Below, in pieces: positions 1 through 64,000 of a stretch of DNA of 64,000 nt. This DNA comes from Lyophyllum atratum (lineage: Eukaryota; Basidiomycota; Agaricomycetes; Agaricales; Lyophyllaceae): positions 62,001 to 126,000 of the forward strand of contig JACGCN010000010.1 of the NCBI GenBank assembly GCA_014905825.1, given 5' to 3'. Every line of letters begins with the position of its first letter. Within the stretch, counting starts at the first letter, position 1. The position numbers and the translations under genes are program-made. The notes under the pieces are model-generated. The model was not told where the DNA came from, did no database searches, and saw nothing but the letters and a program-made list of their open reading frames with translations.

Positions 1-12
1 TAATTCTCCGAC

Positions 13-344
13 ATTTTTGATTCGCAGCAGGGTCGGAGAGACACAACGCTGACTGCACATGGAGAGGATGGAGCTGAAGGCCTTCGGTGTGTACAACCGC
101 GGGCGACTTGTCGTAGATGGGAGATGGTGGGATGTGATAATAGTTAAAACAGACTGGGATGAACAACTGAACGAAGGCGCAGATCATCACGAATCCCCAC
201 GTCGCAAGCAATATTTCTGTGTTTCCCGCTGGAAGGGAGCAGGAGAAGATAAGACGGCCGGTGCCAAAGTCAAGCAGGGCGCACCGAGACGTTCCCCCCA
301 CCAGATGAAACGGGGCATTCCACACTCTCGCTAAAATACCTATC
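13..344 (-). other. possible exon of a membrane protein, cut by window start
   Basis: Read on the minus strand, this stretch directly downstream of the metallophosphoesterase stop is open for over 100 codons. It contains a hydrophobic run, TWGFVMICAFVQLFIPVCF, that could span a membrane. No ATG or family signature was recognised, and the stretch runs to the window edge. The same DNA recurs inverted at about 20.67-21.02 kb, where this frame carries stops, so the copy here is the better preserved one. It could be the last exon of a gene starting outside the window, or chance open frame. Low certainty. Confidence 0.25.
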
Positions 345-1686
345 TCAGTCCCGCAAATCGACGACTACAGCCTGAAATCCCGGGCCCCCAAACGGCACCC
401 GGTGCGTCCCCCGCCACGCCCCCCGCCCCGCCGGGAATGTCGCCGCATTGACAAATACTGTCTCCTCCGCCGCCACGTCCGCATCCATGTCCATTCCTCC
501 CGTTCCTCCCGCCCCCACTTCCTCTACAAAGGGCACATCCAGATCCGTAAAGTCGTCGTCTGCTTCATGGTTCTTGTTCTGGATGACTGGCGGTTCCGAC
601 GCACCGGCGCCATCCCAAGCGTGTACAGTGGCACCGCGGGCCTCGTGGATGTGGCCGAAGAGATGGATGCGGGGGCGGAGAGTGGGGAGACGGGCACGGA
701 GGGCTTCGCAGCCTGCGAGGTTGCCTCCACGGGTGATGTCAAATATACCGGAGGGAGGGCCGTGTGTTAATCTGTTGAAGGGTGATGTCAGTGGGGGGTC
801 GAAAGGTGGAAAGAGGATATGGGAGAAGGAGGAGAGGTAAACCAAGGTACCCCATCGACGTAGCTACAGATGAAAAGAACCGAAAAACGTACAATATGTC
901 GGTCTTGGGAAACTTCTCGACAAGAGCTGCGTATTAGAAATGCATCAACGGCCTAGTGCAGTGAATGTTACAATGTATTCATACCTTCACCCTCGTCGCG
1001 GGGATAATTGAACGCCCAGTCGTAGAAGTAAGGCGACCACTGGTGAGGTATGGATCAACACAAGAACCATGCGCTATCGTAAACGGGAGCCGCACCGGCG
1101 AGCCATAAATACTCCACGTCCGTCCATCGGGCTTCGTTTGAAAGGTGTGTGAAGAGTCTTGCAAATAGACTAGGCCGGCTGCCTGAGCGCGAGATCCAAC
1201 GAGGAGCTCAAGGATCGATGCCACGTCCTATAGGAGGTGTACATATTCAGCATTACGAAAACATGGAGGATGACGAGGACATACCTGTTTCCCGATATCT
1301 CGATGCCATTTCATGTGGGTGTGCTCATACCAGTCGGATTGCAAAGTAAGGTCATGGTTGCCTGCGATAATTCTGTACAAACAGCTCAGGCGGGCGTTAC
1401 GACACGGCAGCAAATGAACTCACATCTTGACCTTGTGTGGAAGGGAATACAGCCACTCCATCGTCTTCTCAAATTCGGCTAGTGTGCCGCGGTTTGTAAG
1501 ATCGCCACTGTGCAGCAGCACATCGCCATCAGGCACGTTGAAGGAGCGGGTGTGGGTGTCACTTATGCAGACGAAACGCGTCCATGCTGGAGATGGGACT
1601 GGTGGGAGCGTTTCGGGGTCGTACTCAGCATAGACAACGGAGGCGGGGGTGGTGATGGTGCAGGATGTATATTGAACCGCCGTCAT
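345..1686 (-). CDS. calcineurin-like metallophosphoesterase (MPPED/UPF0046-like)
   Basis: Predicted dinuclear-metal phosphoesterase of the MPPED1/MPPED2 type; the substrate is unknown. Six exons (1686-1424, 1372-1285, 1227-1096, 1039-985, 926-893, 771-345) join in frame to 332 residues, and all introns are GT-AG of 44-121 nt. Metal-binding motifs appear in the expected order: SDTH near residue 45, GDLTNRG near 61, GNHDLT near 92, the family signature WAFNYPR near 165, LTHGPPSGI near 192 and GHIHEA near 227. The length is normal for the family. The start is the first ATG, just before the conserved core. The gene is transcribed leftward. A decayed inverted copy of it lies at 18.4-20.7 kb. The family assignment is firm; the physiological role is not. 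Confidence 0.93.
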
Positions 1687-2113
1687 TGTTGTGATTGAGA
1701 GTGATCGGGGAGTGCCGGTTATTTGTACAAGACGCCTTCGATGCCATGTCCTCCGAGGTTGTCTCTTGACTCACGCTGCTCTCCACCCCGACCGACGTCC
1801 TCGCATTGTATATTGCCTCTACTTGAACCTAACATCGCGCCTAAACTCGGTAAAGCATATCCTCATAGCCTCTTTTCTGGGTTCATTATTCACCGAGTTT
1901 CCTTTACGTCTTCGACCAAATAACCTGTGAAGTAACTAGTAGAAGGCCCAACCGATTCCTGGTGTGTCGGAGGCACGCTGGGGCACGATTGGAAATAGAA
2001 TTAGACAAGTATATAGAGAAATAGTGTATATGTAAGTGCCGTTGGGCGTAATTAAAGCACATCCATGCATCGGTGAATGTACAGTAGGTTCTATTCTTTA
2101 GCACGCGGTTTCA

Positions 2114-4232
2114 TTAATTGGAGAGATACCCTGAAGTCGATGGAACATCAGCACTAGCTGAATAAATTCTTTCAAAGCGCCGCGTCAAAGACTCTGTGGA
2201 TTTCAGGCCAGTTGATGAGTACATGATCTGTTGCTCCGTGGCGGACTGAGGCTTACTGAACAAGGGGTTTTGTTCCGAGAAGCTGTTCAGGTGGATTGAA
2301 ATTGTCTCAAATGACGTGAAGAGATTGGCATTGCCAGCTGTTGATGAGCTGACGCTCTTAACCAGTGGCAACAAGACATCGCAAGCCGCAGCCCAAATGA
2401 CCTGGGAATAAAGCATCAGGATGTTATACAAAACTGAAATAGAGAGACAATATTGGCTCACGCCGACGATGGGATCAACGTGGGGCTGGTGAGGACCTAA
2501 ACCAATGTTACTGGTGAGATTCGCGATGGCTTGAGCAGCGTATATAGATTTGCGATAAGAGTCGTCGAGTTCCTGCATGAATGGAAGGTGATGCCTGATG
2601 GTTGCAGCGTGCAACAACAATTGCGTTACAAGATGTTTCGTCATTCGATTAGGAGCGTCGACACTGTCTACAAGGGGTAAGCTCGATTGAAATCCGACAA
2701 TCAGCGAATCGAGGCAAGCGAAAGCGCCGGATTGTAAGATTAAACCTAATATAATGTCAGTTACAACCATCAGAGCGGACAACATACACTCACGTCCATC
2801 TCCTGCATGTATTGAGGTAGCTCTTTCAAAGAGTATCGTAGCTTTTGCGTGGAGCGCTTTGTCCGAAAAGCCAGCCAAACTTCGACCACTGAGAAATGCC
2901 TGGATAGTTGAACGACTCTCTATGAGTAACAGGTGCTACTCACAACATTAACATTAGGAATTTTCGTCGAGAGTACTCTACTTACGTGTTCATGCTGGGC
3001 GGACTCCATCGGCCACGGTGTATCCACAGCGCCGTAATGGAGCGAGAAGTACGTCGACTGGGATTCCTGTATGGCGGCCCAATAGTTGTTAAGGACGAGG
3101 ACAGCCCAGAACGCGTCGATGCGTTCGCCTTCCTCGACCGCATCAGCTACAGGCGAGAGCGTCGCAGTTGAGGTAAGTGGAGATCGAATACGATAGAGAT
3201 CGGCAGCCAGTGTGAGAGAAAGGGCAGTGTCTGCGTGATGGGTGCCTTCAAGCATCTTGCCATTCTTGAGGTAGTAGTATGACAGTAAAACTTCCGCTTG
3301 AATGCTGTGAATAACCCTGTAAGGATGAGAAGTGGATAGGTCCTGAGAAAGGTAGTGCAGGACGTTGCCTGTCAGCGTCTGTTCTAGATGGATGGTCGCT
3401 GAGGAGAAGTGGCTGGCCCAGAGATAAACGGTACTGAGAAGTGCGGGCGAGGGACGAGCAGGGTCACCAAGAGGATCCGGGAGCATAATGGATTGATAAA
3501 AACGTCCGGGATCAAGGAAAAAACCAAACTGGTGAGCGTTGCTGAAGAAAGTATTCAATCTGACGTGCGAAAGTGTGAGCGATACTAAACTCAGTAATAA
3601 AGTAACATGGCTCACATTTCCTGTCGTCGAATTGGAGGAGGTTCCAGGAACACTTCAAGGACCGCGCTACCACCTGTCGGTGAGCTTCGTGAAGGTGATC
3701 CTGGAAGATTCGAACCGACAGAGTCTGATATTCCAATAATCAGGAGGGGTCGCGTTATAAAACGCCAATTTTCTCACCATTTGAAAAGCGAGCGACGGCG
3801 CCCTGAATATGTGGGCAGAAGTTCATCCGACGCGTAAGGATGATGTAACGCGAGACCAGGCGCATCCTCAGGATCTTCAAGTACCCGGATACGGGCTTTT
3901 ATTTGTGATATTTGTTGCTCGAGGAGTTGTGACGGGGTGGGACTTCCGCCAGGATATTCGCAATCTTCAAACGTGCTGCTGCCACTAACACATTGGCCGC
4001 ACATTGGACGAAGGCCGTCGCATCTCTGGAACAGTCAAAGGTCAGTACGACTCAAGGGGTGCAATAAAAGTATTATTACGATTTTTCTGCGTCTAAGTGA
4101 ATGTTTAGCATGCTGAGGATATCTGTGCAAGTCGAAAACTTACCTGCAATTTAGACATGTATTTCCCTTCCTTCTCCTATGCGGAACGGCGCTAGAGGTA
4201 GGAATCGGGCTAGGAGATCGATCGTCTGACAT
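2114..4232 (-). CDS. Zn(II)2Cys6 fungal-specific transcription factor
   Basis: Predicted nuclear DNA-binding regulator. The N-terminus carries a binuclear zinc cluster with spacing C-x2-C-x6-C-x6-C-x2-C-x9-C. The cluster is assembled across three exons: 4232-4144, a 13-nt microexon at 4080-4092 encoding the RRRKI stretch, and an exon starting at 4025. A leucine/isoleucine-rich segment after the cluster (QLLEQQISQIKARIRVLED) may be a dimerising coiled coil. The downstream region (about 3.6-2.9 kb) resembles the middle homology region of fungal transcription factors, with the ERIDAFWAVLVLNNYWA segment. Several short introns follow and the C-terminal exon ends at 2114. Target genes cannot be inferred from the neighbours. 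Confidence 0.85.
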
Positions 4233-4307
4233 GTTCGATAGGGTGTGATTACGCTTGAAGTAGGCTGAATGGATAGTCGTACCTCGCAGGTCGTAGTTTA
4301 TATCCCC

Positions 4308-4654
4308 TCAGTTGAGATCCCCGGAGAGCGACGGAGTTAGGTCACGCAAAGGAGAGAGAAATTTTGTCATCCAACTATGCCTAAGCACTGAGAAAGGCTG
4401 GTAGTGCGAACCAAGCGGCGAAGCAACGACCGGATTGTTGTAGTCGTCATCTTCATTCAATTCGAAGGCTGTGCCTCTGCAAACGTTCCTGCAGACTTTG
4501 GGGAGGACCAGGTCAGCGTTTGAAACGAGATCTAGAAACGAACGTCGAGGGAACACGGGGGTGTGTAAGCAAAGATTGCCTTACCTGATGGGGAAACACA
4601 ACCTTCGAATCTTGTAAGGCTGTATTCGTGTTCTATCACCTGCTCTTGACTCAT
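4308..4654 (-). CDS. uncharacterised small two-exon protein
   Basis: An ATG at 4654 opens a frame (MSQEQVIEHEYSLTRFEG...) that joins across a good GT-AG intron (gtaaggca...ttctag, 54 nt) to an exon starting DLVSNADLVLPKVCRNV and ending at 4308, giving roughly 95-100 residues. I recognise no domain, signal peptide or membrane segment. It lies divergently upstream of nothing recognisable and less than 100 bp from the start of the zinc-cluster factor. It may be a real small gene or open frame in the upstream region of that factor. Confidence 0.3.
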
Positions 4655-4719
4655 CGTTTTTCGACATGACGGAAATCCCGACACAATTAGCATTCGAGTC
4701 ACATACAAGTCGGGCATCT

Positions 4720-6101
4720 ATAAGCATGATAGCAGCCCTTAACCTATGTATGTGATCGCTCTCCCAAAGTGAAAATTCATGCTAGGTCGGTGCATTCGTC
4801 AATAGCCGTTATCCAAAGGTTCATCAAAATATCGAGAAGACGTAGCGCCCCGGGGATCCAAAGCACGAGGACGCGGGGCTGTAACATATCCGATATTGGT
4901 TCTTGACCTTCGATCAGGTTTGTGTTTCATGCAATACGAACGACTCCGACTCACTCCTGGAAGGCAGAAAATGATACATATAGTCCACCACCATACGCGA
5001 AAATTCAGTCATTATCCACCTCGGTGGCAAGTCGTAATAGCACGACAATTTCCACGAAAAATCCTTCCTAAATCGGCTTGGAAGTTGGGGATGACAGTGT
5101 AAGGGCCCGAGTATCCCAAAGATCTGGACATCGTAGTTTGGGGTCTGCAGTTTGGGGTCTGCGGAGAGCGTGAGGCTTGACATCTTGAACTTATTGGGGG
5201 CGATTCGTAAGAAACCATGCGACGTCTGGGTCTTTGGCGCGACAGTTGGAGATGGAAAGCCGGGAACCAAGTTTTTCTGGCGCTGGAGCTAGTCCCAGAG
5301 TATCTGGAATTGAGACAAAAACGTGCGCCGAAAAACTGCGATCATAACATCGATCAGCATTCTTCCCCACATCGCTGATAAGGCATAAATGGGACCTGGC
5401 TTCGATACTCAGAAAAACGCCCATCGCAAGAAGAAATAGCGAGCTAATCGATCATGGAGCCGTGGAGGAAAATCATACATCTGAATGGGTCGAATTCTTG
5501 GTGCGCCCCAGTCCCCAAGGCAAGATAAATGACTAGCGACCATATATGTCGGCCCTGGATGGAGCCGACCTTAGGAGTAATGATCGTCGTCGACGATGCG
5601 CGAACTGGGGGCTGTATTCTGAGAGCTTCGGGTGTCTTTTATCTCCTCCGCCCTGCTCGGGCCATAGAATTTGATTGATAGAAACATTTCTTCGATAGAG
5701 GGGAAGGTCCTCCAGATGGTACTTGAAGGTCTGGATTGAGTCAACGATTGGGTCACCTTCCGCTTAACGACAGAAACCACACTTACCCGTGTTCGTCGTA
5801 TGCTCGAACGCTCTGGGTGTGGAGCAATGCTGGTCTAAGTCCAAGCAATCGGATTCAACATGAGCGGATACAGTACGAATACTGCCGAGCCCGGTACGTT
5901 CTCATGAGCATCCTGAGATTGCACGTCTAATGTAGAGTTGTAATTGAATTAGAGCTTGGAGTCTTATCCCAAGCACTGCAAGAACGAACCTTCAGGTATC
6001 ACCAGTGGCATGCACTGAGGTATCCGGACACAACAGGGTCCGAGCACCAAGAATCTACATAGTGAAATCACCCGCTTCGTCACGGTAGCCAGCGTCACGA
6101 G
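4720..6101. other. no recognisable gene
   Basis: Only short open frames with no recognisable homology, none joined by convincing splice sites. A short direct repeat of tttggggtctgc occurs near 5140-5160. Nothing else can be supported. Confidence 0.5.
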
Positions 6102-6685
6102 TTAACGTAGCGGCACCAAGGCAGTCACGAATGAAGAGGCGTCACGTCTAGAGAGGACGTGGCGTCGTGCCATCGACTGGAAACTTTGGTCAGAGATCGT
6201 TTTCAAGGGTGAGCACGTGAAGGGGATGTAAGGACCTATGGGACCCGCGACGGAGCAGGAGAAGGAGCAGGGCGACAGCATATGCGAACCGAGCATCGGA
6301 CAGGCTACCCGCAATCCCGCGAAAGGCTGGCTAAATTTCCACAGCTCATGTTCTTCGATCTTCGCCATATAGAGATGATTTAACATCGGCGATGTCCAGT
6401 TGGTCACGTTATGGCAGCGATTGAAAGCTGCACGATAGAGCTCAGTGGATGGCGACGACAAGGACGGGAAGATGAGACATACAACATGATCATGCAGCCC
6501 TTGAACGATACCCACTACAAGAAGAATATAGCTCCTCGTCCTCTAAAGGATACCGAGTACAGCAGATGAGGATCTCCGCACACCTGAGCAGCTTCCAAAA
6601 GTGTACCCTTATGTCGCGAAGAACGTGCGATGAAGTCCAAGGATCCTTGAGGGATGGCGGTATCCACAGGCTGAATTGTTGTCAT
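6102..6685 (-). CDS. uncharacterised small multi-exon protein
   Basis: An ATG at 6685 opens MTTIQPVDTAIPQGSLDFIA. A donor gtacac after RSSRHK and the acceptor ttgtag join it in frame to an exon beginning GIVQGLHDHVVCLIFPSL and running through NHLYMAKIEEHELWKFSQ. A further intron or read-through ends near 6102. The regular alternation of hydrophobic and charged residues and the workable splice signals suggest a genuine gene of about 100-160 residues. I do not recognise the family. The 3' structure is uncertain. Confidence 0.35.
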
Positions 6686-6689
6686 CTGC

Positions 6690-7249
6690 TGACATGAGCG
6701 GGAGGATGGAGAAGAGGCAACCCATTCGCGAAGATAGCGAGGAGGTTGATAAGTTTCAAAGGGTCTCTGGACGCGAATCGTTTAGGCCGCCTCCCGGAGG
6801 TTATGGCGGGGAGTTACCAAAGACGACCCCTGCAAGGAAATATCCAGCCATAAAACACCGTTAGATTATGCAGGCGGCGCCCTGATCCGGAGGAGACGTT
6901 CGACCCGTCAGGGTAATGTATCGTTGACAAGTTGCCTTGACCAGATCTGACTCGGACATGTCACTGTCAAATGCCTTGTCTGGCGTTAGCGCAAAACGTG
7001 AGCGACGGAGTTATACGCAGCGAACCAATTTATCGAGTAAATTCTCTGCCTTGAATCGATCCTGAAGTGAGAGCGAAAATGTGCGACGATAGAGTGAGAT
7101 GCCGCGAGTGACAATGGCCGGAGCGATTCATGATCGGATGGCGCGCAGCCGTTCGGTTTGTCCTTGTTTTTGTCTTCCTGCTCAACTCTTCCCACCTGAC
7201 ACCGAGCGCCTTTGCTACCACCGTCGACAGCTCGCAAGTACGCATAACG
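6690..7249. other. intergenic, upstream of the MADS-box gene
   Basis: No recognisable gene. This holds the divergent upstream regions of the small gene ending at 6685 and of the MADS-box gene starting at 7250. No clear TATA box could be chosen. Confidence 0.5.
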
Positions 7250-9187
7250 ATGGGCAGGAGAAAGATTGAGATCCAGCCTATAACTGTGAGTAACCGCCTT
7301 TCTCTTGGGATATGTATGGACTCTCGCTGGCTGCTGTTCGCTGTGACGAAACCCCATTATCCCACTACCATCTACTCCTGCGACCGAGGCTGACTTTGTT
7401 ATATAGAACGAACGCAACCGTTCTGTGACATTTCTGAAGGTATATCTGTCCCTGGCTACTTTGAGAAAGTTTATTTTTGACGGATCTCTTGGCACGCATC
7501 TCTTTTTTTATCTCCTCCGTTGTAGCGCAAGAATGGACTGTTCAAGAAAGCCCACGAACTCGGCGTCCTGTGCTCGGTTGATGTCGCCGTGATCATCTTT
7601 GGTACATATCTCATTTTGTCAGGCCCACATCTCTGGTCCATCTTGCCAAGTCTCTCTGTTGACAACTGGTGCTATTTTTATCTAGACGAGAGGCACGGCC
7701 ATGACACCAAGCTCTTCCAGTACTGCTCCACCGACGTACGCGACGTCGTCCAGCGCCATCTCCGAGTACGTTGGTATTCTCCAGCCCCCTATCTCCCCAT
7801 GCTAACCCCTGTCCGCAGCACAACGGAGAAAGAGATACTCGTGGGCCCGCAGATTTTTCGGACACCCCAGGAGGTTCCAAGAACGACAATGCAGGTGACG
7901 GTGACGACGACGATGAAGATGCGGATGCAGATGATGTGGTGCTCCCGCCGGTCAGGAAGACGACAGGGTCCAAAAGCAAGGACGACGAGGAGTTCAAGCC
8001 AGCTGCTCGGGTAATCACGGAGGTGCGTCTATACTTTGCTTTATTCCATTCTGTCCCTCTAAACGTCGCTGTAGCCCAGCACAAAGCACCGGCCGTCGAT
8101 TTCGCGTGACCGACCTGCCCCAGATCGCCCTCGCTCCAATATGGCGCTGCCAACTTTTCCGCCCATCCCCCAGTACGACCACCAGCACCCGGTGTCCAGC
8201 GACCGTCTGCACCCGCTACACCACCAGCGGCCGTATCAAGAACAGCCGCAGAACAAAAAGCCCCGTCTCGATTACTCTCTGAACGTCAACACGTCCCATC
8301 TGTCACGCCACGGCGAACACGGACATCCCCTGTCCTCCACCTCGTCCGACGAATCCATGCAGCGCCCGTCTGGAAATCACGGCCTCGGCGACGAGAGCGT
8401 CTACATGTACCCTCAGTCATCACAGCAATTCCACCATCCCCACCGTGTGCCGTCCGACTCCTCCAATCACCAGCACCACCATCACCAACATCATTCCCAG
8501 TACCCGCAGTACAACGCCCCTTATCCCCCATCCTCGCCCCCTAATCACCATGGGCACGGCCAGGGCTACAACCAGTCCTCGTTCAACGCTCCCCACTCCG
8601 ATTTTTCCTTAGGCCCTCAGATCTCGTCCTGGGGTCGGACCCACGGCTCCAATGGCCCCGGGGCCCCTAGCACGACCGGCGGCGCACTCTCCTTCTATAG
8701 CGGCCCTGGTATGGGGCCAGGAGGCTACGACGGGATGTCCGAGAGTCCTTTCTCCCGAGGCGACGACAACCGTGATAACGGGTCCGTTGACAAGGCTGGC
8801 CGGGACTCTTTCGCGAACGCTTTCCTCGAGGCGGAGCAGCAGCGCAAGGTTACGCTGCCGCAGAGTGGCTTGTCGCTTTCACGTGCTAGCACGTCTGCAG
8901 CGTCGTTCGGCCTCGACTGGCCAACCCACGTGCGGGCCCCGGCGCCTACACAGCAAGCAACACCTCCGCCTCCACCCATTGCTGCTCCTCCACCAGCGGA
9001 AGTAGCTGCACAGAAAAGTGATGCGCCTGCTGAGGATGGTGGCTCTGCGGCACCTGACCCCGGTGGCGTCGGGTGGTTGGATCTTTTGTCCTCCAGCACG
9101 CCGTCTACTGCCGTGCCCCCTAGCTCAGAAGCGACGATGCCCTCGCCACGGTCGGGCTCAGCCGAAACGTTGGAATCTGGGGCGTGA
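7250..9187 (+). CDS. rlm1: MADS-box transcription factor, Rlm1/MEF2 type
   Basis: Predicted nuclear regulator. Six exons (7250-7285, 7407-7439, 7526-7601, 7686-7765, 7819-8022, 8075-9187) give 513 residues. Residues 1-60 form the MADS DNA-binding domain, starting MGRRKIEIQPIT and containing SVTFLKRKNGLFKKAHELG and CSVDVAVIIF. The KIEIQPI sequence places it in the MEF2/Rlm1 branch rather than the Mcm1/SRF branch. The next residues to about 90 fit the MEF2-like extension. The rest is low-complexity and probably disordered: an acidic run (DDDDEDADADD), a basic KKPRL patch, His/Gln-rich stretches and a Pro-rich tail. In yeasts, Rlm1 responds to the cell-wall-integrity MAP kinase; that role is an inference here. 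The start is the only ATG giving the MADS N-terminus. Confidence 0.93.
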
Positions 9188-9321
9188 GCGCTTGAGCGAC
9201 GAATCGGTACTCTTCAACGATGGTGACGTCATGTACCTAGATATTGCTTCGACTTCATACTGCCTGCGAGACAGACATTGTACATATAGAAACCACTTAT
9301 GTTTACTAATCAAGCATCTAA

Positions 9322-9644
9322 TTGAATGCACTTCGAAACAGCTTCATGTGTCGTCCTCGCATCCCACACGGAACATCAACCTTTTCCTTGTATTTCGACA
9401 ACCAGTCCAGTCCTGCAATTTGCGATAGTGTGCCGCTTTATGTGGTTGCATTGACGTCTGTGGGTGATCATTGGTATACCACGGATGTGAACGAGCGCGA
9501 TGAGTTGATAAGTCGCGGGTGGAGTGACGAAGGCATCGCTGCCTATGTGTTGCCGCTTATTCCTGCCGGTATGTCGAGATGTTTATCATACCGTTCTTCC
9601 TTCGACGCTAAATCCAAATCTTAGACTGCGCCTGTAGCTCTTGA
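9322..9644 (+). pseudogene. fragment of a DUF5648-like repeat gene
   Basis: One recognisable repeat is present: LYVVALTSVGDHWYTTDVNE followed by RDELISRGWSDEGIAAYV, matching the DHFYTT...NLGY..EG..(A/C)YVF pattern of DUF5648 domains. Proteins of this kind normally carry two to three such repeats after a signal peptide. A donor after IPA (9568) and acceptor at 9624 lead to a short last exon ending CACSS-stop at 9644. No repeat or signal peptide is visible upstream, where only 135 bp separate it from the MADS-box stop. It is probably a truncated copy, or the start lies in unrecognised exons. Confidence 0.45.
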
Positions 9645-9649
9645 GCCCA

Positions 9650-11655
9650 TGCAAGCAACATCCCCCGTACGGGGCCGCTTCCTATGTCGAGGGTTGATTG
9701 TTCTGTTTGTTTCAAACCTTGTGATTCGATACTACTTCGTAAATTTACCTTCAGTTGTGTTTGACAGCCAAAGTTTCTCGTCAGATGGCGCGAATGGGAA
9801 AGAAAAGGCTTTTATATTGCAGACCGACAAGCGGTAGAGGCAGTGAACTCGCTAATTGGATTGGCGGACAACAGCTGACACCTTGTCCGAACCAGGGCAC
9901 GCCGGTGAGAAAAAAGACTTGACATATTTCCGCTCTACAGAAGATTGTATGCAGGGCGAGGGGTTGCATACCTTGCGTTCCTGCACAGTCGGAGCATGCG
10001 CGCCTAAGATTTATTGGGAAAGGCCCTAGGCCACCTTGACGAATGGTACACCCCGCCGTATCCTGCTTCCTGGGCTCGCAAGACTGTCACGTAACCTAGT
10101 GGATAATGTGAATTGAAGGTGGCGTTGTTCGACGCAGGCCGCGGTGATATGACGGTGTTCCAAAAGTGTTTTTTTGGCCGAGAGACCAAATAAGGAGATG
10201 GAACGAGTGCCAACCTGTAGGTAGCCACCTCGAAAGGGACGGGCCCGAGAGGTTATGAACCCAAGTCCTGCACCTCAGATCACGCTCGCTGGAGGCTTGA
10301 AATGTGACGGTCGCAGTACCGTACTCGTGAATGGGACGACTGCCTCGTGAGGGCCCTTTCGATCTAGGCCGCCGTCTTATTCGCAGGCTATCTCTGGTAT
10401 TTCTGTTCTGCGTATCCAGCAATGCGGTAGATCATGCCCAGGATTGATACGGCTACCAGCGCTGTCGTAGTCGATGAAGGGGTGGTGCATACCGAGGTGG
10501 AGATCTACGTCCAAGGACCTCGTTACGACCAAGACGGTGCTGAGAGGCATAACGTAACCCATGTCGCTAACGCTGAGACATTGACAAGGCCCTTACTTCT
10601 CCAGTTCGAACCAGGATGTGGTCGTTCCTTCGTCCTTGGCCTTTTATCATGGTGCGTAGGAAGAGATGCACATGGAGGGCAGACGATTTGGAAGGTCTAT
10701 GCTGATCATGGAGCGTGAATCTGGGCTTTGGTGGTGTAAGGATGAGACATCGAATACACGAGTATCTGCGTCGGAGATGAGGAGTGTCGCAGGGTGAGAT
10801 GTGACCGTCGAAGTAGCCTGCAAGCCGAGACCCAACGCAAACAGCCTGGGCAATGTGTAATGGAGCGCGGGCATAACAAGATACGTTTTCGTGTGTTCTA
10901 GGTTTCTGCATCACGAGTACCGTTAGCAAAAGAATTGACAGCGCTGCGAAGAGTGATTGAGGCCGAAAGCAAATGAAAGGGAGGGGGAAAGGCTGTGATA
11001 CAACTTCGGGGACTGCAATAGAACCGATCCTGGGGTCGATGGTGGGCGAGATGTTGCGTAGAAGAGCCTAGAGTCACGATATCGAAGCTTTTGCGGTGCA
11101 TTGATGGGTGAAGACATAAAGGGATCTGATGAGCAGAACGGCTTTGGGTTGCCAGTCACCGAGGCCATTTGAAACGAAGTGGAAGGGATCAAGAGTTATT
11201 TCGTAAGATCGATGTGGGCGAGACTCGAGCAAAGTCACTGGAGGTTGAGCTTGACAAGTGAACTGGAGCTTCCATCGTTCAAAGCATATGCCATTTAGCT
11301 CGTTGACGTACATACATGAGATAGACGGTTTTCGGGTTAAGGTGGATGGGATCTGTACAATCGACTGTTGTGAGTATCGTGTGATTTGGATATAGTAACA
11401 TGGATCGTTGCCGGCCGGGTGTAGAAAGTAGTGCCTTCTGTCGAGAATCACAGACGAGGGCAGTCTCGGCGAAGATGCGGGGAAGGAAGAGAGTTGATGC
11501 GGGGACGGAGAGGAAAGCCGGGTGATCGGATTTGTCGGGTGGGTTGAACACGTGATCGGCATGTGAAATAGATTTCCGAAAAGGGACTGGAGTTGGGGAT
11601 TGTCGAGTCAGTGGATTGCTCTTATTAGCTTCGTCTTATGTTCTGAACGAACACG
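9650..11655. other. no recognisable gene (2 kb)
   Basis: Several open frames of 60-160 codons occur on both strands, the longest on the minus strand at about 11.07-11.56 kb, rich in Ser/Pro at its start. None shows a known domain and no splice-joined model was convincing. The right end contains the promoter and 5' leader of the kinase gene. Confidence 0.45.
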
Positions 11656-13366
11656 ATGTCTGCTGGATTCCGCATTACGTCTGCGCTATGGGACAAGATT
11701 CACCATTTCGCGTCATTCCCGCAAACTGGTGGTCAGTACACCCAGATGATCCAATGACGTCCGCTCACACGACCCCAGTCTCACTCCAGCAGATGGTCCT
11801 TTTTGGCCAGAATCCTAGTCAGGGCACGCTGCTCAAAGCCAGTCAGTTCCTTGCAGGTATGTATATCGTTGTCGCACAGGAACCCGCTCACCGCAACCTC
11901 AGAGGAGTTGCCAGTACGGCTGGCGCACCGGGTAAAGGAGCTCGATGAGCTACCACACGGGCTTGGAGAGATGCCTTCGATGAAAAAGGTCAAAAACTGG
12001 TACGCCCAGTCCTTCGAGGTCCGTCTCCTATTTCCTCCTGCTTTCGCCCTATTGACTTCGCCGCAGGAGCTCATCAATTTCCCTCCAATAACGCTGCCCG
12101 CCGATATCCGCCAAGCCCTCATGACACCGCGCAGCGAGCACATCCTGCCCGAATCGACGCCCAACCCCTCCCTCAAGCACCTCGACCCGGATCACATGTC
12201 CCTGGCCCACATACAACAGCCTGGCAAGTGCTACAACAAGCTCAAACTCCGAGTCCCAATGGAACGCAGGTCAGTTCGCTCTCGCTCTTTCGCCAGCGCG
12301 ACCCGCACCCACCTCGCCTCGCTCAAATCCTCCCCGTCGTCAAATGTTCACCCGGCTCCCTTCCACCTTCGCAGGTACTACGCCGACACAGATGGCGTCG
12401 TGTCCTGGCCCCCGCAAGTCCCAGACTACAACAAGCGGTTCACCCGTGCCCTCGAGACCATCAAGAGCCGCCACGACCCTACCGTCACTACCGTCGCACA
12501 GGGCGTCCTCGAGTGGAAACGCATGCAGAATGCCCGCAATATCGGCCTCGACATCCAAGCGTGGCTCGATCGGTTTTACATGTCGCGTATCGGCATCCGG
12601 TTCTTGATCGGGCAGCGTGCGTCGCGTCTCCTCTTCACTTTGCATCATATTGACCTCCCACAGACGTCGCCCTCAACACACAACAAGCACACGAAGACTA
12701 CGTCGGCATCATCTGCACCAAAGCCGTGCGTCCCTCCCCTCTATCTCCACCCCCTGCTAACCCCGCCCCACAGAACGTCCACGACATCGTCCTGGAAGCC
12801 ATCGAAAACGCGCGCTTCGTGTGCGAAGAGCACTACGCCATGTTCCGCGGCCCCCCCGTGCAGCTCATCTGCCCCAAAGACCTCAACTTCGCCTACGTCC
12901 CCGGCCACCTCTCCCACATCTGCTTCGAGCTCCTCAAGAACTCCCTCCGCGCCGTCGTCGAGCGCTACGGCCTCGCCGACGACACCATCTACCCCCCCAT
13001 CAAGGTCGTCGTCGTCGAGGGCAAGGAGGATATCACGATCAAGATCTCGGATGAGGGCGGGGGCATCTCGAGGAGCGCGATTCCGCTGATTTGGACGTAT
13101 ATGTATACGACGATGGAGAGCCAGGGCATCGATCAGGATTTTCAGGCGAGTGATTTCAAGGCGCCTATGGCTGGGTTTGGGTATGGGCTTCCGCTGTCGA
13201 GATTGGTGAGTGGCGTTTCACCTACGATTTGGGGTAATGCTGACGTATATGGCAGTACGCGCGGTACTTTGGTGGGGACCTCCGCCTGATTGCGATGGAC
13301 GGGTTCGGGACGGACGTGTATATTCATCTGAATCGACTTTCCAGTAGTCGCGAGCCCTTGCTTTGA
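11656..13366 (+). CDS. pdk: mitochondrial pyruvate dehydrogenase (acetyl-transferring) kinase
   Basis: Serine kinase of the GHKL fold that phosphorylates E1-alpha of the pyruvate dehydrogenase complex in the mitochondrial matrix and switches it off. Eight exons (11656-11731, 11779-11856, 11903-12018, 12067-12269, 12375-12616, 12664-12725, 12774-13205, 13256-13366) give 439 residues, normal for the family. The N-terminal helical domain has the family hallmark ALWDKIHHFASFPQTG and MVLFGQNPSQGTLL. The ATP site follows: N-box ELLKNSLRAVVER (about residue 290), G1 box DEGGGI, and G2 box GFGYGLP. The start is chosen because it places the conserved RITSALWDKI just after Met. The branched-chain ketoacid dehydrogenase kinase is the main alternative, but the sequence fits PDK better. 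Confidence 0.95.
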
Positions 13367-13823
13367 TCCTCGTCTCTCCTTTACCTTCTTGTGGAAACTT
13401 TTTTTTTTGCCGTCGCGCTGCATTTTAGCATCATCTGTATCACCACTCACACCTACGCGTATTTCTGCAACTATATGAAATTAAATAAATGTACATGACA
13501 TTGGGCACATCATGCGAGAATCCAAAGGAAATAGAATTATCAGAACTCCATGTGCGTGCGTGTATGAGCCGATGTGAATGCTGCGATATGATACAACTAC
13601 GTGCAAAGGGTAGTATCGTGCGTGTATGTAGGTACGAATACATGATATAGGCGAGCGTTTTTGGGATATCCGTGTGGGGTGCGCACAATGTCCTGGTGGC
13701 GCACCGTATCAAGAAAAGAGTCACGAGAATACCAAAAGCCAGAATGAGAATGAAGTAGAATACGGACTGCCTTCCGTCGGAACCCTAGAGAGAAAATAAT
13801 TTGTGAATAGCATGTCGAGGGCC

Positions 13824-16458
13824 TCAGCGCTCCAAAGGCCGCTTCATACCCTGATGAAGGGTGCCCCAGTCATGCGCCATCTGCAGCAGCGGGATCTGCT
13901 GAGGCACGCCCTGCATCGATTCCAACTGCGCCGTCTCCATCCTAGACGGCGCCCGGCCCTGGTGTCCCACCGCCTGCATCAACGCCGGCCGGCCCCGCTG
14001 CATCATAGCAGGCATCGGCACGGGCGCATACATCGCCTGCGGGACCAGCTGGTGCATCGACACACCCGGCCGACGCTGCTCCGCGGGGATACGAGCGGGC
14101 GTCGGAGCCCGTGGGGGCGGCAGCGGGGCGAATTGGTGGTATGGCCGGGCGGGGACGGCGATGGGCGCGGGCATGAGCTCAAAGGCGTCCCGGATGTGGG
14201 GTCGGGGCGTGGGGACGGTGTCTGGCCGCCCGGTGTACCGCTCCAGTGCGATGGCGTAGTTGGCGTGGTCTGCCATGCCCATCCCGAGCGACATGTCCAT
14301 ATCGACCATGCCCATACCCATCTTCGAGGGTAACAGGTCCGGATACCCCAACGTCGCAGACTCTGCTGACGTGTCCAACGATGAAGACAACTCCTGTCCG
14401 CGCTCCTGCTGCTCGAGCTCTCGCTCGAGCTCCGCGACCTCTTCTTTCAACCGGCGATTCGCAAAACGCAGCTGCTGGAGCTCGTACTGCCAGCTCGAGC
14501 CGCGGCTGACCTCGAGCTCCGCAAAGATGTTGGCGTCCAGCGGATGAACGATAGGGCTTGCTCCAGTCGGGGATGCGCCATCGAGCAACCTGACCTGCAC
14601 CAGCACCGGCGCGGGCGAGACCCTGAGCGTTGGATCGAGTCCTCCGCGCCCCGAGCGGTAAAACACCAAGAGCACCCTCACCGCTCCGCCCATCTTCGTC
14701 CTGAGGCGTGCCCACACCGACGTCGTCCTAGCCTCCTCCCCGTCAACCCTCAACGCCTCCCTTACCGCCTCCTGCCCTTCCACCGCCAACGTCCCAATCC
14801 GCCGCCCGATGAGCTCCTCGGGTGTGTAACCCAGCACATCCCCCACACCCCTGCCCACACTGACCATCGCCCCGGCCCCGTGACCCTTGCCCGCCAGCTG
14901 CGCCCAAAACTCGCGCTGCCTCCACGCGGGCGCCTCCGTGTCCGACCCGACCCTCACGGGCGCGGCGAGGCCCCCGGAGGCACGCACGACGTCGCCCCAT
15001 GAGACCTTGGGCATGGCGCGCGCTCGACCACTGAGGATGATGGCTTTACGGCCCTTCCCTGGTTCCACATGGAGACGGCCGCGACACTCGACCCAGACGT
15101 AGACGCCGTTCTTGGTGCGGGCGCGGAAGAGGACGTCGATGGTGCGTGCGTGGACGGGGCCGAGGCCTTGGTCGTGGGAGTGGGAGGGGGAGGAGTCGAG
15201 GGGGGAGGAGGGGAGGAGGGTGGAGCTTTCTTTGAGCTGGCGCTCGAGGGGGACGACGTCCTCGGGGTGGGCGAGGTCGGCCATGGATTTGCCGAGGAGC
15301 TCGGAGGGGGTGTAGCCGAGGACGCGGGTGACGCTGGGGGCGACGTAGAGGAAGGCGCCTTTGAGGGAGACGACGTGGATAAAGTCGGGGGCGTATTCTA
15401 GGATGAGCAATGAAAGGACGTGATTGGTCATTCCTGGGAGGGGAAGGTTGCCAGAGGCGGGGAGAGGGACGGGGGCGGTGGTGGTGGTGGTGATGGGGAA
15501 GGAGCGGAGGAAGGACTTGGATTGGAGGAGGGTGGCGAGGGTCGGGGACATGTTGATGGTGGGCAAGGTGTAAGTCCTACGATGAGTTACCGGCTGCTCG
15601 TTGGTGAGAGGAGGGGGGCCGATGCGTGGCTGGTTCGCGATGTAGGTACCATCTCGCAGCTTCTCGAGGATAAGGCTTGGCTGCTGGTTGAGATCGACCT
15701 GGAAGCCGACATGGTAGACGATGTCGTTAAGCTCGTGTTTCCCGCCAGAGACGCCGCCGGTGATGGGGATGACGGAGACGAGATTTATGAACGCCGTGCC
15801 GTCCTTTCGAAAGTTGACGATGCTGGTCTGGACCTCCTTATCTGCGGAAAGAGCCTTTCGCAGAAGATTGACGGATTGTTGGGACGTAAAGCGGCGTTGT
15901 TCGCCACGGCGTACGACGCCACCGGGGGCCTGGAGGAAGCGGCAGTTTCTGCCGAGGATCTCGTGCTCGTCGTAGCCGGTAAGGCGGCAGAAGGTGGGAG
16001 AGCAGTATACGATGGGGTGGTCGTGACGGCGGACGTCGACGACGACGAAGGAACAGGTCAGATCGACAGGACCAAGTGCGACGCGGGGATTGGGGCGGGT
16101 GACAACGCGGGCGAGCGCAGACAAGACGTCGAATCCGGATGCAGAATAGACAGGGAGGCCGAGGGGTGATGGAGCGGAGACGGGCAGAAGGTTCGGCTTC
16201 GGGGATGCAGACGACACTCTATGGGGGTTCAGAGAAATCTGAACGGTTGTGCTGGCTGTATACGCACGGGGTGTAGCTCTGCGCAAAACCAGAATTGGCT
16301 AGCCATGTCGAGTTGTACGGTACAACCTCTGCTCCTCCGCCTGGTGCCAGCGTCGGAGCCCCCAGGTGCATGAAGGCCGGGATCTGGAACTGGAGAGCAT
16401 CTGTGAAAGACGGGTTGTTGTCGTTGGTACCGTCCTGGAGATACTTGGAGAACGGCAT
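13824..16458 (-). CDS. wc-1: White Collar-1 blue-light receptor (LOV/PAS protein)
   Basis: Flavin-binding photoreceptor and transcriptional regulator, which partners WC-2 in fungi. Two exons (16458-16268 and 16218-13824, 49-nt intron) give 861 residues. A LOV domain starts near residue 110, with the cysteine-containing signature GRNCRFLQ that forms the photo-adduct. Two further PAS domains follow, around YAPDFIHVVSLKGAFLYVAP and DVLGYTPEELIGRRIG. A coiled coil (LQQLRFANRRLKEEVAELER) lies near residue 660. No GATA-type zinc finger is present, as known for basidiomycete WC-1 (BWC1/dst1 type), so DNA binding would come from WC-2. The start is the ATG before PFSKYLQDG; an upstream in-frame ATG at 16587 is possible. 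The C-terminal 150 residues are Pro/Met-rich and probably disordered. Confidence 0.93.
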
Positions 16459-16599
16459 CGTGGTCCAGGTCAGACAGCTGCCTCGCTTCTCTTTAGAGGA
16501 AATCATAACCACGTGCTCGGCCATGCCCGCACATGACGTCACACGAATCGTCCCCGCTTCAAGCCTCTTCCCTTCAGCTACATACAACGTCTCACTCAG

Positions 16600-17560
16600 G
16601 ACTCACGCTGCAAGGAATTATACGATGGATATCACTTTCCTACACTCGTAGTTCTCGAAGACCTCAACGCACATTCCTTCAGTTCATGTATTTCTCCTGA
16701 CATATTCCGTCACCCTCCGAATTCGAATTTCGTATCACTGGCGGACTTGGCGCAAACTTGGCGCGAACTTGTCAACGTCTGTTAGGGTCGACGGCGTCAT
16801 GTCACTGATCTGCAACTCGATGACCCTCTGGAATCCAGGAGCCACGGAGGTCGCTGACGAGGGGTCCCGGCTGGGTCCTGGTCAGCTACCAGTGACCACA
16901 GTCCTGGCATCCGGTGGAAGCGCCACCGCTCTTATGGAGAACACAATGTGCAAAGGCAAGCAAGCATGTAAGTTACCCCTGTCCGAGTCGGCCGACAGAT
17001 TCGTTCAACCGCCACCATGTACACTCCCATGTTGACAGCCGTCTCGGACGTGCGTGACCCAAACCCTGACCCTCCATGTCTTTTCGCGGACGTTAATCTA
17101 TACTCCGGTCCCCAACTTGCAGTTCAACGTCAGGCTTGACTGACTGGATTTTTGAGTGGGATCCGAAAAAAGAAGACGGAAAGGATGCGTATCTTGGATG
17201 TATACATGGGATGGCCATTGCCAGTACAACCCCACCGCGCCACCCTCGCAAGCAGCGTCCCTGCAAGCAGCTCCACGAAACGCGGGCGCCCGTTGCTCTA
17301 CAATCGTCAAAGGCTGCGCAGGATCAGGGTGTAATGCCAAGTTCTGTGGAGTCGTTGTGGACAGTGAGTGACCCGTGGAAAAACATCGCTCGTATCATAT
17401 TTGTTCGTAGGTGTGCACAAGGACCACTGAAGGCGCTGGAATATGGAGGTCACCAGCTCAAGATGAATTTAGGCACGCGTTGTGTAATACAGCGTGAACG
17501 CAGGAAAATCGTACAGAGAACAAGAATTGCCTAGATAGCAATCGTACATGCGATATCTTG
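16600..17560. other. no firm gene; cysteine-rich open frame near 17.2-17.4 kb
   Basis: On the plus strand a short frame near 17.25-17.37 kb reads CSTIVKGCAGSGCNAKFCG and is followed by a good donor (gtgagt) and an acceptor near 17410. That could be an exon of a small cysteine-rich protein. No signal peptide or complete model could be built. The left part is the upstream region of wc-1. Confidence 0.3.
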
Positions 17561-17678
17561 GCATCGATGCACGTTCCGGAGCAACAGCTGGACGCGGATA
17601 ATCCATATACTTATTAAAGCGAATCAGCTCCCCGCGACCACGCATCGTAATAAGATTCAAAACTCACCATTGAAGTCT

Positions 17679-18169
17679 CTACCCTATTCGGATGAGAAAT
17701 TGACGCAAAAGCTGATTTGCCTTTGCAGTGTTTTTCGGGAAAATCTTGCCCGTTTTCCTGATATACTTCCCCAACGCCGTCGCGTTGTAGAACACGCCAA
17801 TCGTCATGACACACCCCGTCGACGCCGCGTCAACGAGGTCCACGATGTTCACGAACGTGCCCTTGAGCGCCTGGCTCTCGATGAGTTATTGCGGAAGAGG
17901 CAAAATCTGTTGGAACTCACCGCCTTGCATTTCTTGATGCTAGTGAGGGTCTCAGCGCCTTCTATCCCCACCGTCCAGCATATATCCTTCCACGACTGGA
18001 GGGAGCTGACGTTCCCGCCGAATTGGGTGGCGAACCCGCTTTGGACCGCACCCACGATGAACTCGCGCCGGCGCGTCTTGTATTGCTGGGATTTTTTTGT
18101 GAGGCCTTCGGAGAGGGCGAGCGCTCTGAAGCGGTCGATGATGGACGCTGTGTCGTCGTTGGCTGACAT
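17679..18169 (-). CDS. conserved fungal small protein, paralogue of 30149-30650
   Basis: Two exons joined at SIKKCKA / ALKGTFVNIVDLVD give about 145 residues. Recognisable blocks are RFRALALSEGLTKKSQQYK, FGGNVSSLQSWKDICWTVGI and GKYIRKTGKIFPKN, ending LLRQFLIRIG. I know this block pattern from unnamed basidiomycete proteins but cannot assign a domain or function. There is no signal peptide or membrane segment; it is basic and predicted helical. The gene at 30149-30650 shares the same exon boundary and nearly every block, so the two arose by duplication. The start is the only ATG upstream of the conserved IIDRF segment. Confidence 0.75.
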
Positions 18170-18399
18170 GGTGGTGGCGGGGAAGGTGAGGAAGAGGGGC
18201 AGGTTGGGTGCGCGGAGATTTAACTCTAATGCAAAGAAGCGGGAAGACCGTTGATCGTTAAGTGGCTCCGAACGCTCAAGAACTCGAACCGGGGACTCGG
18301 AGCCCAGGCCCAGCATTGACCACACGTCGTCCTCTGATCCTTCGCTGGCCCAGGGATGGAACCGACGTGCAACATCACTTGGCCTCTCGCCAAACATCT

Positions 18400-18592
18400 T
18401 CAGGACAATCCTGATCGTCGACGGGCGGGTTTCTCGGTCAGGAAGTATGTTCGTTCTGTACTCCTTCGGTTCCAATGTTGCTTTTACCTAACTCGTCGTC
18501 GCCTTACGTTTTCGACTGGGCGTTCAGTCATCCTCGCGACCAGGGTCAAGGTATGCAGACATTACAATCTCCAATGCGCTAGGTCGTCGGAC
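18400..18592 (+). pseudogene. decayed metallophosphoesterase fragment (exon 4 and flanking introns)
   Basis: The plus strand near 18510-18560 reads SPY-FDWAF-HPRDQGQG, closely matching exon 4 (WAFNYPRDEGEG) of the intact gene at 985-1039. The similarity continues through the donor gtatg into about 40 bp of the following intron, and more weakly into the preceding intron. Exon 5 is missing: similarity stops near 18592 and resumes only at about 20285. Confidence 0.7.
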
Positions 18593-18859
18593 GAGTGTCT
18601 ACTACCCAACTCTCATCGCCATCCTTCTCAAGCCTTCCACCCCCAAAGAAATACGAAGAAGTCGAAATGAATAAATAATTATGTCTGGATCGTGCGTCCT
18701 CCGCCGAATGCCTGGCACGGTATGACAAATGCTGATGTGTTGGATAATAATGATATTGGTGTCTTTTGACCTGGTCAGCCAGTGACTGGAAGAAGAACCG
18801 GTCCGAGTCAGACTCACAAAGTTCGATGCAATGGTAGACCAGGCAGTTGCGCGAGTATC

Positions 18860-18964
18860 TCAAGCTACAACGCAGTAAACGGTGTTGCCAGTTCCGCCGC
18901 TCTCCTCCTCTTTGGGGATGGTAGCGACGTCCTGAAAGGCTGTGATGGTGGTGAAAGAGTCCAT
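18860..18964 (-). CDS. lipopeptide mating-pheromone precursor (CaaX)
   Basis: A 34-residue precursor with the features of basidiomycete B-locus pheromones. The N-terminus MDSFTTI matches the MDxFTT start common in this family, the middle is acidic (KEEES), and the C-terminus GNTVYCVVA ends in a perfect CaaX box directly before the stop. Known family members are farnesylated on the cysteine, trimmed of VVA, methylated and cut N-terminally at an E-R/E-S type site; here EEES is the likely cut region, giving a mature peptide of about 10-13 residues. It acts on STE3-type receptors, none of which is visible in this window. A TATA-like box lies about 90 bp upstream. It is much shorter than usual gene-finder limits. 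A truncated relative lies at 20205-20279. Confidence 0.85.
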   Translation of the reverse strand: MDSFTTITAFQDVATIPKEEESGGTGNTVYCVVA

Positions 18965-19055
18965 TGTAGTGAGGATGTGTGAGGGCGGTGAGGGCGGTGC
19001 AGAAGGGCTGTTTGTGGGTTGTAGGAGCCTGAAGAACAAGTCGACTTGGACTCCT

Positions 19056-19063
19056 CCTTTTAT
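19056..19063 (-). promoter_or_regulatory. TATA-like box of the pheromone gene
   Basis: The minus strand reads GCATAAAAGGAGG, with ATAAAAGG at this position, about 92 bp upstream of the pheromone ATG. The spacing fits a short 5' leader. No other candidate lies closer. Confidence 0.45.
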
Positions 19064-19069
19064 GCACAT

Positions 19070-20200
19070 TCAGCATACGCCCAGGCCCCGCCTCCTGCAT
19101 CTTGCATCGCTGAGTATGCTCAATCACGGTGCAGAGCGAGCACGATGACGACTATCCTAATTGTTCTCCTGCGCTTGACCCGTCGGCAAAGCGGATAACC
19201 TTTCCGGGCATGCTGCGAGGAACAAGAAAGACAATAAGCGCAGTGCGCCAGTCCCGTCATCGCGTATTTCAACCCTAAATTGCCGAGCACGAACAAGACA
19301 GGCATGATTTCTAGATCTCCGATCATCAATATCGGATTTGCGTATATTGTGAAGACGCGCGCAGCATCGTCGAAACAAAGCAAGACAGTATATTGGGGGT
19401 GCAGCCCAAGCTCCAGGTCAGCGTGGTTCGTAATCACACAGCAGCAGCCTTGCTCAGAAAGTAGCGTTCATCTGTCTCTGGAGACTTTAGTCGATCTTCA
19501 GAACATACGGGGCTCTCAAAGACAATAAACTCCCATCTCGGGCTGGCAGGACCAATTCAAATACGTCTTCCGGCTTCGTCATCTCAACTTGGCTAAGGCT
19601 GTTCGAATGTTTTACGAGACCGCTGCTCAAGGCGATCCTCTGCAGATTATATCCTCGAATTGTACTACTGACCCCAAATCTCCCCTTACGCATACCTCAA
19701 CGCGTCATCTCATCACCTGCGTTGGGACATATCCCAAAAAGGCTGAATCTCTTTCGAGGCAACGATCACGATAAGCGAGGACCCTATGGTCAACTGCCTT
19801 GTTGCTCCATGTGGTCCATCGCACTTTCCTAAATCTCGCTTCGTCGTTGTCGTTGCTTTGTCGCGTTTACTTTTCTTCCTCAAGAACATTGCTGAAATCA
19901 GTGATGCGCCAAAAGTATTTTTACACGGAAAACGATACATGCAGCCCCAGTTAGAAGCCTAATAATAAGACAATTGAACAACGAAGAGGTCGAAGTGATT
20001 AACATGGTAGATGCAACGCGCGCCCCCGCCCCCAACGTTCCATGCTCGCGGCAGGTAAGTACAGTGTAGACGTCAAATAGTCGTGAATAATGTGTTCTGT
20101 CAGTTGATATCGTCAGTTTATTCAGTAGTAGCGCTACAAGTCATCATCAAAAATGCTCACAGGTGATTAACAAGGGTAGTGGATGGGTCGTTGCGCAAGG
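19070..20200. other. insert between the two pheromone sequences, no other gene recognised
   Basis: Short open frames only. One minus-strand frame at 19120-19437 is hydrophobic (YANPILMIGDLEIMPVLFVL) but fits no receptor signature. No STE3-like transmembrane pattern was found on either strand. Confidence 0.4.
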
Positions 20201-20204
20201 TATC

Positions 20205-20279
20205 TCAAGCGGTAACGCAATAGGTGATGTTGCCAGTTCCACTGCCCTCCCGCTCAGTAGGGACTGAAATATCCTCGAT
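20205..20279 (-). pseudogene. 5'-truncated pheromone precursor
   Basis: The minus strand reads EDISVPTEREGSGTG followed by NITYCVTA and a stop, aligning with the C-terminal two thirds of the pheromone at 18860-18964 (...EEESGGTGNTVYCVVA). It has an intact CaaX box (CVTA) and an E-R processing site. There is no start codon: a TAG sits in frame at 20280-20282, right where similarity to the metallophosphoesterase begins. The MDSFTT end has therefore been lost at the rearrangement junction. An upstream exon spliced to the AG of that TAG is possible but unsupported. Confidence 0.75.
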
Positions 20280-20284
20280 CTACA

Positions 20285-20672
20285 CTTCAACAGATCAACA
20301 CACAGTCCTCCCTCCGGTATACTTGAAACCTCCCGTAGAGGCAACCTCGCAGGCTGCGAAGCCCTCCGTTCCCGTCTTCCCTCTCTCCGCCCGCGCGTCC
20401 AATTCTTCGGCGACATCTAGGAGGCCCGTAGGGCACTATACACGCTCGGGATGGTGCTGGTGCATCAGCGCCGCTAGTCATCCAGTTTCGAGGATCTGGA
20501 TGCAGAGGAAGCCGAGGCCCGCGGAATGGACATGGAAGCAAACGCGAAGATAGAGGAGGCGGTGTTTGTGAATGCGATGACTCTTCCCAGCGCGCAGGGG
20601 CCGTGGCAGGGGTCGCGACAACTGCCGTTTGGCGGGCCGGGGTTTTGGGCTGTAGTCGTCGATTTGCGAGAC
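20285..20672 (+). pseudogene. decayed metallophosphoesterase, last exon
   Basis: The plus strand matches the final exon of the intact gene at 345-771: THSPPSGIL, GNLAGCEALRSRLPSLRPRV and FGDI in place of the metal-binding GHIH, then after a damaged middle EEAVFVNAM, PFGGPGFWAVVVDLRD and a stop. The second histidine motif is destroyed and a stop follows it. The acceptor context ttcaacag is kept at the left end, so the copy came from genomic DNA and not from mRNA. Confidence 0.8.
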
Positions 20673-20911
20673 TGATACAGGTATTTTAGCCAGAGCGTGG
20701 AATGCTTCGTTTCCTTTAGTGGGGTGAACGTCTCGGCGCGCCCTCCTTGACTTTGGCACCGACCCGTCTCGTCTCCTCTGGCTCGCTTGCAGCGAGAAGC
20801 AAAAAAACGTTGCTTGCGACGCGGGGATTCGTGACTCGGAGCCTGCGTTCAGTCGTTCATTCAAGTTTATTTTAACTATCAAAGAAAATAACGTACCACC
20901 ATCTTCCATCT

Positions 20912-21286
20912 ATGACGAGTCGCCCGCGGTTGTACACACCGAAGGCCTTCGGCTCCACCTTCTCCATGTGCAGTAAGCATTGTGTCTCTCCGACCCTGCC
21001 GCGAATCGACAACGTCTAACGATTCTGTGTTGTTGTACCTGTAGTTTCGTTGCAAGGCGACATCGATTTTCAACAGCTCGAGTATGTCAGTGAGATGTGC
21101 TTGGAGGATTGTCCAATGGATGGGCCAGAGCAAGGTGCTTGGGAAACGATGGCGCTGGGAGACATCATAAGAGGGAAACTGAGGGACTGTTACTGTCCGA
21201 AGTCTGTCTCTCTGTGGCCGCAGTTCGAGCTGATGGTTCTGATGATTTTAGAGGGATTCAAAACGCGTGCTTGCATCAACATCTGA
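20912..21286 (+). CDS. possible two-exon small protein
   Basis: An ATG at 20912 (MTSRPRLYTPKAFGSTFSMC) joins by donor gtaagc at 20973 and acceptor ctgtag at 21044 to an open frame ending ACINI at 21286, about 100 residues. The first exon lies in the duplicated segment, and the left-arm copy lacks the ATG. This weakens the case. No family recognised. Confidence 0.22.
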
Positions 21287-21299
21287 CCGCAATCAGATC

Positions 21300-23009
21300 T
21301 TATCTTATCGCAGTCGTCGCCATTGAACCAAACGGGGTTTTTCCGGTGTTTCAAATCCGACGACGTCGTTGTACAATCTTTGCAGTTAGCATTTGCGGCA
21401 GGTTCTTCAGCGCCTCCCTCCGGTTAGCATCCTGAACAGATTGAGACATGGATCGCTCCGTGCGCCGTATTCGCATGTGCTGGCGCTTCCACGTTTGCTT
21501 CTTTGACTATGTAATTACCTTCGAAAACGATCTTAAGTTCGCGAGACTCAGGCAGCTCGGTGTTCCCTTGAGCCCATGAGCTGGCCACTTTCTTTCTCAG
21601 ATACGGAAGGTAGTCCAGGCTCGGCATCCCGGGCAACTTCAATCTCACTTGGCTTCTTGGTGGGTTTCCTCCATTGTTCCATGTCTCAGACTGATTGAGC
21701 TTTGTATGTAGGACCTGGTGGAGGATCAATATTTCAATGACAAGGTTGGAAGGTTGCGCTTACCGTTGCGGAAAAGGAAGCTGCGCAGTAACGAACTCAA
21801 TGCTGCATCGCAGCTGACGCATATGCTCGTGTTGCCGCGCCTATGTGATTATTTCTGTCTAGTATGTTGATGCGGAAGATCTGATGCGTTTTACAGCTTT
21901 GGAGTGGGTACATCATCGGACAGACAACATAGCAGGAGGCAAGACGTTCGCACATTTTCCGAAGGAAATGTAAATTTCAACGCTACGCCACTCAGCTTTG
22001 TCCCAGGTGGTACCCGTACTACGCCTCTGGGGAGTTGCAAGCACCTTCACAACCGGCCCTCATGCCAATGTTGCAGCATACGCTCGGAGACGGACGGTGC
22101 ATCAGACTGTATGTGCGGTTATGCAATGGCTGATGTGTATAATTCAGATAATGACGCCTGTATGAAAGAGACAGAGCAAATGATTTTCGTCCGGGCAGCA
22201 TTGCGTAAAGAAGACGAAGCCGCATCTGAGATCGTCCGCTTCTGATTGACTGCGTCGCAGTGGTATGCGCACAACCTATCCAAGTCCGTACATGCGATAA
22301 TCCATTTGTGACGTAGGCTAGCCCCAGCTTTATTTCCCTCCCCACCGACCTTGTACACGCCAAAATCGATGCTGAGCGCCTCAGGATCCGCTGACGCGCA
22401 AGTAGTCAAGCAAAGACCTTGAGGTGGAATCCTACGTGCTCGATCCGATTACCAAGTTGTTCGAAGTAGTCAAAGGGACGTGCCATCAGGATGGAGCCGA
22501 ATGTACTCTTGATGGAGACAAGGTTCCACATTTATGCTGCGTCGATGAGAAAGACGGTTGTCGAAAAGAATTATGAGAGTCACGAAGGTGTAAGGGATTT
22601 CCATTATCTGTCATGATACTTGGACCCAAAGTCCTAATGACCGCCGTAGCTAGATTTACTGGGGCAGCACCACCCGTCCGACAGAACTCATCTCCAAGCT
22701 CACCGGGCGCCTCGTGTCATATCGCCAGCACGCGGCCAGGATTCCAGTCCGAAGTTCGTCTCAGAGTTACGTGTCGGTACATGAGCGTCGGTACCCTACC
22801 AAGTCGGTCATTCATGGGACCATCAGCTCTACAAAGGGAAAATCAAGGACAAAAGATTGTACACATTTCGATATTTGTTACATCTCGACTATGACAACAT
22901 CAAAAGGACGAAGAAAGCTACGTATCCTATGGTCTATAATGCTCTGGCAGCCTCTTCACCCAACTCGTTACGTTTATGATGCCTGGACCTCCTTCGACGT
23001 GTATCGCTG
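21300..23009. other. no recognisable gene; scattered open frames
   Basis: A minus-strand frame at 21424-21729 and plus-strand frames near 22.4-22.58 kb (a cysteine-bearing frame without ATG) and 22.6-22.9 kb look partly coding but lack start codons or joinable splice sites and match no family I know. They may be eroded genes. Confidence 0.4.
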
Positions 23010-23826
23010 CTAGACCTCTTCCTTCAAATGTGCCAACCAAAGTGGATCATAGTTGCGGGGTATATGCTCATCAGCAACCTCCATGGGCACTGTGTAGAGG
23101 TTCAAGAGAGGCAATGGAAGAGTGAGGTCCTCCACTAGGATTCGCATAAGCCCAGGAGTAGGAGAGAGGTTTTCTTCCAGATCTGCTGGACCTCGTTGAA
23201 AGCGCCAATCATATTTGAGGTGCATCTCCGTCATCGATACCTGGCTCGCCTTTAAGATGGAGTGAACAAACTTGAACTTTTTGGCGCCAACAGCAGTTAC
23301 GTCCCGTGTTTCGACAATGATAAGGAACGCGTAGTTCTCTAGCCAATTTGACGATATGACAATGACTCCAGAATGAGGAGACATTTACTTACGCAATCTC
23401 TCTCGATGTAAAGGCGAATGGATTCCCAAAGCGTGGAGGGCGGCATGGGCAAACGGCTGGCCATTGTCCTGACACCATCGAGTAAACGATGCTTGCTTCG
23501 CCTTCACCACCTCTCCAAGTTCCTTGGCGTCCTTGCGTAGGTCAACGTTTACCTTGCAAAATTTCTTGTGAGCTGGCCAATGAGCTCTCTGACAATCTCT
23601 CCCCTTCAGGTACCGAAATAATAAGCATAATACTGTAGCTCGACGAATGACGTACACAATATCGAACCAACTTGCAGCTACTGCAGGCTTTGAGGGTGTC
23701 ATTAGGAGTTAGGCACACATCACATGCTGGCGGAGGATGAGCTGTGTCATCTCTCGATAGTAGCTTCGATCTCGGGTGGACATGTTTGTGGCAATGTTCG
23801 CAGCGCTCACCAGATCTGAGAGGCAT
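23010..23826 (-). CDS. MYND-type zinc finger protein
   Basis: The MYND finger (CDVCLTPNDTLKACSSCKLV, then RYC and GRDCQRAHWPAHKKFC) spans an intron with donor gtacgt after RYC and acceptor cctgaag. A second intron after RERL (gtaagt...ggctag) leads to the last exon NYAFLIIVETRDV...LAHLKEEV. The total is about 230 residues. The MYND domain binds proline-rich partners rather than DNA. The C-terminal part resembles that of many unnamed Agaricomycete MYND proteins with no enzymatic domain, such as SET, present. An extra cysteine pair (CEHCHKH) precedes the finger. The start at 23826 is the nearest ATG; an additional upstream exon is possible. Confidence 0.75.
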
Positions 23827-23829
23827 GTG

Positions 23830-25540
23830 GGATCAGTAAAGCACGCAGGATTCCATGACTCGTAGTACTTATCGGACGATTACAGTCAGTGGGTCCATGT
23901 TGGGTCGATGGGTCCGCATCAAGGCCGCATCTTTGACAGCGTGGGAGTTCTGGAGCTTGACACGAACAAGCACGAACAGGCATATGTATCCCAGATCCCA
24001 GTCCGTCCACAGTCGATTCCCGTACACCGTGGGCGACATTGCTAGTACGCTGAGGCCGTCTTTTCCTGCTAGTTCATTTTGACTGAGATATCACACTCGA
24101 TCGCAGACCATGCAATCTGTAACACCTGCGACGGGCCTGAATGGAGCAATTTAAAGACAGCTGGAAGTCATGACTGGAGGTGGCGACGTCGGAAACGTCG
24201 TAGATGATGTCGTTGAAATAAAATGGAAAATCGCAGGTCAATTTCCAGCCAGCACTGGTCCCTCGGCTGCTTCACACACCCTGGTAACTCGATGTCGCGC
24301 CGGCTTTGGCGACCGCAACGTGTCTGCAGACCCCAATAGGCGGTTGAAACACTGCGTCTGAGGGCGGCGGCGACAATGAAGCCGTGATCGCACTGCTACG
24401 CGTACATCCGTACAATACCGTCCCGCGTCGATCTCAAGGCTCTGCCGGACTTGAGAAACGATCATGGTATGTTCATATCCTTACGATAGAGTCGGATGGT
24501 TTGCGGACGAGATTCTCACTCGTGACTTCAGCCTCAGAAAGGCTGGAGAGAGGGAGTAGTGGTGCGGTAGTGATACCGATGGTTGGGCTAGTTCGGGGTT
24601 TCATTCTGGGAAGAAGCTGTGAAGGCGGTAGGGCAGACGGTGAACATGGCGGAATTGATCATGACGGTATGTCTCTGCACCATTTTGTTGCTGAATGACG
24701 GGACTGACTTTGGGATGGAATGGATAGATACAGCTGCACATGAAGTGCTGCCTCCGCATATGCATTCAAGAGGTCGCCAACTACTCTTGCGGATTCGACG
24801 TCCTAACTCAGTCGGTTTGCGGAGCGGATAGCACCACCTCTTCCCACCACTGGAAAATATGCTTAACTTTCTCCTTTCCTATGTATCCTTCCGCTCATAT
24901 CACCTCCACCTTTCGAACCCCGTCACCGTCAACGCTGCACCCTCACCGCGATCGGACACCAAAACCAGATCATACTCGGCCTCGGTACGCATATACGGGC
25001 TGAGACGACTCATTATGAACTTTTGACGATTGCAGCGGGCCTTGCAGGACCTTGTTTTACACTTCTCCTTTCCTTCCACGTACCGTATCTTATCTTTTCG
25101 TTTGAAGATCCTGGTGTCCACATAGAGCGCCCGCATGGGTGGGGTGGGGTGGGGGCGTTCTGCTTTCTTTCGGTATTAAATTCTTCCGCCCCCTCCCTTC
25201 GTTGCGATACCTCCGCACGTACATAATACCTCCTCCCCCTCCTCCCTTGCTTCTCCGCCGTGGACCCTAGTCCTGGCGACTTGGGCCTGTCCGCTTCGCA
25301 ATTGTTCTGGTAATCGAGTCATCAACCAATCCGACCCGATACACGACGAACATACATATTCGTACTTGTACTTTTTGTCGTCCCTACAATCTCTTGATCG
25401 AAGTCGGAGATAACAATTAGATCTCTTTGAGGCGTAGCCTCCACTCAAATGTTCTCACACCTGACAAATAGCTGTTCAAATCGCGAGCAATACTCAAGCA
25501 AGTATTCCGCAATCTTCCCACTCTTCGAGCGTGATCGTTG
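23830..25540. other. no recognisable gene
   Basis: Short open frames only. A minus-strand ATG at about 24040 (MSPTVYGNRLWTDWDLGYIC) could be a 5' exon of the MYND gene, but no in-frame donor was found. The right end is the promoter of the F-box gene, pyrimidine-rich around 25.18-25.27 kb. Confidence 0.4.
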
Positions 25541-25543
25541 ACG

Positions 25544-26936
25544 ATGACATGTCTCCCACGAGAGCTCGTTGAGACGATCGTCGACATTCTGCAAGATGAT
25601 ATAGGTGGCCTCAAGGCCTGTGCTTCTGTCTCCCGTGTGTGGAATCATCGCAGCCGCATTCATTTGCTCCATAAAGGTGTGGTCCTCGACATACAGAACA
25701 CGGCGCTCGATGCAGCAGACTTTGGAAAAGAAACGACAGACCGGTTCACGGCCTTTCGAAACCTCCTCTCCACTCAGCCCGCCATACTAGAACATGTGCA
25801 ATCGTTCGAAGCTCGAAATTTTGTCGGGCGTCTATCCGACGAACGAACGAACCTTCTCGTGGAGATCATGCAGGCGCTGTGCCATATTCGCCAGCTTACA
25901 TTCCGAAACGTGCACTGGCATTTCATTTCCAACGCACTTCAGAAAGGGTTTATGGCCACGCTTCGACTCCCATCCTTGGTGTCCGTTGACTTCCACGACT
26001 TCGCCACATCCCATCTCTCGACCCTGGTCAGCCTTCTTGCTCTTCCCCCAAATCTACAGGATATGCGTATCTCCGATTCCCGTCGCACAAAAAACTCGGG
26101 CGGGATCACCATTGAGAAGGTATCGCCATTTCAATTGACTTCTGTTACACGTTGTTTTCAGGTGAAATCTAAGTGTTCTTCCCATGTATATAGGTGCGAA
26201 GGTCTTTGAAGACATTACGCGATGGGGTACTAGAAATCTGCATCCGTGCTCATCTCGCCATTGCTTCCGGTCACAGGAAGCAGCTTCATCCCCTCCAGTC
26301 TCTGTCGATTTCCATGGGTCTCACCAAGCGCGCAATCCGTGTTCTGCAGTCGCTTTTTGGCGAGGATAACTCTCCTTACACTCTGAAGGGCCTCCGCCGT
26401 CTCCGCGTTTCGAAGGCGTGCATCACCCAGGCCACTTGCCTTCTTTTCGAAGTATCGTTTCCATCAATTGAGGAATTTGAAATCATTGACGGTATTATTC
26501 CATCCCTTAATTGTATGTCGCTATGTCTGGGCTTCGAGATCCCTGCGTTGTGTCGTCTACTTACGTATCTCGTCAAGATATACCCACCACGCCCGAGATC
26601 CCTCTCGGACGGCTGCCGCGCCTGCACCAGCTCCTCATACCATGTACAGTCCTCCACGATCTGACGGGTCCTAGGTATTCAAGCCTTGACCAAAGACATC
26701 CTCTAGAATATATCTGCATCAAATCCATTGACATGAGCGACTGGACCTTGGACAATCTGGCCGTCATGGATGCAACTCTTGCCCAAGCTGCGTTCGGAGC
26801 TCTACGTCGGGTGGAGTTACGAGTCGCGAACGAATCGTGGATAATATGGGCTAAGGACTGCTTACTTGGCCGTCTCCCAAGGTTGAAGGACATGGGAATT
26901 GAGATTAGTGTCATCAAGGAGGCCAACGACTGCTAA
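25544..26936 (+). CDS. F-box protein
   Basis: Predicted substrate adaptor of an SCF ubiquitin ligase. Three exons (25544-26119, 26194-26512, 26578-26936) give 417 residues. The F-box sits at the N-terminus: LPRELVETIVDILQDD, followed by LKACASVSRVWNHRSRIHLL, the usual P-x-E-L-hydrophobic pattern and W of the motif. The remainder is a degenerate leucine-rich series (LPSLVSVDFHDF, LRRLRVSKACIT, FPSIEEFEIIDG, LGRLPRLKDMGIEI), as in the large Agaricomycete F-box family. The ATG at 25544 is immediately upstream of the F-box. The target is unknown. Confidence 0.85.
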
Positions 26937-26939
26937 CGA

Positions 26940-29900
26940 AATGTACGGCTTTCTGTCTACCTTATGCTTCATTACCCACATTGACCAATCAGTGTTCTGG
27001 TTACGCTCCGAAGCTTTCGTTCGACGTGAATCCAGGGGCGAGGGCTCCAGAGACACATAGCACATAAGTCGTCTACCGTCGACGGGGCTATTGCGATCTT
27101 ACCTTCATCGTACCTAAGTCAGAGGGTGGAACGCGTCATAAGTGGGTGTAGGCCAAAGAAAGCACGTTGGATTCAACCCACTTTTTCAACTGGTCATGGT
27201 GGAGTGGCTTTCAGGTGGTACGAATTCGACACGACTCCACGCAGCGGTTATGACGACATCTTCATCATTACGGCTATTAGTTACGACAATGAGGAGACAT
27301 TAATAATAACTATTGGAGAGCGTACATGGCCCTGAGACATATCGAATCAGATGTTGTAGGTGTATCAGTATCCCAGAGGACTGACGTGCACTGACTCGGA
27401 AGGATATCGTACCGCGAGTAGCAGAGAAGAGGATGAAGGTTGGGGATATTTGGTGGATGGTGATACTACTGGGGTTGGTGGGGCGGTCATTGTTGGCGTA
27501 GAGGAGAGAATCATGGGATCATGACGAGCGATATACATACGACTTGGTAACCTCGAAAGTGGGGAGTTGCGCTCGTGGGCCAAACCGCATATTTTGATCT
27601 TCCAACATTCAACATTCTCAGAAGTACGGGAAACGGGATTAAGATGTGGATGGTGACAGCATGATGAATGGAACCCGATGCGTTGATAAGTAGTATTGAC
27701 AATGCCTGGAGGACTCCACGGTGCCCCCCATAGCGTTCAGACTGGAAGAGCCATCCAGATCGTTGGCAGTGGTGACTTTGGATATCAAAGACCGTCACCT
27801 ACCATTGGGGTGGCCAATGTCTGCAGCAGTCCGCATGGGAGGTACGACAACATTAATAGAATTGGACAGGACGTGTGCTTTGAAATTGTGAGAGTCAAGC
27901 TGTACAAGAATCTGAAGACACAAATGGACTTAGACTGCCTGACCACCGTGCGACGCTCATTACATTTTGACCATCATCAATGCAGGTGGAATTTGAGGAT
28001 TACATCCCACGCAGCAGCTTGTTTGAAAGGAACAAGACTGCGAAAACTTTAGAAGCAATCAATTAACGCAAGTGATGGGAAGGGAGGAATGAATATGTAG
28101 GTGAAGACGACCAAAGCATCGACCCGAAAAGATCGTGGAGGGTCTTAGTCAAAACGAAAATCGTCCTTCGATCACCGAGATTAATCTGCGCCTCATTTCC
28201 CCGAACCACCACCCACGGATGTAAAAGTGGCGTCGTGAATATAGAGGCGGATAGGAGTATGCATAAAGGAAATGGAGAAACGTGACAGAGCATGAACATA
28301 CACGCATACCTGGAGCACATCTAAATGTATTGACAGTCTACGAAAGCAATCGAACATTCGGAACAACGAGATATCATATCTTCGTCATCGCAATGGCTCC
28401 TCAATCACTGGGGGCAGTATCAGCCAGGAGAAAGGGCGGTCAGATATGTATTGCTTACCGCATGTTGTTGAGCTCAACGTATTCCTCCTTCTCAAGCACT
28501 CAAAGCCTTACCGTTCTAAAGCTAATATCCTCGTGATGACCAAAGGAAGCGGAAGTGCCACGTAGCGTGCCGGCACCCAACCGGTCATGGCCTAAACGCG
28601 ATTGAGTACCGAAGGTCAGAGATGAGAAAAGTGACTGACGAACGTCGTGCGGACCTCAAGAGACAGAGTCGAAGGATCGAACAAGTCTTCAGCACATGTT
28701 TGTTGAGCGCTGTCGCGGCTAATTTCGCTCTAGGACGCGAAGGATGCAATCAAGATGAGAATGCTGAAATCGAAATACAATCTATGTGGTTCATTATGTT
28801 AGAGAGGACGAGACAAATGTTCGGGTAACCACTCGCCTTGAGATGGGATGGGCACAACCACAGCTGAATCCTTCCTCCGGGTGGGACACATTCCGGCGGT
28901 AGCAGTGGCAGCGTAATCGTCCAGCAGGAACGATTTGCAAGGTAGGCGGCAACGTCACCACGTAAATGCCCAATTCACGCTGTAATACATAGGGGGAAAG
29001 TCGTCAGCTCAGGACCAACCAAAAACGGTGACTAGAAGAGTAGAAGACGGCGTACCTTGGGCGTACGCAAAAAAATTACACAGTGGGCGTTTCTGCATGG
29101 TTTTGGAGGAAAGAAAGGGCCAGGATCAAATTTAAGCAGAAGTTTTTTTCCAACTCCGCTGCGGAGCTGGATCCAAGTCAGCGAAGCCGGGAGCTCACCA
29201 TCAGAACATATTGATCCGTCTTGCTTGTGTCCGTGTTATATAACTTTCGTGGATGGCCTTGGGCCTCTATACAAGGCATCCACGTACTTACACAGGTGTG
29301 AATTGGGTCTGGGTGAATTGCGAAATGGTCCGTGAATACTGAACAGAAGACTTTGAGTGCGCGGAGCTTCAACTCGGGAAGACGTCCGTTGATGGTTGGG
29401 TGAGTCCAGCGCACTTGTTCTGTCCTTTGAACATTTTGTGACATCAGGCCTGATATACGGTATCGATATAGAAGCCCACGAGACGATGACAGAAGGGGAA
29501 GGCACGCCTACAGGTTGGACCGAATGCCGAGAGGGCATGTGTTGTCCATGAGGCGTAAGGTGTATAAGTAGCTGTTTTTGTACGTATTTTCGGGACGCTG
29601 TCCTGTCCCAAAGATCCTCTCTCGCGCTCCGGCGCAATTTTTCGTCAGACCGATAGAGGATATTGAACAGATCTGGATATCCAACCACTCAGGCGATTCG
29701 CGGTTGAGAGTGAGATTAACATTGCCGACTATACACTTGTAGGTGCTGCGGCTGGCTTGGTGGTAAAAGCTTCACGCACGGCAGTGCGAGATATCAAAAC
29801 ATATGTGGGATAAGTCCTTTAAGCACCGCGCCGTTATGGCGTAAGTCGATACGGGGCATGGAAAGAGTCAATGAGATATTCTCGTACGCAAGTGGTTGAT

Positions 29901-30148
29901 ATCGAATGGACGATGGTTATACGTGATATGGAGACAGGAACACTGGAAATTTCGTAGAAGTTATTTTACGCATCCCACCGGAGCCGGTGTCGGTCATGGA
30001 TTCTCGAGCATTAGTGTCTGTACGTAGTGGCAAACGGATGGCGTTGAAGAGAGCTTCGAAGGATATCGGAGGGGTTTACGGCCCACTACCAAGGGTATCC
30101 ATTTCAATGCGAATCGTTCGAGACTAGAAATCATGATACTCACCTCAT
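26940..30148. other. gene-poor 3.2 kb, nothing recognised
   Basis: Many short open frames on both strands, for example plus 27126-27335, minus 27511-27798 and minus 29236-29688. None has a known motif and none joins into a longer model. No clear terminal inverted repeats or long tandem repeats were seen. Confidence 0.45.
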
Positions 30149-30650
30149 TTACCCAATCTTTATGAGGAACTGGCGGAGGAGCTTGTTCGCCTTCGCCTTG
30201 TTCTTGGGAAATATCTTCCCCGTATTCCTTATGTACTTACCCAAACGCTTCTCGCTACTGAACACCCCGATCGTCATAACCTTACCGACCGCTGCGGTGT
30301 CGACGAGGTCTACGATGTTCACATACATGCCACTTAGCGCCTACACCAAGCGTTAGCGCCTCAAGAAGGGGACAAAGAAAGAAGCGGGTGCTCACCGCCT
30401 TGCATTGCGTGATGCTCGTTAGATCGTCGGCGCTAGGGATTCCCACCGTCCTGCATAGCTGCTTCCACGACTGGAGGGAGTGTACGTTCCCCCCAAAGGC
30501 GTTCACGAAGCCACTCTCGACTTCGGCTTGTATGAAGTCACGGCGACGGTCTTTGTACTGCTTGGATTTCTTCTTGAGGCCTTCAGAGATCGCAAGTGCG
30601 CTGAAGCGCTGAATGATGGTCGTGGGGCCGTCGTCGTTGAGAGAGGACAT
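30149..30650 (-). CDS. conserved fungal small protein, paralogue of 17679-18169
   Basis: Two exons joined at SITQCKA / ALSGMYVNIVDLVD give about 148 residues. The blocks RFSALAISEGLKKKSKQYK, FGGNVHSLQSWKQLCRTVGI and GKYIRNTGKIFPKN, and the end LLRQFLIKIG, match the gene at 17679-18169 at about two thirds of positions, with the same intron position. The function is unknown. There is no signal peptide or membrane segment. The pair is not tandem; it is separated by 12 kb and several unrelated genes, in the same orientation. Confidence 0.75.
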
Positions 30651-30889
30651 GGTGTCTGGTGAAAGGGAGAGCCGGAGAGAATGGCGAACACGAAGCGCGG
30701 AGCTTCAACTTTATCCTTCAAAGGAGGAAGACCAACACGTTTCGGTCACGGTCACCAGCTTGCTCAAACATATAGCCTGGAGCGTTGTCTTGCTACGATG
30801 ATTGATGACTGGCGTTGAGGACTTGAATAGAGGGGCAGAAACACCGGATACGAGGTGATCAATTTCCAAGCCATAGTATACTCCATAGT

Positions 30890-31260
30890 TCAACAGGCCA
30901 TATAGCGACCGCCGGCGTAGCTTCCCTTTGCCTGTCGGTTAATAACCCTACAAGCTGATCTTCCGAAGGATACTATGCTTGTGGGCGAATACTGGTTGGA
31001 GGGTTCAACGTTCCATGTCCATGTTATATGATTACAACGCCATCTGCTAACCATGTATGAGGAATGGGCAGCAAAATAGACCTGCACAACATAAGACTTG
31101 GATATGTTACGGAATGAAGTAAAACGTACCATGGCACAGATCCCGTAACAAGAATCTGAATCGCCCTGCCTCGCGGCGGTTGCAGAACATGGACTACCTG
31201 TGGCTGCGGCTGTCCCTGGTACTGCTGCTTCTGATAGTACTGCGGTTATCCGTGGTGCTC
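30890..31260 (-). pseudogene. possible remnant of a Gln-rich CYSTM-like small protein
   Basis: The minus strand reads QYYQKQQYQGQPQPQVVHVL and QPPR. In a shifted frame this is followed by QGDSDSCYGICAMV, then a donor gtacgt and acceptor tgtgcag. The order Gln/Pro/Tyr-rich stretch, QPPR, short acidic stretch, cysteine-containing hydrophobic tail is that of fungal CYSTM-type small membrane proteins. The frame change between the two parts, a stop in the Gln-rich part and loss of most cysteines suggest decay. Confidence 0.25.
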
Positions 31261-31289
31261 TAGATGTTTGTGAAATTCGAATGAGCCAG

Positions 31290-31813
31290 GACGAGTCAGC
31301 AGCCCACTGCGTAGACGTACGATGGTGACCACTGTGATATTACATCGACGAGGTCCAAAATACCCAGCCCGACAGAAGGAGTATCATCAACGATTCTGCT
31401 CATACCAGCGACCTTCCAACACGCTTTGACATTATCGAGCCATGCAATAGATCGCGCGCGAGCTTCTTGGTATATGGATTCGGCCTTGACGGCAATCTGC
31501 AATGGGAATGGTTTACAGAGTGAGTATCATATTCTGCTCGAGCTTAAATGTCTGGGACAGACCGGGCGTAGAATGCAATAATGGAGGGTTCTCTACGGTT
31601 TCTGTATGGTCTTTGCGGTCCACTTAGTCTAGGGTAGGAAATGAACCGGAAAGTTGTTAGGGGGTCCGCTGTGATGACTAAGCGCCTCATGTTTTTCGCC
31701 TGCGTCGTGTGAAACGACGAAGAGACGGTTGTTCACGTTGTCCACGACTCTCAACGCGCTGTACGCGCCGCTGTCCACGTCGACGCAGGAGCCACGATAC
31801 CCCAGATACCCCA
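31290..31813. other. isolated minus-strand exon-like frame and BTB/CAP-Gly upstream region
   Basis: A minus-strand frame at 31296-31502 (IAVKAESIYQEARARSIAWL...) is preceded by a good acceptor, cattgcag. It could be an internal exon, but no partner exon was found. The remainder is the likely promoter of the gene starting at 31814; no clear TATA box could be chosen. Confidence 0.3.
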
Positions 31814-34800
31814 ATGGCCAGCAGCACGATAACCCTCTCCAGTCCTGCTCTCCAGGAAGCCACACAAAAGTCAACCATCGTCTGGCGACAGGACCTCGAA
31901 GCACTCTTCCATCATGCTAAAGACCGATTTCCTGATGTTGTATGGGAGCTGAGCGCGGGGGACGACGACGGCGATGAGCGAGAGGTGTGGGGACACAAAG
32001 GTACTTCGATCTTTGGCCTGGCTTACTGAACATTCCTAACTGTCAATAATGGCAGCGATCGTATATGCCCGCGCGCCACCCAGCTTTCAGACACGATATT
32101 TCTCTTTCAGACCGGCGCCGTATGCCTCTTCACCGCCGCCCACGACCTCCGCACTGAGCCTCGACATGGCCCGCTCGGCGTCACGGACTCCATCACCGTT
32201 CCGCTCGTCGTCGCCAGCACCGTCTGCCGCACCCAATGCCCTGTTACGACTCAGCACATCCATCAATCCTGCTCTCTTCTCAAACGAGTTAGAATATCTC
32301 TACACTGGGCAAGGCTTCGGGGAAGCCTTTGAATTTCTCTTTGACTCGGCCGAGTCCACCCACGACGAGGCAGACGCAGAGGAGCTGCGTATCGACAAGC
32401 TGCGCAAGGACCTCGTGTTCATGTGGCGTTCTCGTCTCTACTCGGACGTCCGCATTGCTTTGACGGGCAATTTTTCTTCTTCCAATCACGAAAACACGAC
32501 TGCCATCTTTTCATCCCACCGGTTCATCCTTGTTTCGCGCTCGCCCTACTTCCACACGGCCCTCATAGCCTGGCCGAGCAAGCAAGAGCAGCAGACCCTC
32601 ACCTTGCCATCTCCGCCGTTCACCCCCGCGTCTCTACATTTCACGCTCGGCTTCATCTATACCGGAACTCTCATTTTTTCCCATAGGTCATACGACCTCG
32701 ATACCGCATTCCATATCATGCGCTCCGCATCCTACCTCAACCTCACCACCCTCTACGACGAGATCCAGGCACGCATTGTGCAGGAAATGATGCACGGCCT
32801 CTTCCATGCCTTCCTGCCCTTCGCCGAGTATGAGCGCCTCACCGCGGGCGCCTGGGGTACCGGCGGATGCAGATGTCGCCAATGTGCCCGCCGCGCCCCG
32901 CGCGTGCTCGAGTTCGCACTTGCGGATGACGTAAAGAACGGACTGCTGGAGGGTGGGGCGCGGCGAGCGCTAGTGGGGCTTTTCGGAGAGGGGTGGTGTA
33001 CCAGCGAATTTGCAGCGCTGCCCCAGAAGATCCGCGAAGGCTTGCTCAGGGGTGTGGGCAAGCGCACGACACCCAAAAACGCATTTGCGTTACTGTTTGC
33101 GGCGGAACATGCCCTTGGACGGCTGGCTGCCGTTATTGACGCGTGGGTGGGCGAAGTGAAGGAAATGGTACTTTCCGCACGCAAGGTGGTGGACGACCTC
33201 GTGTGTGGGAAGTCTGACGAGTGTTTTGGCGGTACAGAGTGGGGCGAGATCATGGAACGAGATGGAGTCGCCTTTGAGGATGCCGAAAGGGTCGAGTGGA
33301 TCATGGCGTCGGTCAGCAGGGGTGTCAACGAGCGCAACGCCGCCCCTTTGTATCAGGCAGGCCTGGTTTTTATTTTCCTTGACGAAGTTGTCTAATCCGT
33401 GCGTTACAGACTCTCGTGTCCTCGATTCTACTCCGTCCGCATCCAACAGAAACAAATGCGCCTATGCTTTCCTCAACATCACACATCCGTGTTCAAGTGG
33501 AGCAGGCGCGCATGGACCTGCTGAAATGGATTGGCAAGCGTTGGCTGGGTATGAGACAGGAAGGAGGGTTCGATGAGCTGGAAGGGTGGGCCCTCAAAGA
33601 GATCTGTGATAGTACGTCTTCTTCCTTTCTCACTCCTACCTGTTACTCATGATTTCACCACGCAGATATTGAAGTCCCGCTCGAAGACCTTCTTAACCCT
33701 GTTCTCCCCGCCTCCCAGTCCCACCTGAAGCCGCACAACCCGCCTAGGCAATCAACGCTGCTGCGGGCCAAAGAAACCGAAAGCAACAACGACACTATCA
33801 GCATGCACTCCTCCATGCGCGTCAGCATCCGCAGCCGCAACCTACCCGCGGCTTCGGGCGCTAGGCGCGGTACACCATCACCTTCTTCCCTTGCAGCCCC
33901 ATCTGCATCCTCCTCCACCGCGACGTCGTACAAGTCTATGTTGCGCACCAATCCGTCGAGTTCAAGCCTCGCTCGGAATAGTCCTCTCTCTCGGGATCAG
34001 AATGAAAAGGACGATGAGATGGACAACTCGCGACCTGACTCTAAACTCACACCAGGTCTCGCGTCCGTCGGCCTTCCACCTTACGCCTCACGCTCAGCAT
34101 CACCATTTACGCAACCGTCCATAATCGAGCCTGACGACGATGGGGATAGCAGAAAGGGCGACTATGAAGAGACCGATAGTGTATTGGATGGCGCTGGTCC
34201 GTCTTTGAACCTGCCACGATCCCTGTCGTTGGACCACAACCAGCATCCGAGTACAAGTACCATACCAGGCAAGAAAGTCCTTATTAGGAAGGTTGCACCC
34301 TCCACACGTCAAGCCATCGCTTCCAAAACCAAAACGCCCCTTGTACCAGCCACACCGCGCCCCGTGTCGTCTGGGTCTTCCATCCGCTCCTCTGCGGCTT
34401 CCGTTCATTCCGTTGCATCCACTATCCGCAAAAGCACCATCACAGACGCTAGTAAGTCTGGACCCCGCGGGCTCCGGCTACCCAAAAGCCCCACCACACC
34501 CGTGTCCCCAACAGAACCCTCACGACCAACATCCCGTGCCTCTCTCGCCTCCTCGTCGCATTCTATGTTGACATCCAACGCCAGTACAACTTCAACAGCG
34601 TTCCGCACTGCGAACTCGACTACTGTGCGCTCGCGACGCACGTCTGCGGCGTCTGTCAACTCAAATATCAGCACCAACGGCGCCCGCGGTGGACGGGAAA
34701 CACCTACGCGCGGCGGGAGACCAGGCACCGGCACCGGGGCAGCGCGGTCGAGGAAGACCTCTGCCGGGTCGACGAAGAGCAATGTCGGAGGCGCAACGCC

Positions 34801-35911
34801 AGTGAAGCGGCCGCCACTTCCGGTGGTGGATGTGAACAAGCTTAGTCCAGCTGGTGTTACCCCGAGACGGCCGGTGTCGAGTACGTCATCTATACGCTCG
34901 ACAACATCGGCGGTGTCGACAGCTGCGAGTGTTGCTGCGCGGAAGGCGTTGACACCGGGTGCACGGAAGGCCGGTAACGGGAGCCCCGTGGAGAAGGGTA
35001 AAGAGAGAGTGGTCACAGAGCAGGAGAAAGAGAAGAAAGTCCCTATTCCCATTCCGTCTGTGTCATCAGAGCCTACGACTGAAGAACCCCCCGCCGCGCT
35101 GGTCGACCAAAACACTAGCAGCGTGATCACGGTCAAGGGGAAAAGCAAGACAGAGGCAGCCCTCGATCACAAGAAGAGCATCAGCACGGCTTCGACAGGG
35201 AGTGCGTCGACTCTGAAACGGAGAGGGTCATCGGATACAATCACTACCAGGATAAGCGCGACGACTGTCTCGAGCCGCAACGCCAACAGGACTGCCTCGA
35301 AGCCGATGTCTCCCCCTGCAACCTCCGCCAAAGCTCTCAAGGAGAACCAGCCGCTCCCTACCTTGCCAATCGCTGTGCGGGGGGCGACGCTGGAGATTGG
35401 TATTCCATGCATCATCTCCTCTAAGCGTAAACGATTCAAGGCTTATGCGAGATATATCGGGGAGGTGGAAGGCGAAGACGGACCGTGGGTTGGTGTAGAG
35501 GTGCCTGTGAATGAGAGCTGGGGCGGAGCGATCGCGGATCGGGACGACGGGGAGCGTCAGTGGAACGACGGCACATGGGGTGGAATCCGGTATTTCGAGA
35601 TTGGGAGCACCGCCGTCAGTGAATGGGACTATGGCGCAGGTAGTGGGGGTCTGGGCGGTGATGATAGAGCGGCAAGGAGACGTCGCGTCGACTGGGTTGG
35701 GAGCGGAAGTGGAAGTAGCAGCGGCTTTGGGGCGGGCAAGAGCAAGGGCATCTTGAAACGCGAGGGAGACCAACTAAGTGTTGACCGAGTGAAGAGGTTC
35801 AGGAGCGTCAGTCCGGCAGTTTCGGACACTTCAGGGATGGAATCGAGGGGCCTGTTTGTCAGGCCCCAGCAGGTGCTGTACGTTGTCGATGCTGTTGGAT
35901 CGGACCTGTAA
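31814..35911 (+). CDS. BTB/POZ and CAP-Gly domain protein
   Basis: Predicted cytoskeletal-type protein. Four exons (31814-32000, 32056-33356, 33410-33611, 33666-35911) give about 1311 residues. A BTB-like segment (DVVWELSAG...EVWGHKAIVYARAPPSF) opens the protein. A fuller BTB domain follows (LYSDVRIAL, SSHRFILVSRSPYFHTALI, LGFIYTGTL). A helical region with a CRCRQCARRAP cysteine knot comes next, then about 500 Ser/Thr/Ala/Arg-rich disordered residues. A CAP-Gly-like domain near residue 1130 contains RYIGEVEGEDGPWVGVEV and WNDGTWGGIRYF. CAP-Gly domains bind microtubules or EB1-type tails; BTB domains dimerise or recruit Cul3. Joining them suggests a microtubule-associated adaptor (inference). 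The second intron appears to use a GC donor after LYQ, or a GT 12 nt later; both keep the frame. Confidence 0.85.
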
Positions 35912-36589
35912 TCGGGGGGTTGGTTCTCATACCTGTTATTCCATTCGCTTTCTCCTCACTTTCATACCCACTCCAGTACTCACCCATACACAGATTCTAA
36001 TCGCTTTCTTTTACTGGTATATCAAGCAACTCACTCTCGTTAATTTTCGGCATTTGGATAGCTTTACTTACATCAACGACACTCCTTGCAATGCATTGTT
36101 CCGCACTACCACATCTTTGTGGTCCACTTTTACTCTATATTATATAGATATCTCGAATACAACGTGACCGCTCCAGACCCCATCCTTCACTAGACCCAGT
36201 TCAATGCATATCTATCCATCTCCTATTGAAGGTACGCCTATAGGCCAAGTAATCGAATCATTCCCCATATTCCTACAGGATAAAGATGTCGAATGGGTTC
36301 GCAAGTTACGATGCCAAACCGTGAACTTTTTGGTCAAGGTCAACAAAAAAATGAACGCCGTTCTGTGGCTCGACTTCTATACAGTATGCTTGCAGGCTAA
36401 GTATACTTCTTTCATACCCAATCATTGAAGATGGCGCCTCAAAGCACAATAAAGCGAATGTACATTTCCAAGTCGTTACTAAAGTCGCGCGCCAAGGGGG
36501 CGGCGGAGCCGCTATTGCTTATCAGTAATATACATAACATCGATCCAAGTGCAGCCATGCGTAACAACTTCATCGCCCTACGATGAAAC
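35912..36589. other. convergent 3' region, no gene seen
   Basis: Two converging genes end on either side. Only short AT-rich open frames occur; nothing is supported beyond 3' UTR sequence. Confidence 0.5.
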
Positions 36590-39500
36590 TCAAGTCAGCC
36601 GCTTGCAATAATCTGGATTTCCCTTGGGATTCTGCGTACTCATCAGCGCTTAACTCAAGTGGGTTCGAGGATTGCACTTACCAGTGCCCAAATCGGGAAA
36701 GGCCGTACGGTCCCGCTTCCGCCTCCCACAGCAAATGTGTACACAAAGACCATAACCTGGAGTCAAGGGTCAAAACGCGAGTGAAAATCTGTATTTTGGC
36801 CAACGTACGGATGTGCCTCCATCCAAAGCCGCGCTCATCAAGAAACTATGGAAGGCGAGGTCAAGCTATGCTAAAGACACTCAAGGACATAATTGCTCAC
36901 TTGTATTTGCGGAACCAGGTTGCACGATACCTAGGTTATCGTCAGCATCAACCCGCAATTCGATAGCATTGTTAACGATACTCACTTTCTCAAATAGTAC
37001 TGCGAAAAGACGCCAAGTACGAATGAAGTGAAGACGCTCGAGTTGATACCGACACTCAAGAATCCAAGTTCCGCTGTTTCCGACAATGGCGTGGGTGCAA
37101 GGTCGACGTTAGGTAGACAAATGACATACCAACAAGAATCGGGGTAAACACATAATTGAAGCCGACTTTCGGGTACTTCTTATGGAGGAGCCAAAACGGG
37201 ATGGGGAACCCGAGACCTGCGAGCAGCATGTACGGGACGAACTAGAGGTTTACGCCATCAGATTTCATCAGGGGCAAATCAGACGAAAAAGATTCACGCC
37301 ATAACGTGTGCCCGTAGCATATAGAGGTTGACCCAGTGCTCCCCATGCGATCGCAGCGCTGTTGTATGATTGAACCTGGGAATATTTAGCACACATGCTC
37401 GAAATAGCGCCAATGTCATACCTGTTGACCTGACCAAACATTCGTTCCTTGTACATCACGGAGAACAGCGCGTTGGGCGTTTAAGACCGTCTGGGAGACA
37501 TGCATCGATTAGACAAACAACCTCTTAGACGCCTAAAACGGCGCACCTTCATGATCACGAAGTTCAGCAATCCGCCCTGTTTTGAGAGTCGTAGTTGAGT
37601 AGTTAGTGAAACATGAGATGGGGAAGGTGCGTACGATGACGGTTCCGATTGTCTGGACGGTAAAAGTGACCCGTGGGGGAAGCTTGGTATATTGACCCTG
37701 CAGGACGAGATCAACCGCAGTCTCAGCCGCCCACGTTCACGTCCAACGCACCAGTTTGAGATCTTTGAGGAGTGTATAAGACTGGACAACCGTGTTGTAT
37801 CCATACAAGGTGAAATACATGTTTGCTACTGGCTTTCCGGGGATCATGGCACCACCCAGCATCTGTATCGAATCAGTTATTATACTCAAACGGCGTAGAC
37901 GACGAACGTTGGCTTACTTGAACCATGTTCTCAATACTAGGCGCGTAACCTACAGTGGCATAGAGCTGATTTGATGAGGATCAAGTCAATGCCTCAGAAA
38001 TGAGATCGACATACAGTGCCGATGACGGGAATAAACAACACCGCGAATATCAACGCAACAAAGAGACCCCACCATGGTAAGCCCGACTTCGCTCCGTAAA
38101 TTGTTCCCAGAGCCATGGCCGTGGTGGCAACAAAGACGGCGAGATACCACCAATTAGACATTTCCTTGTAGACCTGTGGGTTGTGTGTAGGGATTGAAAG
38201 CGATGGAATATATATGATAGATGTTTACCTTCATCTTGCGATAGTGTGGGTCATCACATTCGTCGTTCTGGATGAGCCGAAAGTTTTTGAGTATGAAAGG
38301 AGTAATACAAGGTGCGACAGGCTCACCCTGCTCCTGAGGATGATGTCATAGACTGTCTTCGAGTGCCACAGGAGGAAGTGCGTCACTGCCGCTATTGAAA
38401 AAGTATGTTGCTGAGAAAACTACTAGTGAGATGCACACATACCACCGATGTAGATCGTGCGGCTAACTTTATACAAAAGTTGTGAGGCCGCATACCAAGG
38501 AAGACCCTAAAAATTGTCTTAGAGGTGAGCGCCCACATTCCAATATGAGTAAACCTAACCATACCTGCTCCGCCAGCTTATCGAGATTCAGAGTGAAGTC
38601 ATCGTTAAGGATCGAGAGTTGATCATACTCAGTGCCTGGCGTGGAAGTGAGCCATGCTTCAAACTAAGGGATTAAATAAAATCAAACCGTTCTGGTAGAA
38701 GAGCAACTGCGTCAGGAATGGGAAGTTTTGCGTGTTCCAAGTGTTGGAGGCGTAGCATGCACAGAATGCAATCCTATATACGGTGTTCACGGTATGAAAT
38801 ATATAGGGCCAACAAAACACGTACATGCAAACAGCGCAGCCAGCGTAGAGAGACAACTGGGTCGCCAGTGGAGTAAAGAGGGAACCGATGGACCCCCCTC
38901 CAGCACCCACGTATGCCCAATCGAGGCAGAGCGAAAACGCTCCAAGACCTTCATTACCGGCCGCGCCGCCTGGTGAAATTGAGTATTAGGGGATATTGGA
39001 CATCATCATTGGCGTCTGACTTACCGAAGATTCGCGTGACCCATGCGCTGTCCTGTTTCGCCAAGCAGAAAATGCTGATTCCGGTGAGGGTTCTATCGCT
39101 CTGTCGTTAGGAAGAGTGGGCATAAGGACGCAAATATCGCTCACGGGGCAATATATTCCTAGTTCAGAGTGTAAGGGGTTATTCGTGGTGGAAAGTAGGA
39201 AACGACGCACGGGAAACCATTCCCAGACAAAAATGACTACAAATATGATCCAGAAGAACCTGAGACGCTTCTTCTGCATCACCGCGGCCTGACCGCGGTG
39301 GAGGGTATCGAAAAGTTGTACGTTGGGCATCAGTTGAGGATAGACCGCGAACGTCGGGTATACAAGGAAGCTTCGCATGATACCTAAAGAAGGTTGTCAG
39401 ATCACTCCTGGTGTCGGATCATCAACATACCTGCCGTTCCATAACCGATAAGCTGAGATGATATAAGACTGTGGGCGTTATGCGTCAGGAGGTGTTACTT

Positions 39501-40513
39501 AAAGGAAGTAGATAAGAAACACGAACGTGAAGATCCCGACAGCGGCATTTGGGCGGACGTTGTAGTACAGATCTTGCGCCGCGAAAATGCTGATAGCAAT
39601 TGCCGACGAAGAAGCGGTAGATGCCATTATGGTAATAGCCACATGCTCTTTGATATCTGAAGGAGTAGCGTAAGTCAGTGAATAGATACAGTGGGGTAAG
39701 AATAACGGAACTAAACGGTCCGGGATTCATAAACCTAGAATGGTGTTGCATCAATTGTGGAGCACCACAGAGATCAAGGAACATACCTCCAGAAACGGTT
39801 GTCGGCTCTTGCGAATCGTCCTGACATGCTGGGACCTGGTATCACTTCCTCCATCACCTGACATTGGAGTAACGGTGAGACCACGGCTGGACGTCACTGT
39901 GCAATGCGTACCTTTCCCAGAATATAAGATATGATCTGGAGGAACAGTTGGCTAACGGTGATCTACGGGTGCAGCGTCAACGAGGCGGAGACTTGGGTTA
40001 TGTGAGTTGCACGAACTGTCTGTGGGCGAAAATACTGGGGCCGATTATGAGTTTAGACACGCATTCAACATTGTGAGAACAACTTGCAAAGATTTGACCG
40101 AGGACAGCACCGAAACACGATAACCCAAGAGAGAGGAACCACATGCGAAACGTGAATATTGGCAACGAAGGATCGTCTTCCAGAGAAATTAGGCGGAGAG
40201 AATAATCAGAGTCGGTTTCTATGGATAAGCAACGTTAGATAAAATGAATATCAAGTTGAGCTAGCGGGGTACCAATTGGTCGCTCCTTGCCATCCTGCCC
40301 CAGGTCAATCAACCGAGGGCCTTCAGCGAAGACGTCACCGATGTCAGAATCATGTATAGCAGGTTTCTCTTGTATATAGCCCGACTTCTCGTCGATGAAG
40401 GATGTAGGACGACTGGCGACCTGAACTCCGTCGCTACCTTTATCATCCTTTTCGTCGATATCGTTGGGTTTGTGATGAGTCCTAGCGGAGAGGGTGGGCA
40501 ACGTAGAATCCAT
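36590..40513 (-). CDS. OPT-family oligopeptide transporter
   Basis: Proton-coupled importer of small peptides (tetra/pentapeptides, glutathione-like) at the plasma membrane. About 15-18 short exons are recognisable in order: a hydrophilic N-terminus from the ATG at 40513 (MDSTLPTLSARTHHKPND), FTFRMWFLSLGLSCFGAVLG, EHVAITIMA, RPNAAVGIF, GYGTAGMLRSFLVYP, RLRFFWIIFVVIFVWEWFP, IAPTLTGISIFCLA, GAGGGSIGSLFTPLATQLS, KEMSNWWYLAVFVA, LLKDLKL/GQYTKLPPRV across a gtgcgt...ctgcag intron, and the C-terminal WAL/NPKGNPDYCKRLT. The GQYxKxPPR and NPKGNPDYC hallmarks are diagnostic, and no stop breaks the assembled exons. Exact boundaries of the smallest exons are not fixed. Confidence 0.9.
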
Positions 40514-40549
40514 GAGTGTCAAGCCAGAGGAGGACTCTGACAGCTCCAA

Positions 40550-42055
40550 TTCCAGCCAATCCTGGATTTATAAAACAGTGGCTGAAGGAAGCACATGGAC
40601 CATGAGAAGATAGCGACACTTGACCTACATTCTCAGGTACTTCACAAGTTATAAATAGAGGAGTACGGGCAAATTTCCACGCGAAGGCCACGGCTGGAAG
40701 GTGTCATGATGGCGCACTCGCAGATAACGGCACGGATATAGTACTGCTGGCGCATCTCGCGGGGTTAGGCTGCCCAGAGGCTGCCCAGGAATGGTTGTCC
40801 GCCTGAGCTGAACTTAGGAGTGCCATGTGAAGTGTCGGCCCGCGAGGTCCAGTAGGTTGGAGTCTCTTTCGTATCAAGTCACGGTAGCCGGAATGTCCAT
40901 TCTGCAGTGCCCGGAATGATGGGACCAACGATGGAGTACTTGACGCCATATTCTGCGAGATTTGTCACAAAGTCATCAGGTTCGTTCAGTCGAGAACGAG
41001 ATGTACTCATGGGTTGAGCTAGCTGCTACGCACGTTGTGTAGTAAGTGAAAATTACGTTTTCACGACATGTTCGTCCAGAAGATGTTTCCAAGCACTTGA
41101 GGAATTGGTCAGAGAGGCCAATAGCAGGTTTTCCAAATAAGCGCATCTTCTTGGCATCGTCACAGACTCACAAGTATCCATCCCATGACCCTATGATAAT
41201 TCTTCGCATGACCTGGCAACTCTTCAGACCAAGGGAAGGCCCTGCACCCCCATCAAGATTCACATCGCGGTTATCCATTTGTTGCGGAATCTGATGGCCT
41301 CCAAGGCCTCTTTCACTTGAAATCTGAAACCTTTCTTGTATCTGCACTACCGAGATAGCCCCGATGAGGGGCGAATGTTGGGCGAATGACGCATGAGGAA
41401 AGGTTCCATACATTGGGAGCGCGCTATTACATACACCGCGTAACGAGTTTGGTCTTTTCCGTGCAATCGATAGTGGTGGGCGGCATTAGGCGGCATTTTC
41501 GAGTGCTAGAAATGGCTTCTTCGGCGTTCCATGCTCATGAAGCCGAGGCTGCATCGAAACTCGACATTAGGCAGGCCGTCGGTATCGTGGGGTAGCCCCA
41601 GTGGGTGCGTGGTGGATGTAATGGTGGCGATTGTCGAGACAAGATATATGGGAATTCGCGTTGCGTAGGTACGAAGTTACCTTTTGCGTCTGTGGGTTTC
41701 GTGTATATGCTTTCCTTTGCCCCCTCCTTTCATATGCTCGGGGTTTGAGAGTGAGTCTGGAGAGTAGCTACCTTGGCCCGCCGGGGACCGTTATCGTCCA
41801 TCCGTAATGCGGACTGGTGTAGTGGAACTATCATGTTTCCATCGCTTGCCCGCATCTCCTTCAGTGTATGGACTGAGTTCCTCACCGGATTTTCGTTATC
41901 CTTATGCCTAATACCCTGATTAAGTTTTAAGATATGTCGTGGCCTGCTCTCTAAGAACGGATCCCCAATGTCAGATCGCAAAACACCGACTGATGCGCAT
42001 ACGAAGAGAGGACTATGTGATCCCGAAATTTTAGGCATTCTTTGCTCTAATCTAG
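40550..42055. other. intergenic, no recognisable gene
   Basis: Promoter side of the transporter gene and 3' side of FES1. Only short unrelated open frames. Confidence 0.5.
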
Positions 42056-43386
42056 CTAAACCAGCTTTGCGTCAAGCTCCCGCAATTCTGCTGTATCAAG
42101 CCCCAAACGCGCCGCCAGTTGTTCATCACCACCCGCCTTCTTACGCTCCCCTTCTATCCAGCTCCTTAGCGCTTCTTTCTCTGCTTGCAGTATGGGCTCG
42201 CGGCAGAGCACCGTGTACGTGTGGAGTAGCCTAGGGGAAATCGAACGTAAATGAGCATCTCTGTGAAAAGACCACAGAACAAGGGGCACGTACCGCACAC
42301 CTTTCTCCTCAAAGTCCACATCAGGCTCGACTACGTCCCCATCCTCCCCAGTCGGCACTGGGCTAATCAGCGCCTGCACCACCGCCCCCAACACCCCGTG
42401 CTTTCGGAGTGCTGCGCGTGTGGGTTCGGACGTGGCGGCCCGCGAGGGATCGTGGAGATAGGCGGAGTGGGAGTTATCGTGCACAGGTTCGGGATGTGCG
42501 CTGGGGGGTTGTATGTTCTCAGGAAGGGAGGAGGGGGCAGCGCCAGGGGCCGGAGTGGAGGGGAGGAGGAGGATGTTAAGGAGGAAGACAGTTTTACGTC
42601 GGACAGCTATTTCGGGGTCTAGAGGGGTGAATGTGAGCTAACATCTGGAGGGAACGGGGCGCGCAGCGGACCTTGGAGTGCTCCGCGCATGCGAGCCCAA
42701 CCTTCAACTTCAGGGCTTTCAAGCTCGCGGACGGCCGGTGCATTGTGCTTGAGAAGGCCGGAGAGAGCATATATCGCTTTTGAGCGCGTTTGAAGTGTAG
42801 AGTCTGGGGAGGCCGCGAGGAAAGCTGTTAATGTCGGCAAAGGATGAAGCGCGAGGTACTGCCAACAGGTTTGAGTAAGTTCATTGGCCCATCATCCAGA
42901 TCGAAAGGAACGCACATCATCCTGAGCGGAGGGATTATTTTGAAGGGCGGTGCCGATGACCCAGAGGGCTTGCATTTTGACTTGGAGCGTCGAGGCAGAG
43001 TCAGTGAGCAAACCGTGTAGCGGCTCCCAGAGCTTCAGTTTCGCAAGATCTGCCGAAATTAGCACCGTATGAGGACGCAAAAACAGCGGGCTCACCGTTT
43101 GCGTTGTCGATATGCTCTATCAGCTACAGCACAAGTCAGCAGTGCAAGCAAGGGCTTCAAGTTGCGTACACACCATCTCGAGATGATCCAATGCCGCCAC
43201 CCGCTCATCCTCGCTCTTCGACGTATCTGTCGCCACTCCCATGTCCTCCTTCATCTGCTCGGCATCTGGCCGTCCAAGGATCATATCGATGACGCCAGGG
43301 TCCAGAGTTTTGGGCGGTGATGAGCTACTCGCGGTGCTAACCTGGGGCTCTGAATTCTCGATAGACCAGCGTAATAGGGACTGCAT
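42056..43386 (-). CDS. FES1: Hsp70 nucleotide exchange factor Fes1
   Basis: Armadillo-repeat exchange factor (HspBP1/Fes1 family) that releases ADP from cytosolic Hsp70 and helps clear misfolded proteins. The N-terminus MQSLLRWSIENSEPQ is the Fes1 signature, followed by LDPGVIDMILGRPDAEQMKE and a short exon LIEHIDNAN. Helical repeats follow: LAKLKLWEPLHGLLTDSAST, LQVKMQALWVIGTALQNNP, TLQTRSKAIYALSGLLKHN. Later exons contain RRKTVFLLNILLLPS and LRKHGVLGAVVQALISP. The last exon ends LGLDTAELRELDAKLV. About six or seven introns of around 45-60 nt are evident. Length is about 350 residues, with an insert of about 50 Ser/Pro/His-rich residues between repeats. Confidence 0.9.
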
Positions 43387-43543
43387 TGTGTTGGAAGGAA
43401 ACAGAAGGACAATTCGAAACTGTAGGTCCGACTTAGTACTACTTACACTTGTAGATTCCTAGAACGTGCTCGAAGTTCTGCCCTCACGTGCTGGGAGATT
43501 ACTTGTCGGTGTTAACGGCGGAGACTCAACTGCTCTCTTATAA

Positions 43544-44871
43544 ATGCCGGACAATTTTTTTCTTTTTCTTCGACGACCATCCTGTCTCTCTCTCTCTGTC
43601 TCCGTGGCCTCCAGATGCAGAATAGCGATCGCAGCGTCCATACAACGTGAGTTTTCATGTTCCGCTCTGTCTCTCGATGCAGTGATGATTCAATTTCATA
43701 CCATACTTTACCACATTCCGAAATAACGATGTGGAATACTTTAATCGATTTCAGCCTTGTCTGATCTTCCTCCTCCCTGGTCTCTAAACACCGTTCGCTT
43801 TGCTGACTTCCCTTGCCTTCAGGCCCACTTGAGTTTCTCGTCGCGAAGGATTCCGTTGGTGATAGGTGAGCAGCCCAAATCCCCCTCCCTTCCCAGTTCC
43901 GCCCCTTCAGATTTCTTTATCTCTATCTATACTTGATGATATCTTTCGATGGGCGGACACGAATGCTCCCCTGCCCATACCAAAGTCTCCCGGTGTACAA
44001 TGTGGAGGCGGGTGGGGGAGCTTGCTGAAACGCATCGAGTACCTGATCTTTCCTTCTCATTCTCTGTTTCGAGGTTCCATCTCATTTTTCACTTTCTTTG
44101 TGACATGAGCTGTTGAATGCATCAAACATGACGCTGACTATCATTATCACTCCCTCAGGTCTTCCTCTCTACGATGAACCAGCGCGGGGATTCATTCATC
44201 TACCTCGTACATCATTCAGATCATTGATCCTTTTGAGGGTCCCTCTCGGTGATATTTTCCGTCTCCACCTTCGCTACCCTCTTCTGCTCCGTTGTCCTTG
44301 CGCCTTGGTCACGTCGTGTAACCTTGAGTGTTCTAGTTGTGTGACATTCCGGCGGTTATTATGCTAGTGTGTATCGACCAGCCTGTCGTCGCCACATGTA
44401 TATCATCTATAGGATGTGATGTCTGTACGTGCATCCGTGTAGACGACGATGGATTTACCTTACGGAGGCCCCCGCATCTTATTATAAAAAAGAGAGTGGC
44501 TTTTTCTCACGGGAGACAAAAGTGAAGCCTTCCTTAAACAGGTAACATTGCTTCAAATGGCAACACGATTGTTTCCTCACACCAGATGAGAACGCGACGC
44601 GTCGCCGACCCTGACGATCGCCTATGCCAGTCATCTAAGAATGTTCTCGAATACACGAGATATGCCGCGCGCCTCTCTTCCGGGCAACTTCCAGGCAATC
44701 TTTCACAGCAAGACTACAATCTTTTGGCACCGTCACGCGGCTATGTGAGTCTCTTGCAAATAGCTTTCTGAGTCTCGCTGACCTTGCCACAGGAATCTTT
44801 GGACCGAAGACGTCATGAATTCACCTCAACGACACCAGCAGCGGATTCGACAATCACAGAGGGAGGCTGAG
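43544..44871 (+). CDS. uncharacterised multi-exon protein
   Basis: Coding-like exons on the plus strand: an ATG at 43544 or 43615; an exon after ccttcag near 43823 reading PLEFLVAKDSVGD; a stretch ILDDIFRWADTNAPLPIPKS near 43930-43990; LPLYDEPARGFIHL after ctccctcag near 44158; an exon from about 44585 containing RRVADPDDRLCQSSKNVLEY and LPGNLSQQDYNLLAPSRGY; and, after gtgagt...ccacag, ESLDRRRHEF ending at 44871. Frames across the middle junctions could not all be reconciled, so start and exon set are provisional. I recognise no domain. It is divergent to FES1, about 160 bp apart, sharing its upstream region. Confidence 0.4.
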
Positions 44872-44914
44872 GAGAATGTGACGGGAAGTCCTCGCCGCCG
44901 AAGGACTCCTCAAC

Positions 44915-45319
44915 TGTGAGGATTCCGTTACATCACACGCGACCACGTTCCCTCACTGTTACTCGTCACTACTTCCGCAATGTTTTGCCTCTCATTCTTT
45001 TTCACTTACAATTTTACTTTCAAATTCACTTACAAGAAAACTATTTTCCTAAAATTTCCTTCACTCACAGATCGTAAATTTTACATGACTCACACATAGA
45101 AACCTAGATTATTTTTAGACGGAGGACTTCGTATAAATACTGGGTAGATTTATATGTAGCCCTCAGAGAAATTTGAACACTTATCCTAGTCTCTTCAAGT
45201 GACCTCTAACCAATTGTGATTGAACTGTTACATCTATCATGCTTCCCTCACATATTTTTGACTTAACAAGTCGTTCACCTCTACCCATTTAATCTACCCT
45301 CGCCCTGCCTCTGGAACAC
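44915..45319 (+). repeat. putative 5' LTR of a Ty3/gypsy-like element
   Basis: Starts tgtgaggattccg and could end at ...ggaaca just before a tRNA-primer-site-like tggtctgatc, 80 bp upstream of the gag-like ATG. A TATA box (tataaata, 45132-45139) is correctly placed for an LTR promoter. No second LTR is in the window, so the ends are guesses. Confidence 0.35.
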
Positions 45320-45404
45320 CCTGGTCTGATCACTGCGGCTACCCGTACTCGGCGACACCATTCGACTTATTTCTCACCCTTACTACCAACCAACTCCTTT
45401 CGAC

Positions 45405-46985
45405 ATGTCTGCTCTACACAACCTTCGAACTTGCGGCCCGGCCGGCGCGGCAGCCGCACCTGGTAAGCAAACCCTACCTATTAAAAAAGCTAACCAAAAA
45501 ATTTCGGAGGTTCCAAAAAACCACGAAGTGCCAGAATGCTCATACAGCGAAGTGGCCGCGCTGCGACCACCCTCAGCTGCGAGCCAGAATGAGGACGCAC
45601 TTCTTAGAAATAACTTAGCCATACCCGGCGTTGAAAACGAAAAATATATAGATTCCGCGTCTGAATTGACTTCAGCTTGTAGCCTCGAATCACCACGTAA
45701 AACGCGTGGTGGGGTGCGAATTGACCCTGACTTAAGAAAACGAGACCTTACCCCGGAACAAGACACTGCGGTAGCTGCGGCTGAAAGCAGTCTGACAGCA
45801 GAATAACAAGACCTGATAGGCAGACGATATGCTAATTTACATGACTTAGTAACAAATAGCACACCCATAGCTGGGCCCTCTAAGGGAAAGACTGTGGACC
45901 CCACAAACTGGGGCACAGCGGGGGTTGAACCCCAGGAACTTTCCATTGAGGCGCAAAAACGCGCCCTTGAAACCTGGGCTAGGGTGAAGGCCGCCTGAGA
46001 GGCGGCTGAGGCACCTTACACCGTCGAAATGACCCCTGGGAGGGACCTGCCTTTGATTCCCGATGCACTTGAACCGGCCCCAGCTAGGGGTGATAAGACA
46101 GACCTGAAAAGGACCCAGAAAGTTGGTAACACAGAGCGCCCAGCGCCTGGGCTACGATGTGTGACTGCATGGGTGGAAGATGCATCAGACGACGAAGCAC
46201 CTATGATAAAGAAACCTTCCAAACCTACTCAGGCGGATATCATGAAAAGAAGTAGTGAGCCTTCATGGATGCCTAATCAGAGTAGGCTGCCTACTCCATT
46301 GTCCGAAACCATGGCCCAGAAGGTCGCAGAAGTGGTTGGAGCTTCGCAACGGGCAAAGTCCCAGAGGGCGTCTAAGGTGGCCAGCATCACACCATTGTCA
46401 CAGATCACCCCCGAAGGCTACTTAGGCCAGGCATTACGGGCTGTGAAACGGACTGAATCTAAAAAACTTACCTCCAAACATGCTGAAAAGCCATCAAGGC
46501 ATGACCCACCGAGCTCGACCTCGTCAAGCTCAGACTCTGGTAAATCATCCCCGACCCAGTCCATGTCGTCCTCCTCTGGCAATGGAAACGACGTCGGAGT
46601 TCACGGGGGCGAAAGCATGAGAGCAAGCGACCCAAACCTCGCTCGACTCTGAAACCTGTTGCACCGTGTGATTACAATGGTGCGGCTGATGGTCAAGCAT
46701 TCCACCGGTTCGTCACCGAGGGGACCGACTACATCGTTACCGATGCACAGTTGACATTCTTGGGTGATCTGTGCAAGCGATAAGGCAGCACATTCACAAT
46801 TGTTACAGCTACAGAGGCTGATGCCCTTTGAACCACTTTTTGAACTGGACGAGGACAAGATCGCACCATGGGTGCCATGTCAGGTGTACAAGCAATGACT
46901 GAAGGCATAATTAGTCAGCACATCAAAGGCATTAGTAGAAATACATTGCAGGCCTTTCACCCACACTTCAGGGACTAGATCCAGC
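45405..46985 (+). pseudogene. decayed retrotransposon Gag region
   Basis: Reads MSALHNLRTCGPAGAAAAPG onward in a Ser/Pro/Glu-rich frame typical of the N-terminal part of Agaricomycete Ty3/gypsy Gag proteins. It is interrupted in frame by TAA near 45804 and TGA near 45996, then continues MTPGRDLPLIPDALEPAPAR. After a frameshift near 46640 it reads KPVAPCDYNGAADGQAFHRF, the start of the retrotransposon Gag homology block. More stops follow and the similarity ends at about 46985, where the KDZ-side sequence begins. Protease, reverse transcriptase and integrase are absent. The element is truncated and dead. Confidence 0.65.
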
Positions 46986-47006
46986 AAATTCGAGGATGTG
47001 TGGCTG

Positions 47007-47290
47007 TCACTCCTTGCTGCTGTGTTCCGCCTTCCTTCTGTTCTTTGCTGCCCCTACCTTGCCCTTCCCTTTGCCAGATTTCTTGGCTCAATTGATTGCC
47101 TCCTTCTCAGCTTCTTTTTGCGCCTTGAGTCTTGCCTTCTCTGCCACCTTCTCTGCCTTCAACCGTGCCTGTGCAGTGTCCTGCTCCACCTTCAGCCTCA
47201 CCTTTTCTGCCTCCTTCTCTGCCTTTGACTGTGCCTTTTTGGCCTCCTTTTTCTCCTTCTGCCTCCATCTTCTTCTCCGCTGTAGTAGTA
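47007..47290 (-). other. Lys/Ala/Glu-rich coiled-coil-like remnant
   Basis: The minus strand encodes a heptad-like run (KKAQSKAEKEAEKVRLKVEQ, then KAEKVAEKARLKAQKEAEK), a TGA, and in the same frame KKSGKGKGKVGAAKNRRKAE ending SSKE-stop at 47007. It lies just downstream of the KDZ transposase stop in the same orientation and may be its former C-terminal tail, cut off by splice loss or by the TGA. The imperfect about 30-bp purine-rich internal repeat explains open frames on the other strand. Confidence 0.45.
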
Positions 47291-47403
47291 GAAGCTGATC
47301 TACTTGTCATCTCTGTTGCTGTAATGTACATGGAAAACACACATGTCGTTATTTATGTTGTGATAGAAAAAACTCATCATAGTAAAACATAAGTCCTCGC
47401 ACG

Positions 47404-50400
47404 CTAGTAGCATTCAACACGATATCTAGTACCTTCTGGAGCATCGTAGCCTTGTAAAAGGACGGGAACACCTTTCCAGGACTCGTGGCAGGTGTCGATT
47501 AACGAGCGGCGAACCGCAGCTTGGTGGTGACAATAGGCCCGCATACCCATAACCGTCTGGTCTTCCATCCCATCAGGGTACGACACCTCCGACCGGTCAT
47601 GCCAGCGACGCTCCTCGTACTCAAAGAATGCGACGACACGTCGCATCTCCTCCTCCAAAAGCAGGCACTCCTCTTGCCAGCAATGAGCTCGAGCCCGAGC
47701 CCTACACCACTCAATGCGGAGCGCTACAAATGAATATAAGTGTATATCCGAGTATGGAATAAGAACATTCTTGTACTTTTGTGCTCCGGCATTGATCTAG
47801 GATTGAACGGTGGCGATCAGCGCAAGACTGCGGGTGTGCATTCGTTGACCACGGACTATTGTGTCCTTTGACTGGTACATCTGGGAGCGTAGGAGGATAG
47901 CACGACAGATTTTGTGGAGAGTCGAATGAGCTGCGCATAACACAGGCACCACTCGTATTCGAGGAACTTGACATCGCAGGGGATGGCGAGCTTGGATGGC
48001 AGCAACAGATCAATGTTGACTGCCGAGACCGGTTCATCACCTCCCTCCCGCTCTGCGCGCGCATGGATGCTGGCCAATCCTGGGATGTATAATTGCTGGA
48101 TGCTTGTCCAAGCTTTGATCTTGTGCCAGAGGCGGGTGCAGCGTTCGATGACCTTTGAGCGCTGAAGGTCGGTTGCATGGGGTCCGAGAGCCTTGGAGTC
48201 AATGAGAAGGATTCGTCTAAGGGTCTACATGAATACTAATTTGTCATTTCCAAAAGATAAATGCTTACTGATGATCTTCTATCTCTAGTCCTTGCGCGAT
48301 TAGCCTGCTCGGCTTAACATCGTCGTGGATCTCCGATGTGAGATCTTCCCGCAAAGCTGCCTCTTCTTCAGCAGCCAGTTCCAGACAAACAGCGGTCTCT
48401 GTTATTTCTAGTGACAGATGATCAGTAAATTATAGGCTTAAGCGGTACCGACACTCACTCTGGATTGTCGTCGCATATGGATTGGCTTTCCTACCGTCCG
48501 CTTCCCACGCCTGTACCATACGTGTCCAGGCCGAGGTTTCCTCAGCCGGGAGAGCCGTATCGAATAGTTCGAAGGCGGTCACTTGCTCAGCTCTCTTTGT
48601 GGTGGCTTCGGTGATCTTGCGCAGGAGGGTTGAGGCTGGGGATTTGATTGTCAGTATAGCCTTTAGGAGTTACAAATGTATACTTACCGAGTATCATTAC
48701 CAATTATAGTCACCAAAATGATCGTCCAGGGTGTCACACCGTGATCCTGGTCCCATCTCCTTGGTACTGGTCGCAACAGCATTGACAGCGGCCCAACCGC
48801 GTTCTGGAGCTTTGCCATCTGTTCGGCCGACGTGGGGTGTAAGGTTGAACGAGTAGTTCACGTGGCATTCGGGTCGGTGGGCCCTGAGATGAAACTTGGG
48901 GACGAGATGAATGAACTTGAGGTCGCCGTAAGGGTTGGATGGATAGATTTTGCAGCGGGACTTGAGGTTGCGGCCCCACTGGCAGGCAATGTCATAGGAG
49001 ACGACGATTTGTTGAGGGGCGTTTTGGGTCAAACTGGACAGGAAAAAGAAGTCCATGTTTACATAGCTAACGAGAGTCATTAGCCCCGGTGGCGTCGTGA
49101 GAAGCAAACAGCTTACCGTTCACCCTTTTGCAGGTCTCCGACAGAAACAGGGCGTTTCATGTTGTGATGCGCGCATTCGGCCTTCCCAACCCCACTAGCA
49201 TCGACACCCTTGCCTCTTCGAATGCTCGCTGACTTGATGGCGTCGTGGTTGCTACAGGTGCTGACATCATCAGGGATAAGGGGGCCGTAATGATGTAGAT
49301 AGGCCTTGAACTTCGAGTGGTCGACGAAATAGGCGTAGCCGTGGTTGAGTCCAGGGTCGTGTTCAGTGCTGGAGACCTTGAGGCGTTTGAGATGAAAGTT
49401 TGCATCGATCCCAAGAAACAAGGCATACAACCAGCTAAAAGGCATGATGAGTAATGACACAGGTAAACATTGAGAGAACACACCGTTGATGGTCCGGAGC
49501 CTCCTTCCATGCATTAGGCAGGTTCATTCCAGGAAGTTGGCATGCTGGACACAGAACGGCACACTCGCCCTCTCGTGTAGCCTTTACTCCTGCAGGGTCG
49601 TTCCCACAACCAGCTCGTTTCAACAGCTTGAGATGGCACCATTCTCTCACCATCCTCAAGAATGCCGCATAGCGATCCTGGTGGACAATAAGATTACAGT
49701 GAAGGAAAAAAAGATATCAGGTACTCACTGGCGCCTTCGTTGTTCCTGTATTGTCGGTGCGCCGTACCAATGTCTGATAGAACTCGAAAGCCGAGGCCTT
49801 CGACATGAAGCTGAGGAGTTGGAACGTTTCCAAGACTTCGAAAGTCGCGGCGGTCTTCGGGAAAATAGTGGTAGCCGGGTAGAAGCGGGAGCGAAGGAGC
49901 TGTATGTTGCGAGCGGGGTGGTTCAAGCAGTTGCAGTAATTTAAGCCAATGGTGTGGATTCCATTTGTATGGACCACGACAAAACCATCCTCGGCCGCTG
50001 CTAATGGGTTGATGCAGCGCTCGCCGGCAGGGTGCCCAACCTGGACTCAAAGTCCAAGTGTCATGAGGGAAGTCGTCGTGAAATGTAGCCCATTCCAAGC
50101 CTAAGACTTATCAGATACCAAGTATGAAGCTTATTGATGGAGCCATACATACCTTAACATGATGCAGAGGTCTCGTGCGATGCTCTTCCACGATACACTT
50201 AGAACAAAAGAAACGGGTGTCCACGCACTCAAAGCAACGGTATAGAGGTTGAGGCTTCATCACGAGTGAATGATCGTTGCACAATGCACATCGCAACGGG
50301 ACGCCGCCTGGACCTTCGAGACAGAGTAACTCTTGGAGATATTCATCAATATGGCCCTCCCATAGCATAAGGGGGTTGTCCTATGTAAAAGAGTCAATAT

Positions 50401-50777
50401 TATGAGAGAGTAAAAAGGCAGATACGAACCATCGCAAGTGTTCAGTGTCACTTAGTGGGCTCTTCAGGGACGAGCTCCGGCTGGTCAGACTGATCAGGGA
50501 GGTAGCTTGGGTCCATCCAATCAAATGAAAAGGAGGAGCCATCCTGTCCATCGTTGAATGTAGTGGAGGGGGATTCGTCGAATGGAAACTGGTTGGAGCT
50601 TGGAGTCTCTGCAGGCAGACCGGGTACAGTGATGTATGAGTGAGAAGCCACCAGGCGGTTGTCCGTGATTTCGTAGTTCGTATGACATTGTGTAATCGGC
50701 ACTGGCGCAGGAACCTCGCCACGACGTGGAGGTATATAGCTGTCAGAGTCGATCTGAGTGCGTCTTTGTTTAGACAT
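47404..50777 (-). CDS. KDZ (Kyakuja-Dileera-Zisupton) transposase
   Basis: DNA transposase of the KDZ superfamily, expanded in basidiomycetes. From the ATG at 50777 (MSKQRRTQIDSDSYIPPRRG) the exons run: an acidic leader; a CxC2-like cysteine cluster (CALCNDHSLV, YRCFECVDTRFFCSKCIVEE); NGIHTIGLNYCNC; FPKTAATFEVLETFQLLSFM; CPACQLPGMNLPNAW; the catalytic-core marker LFLGIDANFHLKR; QQIVVSYDIACQW; LVPKFHLRAHRPEC; DGKAPERGWAAVN; LDDHFGDYNW; and a helical tail with VIERCTRLWHKIKAWTSIQQ and MEEEMRRVVAFFEYEERRWH. No stop was seen within the joined exons, so it may be intact. About nine to twelve introns of around 50 nt are present. Terminal inverted repeats of the element were not identified. Confidence 0.88.
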
Positions 50778-51267
50778 GAGGGATTGGGATGTAGGAATGG
50801 ACATACACACATCTTGACTTTATAGAAAACCGGCTCTGCAATAGCTGAATATAAGTTCGAGGCTCGAGGATCCAGTGTCCAATGAGGTGAAGAGTTGCCG
50901 CTGGGCAGGACATAGCAGGTTGGAACTGCTGCCAATGAGCATGCGTGCCCAACACTATTTTAAAAAAAGCGAAGTTACTTACCTCTGGACCCATGGTGAC
51001 ATATGAGGATATATGAATGAAGCAGCTGTTGTCCATCTAGGAAGGCCCGAATGAGGGTGCAAAGGTTGAACACGCGAACTATGAATATGTTGGACTTGTG
51101 TTGGACAAGGCGACACAACCGTTGTGCAGTTGCAACATCAACAAACAGCGCTCACGTGGATGAATTTGGGCCTCGGAAAAACTGCCGGAATGGGGGGGAA
51201 TTGAACATGGGGGATACAATTTGTAAAGGGTAGGAGATACGAGTACAATATTTTAGAAGGGAAACAA

Positions 51268-52783
51268 CTAAGACTCGGGCATAGCCCAGAACTTCTCCCA
51301 AGGCCACACACTCTTTTCAACCGCGTCACACAGTGCCTGAATCCCCCGCTCGTGCCACCCCTCCAATGGAAGTGCCAGTGCTGCCGTTCTCTGATCCCGC
51401 TCCTCCGGTGTCAGCACGACGTCGAATTCTTGGCCTTGGCCATATAGCCCGTAGCTAACAAAATGTAAATATTGTTCACACTGGGTGCAAATGACAATAT
51501 ATTGATGAGAAAAATCTTGATTATATTGTGAAGGTCCCCTTTATATAATACAACCATGTTGAGCAGTCATATTATGTAGTTATTTTGAATTTCTTTCTAT
51601 TTTGACTATATGAAATATAGTGGACAAATTCATCATATTTTCTGAAAAGAAATCTTGAATACATTCACAATATTTCCAGTGTATAGTTAAGCCATATATT
51701 TTAGGATTAAACTACATTTGTCCTTGATTTTCTCATGACAGATATCATGAAAGTATATTTCATATTGTCAGCATAAATTCTGTGACCAAATTTAGAAAAT
51801 CTTCACCACATTTTCACAATTTGATTGATTGATATTTCAAACAAAATCACAATACTTCAAGTCCATTTTGAGCAATGTTGACAAAAAGGGGCATAAGTGA
51901 TGAGCAGGTGCGAGATATTCTGAATATATTTTGAATTCTTAATCAATTAAATCGTGAAAATATTGGAATTTGTTTTGTTACATTTGGCCACCAAGTTTAT
52001 GCTAAAGATATGATGTATACTTTCATGATATCTGTCATGAGAAAATTCAGAAGAAATATAGTCTATTTCCAAAATATATGGCTCAACTATACACTGGAAA
52101 TATTGTGAATGTATTCAAAATTTCTTTCCAGAAAATATAATGAATTTGTCCACTATATTTCATATGGTCAAAATGGAAAGAAATTCAAAATAATTACACA
52201 ATATAACTGCTGAATATGGTCGTATTATATAAAGGAGACCTTCACAATATAATAAAGATTTTTCCCCTCAATATATGGTCATTTGCACCCAGTGTCACGC
52301 TATTAGGAAACATGAAACTGGGGGGGAGATAAAGGGATGAAGCTCACTACGTCTGGCACAATCAGCATCGACCGTGAGAAGTTCCTCCCAATTCTTGTAC
52401 TCGTCGTTGTCGCTCTCTCCGCCATGGAACGCGCAGAGGAAATAAAACATGTGTCGGACCGTCTTTGAAAGAGTCAGGACAGTCATGTGGGAACACAACA
52501 TGTGACAATTCACCTTTTTTTGGGCTTCCATATGGAATTTGAGCCGCTCAGGGTTCACGTATCGTTCTCCACGGCCCTCATCCACATCGAAGTTGTCGAG
52601 GAGGATGATCGGAAACCGGTCGAACCACAGAGGGAAAAGGAGGTTGAAAAACACTTCCTTTTTGCGCTCCTTACAGGCGCGCCCGTATATAGGGGCAACG
52701 TACTTAAGGAACACGTCTTGTTGAGGCGCCCGGATTGCGTCCCGATCGGTAGCAAAGAGATGAACATTGGGGTTTGGTGTCAT
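51268..52783 (-). CDS. uncharacterised lineage-expanded protein, interrupted by a MITE
   Basis: The minus strand has an exon starting at 52783 after acceptor ccctag (MTPNPNVHLFATDRDAIRAP ... FPLWFDRFPIILLDNFD), a clean intron (gtgaat...ttcaaag) after EAQKK, then TVRHMFYFLCAFHGGESDND to about 52345. After the MITE at 51479-52294 comes a further open stretch, GLYGQGQEFDVVLTPEERDQ to WPWEKFWAMPES-stop at 51268. The FxxLFPLWFDRFP pattern recalls the PxxWFxRWP segment of an unnamed, highly repeated Agaricomycete family. The reading frame across the MITE-bearing stretch could not be made continuous with certainty, so it may be a pseudogene. The 5' end is not resolved. Confidence 0.45.
51479..52294. 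mobile_element. foldback MITE 1 (816 bp, TSD TCA)
   Basis: AT-rich element with about 370-bp terminal inverted repeats and only a short unique centre near 51.87-51.93 kb. The left end CACTGGGTGCAAATGAC is mirrored at the right. The 3-bp direct repeat TCA flanks it (51476-51478 and 52295-52297). The arms agree at roughly nine of ten positions. There is no coding capacity. The 3-bp TNA duplication points to PIF/Harbinger-type mobilisation. Its outer 65 bp resemble those of MITE 3. Confidence 0.88.
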
Positions 52784-53197
52784 CTAGGGCTATGTTTAGC
52801 GTCAATCAATCATCTTACAGAATAAGCGAAACTCACCGGTGCTGTGATGTTTCGATCGTGGGGTTGAAGGGGTTTGGCGGAAAATTACTTCAAACAGTGC
52901 CCTTGACCCTGGAGCCAATGTGGTGGATTGATGGGATACATCACCAAATAAGCGGTGGCTGGAAATTCGTGAACAACATTTCGCACCTGTACAACTCCAC
53001 TGGCAAGGTGACGAGATTCTGAAGCCAGAATAATTAGTTTGACAACTGTTTGATAGGTCTCAGAACTTACCGCAAGTCTAAAAGTGTCGTATTGAGTAAA
53101 AGTAAGACGAACCCAAATAGTGAGCTAAAGCCATTGCAGTTTGCGTTAGTAACTCTTATTACATCCATCCATCGCGAACTTTCCTCTAGGTTCAACG

Positions 53198-53916
53198 ATG
53201 GCCCGGCCACGATTATACCATACCCCAGAAGACATAAGAGCGGCAAACAATGCAAAAAGCCAAAGGAGCTATGTCAAGTAAGGGTCAACATATTTCCCTT
53301 CAACGATACATCTGAATCTGGTTTTGGGTGGTCTTTCTAGAAATCAGCCGGCAGTCCGCGCTCGACGCAACCTCCTGTATTGAAGGAAAGCTAAACAGCA
53401 AGTCTTCACTTTCCTATTTTTAAGCTTCAGTTACTCAATATTGCTCTTAGGACTACAGTAGTGCTGGCCACCCCACCATCAACGGAAGTTCAGTCGGTCA
53501 CGAAAATGACGAGCTCATCTTGGTATGTCCCAGTATTATTATGATTGTTTGTATGCTGAGCTCCATCTAGACACTTGGGGTACTGGTGCGACAGGGTTGA
53601 GAGAATTGCGATCAAGCACACCGCCATCATCAGCCTGTCGCCGTCTGACTACATGGAATCACTCTATGTTCAGCTTTCCATCAGCAACAATGATCGCGCA
53701 ATTCAGGATGCCGTGTCTAAATTTACGAAGCTTCAGTCATCCATCCATCGATACCACGCTGAAATTTTGCAGCTCAAAGGGGTTGCGAAGGAGTTGCGGC
53801 GCTGTGACGAAGTGTCGAAGAAGGTTGGTGGGGTTCTGGTACTATCATCAGCTATCCTCGATCCCTCAGGTCTCGCAGCACTTCACAGCAGTAAACAACT
53901 TATGTATCAGATATAG
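53198..53916 (+). CDS. small protein of the MARPRxYxTPE basidiomycete family
   Basis: The ATG at 53198 opens MARPRLYHTPEDIRAANNAK followed by SQRSYVK and a donor gtaagg. This resembles the start (MARPRxYxT.EE..AANRAKSxRxY) of a widely repeated set of short basic Agaricomycete proteins. Acceptor tttctag at about 53340 leads onward. A later exon, RVERIAIKHTAIISLSPSDY ... LRRCDEVSKKVGGVLVLSSA, ends at 53916. A stop follows shortly after the second exon in the simplest splicing, so the middle exons are not settled and the gene may be broken. The function is unknown. Confidence 0.4.
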
Positions 53917-54009
53917 TCAATATACTATCAATATACATACATAACCTTATGGACTTGCGTGAACGGCAATAGAAAGAACACGAGATCAAGTAATATTTGT
54001 GGCAATGGT

Positions 54010-54085
54010 ACAAAGTTCGACTACAGGTGGTGTAACTTCGACTACAGGCGGTATAACTTCGACTGCTGGCGGTATCAAGATATGT
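54010..54085 (+). repeat. short imperfect tandem repeat
   Basis: Three copies of an about 22-bp unit, aacttcgactacaggcggta with small variations, at about 54013-54078. They lie in the 3' flank between converging genes. Confidence 0.6.
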
Positions 54086-54122
54086 AGATGTATTACATCG
54101 GCCTCCCCACCCGACGCGGCAC

Positions 54123-54927
54123 CTAAAGACGTTTTTGGACAAGGTTATGCTTCTCGGCCATGGTGAAGGCCTTCTCAGCCTCGTCCTTGTTCAGGCAGCA
54201 CCTGAAGAAGGCATTGGAGATGCTGTTGATGAGGGGCTTCACCGTAGCCCTTGGGAGGTAATTAGTATTGAGGGGGGGGGGGGGAATTGAGAGGAGGGGA
54301 AGAGACATACCAGTGTTGAAAGACACCAACTTCCCGGCCAATCGTAACAAAGTACCAAGTATGTGGGGAAGCGAAGAGAGTGGTCGGGTCGAGGGATACA
54401 CCATCGGACTCAGAAGCTGCGGCGGCCTCAGCTGCGGCGTCCTTGGCAGCAGCGTCCTTGGCAGCAGCAACCGCGATAGCAGCAGCAGTGTGGACGGCTA
54501 AACAGTCACCACAAACATGTGGGCACAAGGTGAGGCTCTCAGCAACCATGGGTCCAGGACCTGGAGACGCGTCGTCGATGAACAACTGTCACCAAAATCA
54601 TATTTTAAATCACTTACCGAACTCAGGAGCAGCTGCTGAAGCCGCTTCAGGAGCCGCTGCAGGAGCGGCGACAGGAGCAGCGACCGCAGCCTCAGCTGGC
54701 TGAACTTTGAGATTGGTGGGTGCAGTGGGTGCGCTGGGAGAAGTGGGAGCAGTTGAAGAGGTGGCTGAGTTTGGAATCTCTTCAGCTGGTTGATGTATTT
54801 CGGTAACTTTTCACTCACCAGCCGTCCTTGACAGGGATCCTAAACCCATGTGATTGAGGGCCGCGATGATTTCAGCCTGTGTGGAGGGAATGTGGGGAGC
54901 GCCGGTTGATTGGGAGAGTTGAGCCAT
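54123..54927 (-). CDS. viroplasmin / RNase H1 N-terminal-like domain protein
   Basis: Exons on the minus strand: MAQLSQSTGAPHIPSTQAEI ... GLGSLSRTAG from the ATG at 54927; an Ala/Pro-rich linker (APTSPSAPTAPTNLKVQPAE, APVAAPAAAPEAASAA); FIDDASPGPGPMVAESLTLC; an Ala/Lys-rich helix (AAAKDAAAKDAAAEAAAAS); then the domain: TWYFVTIGREVGVFQHW and, across an intron, INSISNAFFRCCLNKDEAEK AFTMAEKH, ending at 54123. The WYxVTxGxxxGVxxxW...F....EAxxAF pattern is that of caulimovirus viroplasmin/RNase H1 N-terminal domains, which bind RNA-DNA hybrids. The basic residues expected in the middle are partly changed. A 13-G run (54272-54284, C-run on this strand) lies inside the intron. The family is common in Agaricomycete TE-rich regions. 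Confidence 0.55.
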
Positions 54928-55039
54928 GGTGTTGGGTTTTAGATCGATCGAGGTGTTGATCGTGGTTGGAAATCTGTCGGGATAATGTTTACACACCGAT
55001 TTTATTGTTTGAGCAGCTGTACAGTTGTCCGGCAGTACC

Positions 55040-58000
55040 CGTGTGTGGCTGGGCAACCCCAGATTACCAAACAATCTGATCACAAGATCAAAATATTGAG
55101 GGTGACCATTGCTGCCGACGGCGAGCCCTTGATATGTAAGTTGCCGGAGCCCTTTTGGAATGTTTTAAGCTTACCTTGATGCAGATGGCGCCACCACGGT
55201 GGGCGATCGAAGAGAGCAGACCGACCTTCTGCGCGTATATCTTGATATTTTCATAGAACACCAAAAGAAAAATACAACTGCTGTGTTCTGGCCTATTATA
55301 GAACGCGAATGGTTTGCAAAATGGCCACAAGCGGAATTGGATGGGCATACAACACCCGAACAGTTGTCTGATCATGCAAACACATTGCTCGCGGACCTTG
55401 CTGGATTTAGAAAGGTATGTTTTGGGCTTTCGTTACCTGATGTCATATATGAACTCGTTGCCCACTGCCCAGAGATTCAAGGAGTGGTACAGCAATAACA
55501 GCAAGGCTCGAAAGGTCTCGAAAACTCCGGCCCTTACCTTCCAATTTGATAAACCCAAACCCACGCGCGCCCCACAAGCAATCAAAGTCTACTCGAAGGG
55601 CCACTACAAGGAAAAGGTTAAAGATAGCGTCAAAGCCGAGATGGCGGATAAAGGCATTATCCCCAAGCTCCAGTTGCCAGTGATCAGGTGCCAACTCGCG
55701 GAAGCATTTGCGGCTGAATCGGCGGAGGTCCAGCAAGCTGTCCTTGCGGAGGTCCAAACAGCCAAAGCAACGATGAAGTTGCCTCAGGTTGAACCCACGT
55801 ACACACCGCAAAGTTATGCTGTGTAAGTCCACAAACTTGTCATTGCATTTTTCCTGCTTATGCCTTTCCTTCCAGCGCCATTGATTGTGTTCCCGAAGCT
55901 GCACGGAAATTCATTGATGTGATGAGCTTGCAGACTGGTTGGGTTTGGAGTGTGTTGGGTGGCGGACCGGATCCCGTAAACCACGGCAGGATTCGTACTG
56001 TTGGGTACGTATATCTATTCTACTCTTCTTCTCCACTTCCTGACCGCCATTAAGCTATCACTACGGAAAGAGCCACATTGGCCACTCGTTCAAGGAGGCC
56101 CATGGTACATACAATGATACCATTCAGGAGCCTTACGGTACCTTTGTACAATCTCTATATTGTGAGTGTCTTCTCTTATGCAATCACACAACGTCCTGAT
56201 TTATATCTAGCGGAAAATGTCTGCAATGCAGGTGCTCTGGTTCCTGACCCCAAACTCGGGTCCTACACAATGGACTCGATGGACATAGACTTGCCGGATG
56301 CAGAACCACCAAGTTCTAGTGTTTAAAAGTCCAGTCACCATGACTGAAAATGACTGGACTGTAACTGATCTGTGACTGGTAATGACCGGACTTCCAGTCC
56401 TATCATCCCGGAATGACTGGTGCACCAGTCCAGTTATTTTCATAATCTGGAATTCTGCGTAACTGGAAATGACCGGTCGCGACCGGTTTGTGACCGGTCA
56501 TTTCTATACATACTATATACCTGACACTTCTGGCAGGAACCAATTTTTCCTGGGAAAAACCTATTAGATAAAGGTCTTCTCAGATCTAATTAGTTTTTCC
56601 TGAGATAGATTTCAAGTCTATAGTCTGAACAATAGAATAAAATATTAAACTATTTCCAAAATCCTTCTTGAGAAAGACAAAGCATTTTTCCTACCTTTAT
56701 CTAAAGAAAAAGATAGAATAAAGATGAAGTTTTTCCTATCTTTTTCCAAAGAAAAAGGTAACATTTATCTAGTGTTGGTTAGAAAAACCCTGAGAAAAAG
56801 CGTGATGTAACGGTTTTCTCATGAGATTTCTTTGATAAATGTCACCTTTTTCTTCGGAAGAAGATGGGAAAAACTTTACCTCTTCCCCATCTTTTTCCTG
56901 AGATCAAGGTAGGAAAAAGGCTTTGTGTTTCTTGAGAAGGATTTCAGAAATAGTTTGATATTTTATTCTATTTTTCAGACTATAAACTCGAAATCTATCT
57001 CAGGAAAACCTAATTAAATCTGGGAAGACATTTATCTAATAGGTTTTTCCCAGGAAAAATTGGTTCCTGCCAGAAGTGTGATTATAGCCCCGTTATAGGG
57101 CTTCAACATGACCCTTGGGTCAAATAAATCGGATGAGAACTGAATGTGCTATGGCCAAAACAATTTCGGAACACCGAGTTTGAGTGCAGACTGTACTAAG
57201 CATCTTAATCAGCTCATATCTCAGTCAGATCTTATTGTATTCTCACGGCACAGGGTTCATCCGAAAGGTGGAAGCATACTCTACTGACATATATATCCGG
57301 TTATCACCGGTTATAACCGGCTTAGAACCGGTTTTCGTAAAACCGGTCAAAACCGGTCATAGAACTGATTGTGACTGATGGTGACTGGTCGCCATCAGTT
57401 CAGTTCGGTTTTTTGGAGTTTCAAGCGTCACATGTGACCGGTTACGGTCCGGTCTTGCCTAATTTGGTGAAAAAACCGGACTTGACCTGACTTTAAATCA
57501 CTACCACCAACGCTGGACCTACGAACCTCTCAATGCTCATGTTCGCAGGAGGACGACTCCATGATTGATCCTACCCTGCGGGTACAGTCTTCGTCTTCCC
57601 CTTCCACTGTACCTCGGCCAGCAACCCCCGTCCCATCCTCTGTACCTCGGCCAGCAACTCCTGCCACCGGTGCATCGCCCTCTACGCATCAGCCTCCTCC
57701 ACTGTCGACTGAAGAGCCCGATGTATCGGGGGAAGAATATCTGTTCTCCCGCATCTTCTGCCCAGATGGGACAGAATACCGCTTTCCTGACGACCTCTTC
57801 CATACCTCCCCAATGCCCCCCTCCCCTATATCTGTTCATTCTCCGACCTCGGGTACTCGGCTGCGTTCCCTGTCAGTATCACCAATTCCAGACTTTGAAG
57901 ACCTTGTTGCCAGTCTCGCCAAGCACCCTCTACCCGCACTACCGAAGGCTCCCCCGAAAGCCAAGGCCAAAGTTCAAAAGGCATCGAAGGTCCCCCTGTT

Positions 58001-58272
58001 GCCAACCGTTCCGCCACCAGCTGAGTCAGCCGGGCATGGTAAACGTGTTCGCAAAGTCGCACCGTCAAAGGAAATTACCGTGTTAACCGTGGACAAGAAT
58101 GGACACCCCATCATGGATGCCAATGGGAACCCTATCAAGTTAAAGGCTCCCAGGAAGCGTAAGACCAATGGGAAGGGGGACTCGAGGTACGCAATCCTGC
58201 TCTTTCGATGCCTCATCCGGACCTGACCTTGTTATTATTCTCCTCAGGCTGAAAAAGAAACCCAAGGCGTAG
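55040..58272 (+). CDS. lineage-expanded fungal protein with a 1.2-kb element in an intron
   Basis: Plus-strand exons: RVTIAADGEPLIY / GATTVGDRREQTDLLRVYLD; IIEREWFAKWPQAELDGHTT; RFKEWYSNNSKARK; a Lys-rich middle; VEPTYTPQSYAV / AIDCVPEAARKFIDVMSLQT; GWVWSVLGGGPDPVNHGRIR; YHYGKSHIGHSFKEAHGTYN; GTFVQSLY; ALVPDPKLGSYTMDSMDIDL; PDAEPPSSS. A donor gtttaa there and the acceptor ttcgcag at 57548 would splice in phase to EDDSMIDPTLRVQSSSSPST, a disordered Pro-rich tail, and the last exon LKKKPKA ending at 58272. If unspliced, it stops at 56326. The blocks WFxKWP, GGxxP and the acidic tail match unnamed, highly repeated Agaricomycete proteins of unknown function. The start codon is unresolved, close to the divergent neighbour at 54927. 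Confidence 0.55.
56328..57491. mobile_element. ACCGGT-array element, host of MITE 2
   Basis: Bounded on both sides by TTTAAA (56322-56327 and 57492-57497), with roughly mirrored ends (AAGTCCAGTC... left; ...GACCTGACTT right). The outer 190-200 bp on each side carry dense repeats of tgaccggt/gactggt-like motifs, at least eight to ten near copies per side, many forming the palindrome accggt. A short unique core (57.08-57.29 kb) has no coding capacity. MITE 2 sits in its left half. The exact ends and class are uncertain. Confidence 0.6.
56525..57078. mobile_element. foldback MITE 2 (554 bp, TSD TGA)
   Basis: Near-palindromic element: the left end CACTTCTGGCAGGAACC is mirrored at the right and arm similarity extends over about 250 bp to a short centre near 56.79 kb. 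The 3-bp duplication TGA lies at 56522-56524 and 57079-57081. Rich in tttttcc/ggaaaaa tracts. No coding capacity. Same CAC...GTG end and TNA duplication as MITEs 1 and 3, but a different sequence family. Confidence 0.87.
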
Positions 58273-58279
58273 TCGATAC

Positions 58280-58970
58280 AAATATATATCTATGTTAAAT
58301 TACTTGTAGCTTTACACTGATCGCATCGCCTGTAGTAACTTCTTGATCGTGAATGTTAATTGCCTTGAGTACATGAAACATGTGGAGTGTGAGTTCTCTC
58401 GTAAATCCTCATGATATCAGTGATTTGATGTCGGGTCATATTCTCAGGAATCACTGGCTAAGCTGTGACCTGGTAGAATAGAGGACTGCTGACTGATTAC
58501 GACCCAGAACATTCGGTATGTTCTTTTTTGTTATTTTACCTGACATTATCATATGAATAGCTCTTGATCACATCTTAGAGACAATTGGTACTACAAGCCG
58601 GTGGATGGGATTTGTATGGCCTGATATGTTCTCCGTCATTTTATTTACTACATATGGTATGTCATTTTTCATGTTTTCCCCATTCCAGTAGCGCACGCAT
58701 TATAGATCCCTGTCTAATTATAACCTATTCAGAATCTGAACAAGATTCAGGTACCACCCTGTCATGATGAAGCATTGATGCGTACCCAAAACCAAACAAA
58801 TACTGCTGAAGCGCCCCAGCCATATGCCGCCCAACAGCGAGCAGGGGTAGGTGGGGGGGCAAGGTATTTGGCTCGGGTTGGCAAGGTCACGTGACATGGT
58901 AATGACAGTGTATAATATATGACACCCTCCCGGTAACAACAGCCATTTCATATATGAAACTGCCGGTACA
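58280..58970. other. no recognisable gene
   Basis: Short open frames only. Contains a G-run (gtgggggggcaagg) near 58853. It separates the tail of the expanded-family gene from the GGTTCT-array element. Confidence 0.45.
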
Positions 58971-58975
58971 GCCTG

Positions 58976-60050
58976 TCGGTTCTTGGTTCTTCATTTCTCA
59001 AGACCTTCAGAACTGGTCCAGAACTGGTCCGAACCGCGAACCAAAGTGGTCCAGCATCTGGTTCAAAAAGACAGAATTTTCAGACTTTTCGCGTTAACGC
59101 GTTGACGCATTGGCGCACATGACTGGTTGGACTTCGAAAATTACAGTGGCAAACGGGAGCTTGCCTTCTGGTGATCTGACAACCGCCTCCCAGCTATTTT
59201 GCGCACGAAATCCCGTCACCCATCGCTCACAGCACCTCCTAATAGGTGTTTCGTTTTGCCTTTCATCTCCAGCGCGGTGACACTCTTCAAGACTGCAGGG
59301 ATGGCCTTGGAATGGTGGGAGGATCTGATTGTCGAATGCTCGATAGAAGGATCATTCCGTGGTTTAAGTGTACTGGTTGGGCCTTCAGGTATGTAAGCAG
59401 CTTGCTTTCCTCGGATGGCGTCAACATCGCCATCCACAGCGTGCTAACCATGGTTGTTGGAGGATGACAACAGAATCTCGTCCTAAAGGTGCGACTCTGT
59501 ATTCGATGCACGGCACCCCAGTGATTTGCCATCCACCATACCTGCCGCCACATTCTCATCAGCTGAACACCTAACACCACCAGTGGGCCACCACCTTCAC
59601 CCATCAGCTCCAGTGGCCAACATTGACCAACACATCGACGTGATCATAGCCATCACCCTCGTCTCGTTCACATGTCACATAGCAATATCCCGAGTTGTCT
59701 TCTCTTTCCCTGCCCGTGGACTTCAACCCATCCTCCTGTTGCCTCAGTTATTATTGCTCCTGGCTGCCGAGATGCCTGCTTTGCAGGTGATTTTAGTGTC
59801 AGGAGCTATTTCGACTATGGGCTGGTGAGGAGGATGTCGTCCATGCATGCGCAGGCGGAAAATTGAATTTTTTATTCCATTTTCTTCAAATTCTTTTGGT
59901 TCTCGGTTTGAACTGGGTTCAGAACCAGAACCGAACTGAGAGAACCGGTTCTGACGGTTCTGTTCTGGTTCTGGTTCGGTTCTCTCGCAGAGGCAATGGT
60001 TCTGGTTCCAGTTCCCAGCAAAAGGCTCGAGAACCAGACTGAACTGAACT
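58976..60050. mobile_element. GGTTCT-array element
   Basis: Two clusters of GGTTC/GAACC motifs, at 58976-59065 (about eight copies) and 59895-60050 (about fifteen copies, including the palindrome agaaccggttct), enclose about 830 bp of unique sequence with only short open frames. This mirrors the layout of the ACCGGT-array element at 56328-57491. No clean terminal inverted repeat or target duplication could be fixed. The right cluster ends about 30 bp from the LTR of the gypsy element. Confidence 0.5.
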
Positions 60051-60078
60051 TCAGCAGCACTACTACTGGAGGGAGGGG

Positions 60079-60526
60079 TGTCGGGTCGATCACTACAAGT
60101 TGATAGACTACGTGAGAAATGGAAGAGAGAGTAATGGTTTGATCACTGGTATAGCCTCCGTGATCGATCACAACGGAATAAAAATGGAAGCCGGAGCACA
60201 CAGATCGGAACAGACAAGAAAAGGCCGAGAATGACTTCACGCCTTGGTGGACGAAAAGACAAGGGATTCGAGAGAGCAAGAAGTGGAATATGAGAGAACT
60301 CAATGAGAAACGGGGTGGAAGCTTGCCCTGGTACGGGGCGAGCAACACTGAAATCAGACGCACCAAAACAGGAACGAGTTCTATTTGAGTTGAGTCTGTG
60401 CGAGAATACGTGTGGCGGTATGAAAGATGGGGGAAAAAGGGAAGAAGGAAGGGAGAGGTAAAGCGGCGGGTATAAATGGGGACGCCGCCAAGCATGTGTC
60501 AATAGTGTACGTAATCCAGGATTACA
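60079..60526 (-). repeat. 3' LTR of the Ty3/gypsy element
   Basis: On the minus strand the LTR would start TGTAATCCTGGATTACG immediately after a purine-rich polypurine tract (gagcgggggaggg), contain a TATA-like box (atttataccc), and end ...GACCCGACA, about 448 bp. The position, just 3' of the chromodomain stop, fits. The partner LTR is outside the window, so the inner end is a best guess. Confidence 0.55.
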
Positions 60527-60643
60527 CCCTCCCCCGCTCAAAAAAAAGCCAGTAGACGAAGCAGAAGGGACAGCGAGAATGGAATGTAGCGTAAGATTTA
60601 AAAAAAACTGCTCACACGGGTGCGTCAAAACCCAGTGGGAAAG

Positions 60644-63600
60644 CTACCGGTGGCAGGGACATGGCGAAGGGGAAAAGGACAATTTAACCCGAACCATTCC
60701 TTGCCAACCAGGTTGTAAGTGCCGCGTTGTTGCGCATTTCCGTGCCTGCGAGCCATCGGTCATGTTCCGGTCCATAACCGCTGTAACGGACAAGGTATTG
60801 GACACCTCTCCCGCGTTTTCGCTCGCGATGATGCTGTCGACGAACCACTCTTCTTGGCCGTCCTCTGTCAAAACCGGCTCCGGCTGAGCGAATTCGCGTG
60901 AGGGGAAAAGATTGCTGTCGTTTTCCTTGAAGGGAAGAACCTGCGAGGTGTGAAAGGTGTTGTAAGTTTTAGGACTGTTAGGCATGTCAATTGTAACCGT
61001 TGATGCTTCTGGGTTGATCCCTGTGATGGTGTAAGGACCGTCGAACCGAGGCATGAATTTTGCCACTCTGTTTTCGCCTTTTTTCTTGTATGAATTCCGA
61101 CGGTCTTCCGTTGATAGGCGTACTCGGCCACCGACTTCGAACGGGAATTCATCTCGGCGTTTGTTATTAGCCTGCGCTGCTTGTTGAATTTTCGCTTGCA
61201 TTAAGTTATCTTGAGCAGCCATAGTATCAGCACGCAGCCTTTCAATGACCTCGCGCGCACAAATTTCCTCGGCTTCCGCGTCCCGCGCCACGGGGATTAG
61301 CGGTGGGATGATACGCGGGCTTCGACCCATCCGCAATTCGAACGGTGAGAATCCTGTCGATTTGTTTACGGTGTTCATGAGATCGAAACGCACGCGACCG
61401 AGAGCACGGCGCCAGCCATGTTGATTACGATCCACATGAAAACGCAACGCTTGGTTGATTGTCTTGTTTGAACGCTCACTCGCGCCGTCAGTTTCGGGAT
61501 GATAAGACGACGACATTTTCATTTTTACTCCAACCAGCTTCGACAGATGTTTCCAAAATTTTGAGACGAACAGCTTGTCGCGGTCGCAGACGATGTTAGA
61601 CGGCAACCCATTTTCACAATACCAATGTTCGAAGAAGAGTTCAGCGAGCATCGCAGCGGTCACGTCAGTAGTCGTCGGTACCAGGCGAATATCAGAATGT
61701 AAACGGTCCGTGATAGTCAGCAAGTAATTTGCACCGTCGTCGTCGGGTAGAGGACCGATGAAATCCATGGCCACGGACTCACCGCGACCATCAGGTATTG
61801 GCAATGGATGAAGAGGACCAAGCGGCGCCTTAGTCGTTGATTTAAAACGTTGACATTCGCGGCATGCCGGGATATAACCGTATTCCAAATCCCGTCTCAT
61901 CTTCGGCCAATAATAAGCCGCGCGAATCGCGGCATACGATTTTTCAAAACCAAAATGTCCCAGGGAATCGTGCGCTAGTCTGAATATCGTTTCGCGTACA
62001 GTGCCCACGCGAGGAACGACGAGACGTGTACCAAGGAACCACAACTCGTTGACGCAAGTCAGGTTAGTCATCCCAGGTGCGGCAGCGATCAGATTCTTGC
62101 ACCAAGGGTCTTTAGCGTAGCCGGCAATGATGTCTTTCACGATAGTCGGGTCAACAGTTGGTGTTACAGAGGTTGTCGGCGGGTCCAGCGCGGCGACACG
62201 GTGCGCTAGAGCATGTGCCGATGCAAACGGTGATGAGGAACGCGACACGGGCAGAACAGCGTTAATGCAATGAGTAACAAGGTCATCATCATGCATGTCG
62301 GCGAACAGGGCGGCTTCAGCAACGGCAGCAGCACTGTCAAGAGCGTCGTCACCAGGAAGGCGCGACAAGGCGTCAGCCACAGTGTTATCCTCACCTTTGA
62401 CATATACAATTTTGCAGTCGAACTGCGACATAAACTCTGTCCACCGAGCCTGACGGCGGGAAAGATCGCGCTGTTTGTGGAAATTTTCGAGTGTGCGGTG
62501 ATCGGTGAAGACGACGAACTGAGTGCCGAACAAATCAGCTCGCCATTTGCGCAAGGCTCGGATGATGGACAGCATTTCTTTCTCATGCACAGGGTAATTC
62601 AGCTCCGCTCCCTTGAAGGTTGAGGAATCGAACGCAACTGGACGAGCGGTCTCCCAACTATCGCCAAATGACAGAACAGCACCAGAACGTCTGTCGCTTG
62701 CGTCGCAGGTCACAAAAATTGTTTTCGATTTGTCGTCGTGGTCGATTGTGGTTAAGCACTCGCGACTCACAACGATTTTTTTGATGGCATCCAGAGCGCG
62801 TGGGTGACAAGGCAGCCACTCAGGAAAGGAAGTGTCACATTCTTTCCGAGTCAGTTCAGTCAAGATGTCGGTGTGGTCCGCGAGATGAGGCAAAAAGGCA
62901 GCGATATAACGGACCAGTCCCAGAAAGGAGCGAACGTCGGTTGAAGATTTAGGAGTGGGCCAGTTCAGAATGCGATCGACCTTGCGTCCGTCGGCCTCAA
63001 TACCAGCAGCGGATATGTGGTGACCCAAAAAATCGATCGACGTGCAATACAGGTTCGTTTTAGCCGGATTGACGTATAACTGTGCGGCTCGGAGAGCCTC
63101 CAATATTTTACGGACGTTGATGTGATGTTCTTCGAGTGTCTGCGAATATATGACGATATCATCCAGGTAAACATGGCATATTTTACACAAGGTGCCAAGG
63201 ACAGTATTTTGATAAAACAAAGCCTGAAGATATTGTGAAGGTGCTCTTTGCGCAACACCACTATGATAAGTGAACATATAGTAAAGCAAATTTTGTATTT
63301 TGTTGAAAATCATAGTGTGAACAAATTCAGAATTTATTCCCTAAAGAAATGTAAAAAAACATCCACAATATTTTTACAATATGATCAGTGAACACTTCAT
63401 AATATGTACACAATATAGTGAGGTATTCCAGACTATGGTGAAGATATGGTGAAAATATTTTGACTACCTGACTATATTGTGAACATATTATAAAATCTTC
63501 ACTGATTATATTGTGAAAACATTGTGAAGGTTTCTTACATATCTTTAGAGAATGAATTCTGAATTTGTTCACACTATGATTTTCAATAAAATACAGAATT

Positions 63601-64000
63601 GGGCCTATCATATGTTCATTGATCATAGTGTTATCACACAAAGAGCACCTTCACAATATTTTCAGGCTTTGTCTCATCAAAATATTGTCCTGGGCACCTT
63701 GTGTTACCGATGTAGTCCCTCAACGCTGTCGAGACTCGGCGCTGATGAATCGCGGGCGCATTCCGAAGTCCCATGGGCATAACCAACCACTCGAAAAGTC
63801 CGAAGGGCATCGAAACAGCTGTCAGGTGGACGTGATCAGGGTGCATAGGCGTCTGGAAAAACGAATTTGTCATGTCTATAGTTGAGAAGAACTTGCCCTT
63901 CCCGCAGTCATGCAGAATGTCATCGACACGGGGCAACGGGTGATTATCGGGAACAGTGTTTGCGTTCAATTCGCGATAGTCGTTCACCCAACGAGGGAGA
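60644..64000 (-). pseudogene. Ty3/gypsy chromovirus Pol, 5' part beyond window, disrupted
   Basis: Minus strand, from the window end: reverse transcriptase ([55 protein letters not shown]), then MITE 3, then CHVYLDDIVIYSQ with the catalytic YLDD. RNase H follows (FVTCDASDRRSGAVLSF, ELNYPVHEKEMLSII, VFTDHRTLENF). Integrase comes next, with an HHCC zinc finger (H...LGHFG..., CRECQRF) and the D-D-E core (AMDFIGPLP, NIVCDRDKLF, SSSYHPETDGASERSN). A GPY/F-like region (RFDGPYTI) precedes a chromodomain. The main frame stops at 60644, but the chromodomain (GVQYLVRYSGYGPEHDRW) lies in the neighbouring frame, ending at 60684. A 1-nt loss in the run at 60816-60819 explains this. The two lesions make this copy non-autonomous. 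Confidence 0.93.
63186..63703. mobile_element. foldback MITE 3 (518 bp, TSD TAA/TTA) inside reverse transcriptase
   Basis: Palindromic AT-rich element with ends CACAAGGTGCC mirrored at both sides, arms of about 240 bp, and duplicated TTA on the plus strand (63183-63185 and 63704-63706). Removing it and one TAA copy rejoins the host frame exactly at RDYIG / KICHVYLDD, which proves the borders. Outer sequence (GACAATAT, TTGATGAGA, ATATTGTGAAGGT, CTCTTT) is shared with MITE 1. No coding capacity. Confidence 0.93.

What the first reader, a model, noticed from the sequence alone, without database searches (positions are those of the whole stretch)
18860..20279. Intact and truncated CaaX pheromone genes in a 1.7-kb insert
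A 34-codon gene with MDSFTT start and YCVVA end, plus a headless relative ending YCVTA 1.2 kb away, is the signature of a basidiomycete pheromone (B mating-type) locus or one of its dispersed copies. Such genes are usually missed by annotation. No STE3 receptor is visible within the window, so this may be the edge of the B locus, a detached pheromone gene, or a non-mating pheromone. The differing tails (GNTVYC against GNITYC) suggest different receptor specificity before decay.
Basis: partly seen in the sequence, partly recalled or inferred. Interest (0 to 1): 0.85.

Follow-up and report, generated by a model that had tools for sequence, protein, structure and literature searches.

The report
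Dispersed non-mating mushroom pheromone gene
A tiny pheromone gene in a mushroom genome, copied out of a small gene cluster and far from the mating locus, makes a peptide that looks identical in both nuclei; some of its relatives carry two pheromone units in one protein, which suggests a shared "self" signal rather than a mate-choice signal.

Summary
Window 18860-18964 (-) encodes MDSFTTITAFQDVATIPKEEESGGTGNTVYCVVA; a headless copy lies at 20205-20279 (-). Both sit in a ~1.66-kb segment (18622-20279), ~92% identical to part of an intact three-gene pheromone cluster (C60/C70). Its breakpoint falls inside one of those genes, which explains the headless copy. The presumed other haplotype (C119) carries it too. 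No STE3 match is listed on either contig. The mature part differs at 0/54 nt between haplotypes, against 9/54 in the dead neighbour; nine allelic pairs of dispersed genes show 10 synonymous and 0 nonsynonymous changes in the pheromone units. [quoted passage not shown] The family also includes precursors with two units in one ORF: 72 of 103 database hits, 44 of those 72 with identical unit cores (at most 6 when re-paired). My searches found no description of these in mushrooms, but three primary sources were not held and one was not looked up. The window gene is a new member of a known kind; its two-unit relatives are a candidate new variant. Expression, secretion and receptor are untested.

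The parts
18860..18964 (-). intact single-unit pheromone-precursor CDS, MDSFTTITAFQDVATIPKEEESGGTGNTVYCVVA
   Evidence: last 54 nt identical to the C119 copy
19058..19064 (-). TATA-like CATAAAA, 100 nt upstream of the ATG, present in all four copies (C2, C119, C60, C70)
   Evidence: [TC]ATA[AT]AA upstream of 5 of 9 dispersed genes, background 5%
19159..19165 (-). upstream motif AACAATT (RACAATT) at -201
   Evidence: RACAATT in 6 of 9 dispersed genes, RACAAT in 7 of 9; RACAAT in 5 of 5 B-locus pheromone genes
20205..20279 (-). headless pheromone-gene remnant (last 24 codons plus stop), cut at the duplication breakpoint
   Evidence: source gene intact at C60:638638-638745 and C70:112893-113000
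18622..20279 (.). segmental duplicate (~1.66 kb) of part of the C60/C70 pheromone cluster; also present on C119
18485..18613 (+). left flank: one part of a decayed duplicate of the sequence at window 10-1050 (-)
   Evidence: 76% over 129 columns
20282..21016 (+). right flank: other part of the same duplicate, with an in-frame stop
   Evidence: 77% over 783 columns
10..1050 (-). paralogous copy without the insert (139 bp between its two matching blocks not aligned)

Best explanation
The window gene is a working, dispersed non-mating-type pheromone-like gene of a dikaryotic agaricomycete. Supported by sequence: a ~1.66-kb piece of a three-gene pheromone cluster (C60/C70) was copied into a decayed duplicate on the C2/C119 chromosome; both presumed haplotypes share the breakpoints. 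The copy kept one whole gene with its upstream region and cut off the head of its neighbour. Selection keeps the mature part of the peptide the same in both haplotypes, while the pro-region drifts. Inferred: the precursor is farnesylated at YCVVA, trimmed of VVA, carboxymethylated, cut near the acidic KEEE stretch and exported as a roughly 10-12-residue glycine-rich lipopeptide (about SGGTGNTVYC-farnesyl). It would act as a species-wide or self signal at a non-mating STE3 receptor, with the several dispersed genes adding dosage. Some family members pack two units in one precursor; there the internal unit would be released by a cut just before the basic residue that follows C-V-V-F-A.
For: Family: protein and DNA matches to unlinked paralogues; PF08015 above cut-off for 4 of 7 other own precursors scanned. 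The core GGTGNTVYC resembles the published non-mating-type consensus GGGSGNGAYC (C. cinerea) and GGGSGNNAYC (L. bicolor) (PMC8305134, passage). Selection: last 54 nt differ 0/54 between C2 and C119 in the intact gene and 9/54 in the headless neighbour, Fisher p=0.0027. Nine allelic pairs of dispersed genes give 10 synonymous and 0 nonsynonymous changes in the units (128.7 S sites, 402.3 N sites, p=5e-7). Regulation: RACAAT lies upstream of 7 of 9 dispersed genes and, as a held-out set, 5 of 5 B-locus pheromone genes (1 of 4000 Markov-sampled sets reached five). Two-unit relatives: in two genes, on both haplotypes, the units differ by 5-7 synonymous and 0 nonsynonymous changes; 44 of 72 complete two-unit homologues have identical 10-residue cores, at most 6 in 2000 re-pairings. 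After internal C..F[AS] the next residue is K, R or H in 43 of 43.
Against: No transcript, peptide or receptor data were available. The window peptide fails the Pfam cut-off (16.8 against 22 bits). The pro-region of the intact gene diverges about as fast as the dead copy (7/51 nt, four changed residues), so only half of this gene shows constraint, and the single-locus test rests on 54 nt. Raw coding identity does not exceed that of the flanks at every locus (C24q/C81q: 5/54 in the last unit against 11/300 upstream; the changes in the units are synonymous). One B-locus pheromone is also identical in both haplotypes, so monomorphism alone does not prove a non-mating role. ACAAAG, which contains the smut element CAAAG, is not enriched (1 of 9). 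RACAAT was picked after looking at the dispersed set, and in 3 of 5 B-locus genes it also occurs on the other strand. Three of seven own two-unit sequences (C130p, C130q, C95q) have 2-4 nonsynonymous differences between units, and 28 of 72 homologues are not identical in the core.
Confidence: 0.68

Rival explanations
1. A detached mating pheromone: the gene still helps to set B mating specificity although it lies outside the locus.
For: Same precursor layout and RACAAT element as the B-locus pheromone genes. One B-locus pheromone is also shared by both haplotypes.
Against: No STE3 match listed on C2 or C119; mature part identical in both haplotypes of the dikaryon, where a mating pheromone would be expected to differ; glycine-rich core of the non-mating type.
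Confidence: 0.12
2. A relic: a dispersed copy still open by chance and not expressed, like its headless neighbour.
For: It lies in a segmental duplicate inside a decayed gene; the neighbour is dead; the pro-region drifts.
Against: 0/54 against 9/54 nt differences in the mature part; upstream region with TATA-like and RACAATT motifs kept.
Confidence: 0.15
3. A prenylated intracellular micro-protein or a chance CaaX frame, not a secreted signal.
For: Secretion and processing cannot be tested here; Pfam is below cut-off for this copy.
Against: Similarity to precursors that pass the pheromone cut-off in the same genome; repetition of just the mature unit in two-unit relatives makes sense for a released peptide.
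Confidence: 0.05

Closest known systems
[quoted passage not shown] cinerea, L. bicolor, A. bisporus, P. cinnabarinus; PMC8305134 and PMC4101180, passages seen)
   Same: Short CaaX precursor with MD.F start, acidic processing region, glycine-rich GG.GN..YC core, located away from the B locus
   Different: Here their constancy between haplotypes is measured, one copy is seen in a segmental duplicate, and some members have two units in one precursor
B mating-type pheromones of the same genome (C61, C96/C24)
   Same: Precursor layout, CaaX box, upstream RACAAT
   Different: Near STE3 genes; tails such as NPIAFCVIA and TFCTIA on one haplotype, NPLAFCVIA and SFCVVA on the other (which are counterparts is inferred); one pheromone is shared
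Rhodotorucine A precursors (Rhodosporidium; described in PMC3068285, passage)
   Same: Several CaaX-like units in tandem in one precursor, as in the two-unit relatives
   Different: The window gene has one unit; the relatives have two, with an internal C..F[AS]-K/R/H spacer in 43 of 72
Trichoderma h-type precursor HPP1 (PMC3068285, abstract and passages)
   Same: Repeated CaaX-like motif in one precursor
   Different: Ascomycete, three copies of a short (LI)GC(TS)VM motif with Kex2 sites; no sequence relation tested here

Membership tests
Agaricomycete a-type (CaaX) pheromone precursors, PF08015 | short ORF with MD[SA]F start and C-terminal CaaX | tested here: met
Agaricomycete a-type (CaaX) pheromone precursors, PF08015 | Pfam score above the curated cut-off | tested here: not met
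   window peptide 16.8 bits against 22; of the 7 other own-genome precursors scanned, 4 pass (28.7-32.1 bits) and 3 fail (16.3-20.6)
Agaricomycete a-type (CaaX) pheromone precursors, PF08015 | charged processing site 10-15 residues before the CaaX box | tested here: met
   KEEE 10-13 residues before the cysteine (sequence); spacing from PMC8686365 and PMC5473757 passages. The pair is EE, not ER/EH
Agaricomycete a-type (CaaX) pheromone precursors, PF08015 | farnesylated and exported | not testable with these tools
   needs peptidomics
B mating-type-specific pheromone | linkage to STE3 receptor genes | tested here: not met
   no STE3 match listed on C2 or C119
B mating-type-specific pheromone | mature peptide differs between the two haplotypes | tested here: not met
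   0/54 nt differences; note that one B-locus pheromone also fails this
[quoted passage not shown]
[quoted passage not shown]
   SGGTGNTVYC against the consensus quoted in PMC8305134; comparison by eye
Multi-unit CaaX precursor (rhodotorucine-like) | two or more units in one ORF | tested here: not met
   window gene has one unit; relatives on C24, C81, C130 and C95 have two

The most novel reading that the evidence does not exclude
Mushrooms, mainly Agaricales, carry a second, non-mating lipopeptide signalling system encoded by dispersed single-unit genes like this one and by two-unit precursors whose two units evolve in lockstep under selection. The internal unit is freed by a cut in front of a basic residue and prenylated on a five-residue C-V-V-F-A end. 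The signal is shared by both nuclei, so it reports self or density rather than mating type.
Probability: 0.4. Interest if true: 0.75.

Novelty: new variant of a known kind. Interest (0 to 1): 0.5.

Why it matters
What the pheromone-like genes and receptors outside mushroom mating loci do is open (PMC8305134 calls the function of the non-mating receptors unknown; passage). Here one insert holds an intact and a dead gene on two haplotypes, a built-in control which indicates that the mature peptide is kept by selection. The absence of amino-acid change between haplotypes points to a common signal, not mate choice. The two-unit relatives give a sharp test: if two units stay alike by selection both are probably used, so an internal CaaX-like unit would have to be released, and probably prenylated, by a route that I have not seen described for mushrooms.

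Tried and rejected
B-locus edge: rejected, no STE3 match listed on either contig. Tail difference as receptor specificity: mostly decay in C2. Transposon insertion: no clear target-site duplication or terminal repeat seen by eye at the breakpoints, and 139 bp of the copy without the insert do not align, so I call it a segmental duplication of unknown mechanism. Naming the interrupted gene: I suspected a metallophosphoesterase from recall, but its C-terminal stretch has no Pfam match and no match to a solved structure, and the genome search with PF00149 does not list the place; left unnamed. ACAAAG as a known-type response element: 1 of 9. Homologue search with the 69-aa open frame: nothing. 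Species: not identified; the named relatives in the first search are Tricholomella and Hypsizygus, the Hypsizygus record having only the first unit complete. Literature: ten searches (of these 30 and 65 were aimed at other points, and 12 and 17 returned no paper) gave no report of two-unit precursors in Agaricomycetes in the listings and passages that I saw. Niculita-Hirzel 2008, James 2013 and PMC5467461 are not held; Kues 2015, seen only as a citation in a passage, was not looked up. PMC9231725 had no passage on the longer prenylation motifs that I looked for; five-residue prenylation is recalled.

Full report
1. What is there. The window is C2:62001-126000 of a 64.8-Mb, 151-contig assembly. 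Many of its loci come in pairs on two contigs, so it looks like both haplotypes of a dikaryon (inference). On the minus strand, 18860-18964 encodes a 34-residue CaaX precursor; 20205-20279 holds a headless relative. Closest copies: C119 (88%), C60 and C70 (91%).

2. How it got there. Window 18622-20279 matches C60:638671-640356 and C70 over its full length. C60 and C70 each hold three intact pheromone-like genes. The match ends inside the first of these, which explains the headless copy. The surrounding sequence, 18485-18613 and 20282-21016, duplicates window 10-1050 (-), which lacks the insert; the right part has an in-frame stop. C119 carries the same insert with the same breakpoints relative to C60. 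In ungapped columns the insert differs by 6.3% between C2 and C119, 7.5% between C2 and C60, 6.9% between C119 and C60 and 4.4% between C60 and C70. The shared breakpoints suggest that the duplication is older than the split of the two haplotypes; the distances alone are too close to settle it.

3. Selection. In the intact gene the last 54 nt are identical between C2 and C119; in the headless copy 9 of the last 54 differ (Fisher p=0.0027). The first 51 nt of the intact gene differ at 7 sites, with four residues changed, so the pro-region drifts. Over nine allelic pairs of dispersed genes (all for which I had both alleles; C130p had none in hand) the pheromone units show 10 synonymous and 0 nonsynonymous changes, the rest of the precursors 17 and 9. 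Two of the nine pairs had no change at all. Raw coding identity is not above that of the flanks at every locus (C24q/C81q).

4. Not a mating-specificity gene. The 41 STE3 match pieces listed lie on C61, C96, C24, C74 and C108, none on C2 or C119. In the B region two receptor pairs are nearly identical between haplotypes (98% and 97%) and one is 74% (seven pairs compared, four without a match). B-locus pheromones on C61 and C96/C24 mostly differ in their tails, but one is the same in both. The two-unit genes on C24 lie about 1.05 Mb from B-locus genes on the same contig, so loose linkage exists for them.

5. Shared control element. RACAAT occurs within 260 nt upstream, in sense, of 7 of 9 dispersed genes (one per gene, of ten distinct genes in hand; the copy on C60b was left out as a duplicate of the window gene); the background in random stretches is 15%. 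The motif was noticed in that set. In five B-locus pheromone genes, not used to find it, it occurs in 5 of 5; 1 of 4000 Markov-sampled sets reached five. Three of the five also have it on the other strand, and the five may not be independent. Binding by an HMG-box factor is suggested from recall.

6. The wider family. On C24, C81, C130 and C95 relatives carry two units in one ORF, such as MDSFTDVAAYIDNIPPTNEEDGGTGNTTYCVVFAKEDLPSNEEDGGTGNTTYCVVA. In C24p/C81p and C24q/C81q the two units differ by 5-7 synonymous and 0 nonsynonymous changes, so selection rather than recent conversion keeps them alike; C130p, C130q and C95q also have 2-4 nonsynonymous changes. A profile of 11 such proteins gave 103 hits (7986 candidates scored): 72 complete two-unit, 22 one-unit and 9 other by a simple pattern. 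The Piloderma hit, counted as one-unit, has a degenerate first unit. Of the 72, 20 carry an organism name: Tricholomella, Tricholoma, Lyophyllum, Sphagnurus, Collybia, Coprinellus, Pholiota, Termitomyces, Hypholoma, Jaapia, Tephrocybe, Candolleomyces, Ephemerocybe and Coprinopsis; by recalled taxonomy all but Jaapia are Agaricales. The profile was built from two-unit proteins, so their share among the hits is biased. Of the 72, 44 have identical 10-residue cores (36 distinct cores); 2000 re-pairings gave at most 6. After an internal C..F[AS] the next residue is K, R or H in 43 of 43; of the other 29, 21 have Q or R after a four-residue box.

7. Comparison with what is known. [quoted passage not shown]), with a core much like this one. 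Overexpression of non-mating receptors brl3 and brl4, not brl1, increased self-avoidance in S. commune (PMC8161036, passages), which fits a self signal. Tandem CaaX-like units are known from rhodotorucine A and Trichoderma HPP1 (PMC3068285, abstract and passages). Two-unit precursors in Agaricales did not turn up in my searches, but the main primary papers could not be read.

8. Verdict. The window gene is a new member of a known kind, with fair evidence that its product is kept by selection. Its two-unit relatives are a candidate new variant, and the novelty rating refers to them. Function as a self signal is an inference.

Noticed in passing
51478-52295, 56524-57079, 63185-63704: Three imperfect palindromes, each 82-84% identical to its own reverse complement over 520-818 bp; the first and third are weakly related.
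   Followed up: partly
60644-63340 (-): Ty3/gypsy-type pol frame (type by recall) with reverse transcriptase, RNase H and integrase matches.
   Followed up: no
17692-18144 and 30162-30619: Direct repeat, 71% identical; one copy lies about 0.5 kb from the pheromone insert.
   Followed up: no
L006, L001 (C24:528-9802) and L008, L002 (C96:326003-335280): The start of C24 appears to repeat the end of C96 across the B locus, probably an assembly overlap of one haplotype.
   Followed up: partly
L004, L005 (C69, C92): A further dispersed pheromone-like gene with an FER processing site and GTGMTTYCVVA tail; coding sequence identical on both contigs.
   Followed up: partly
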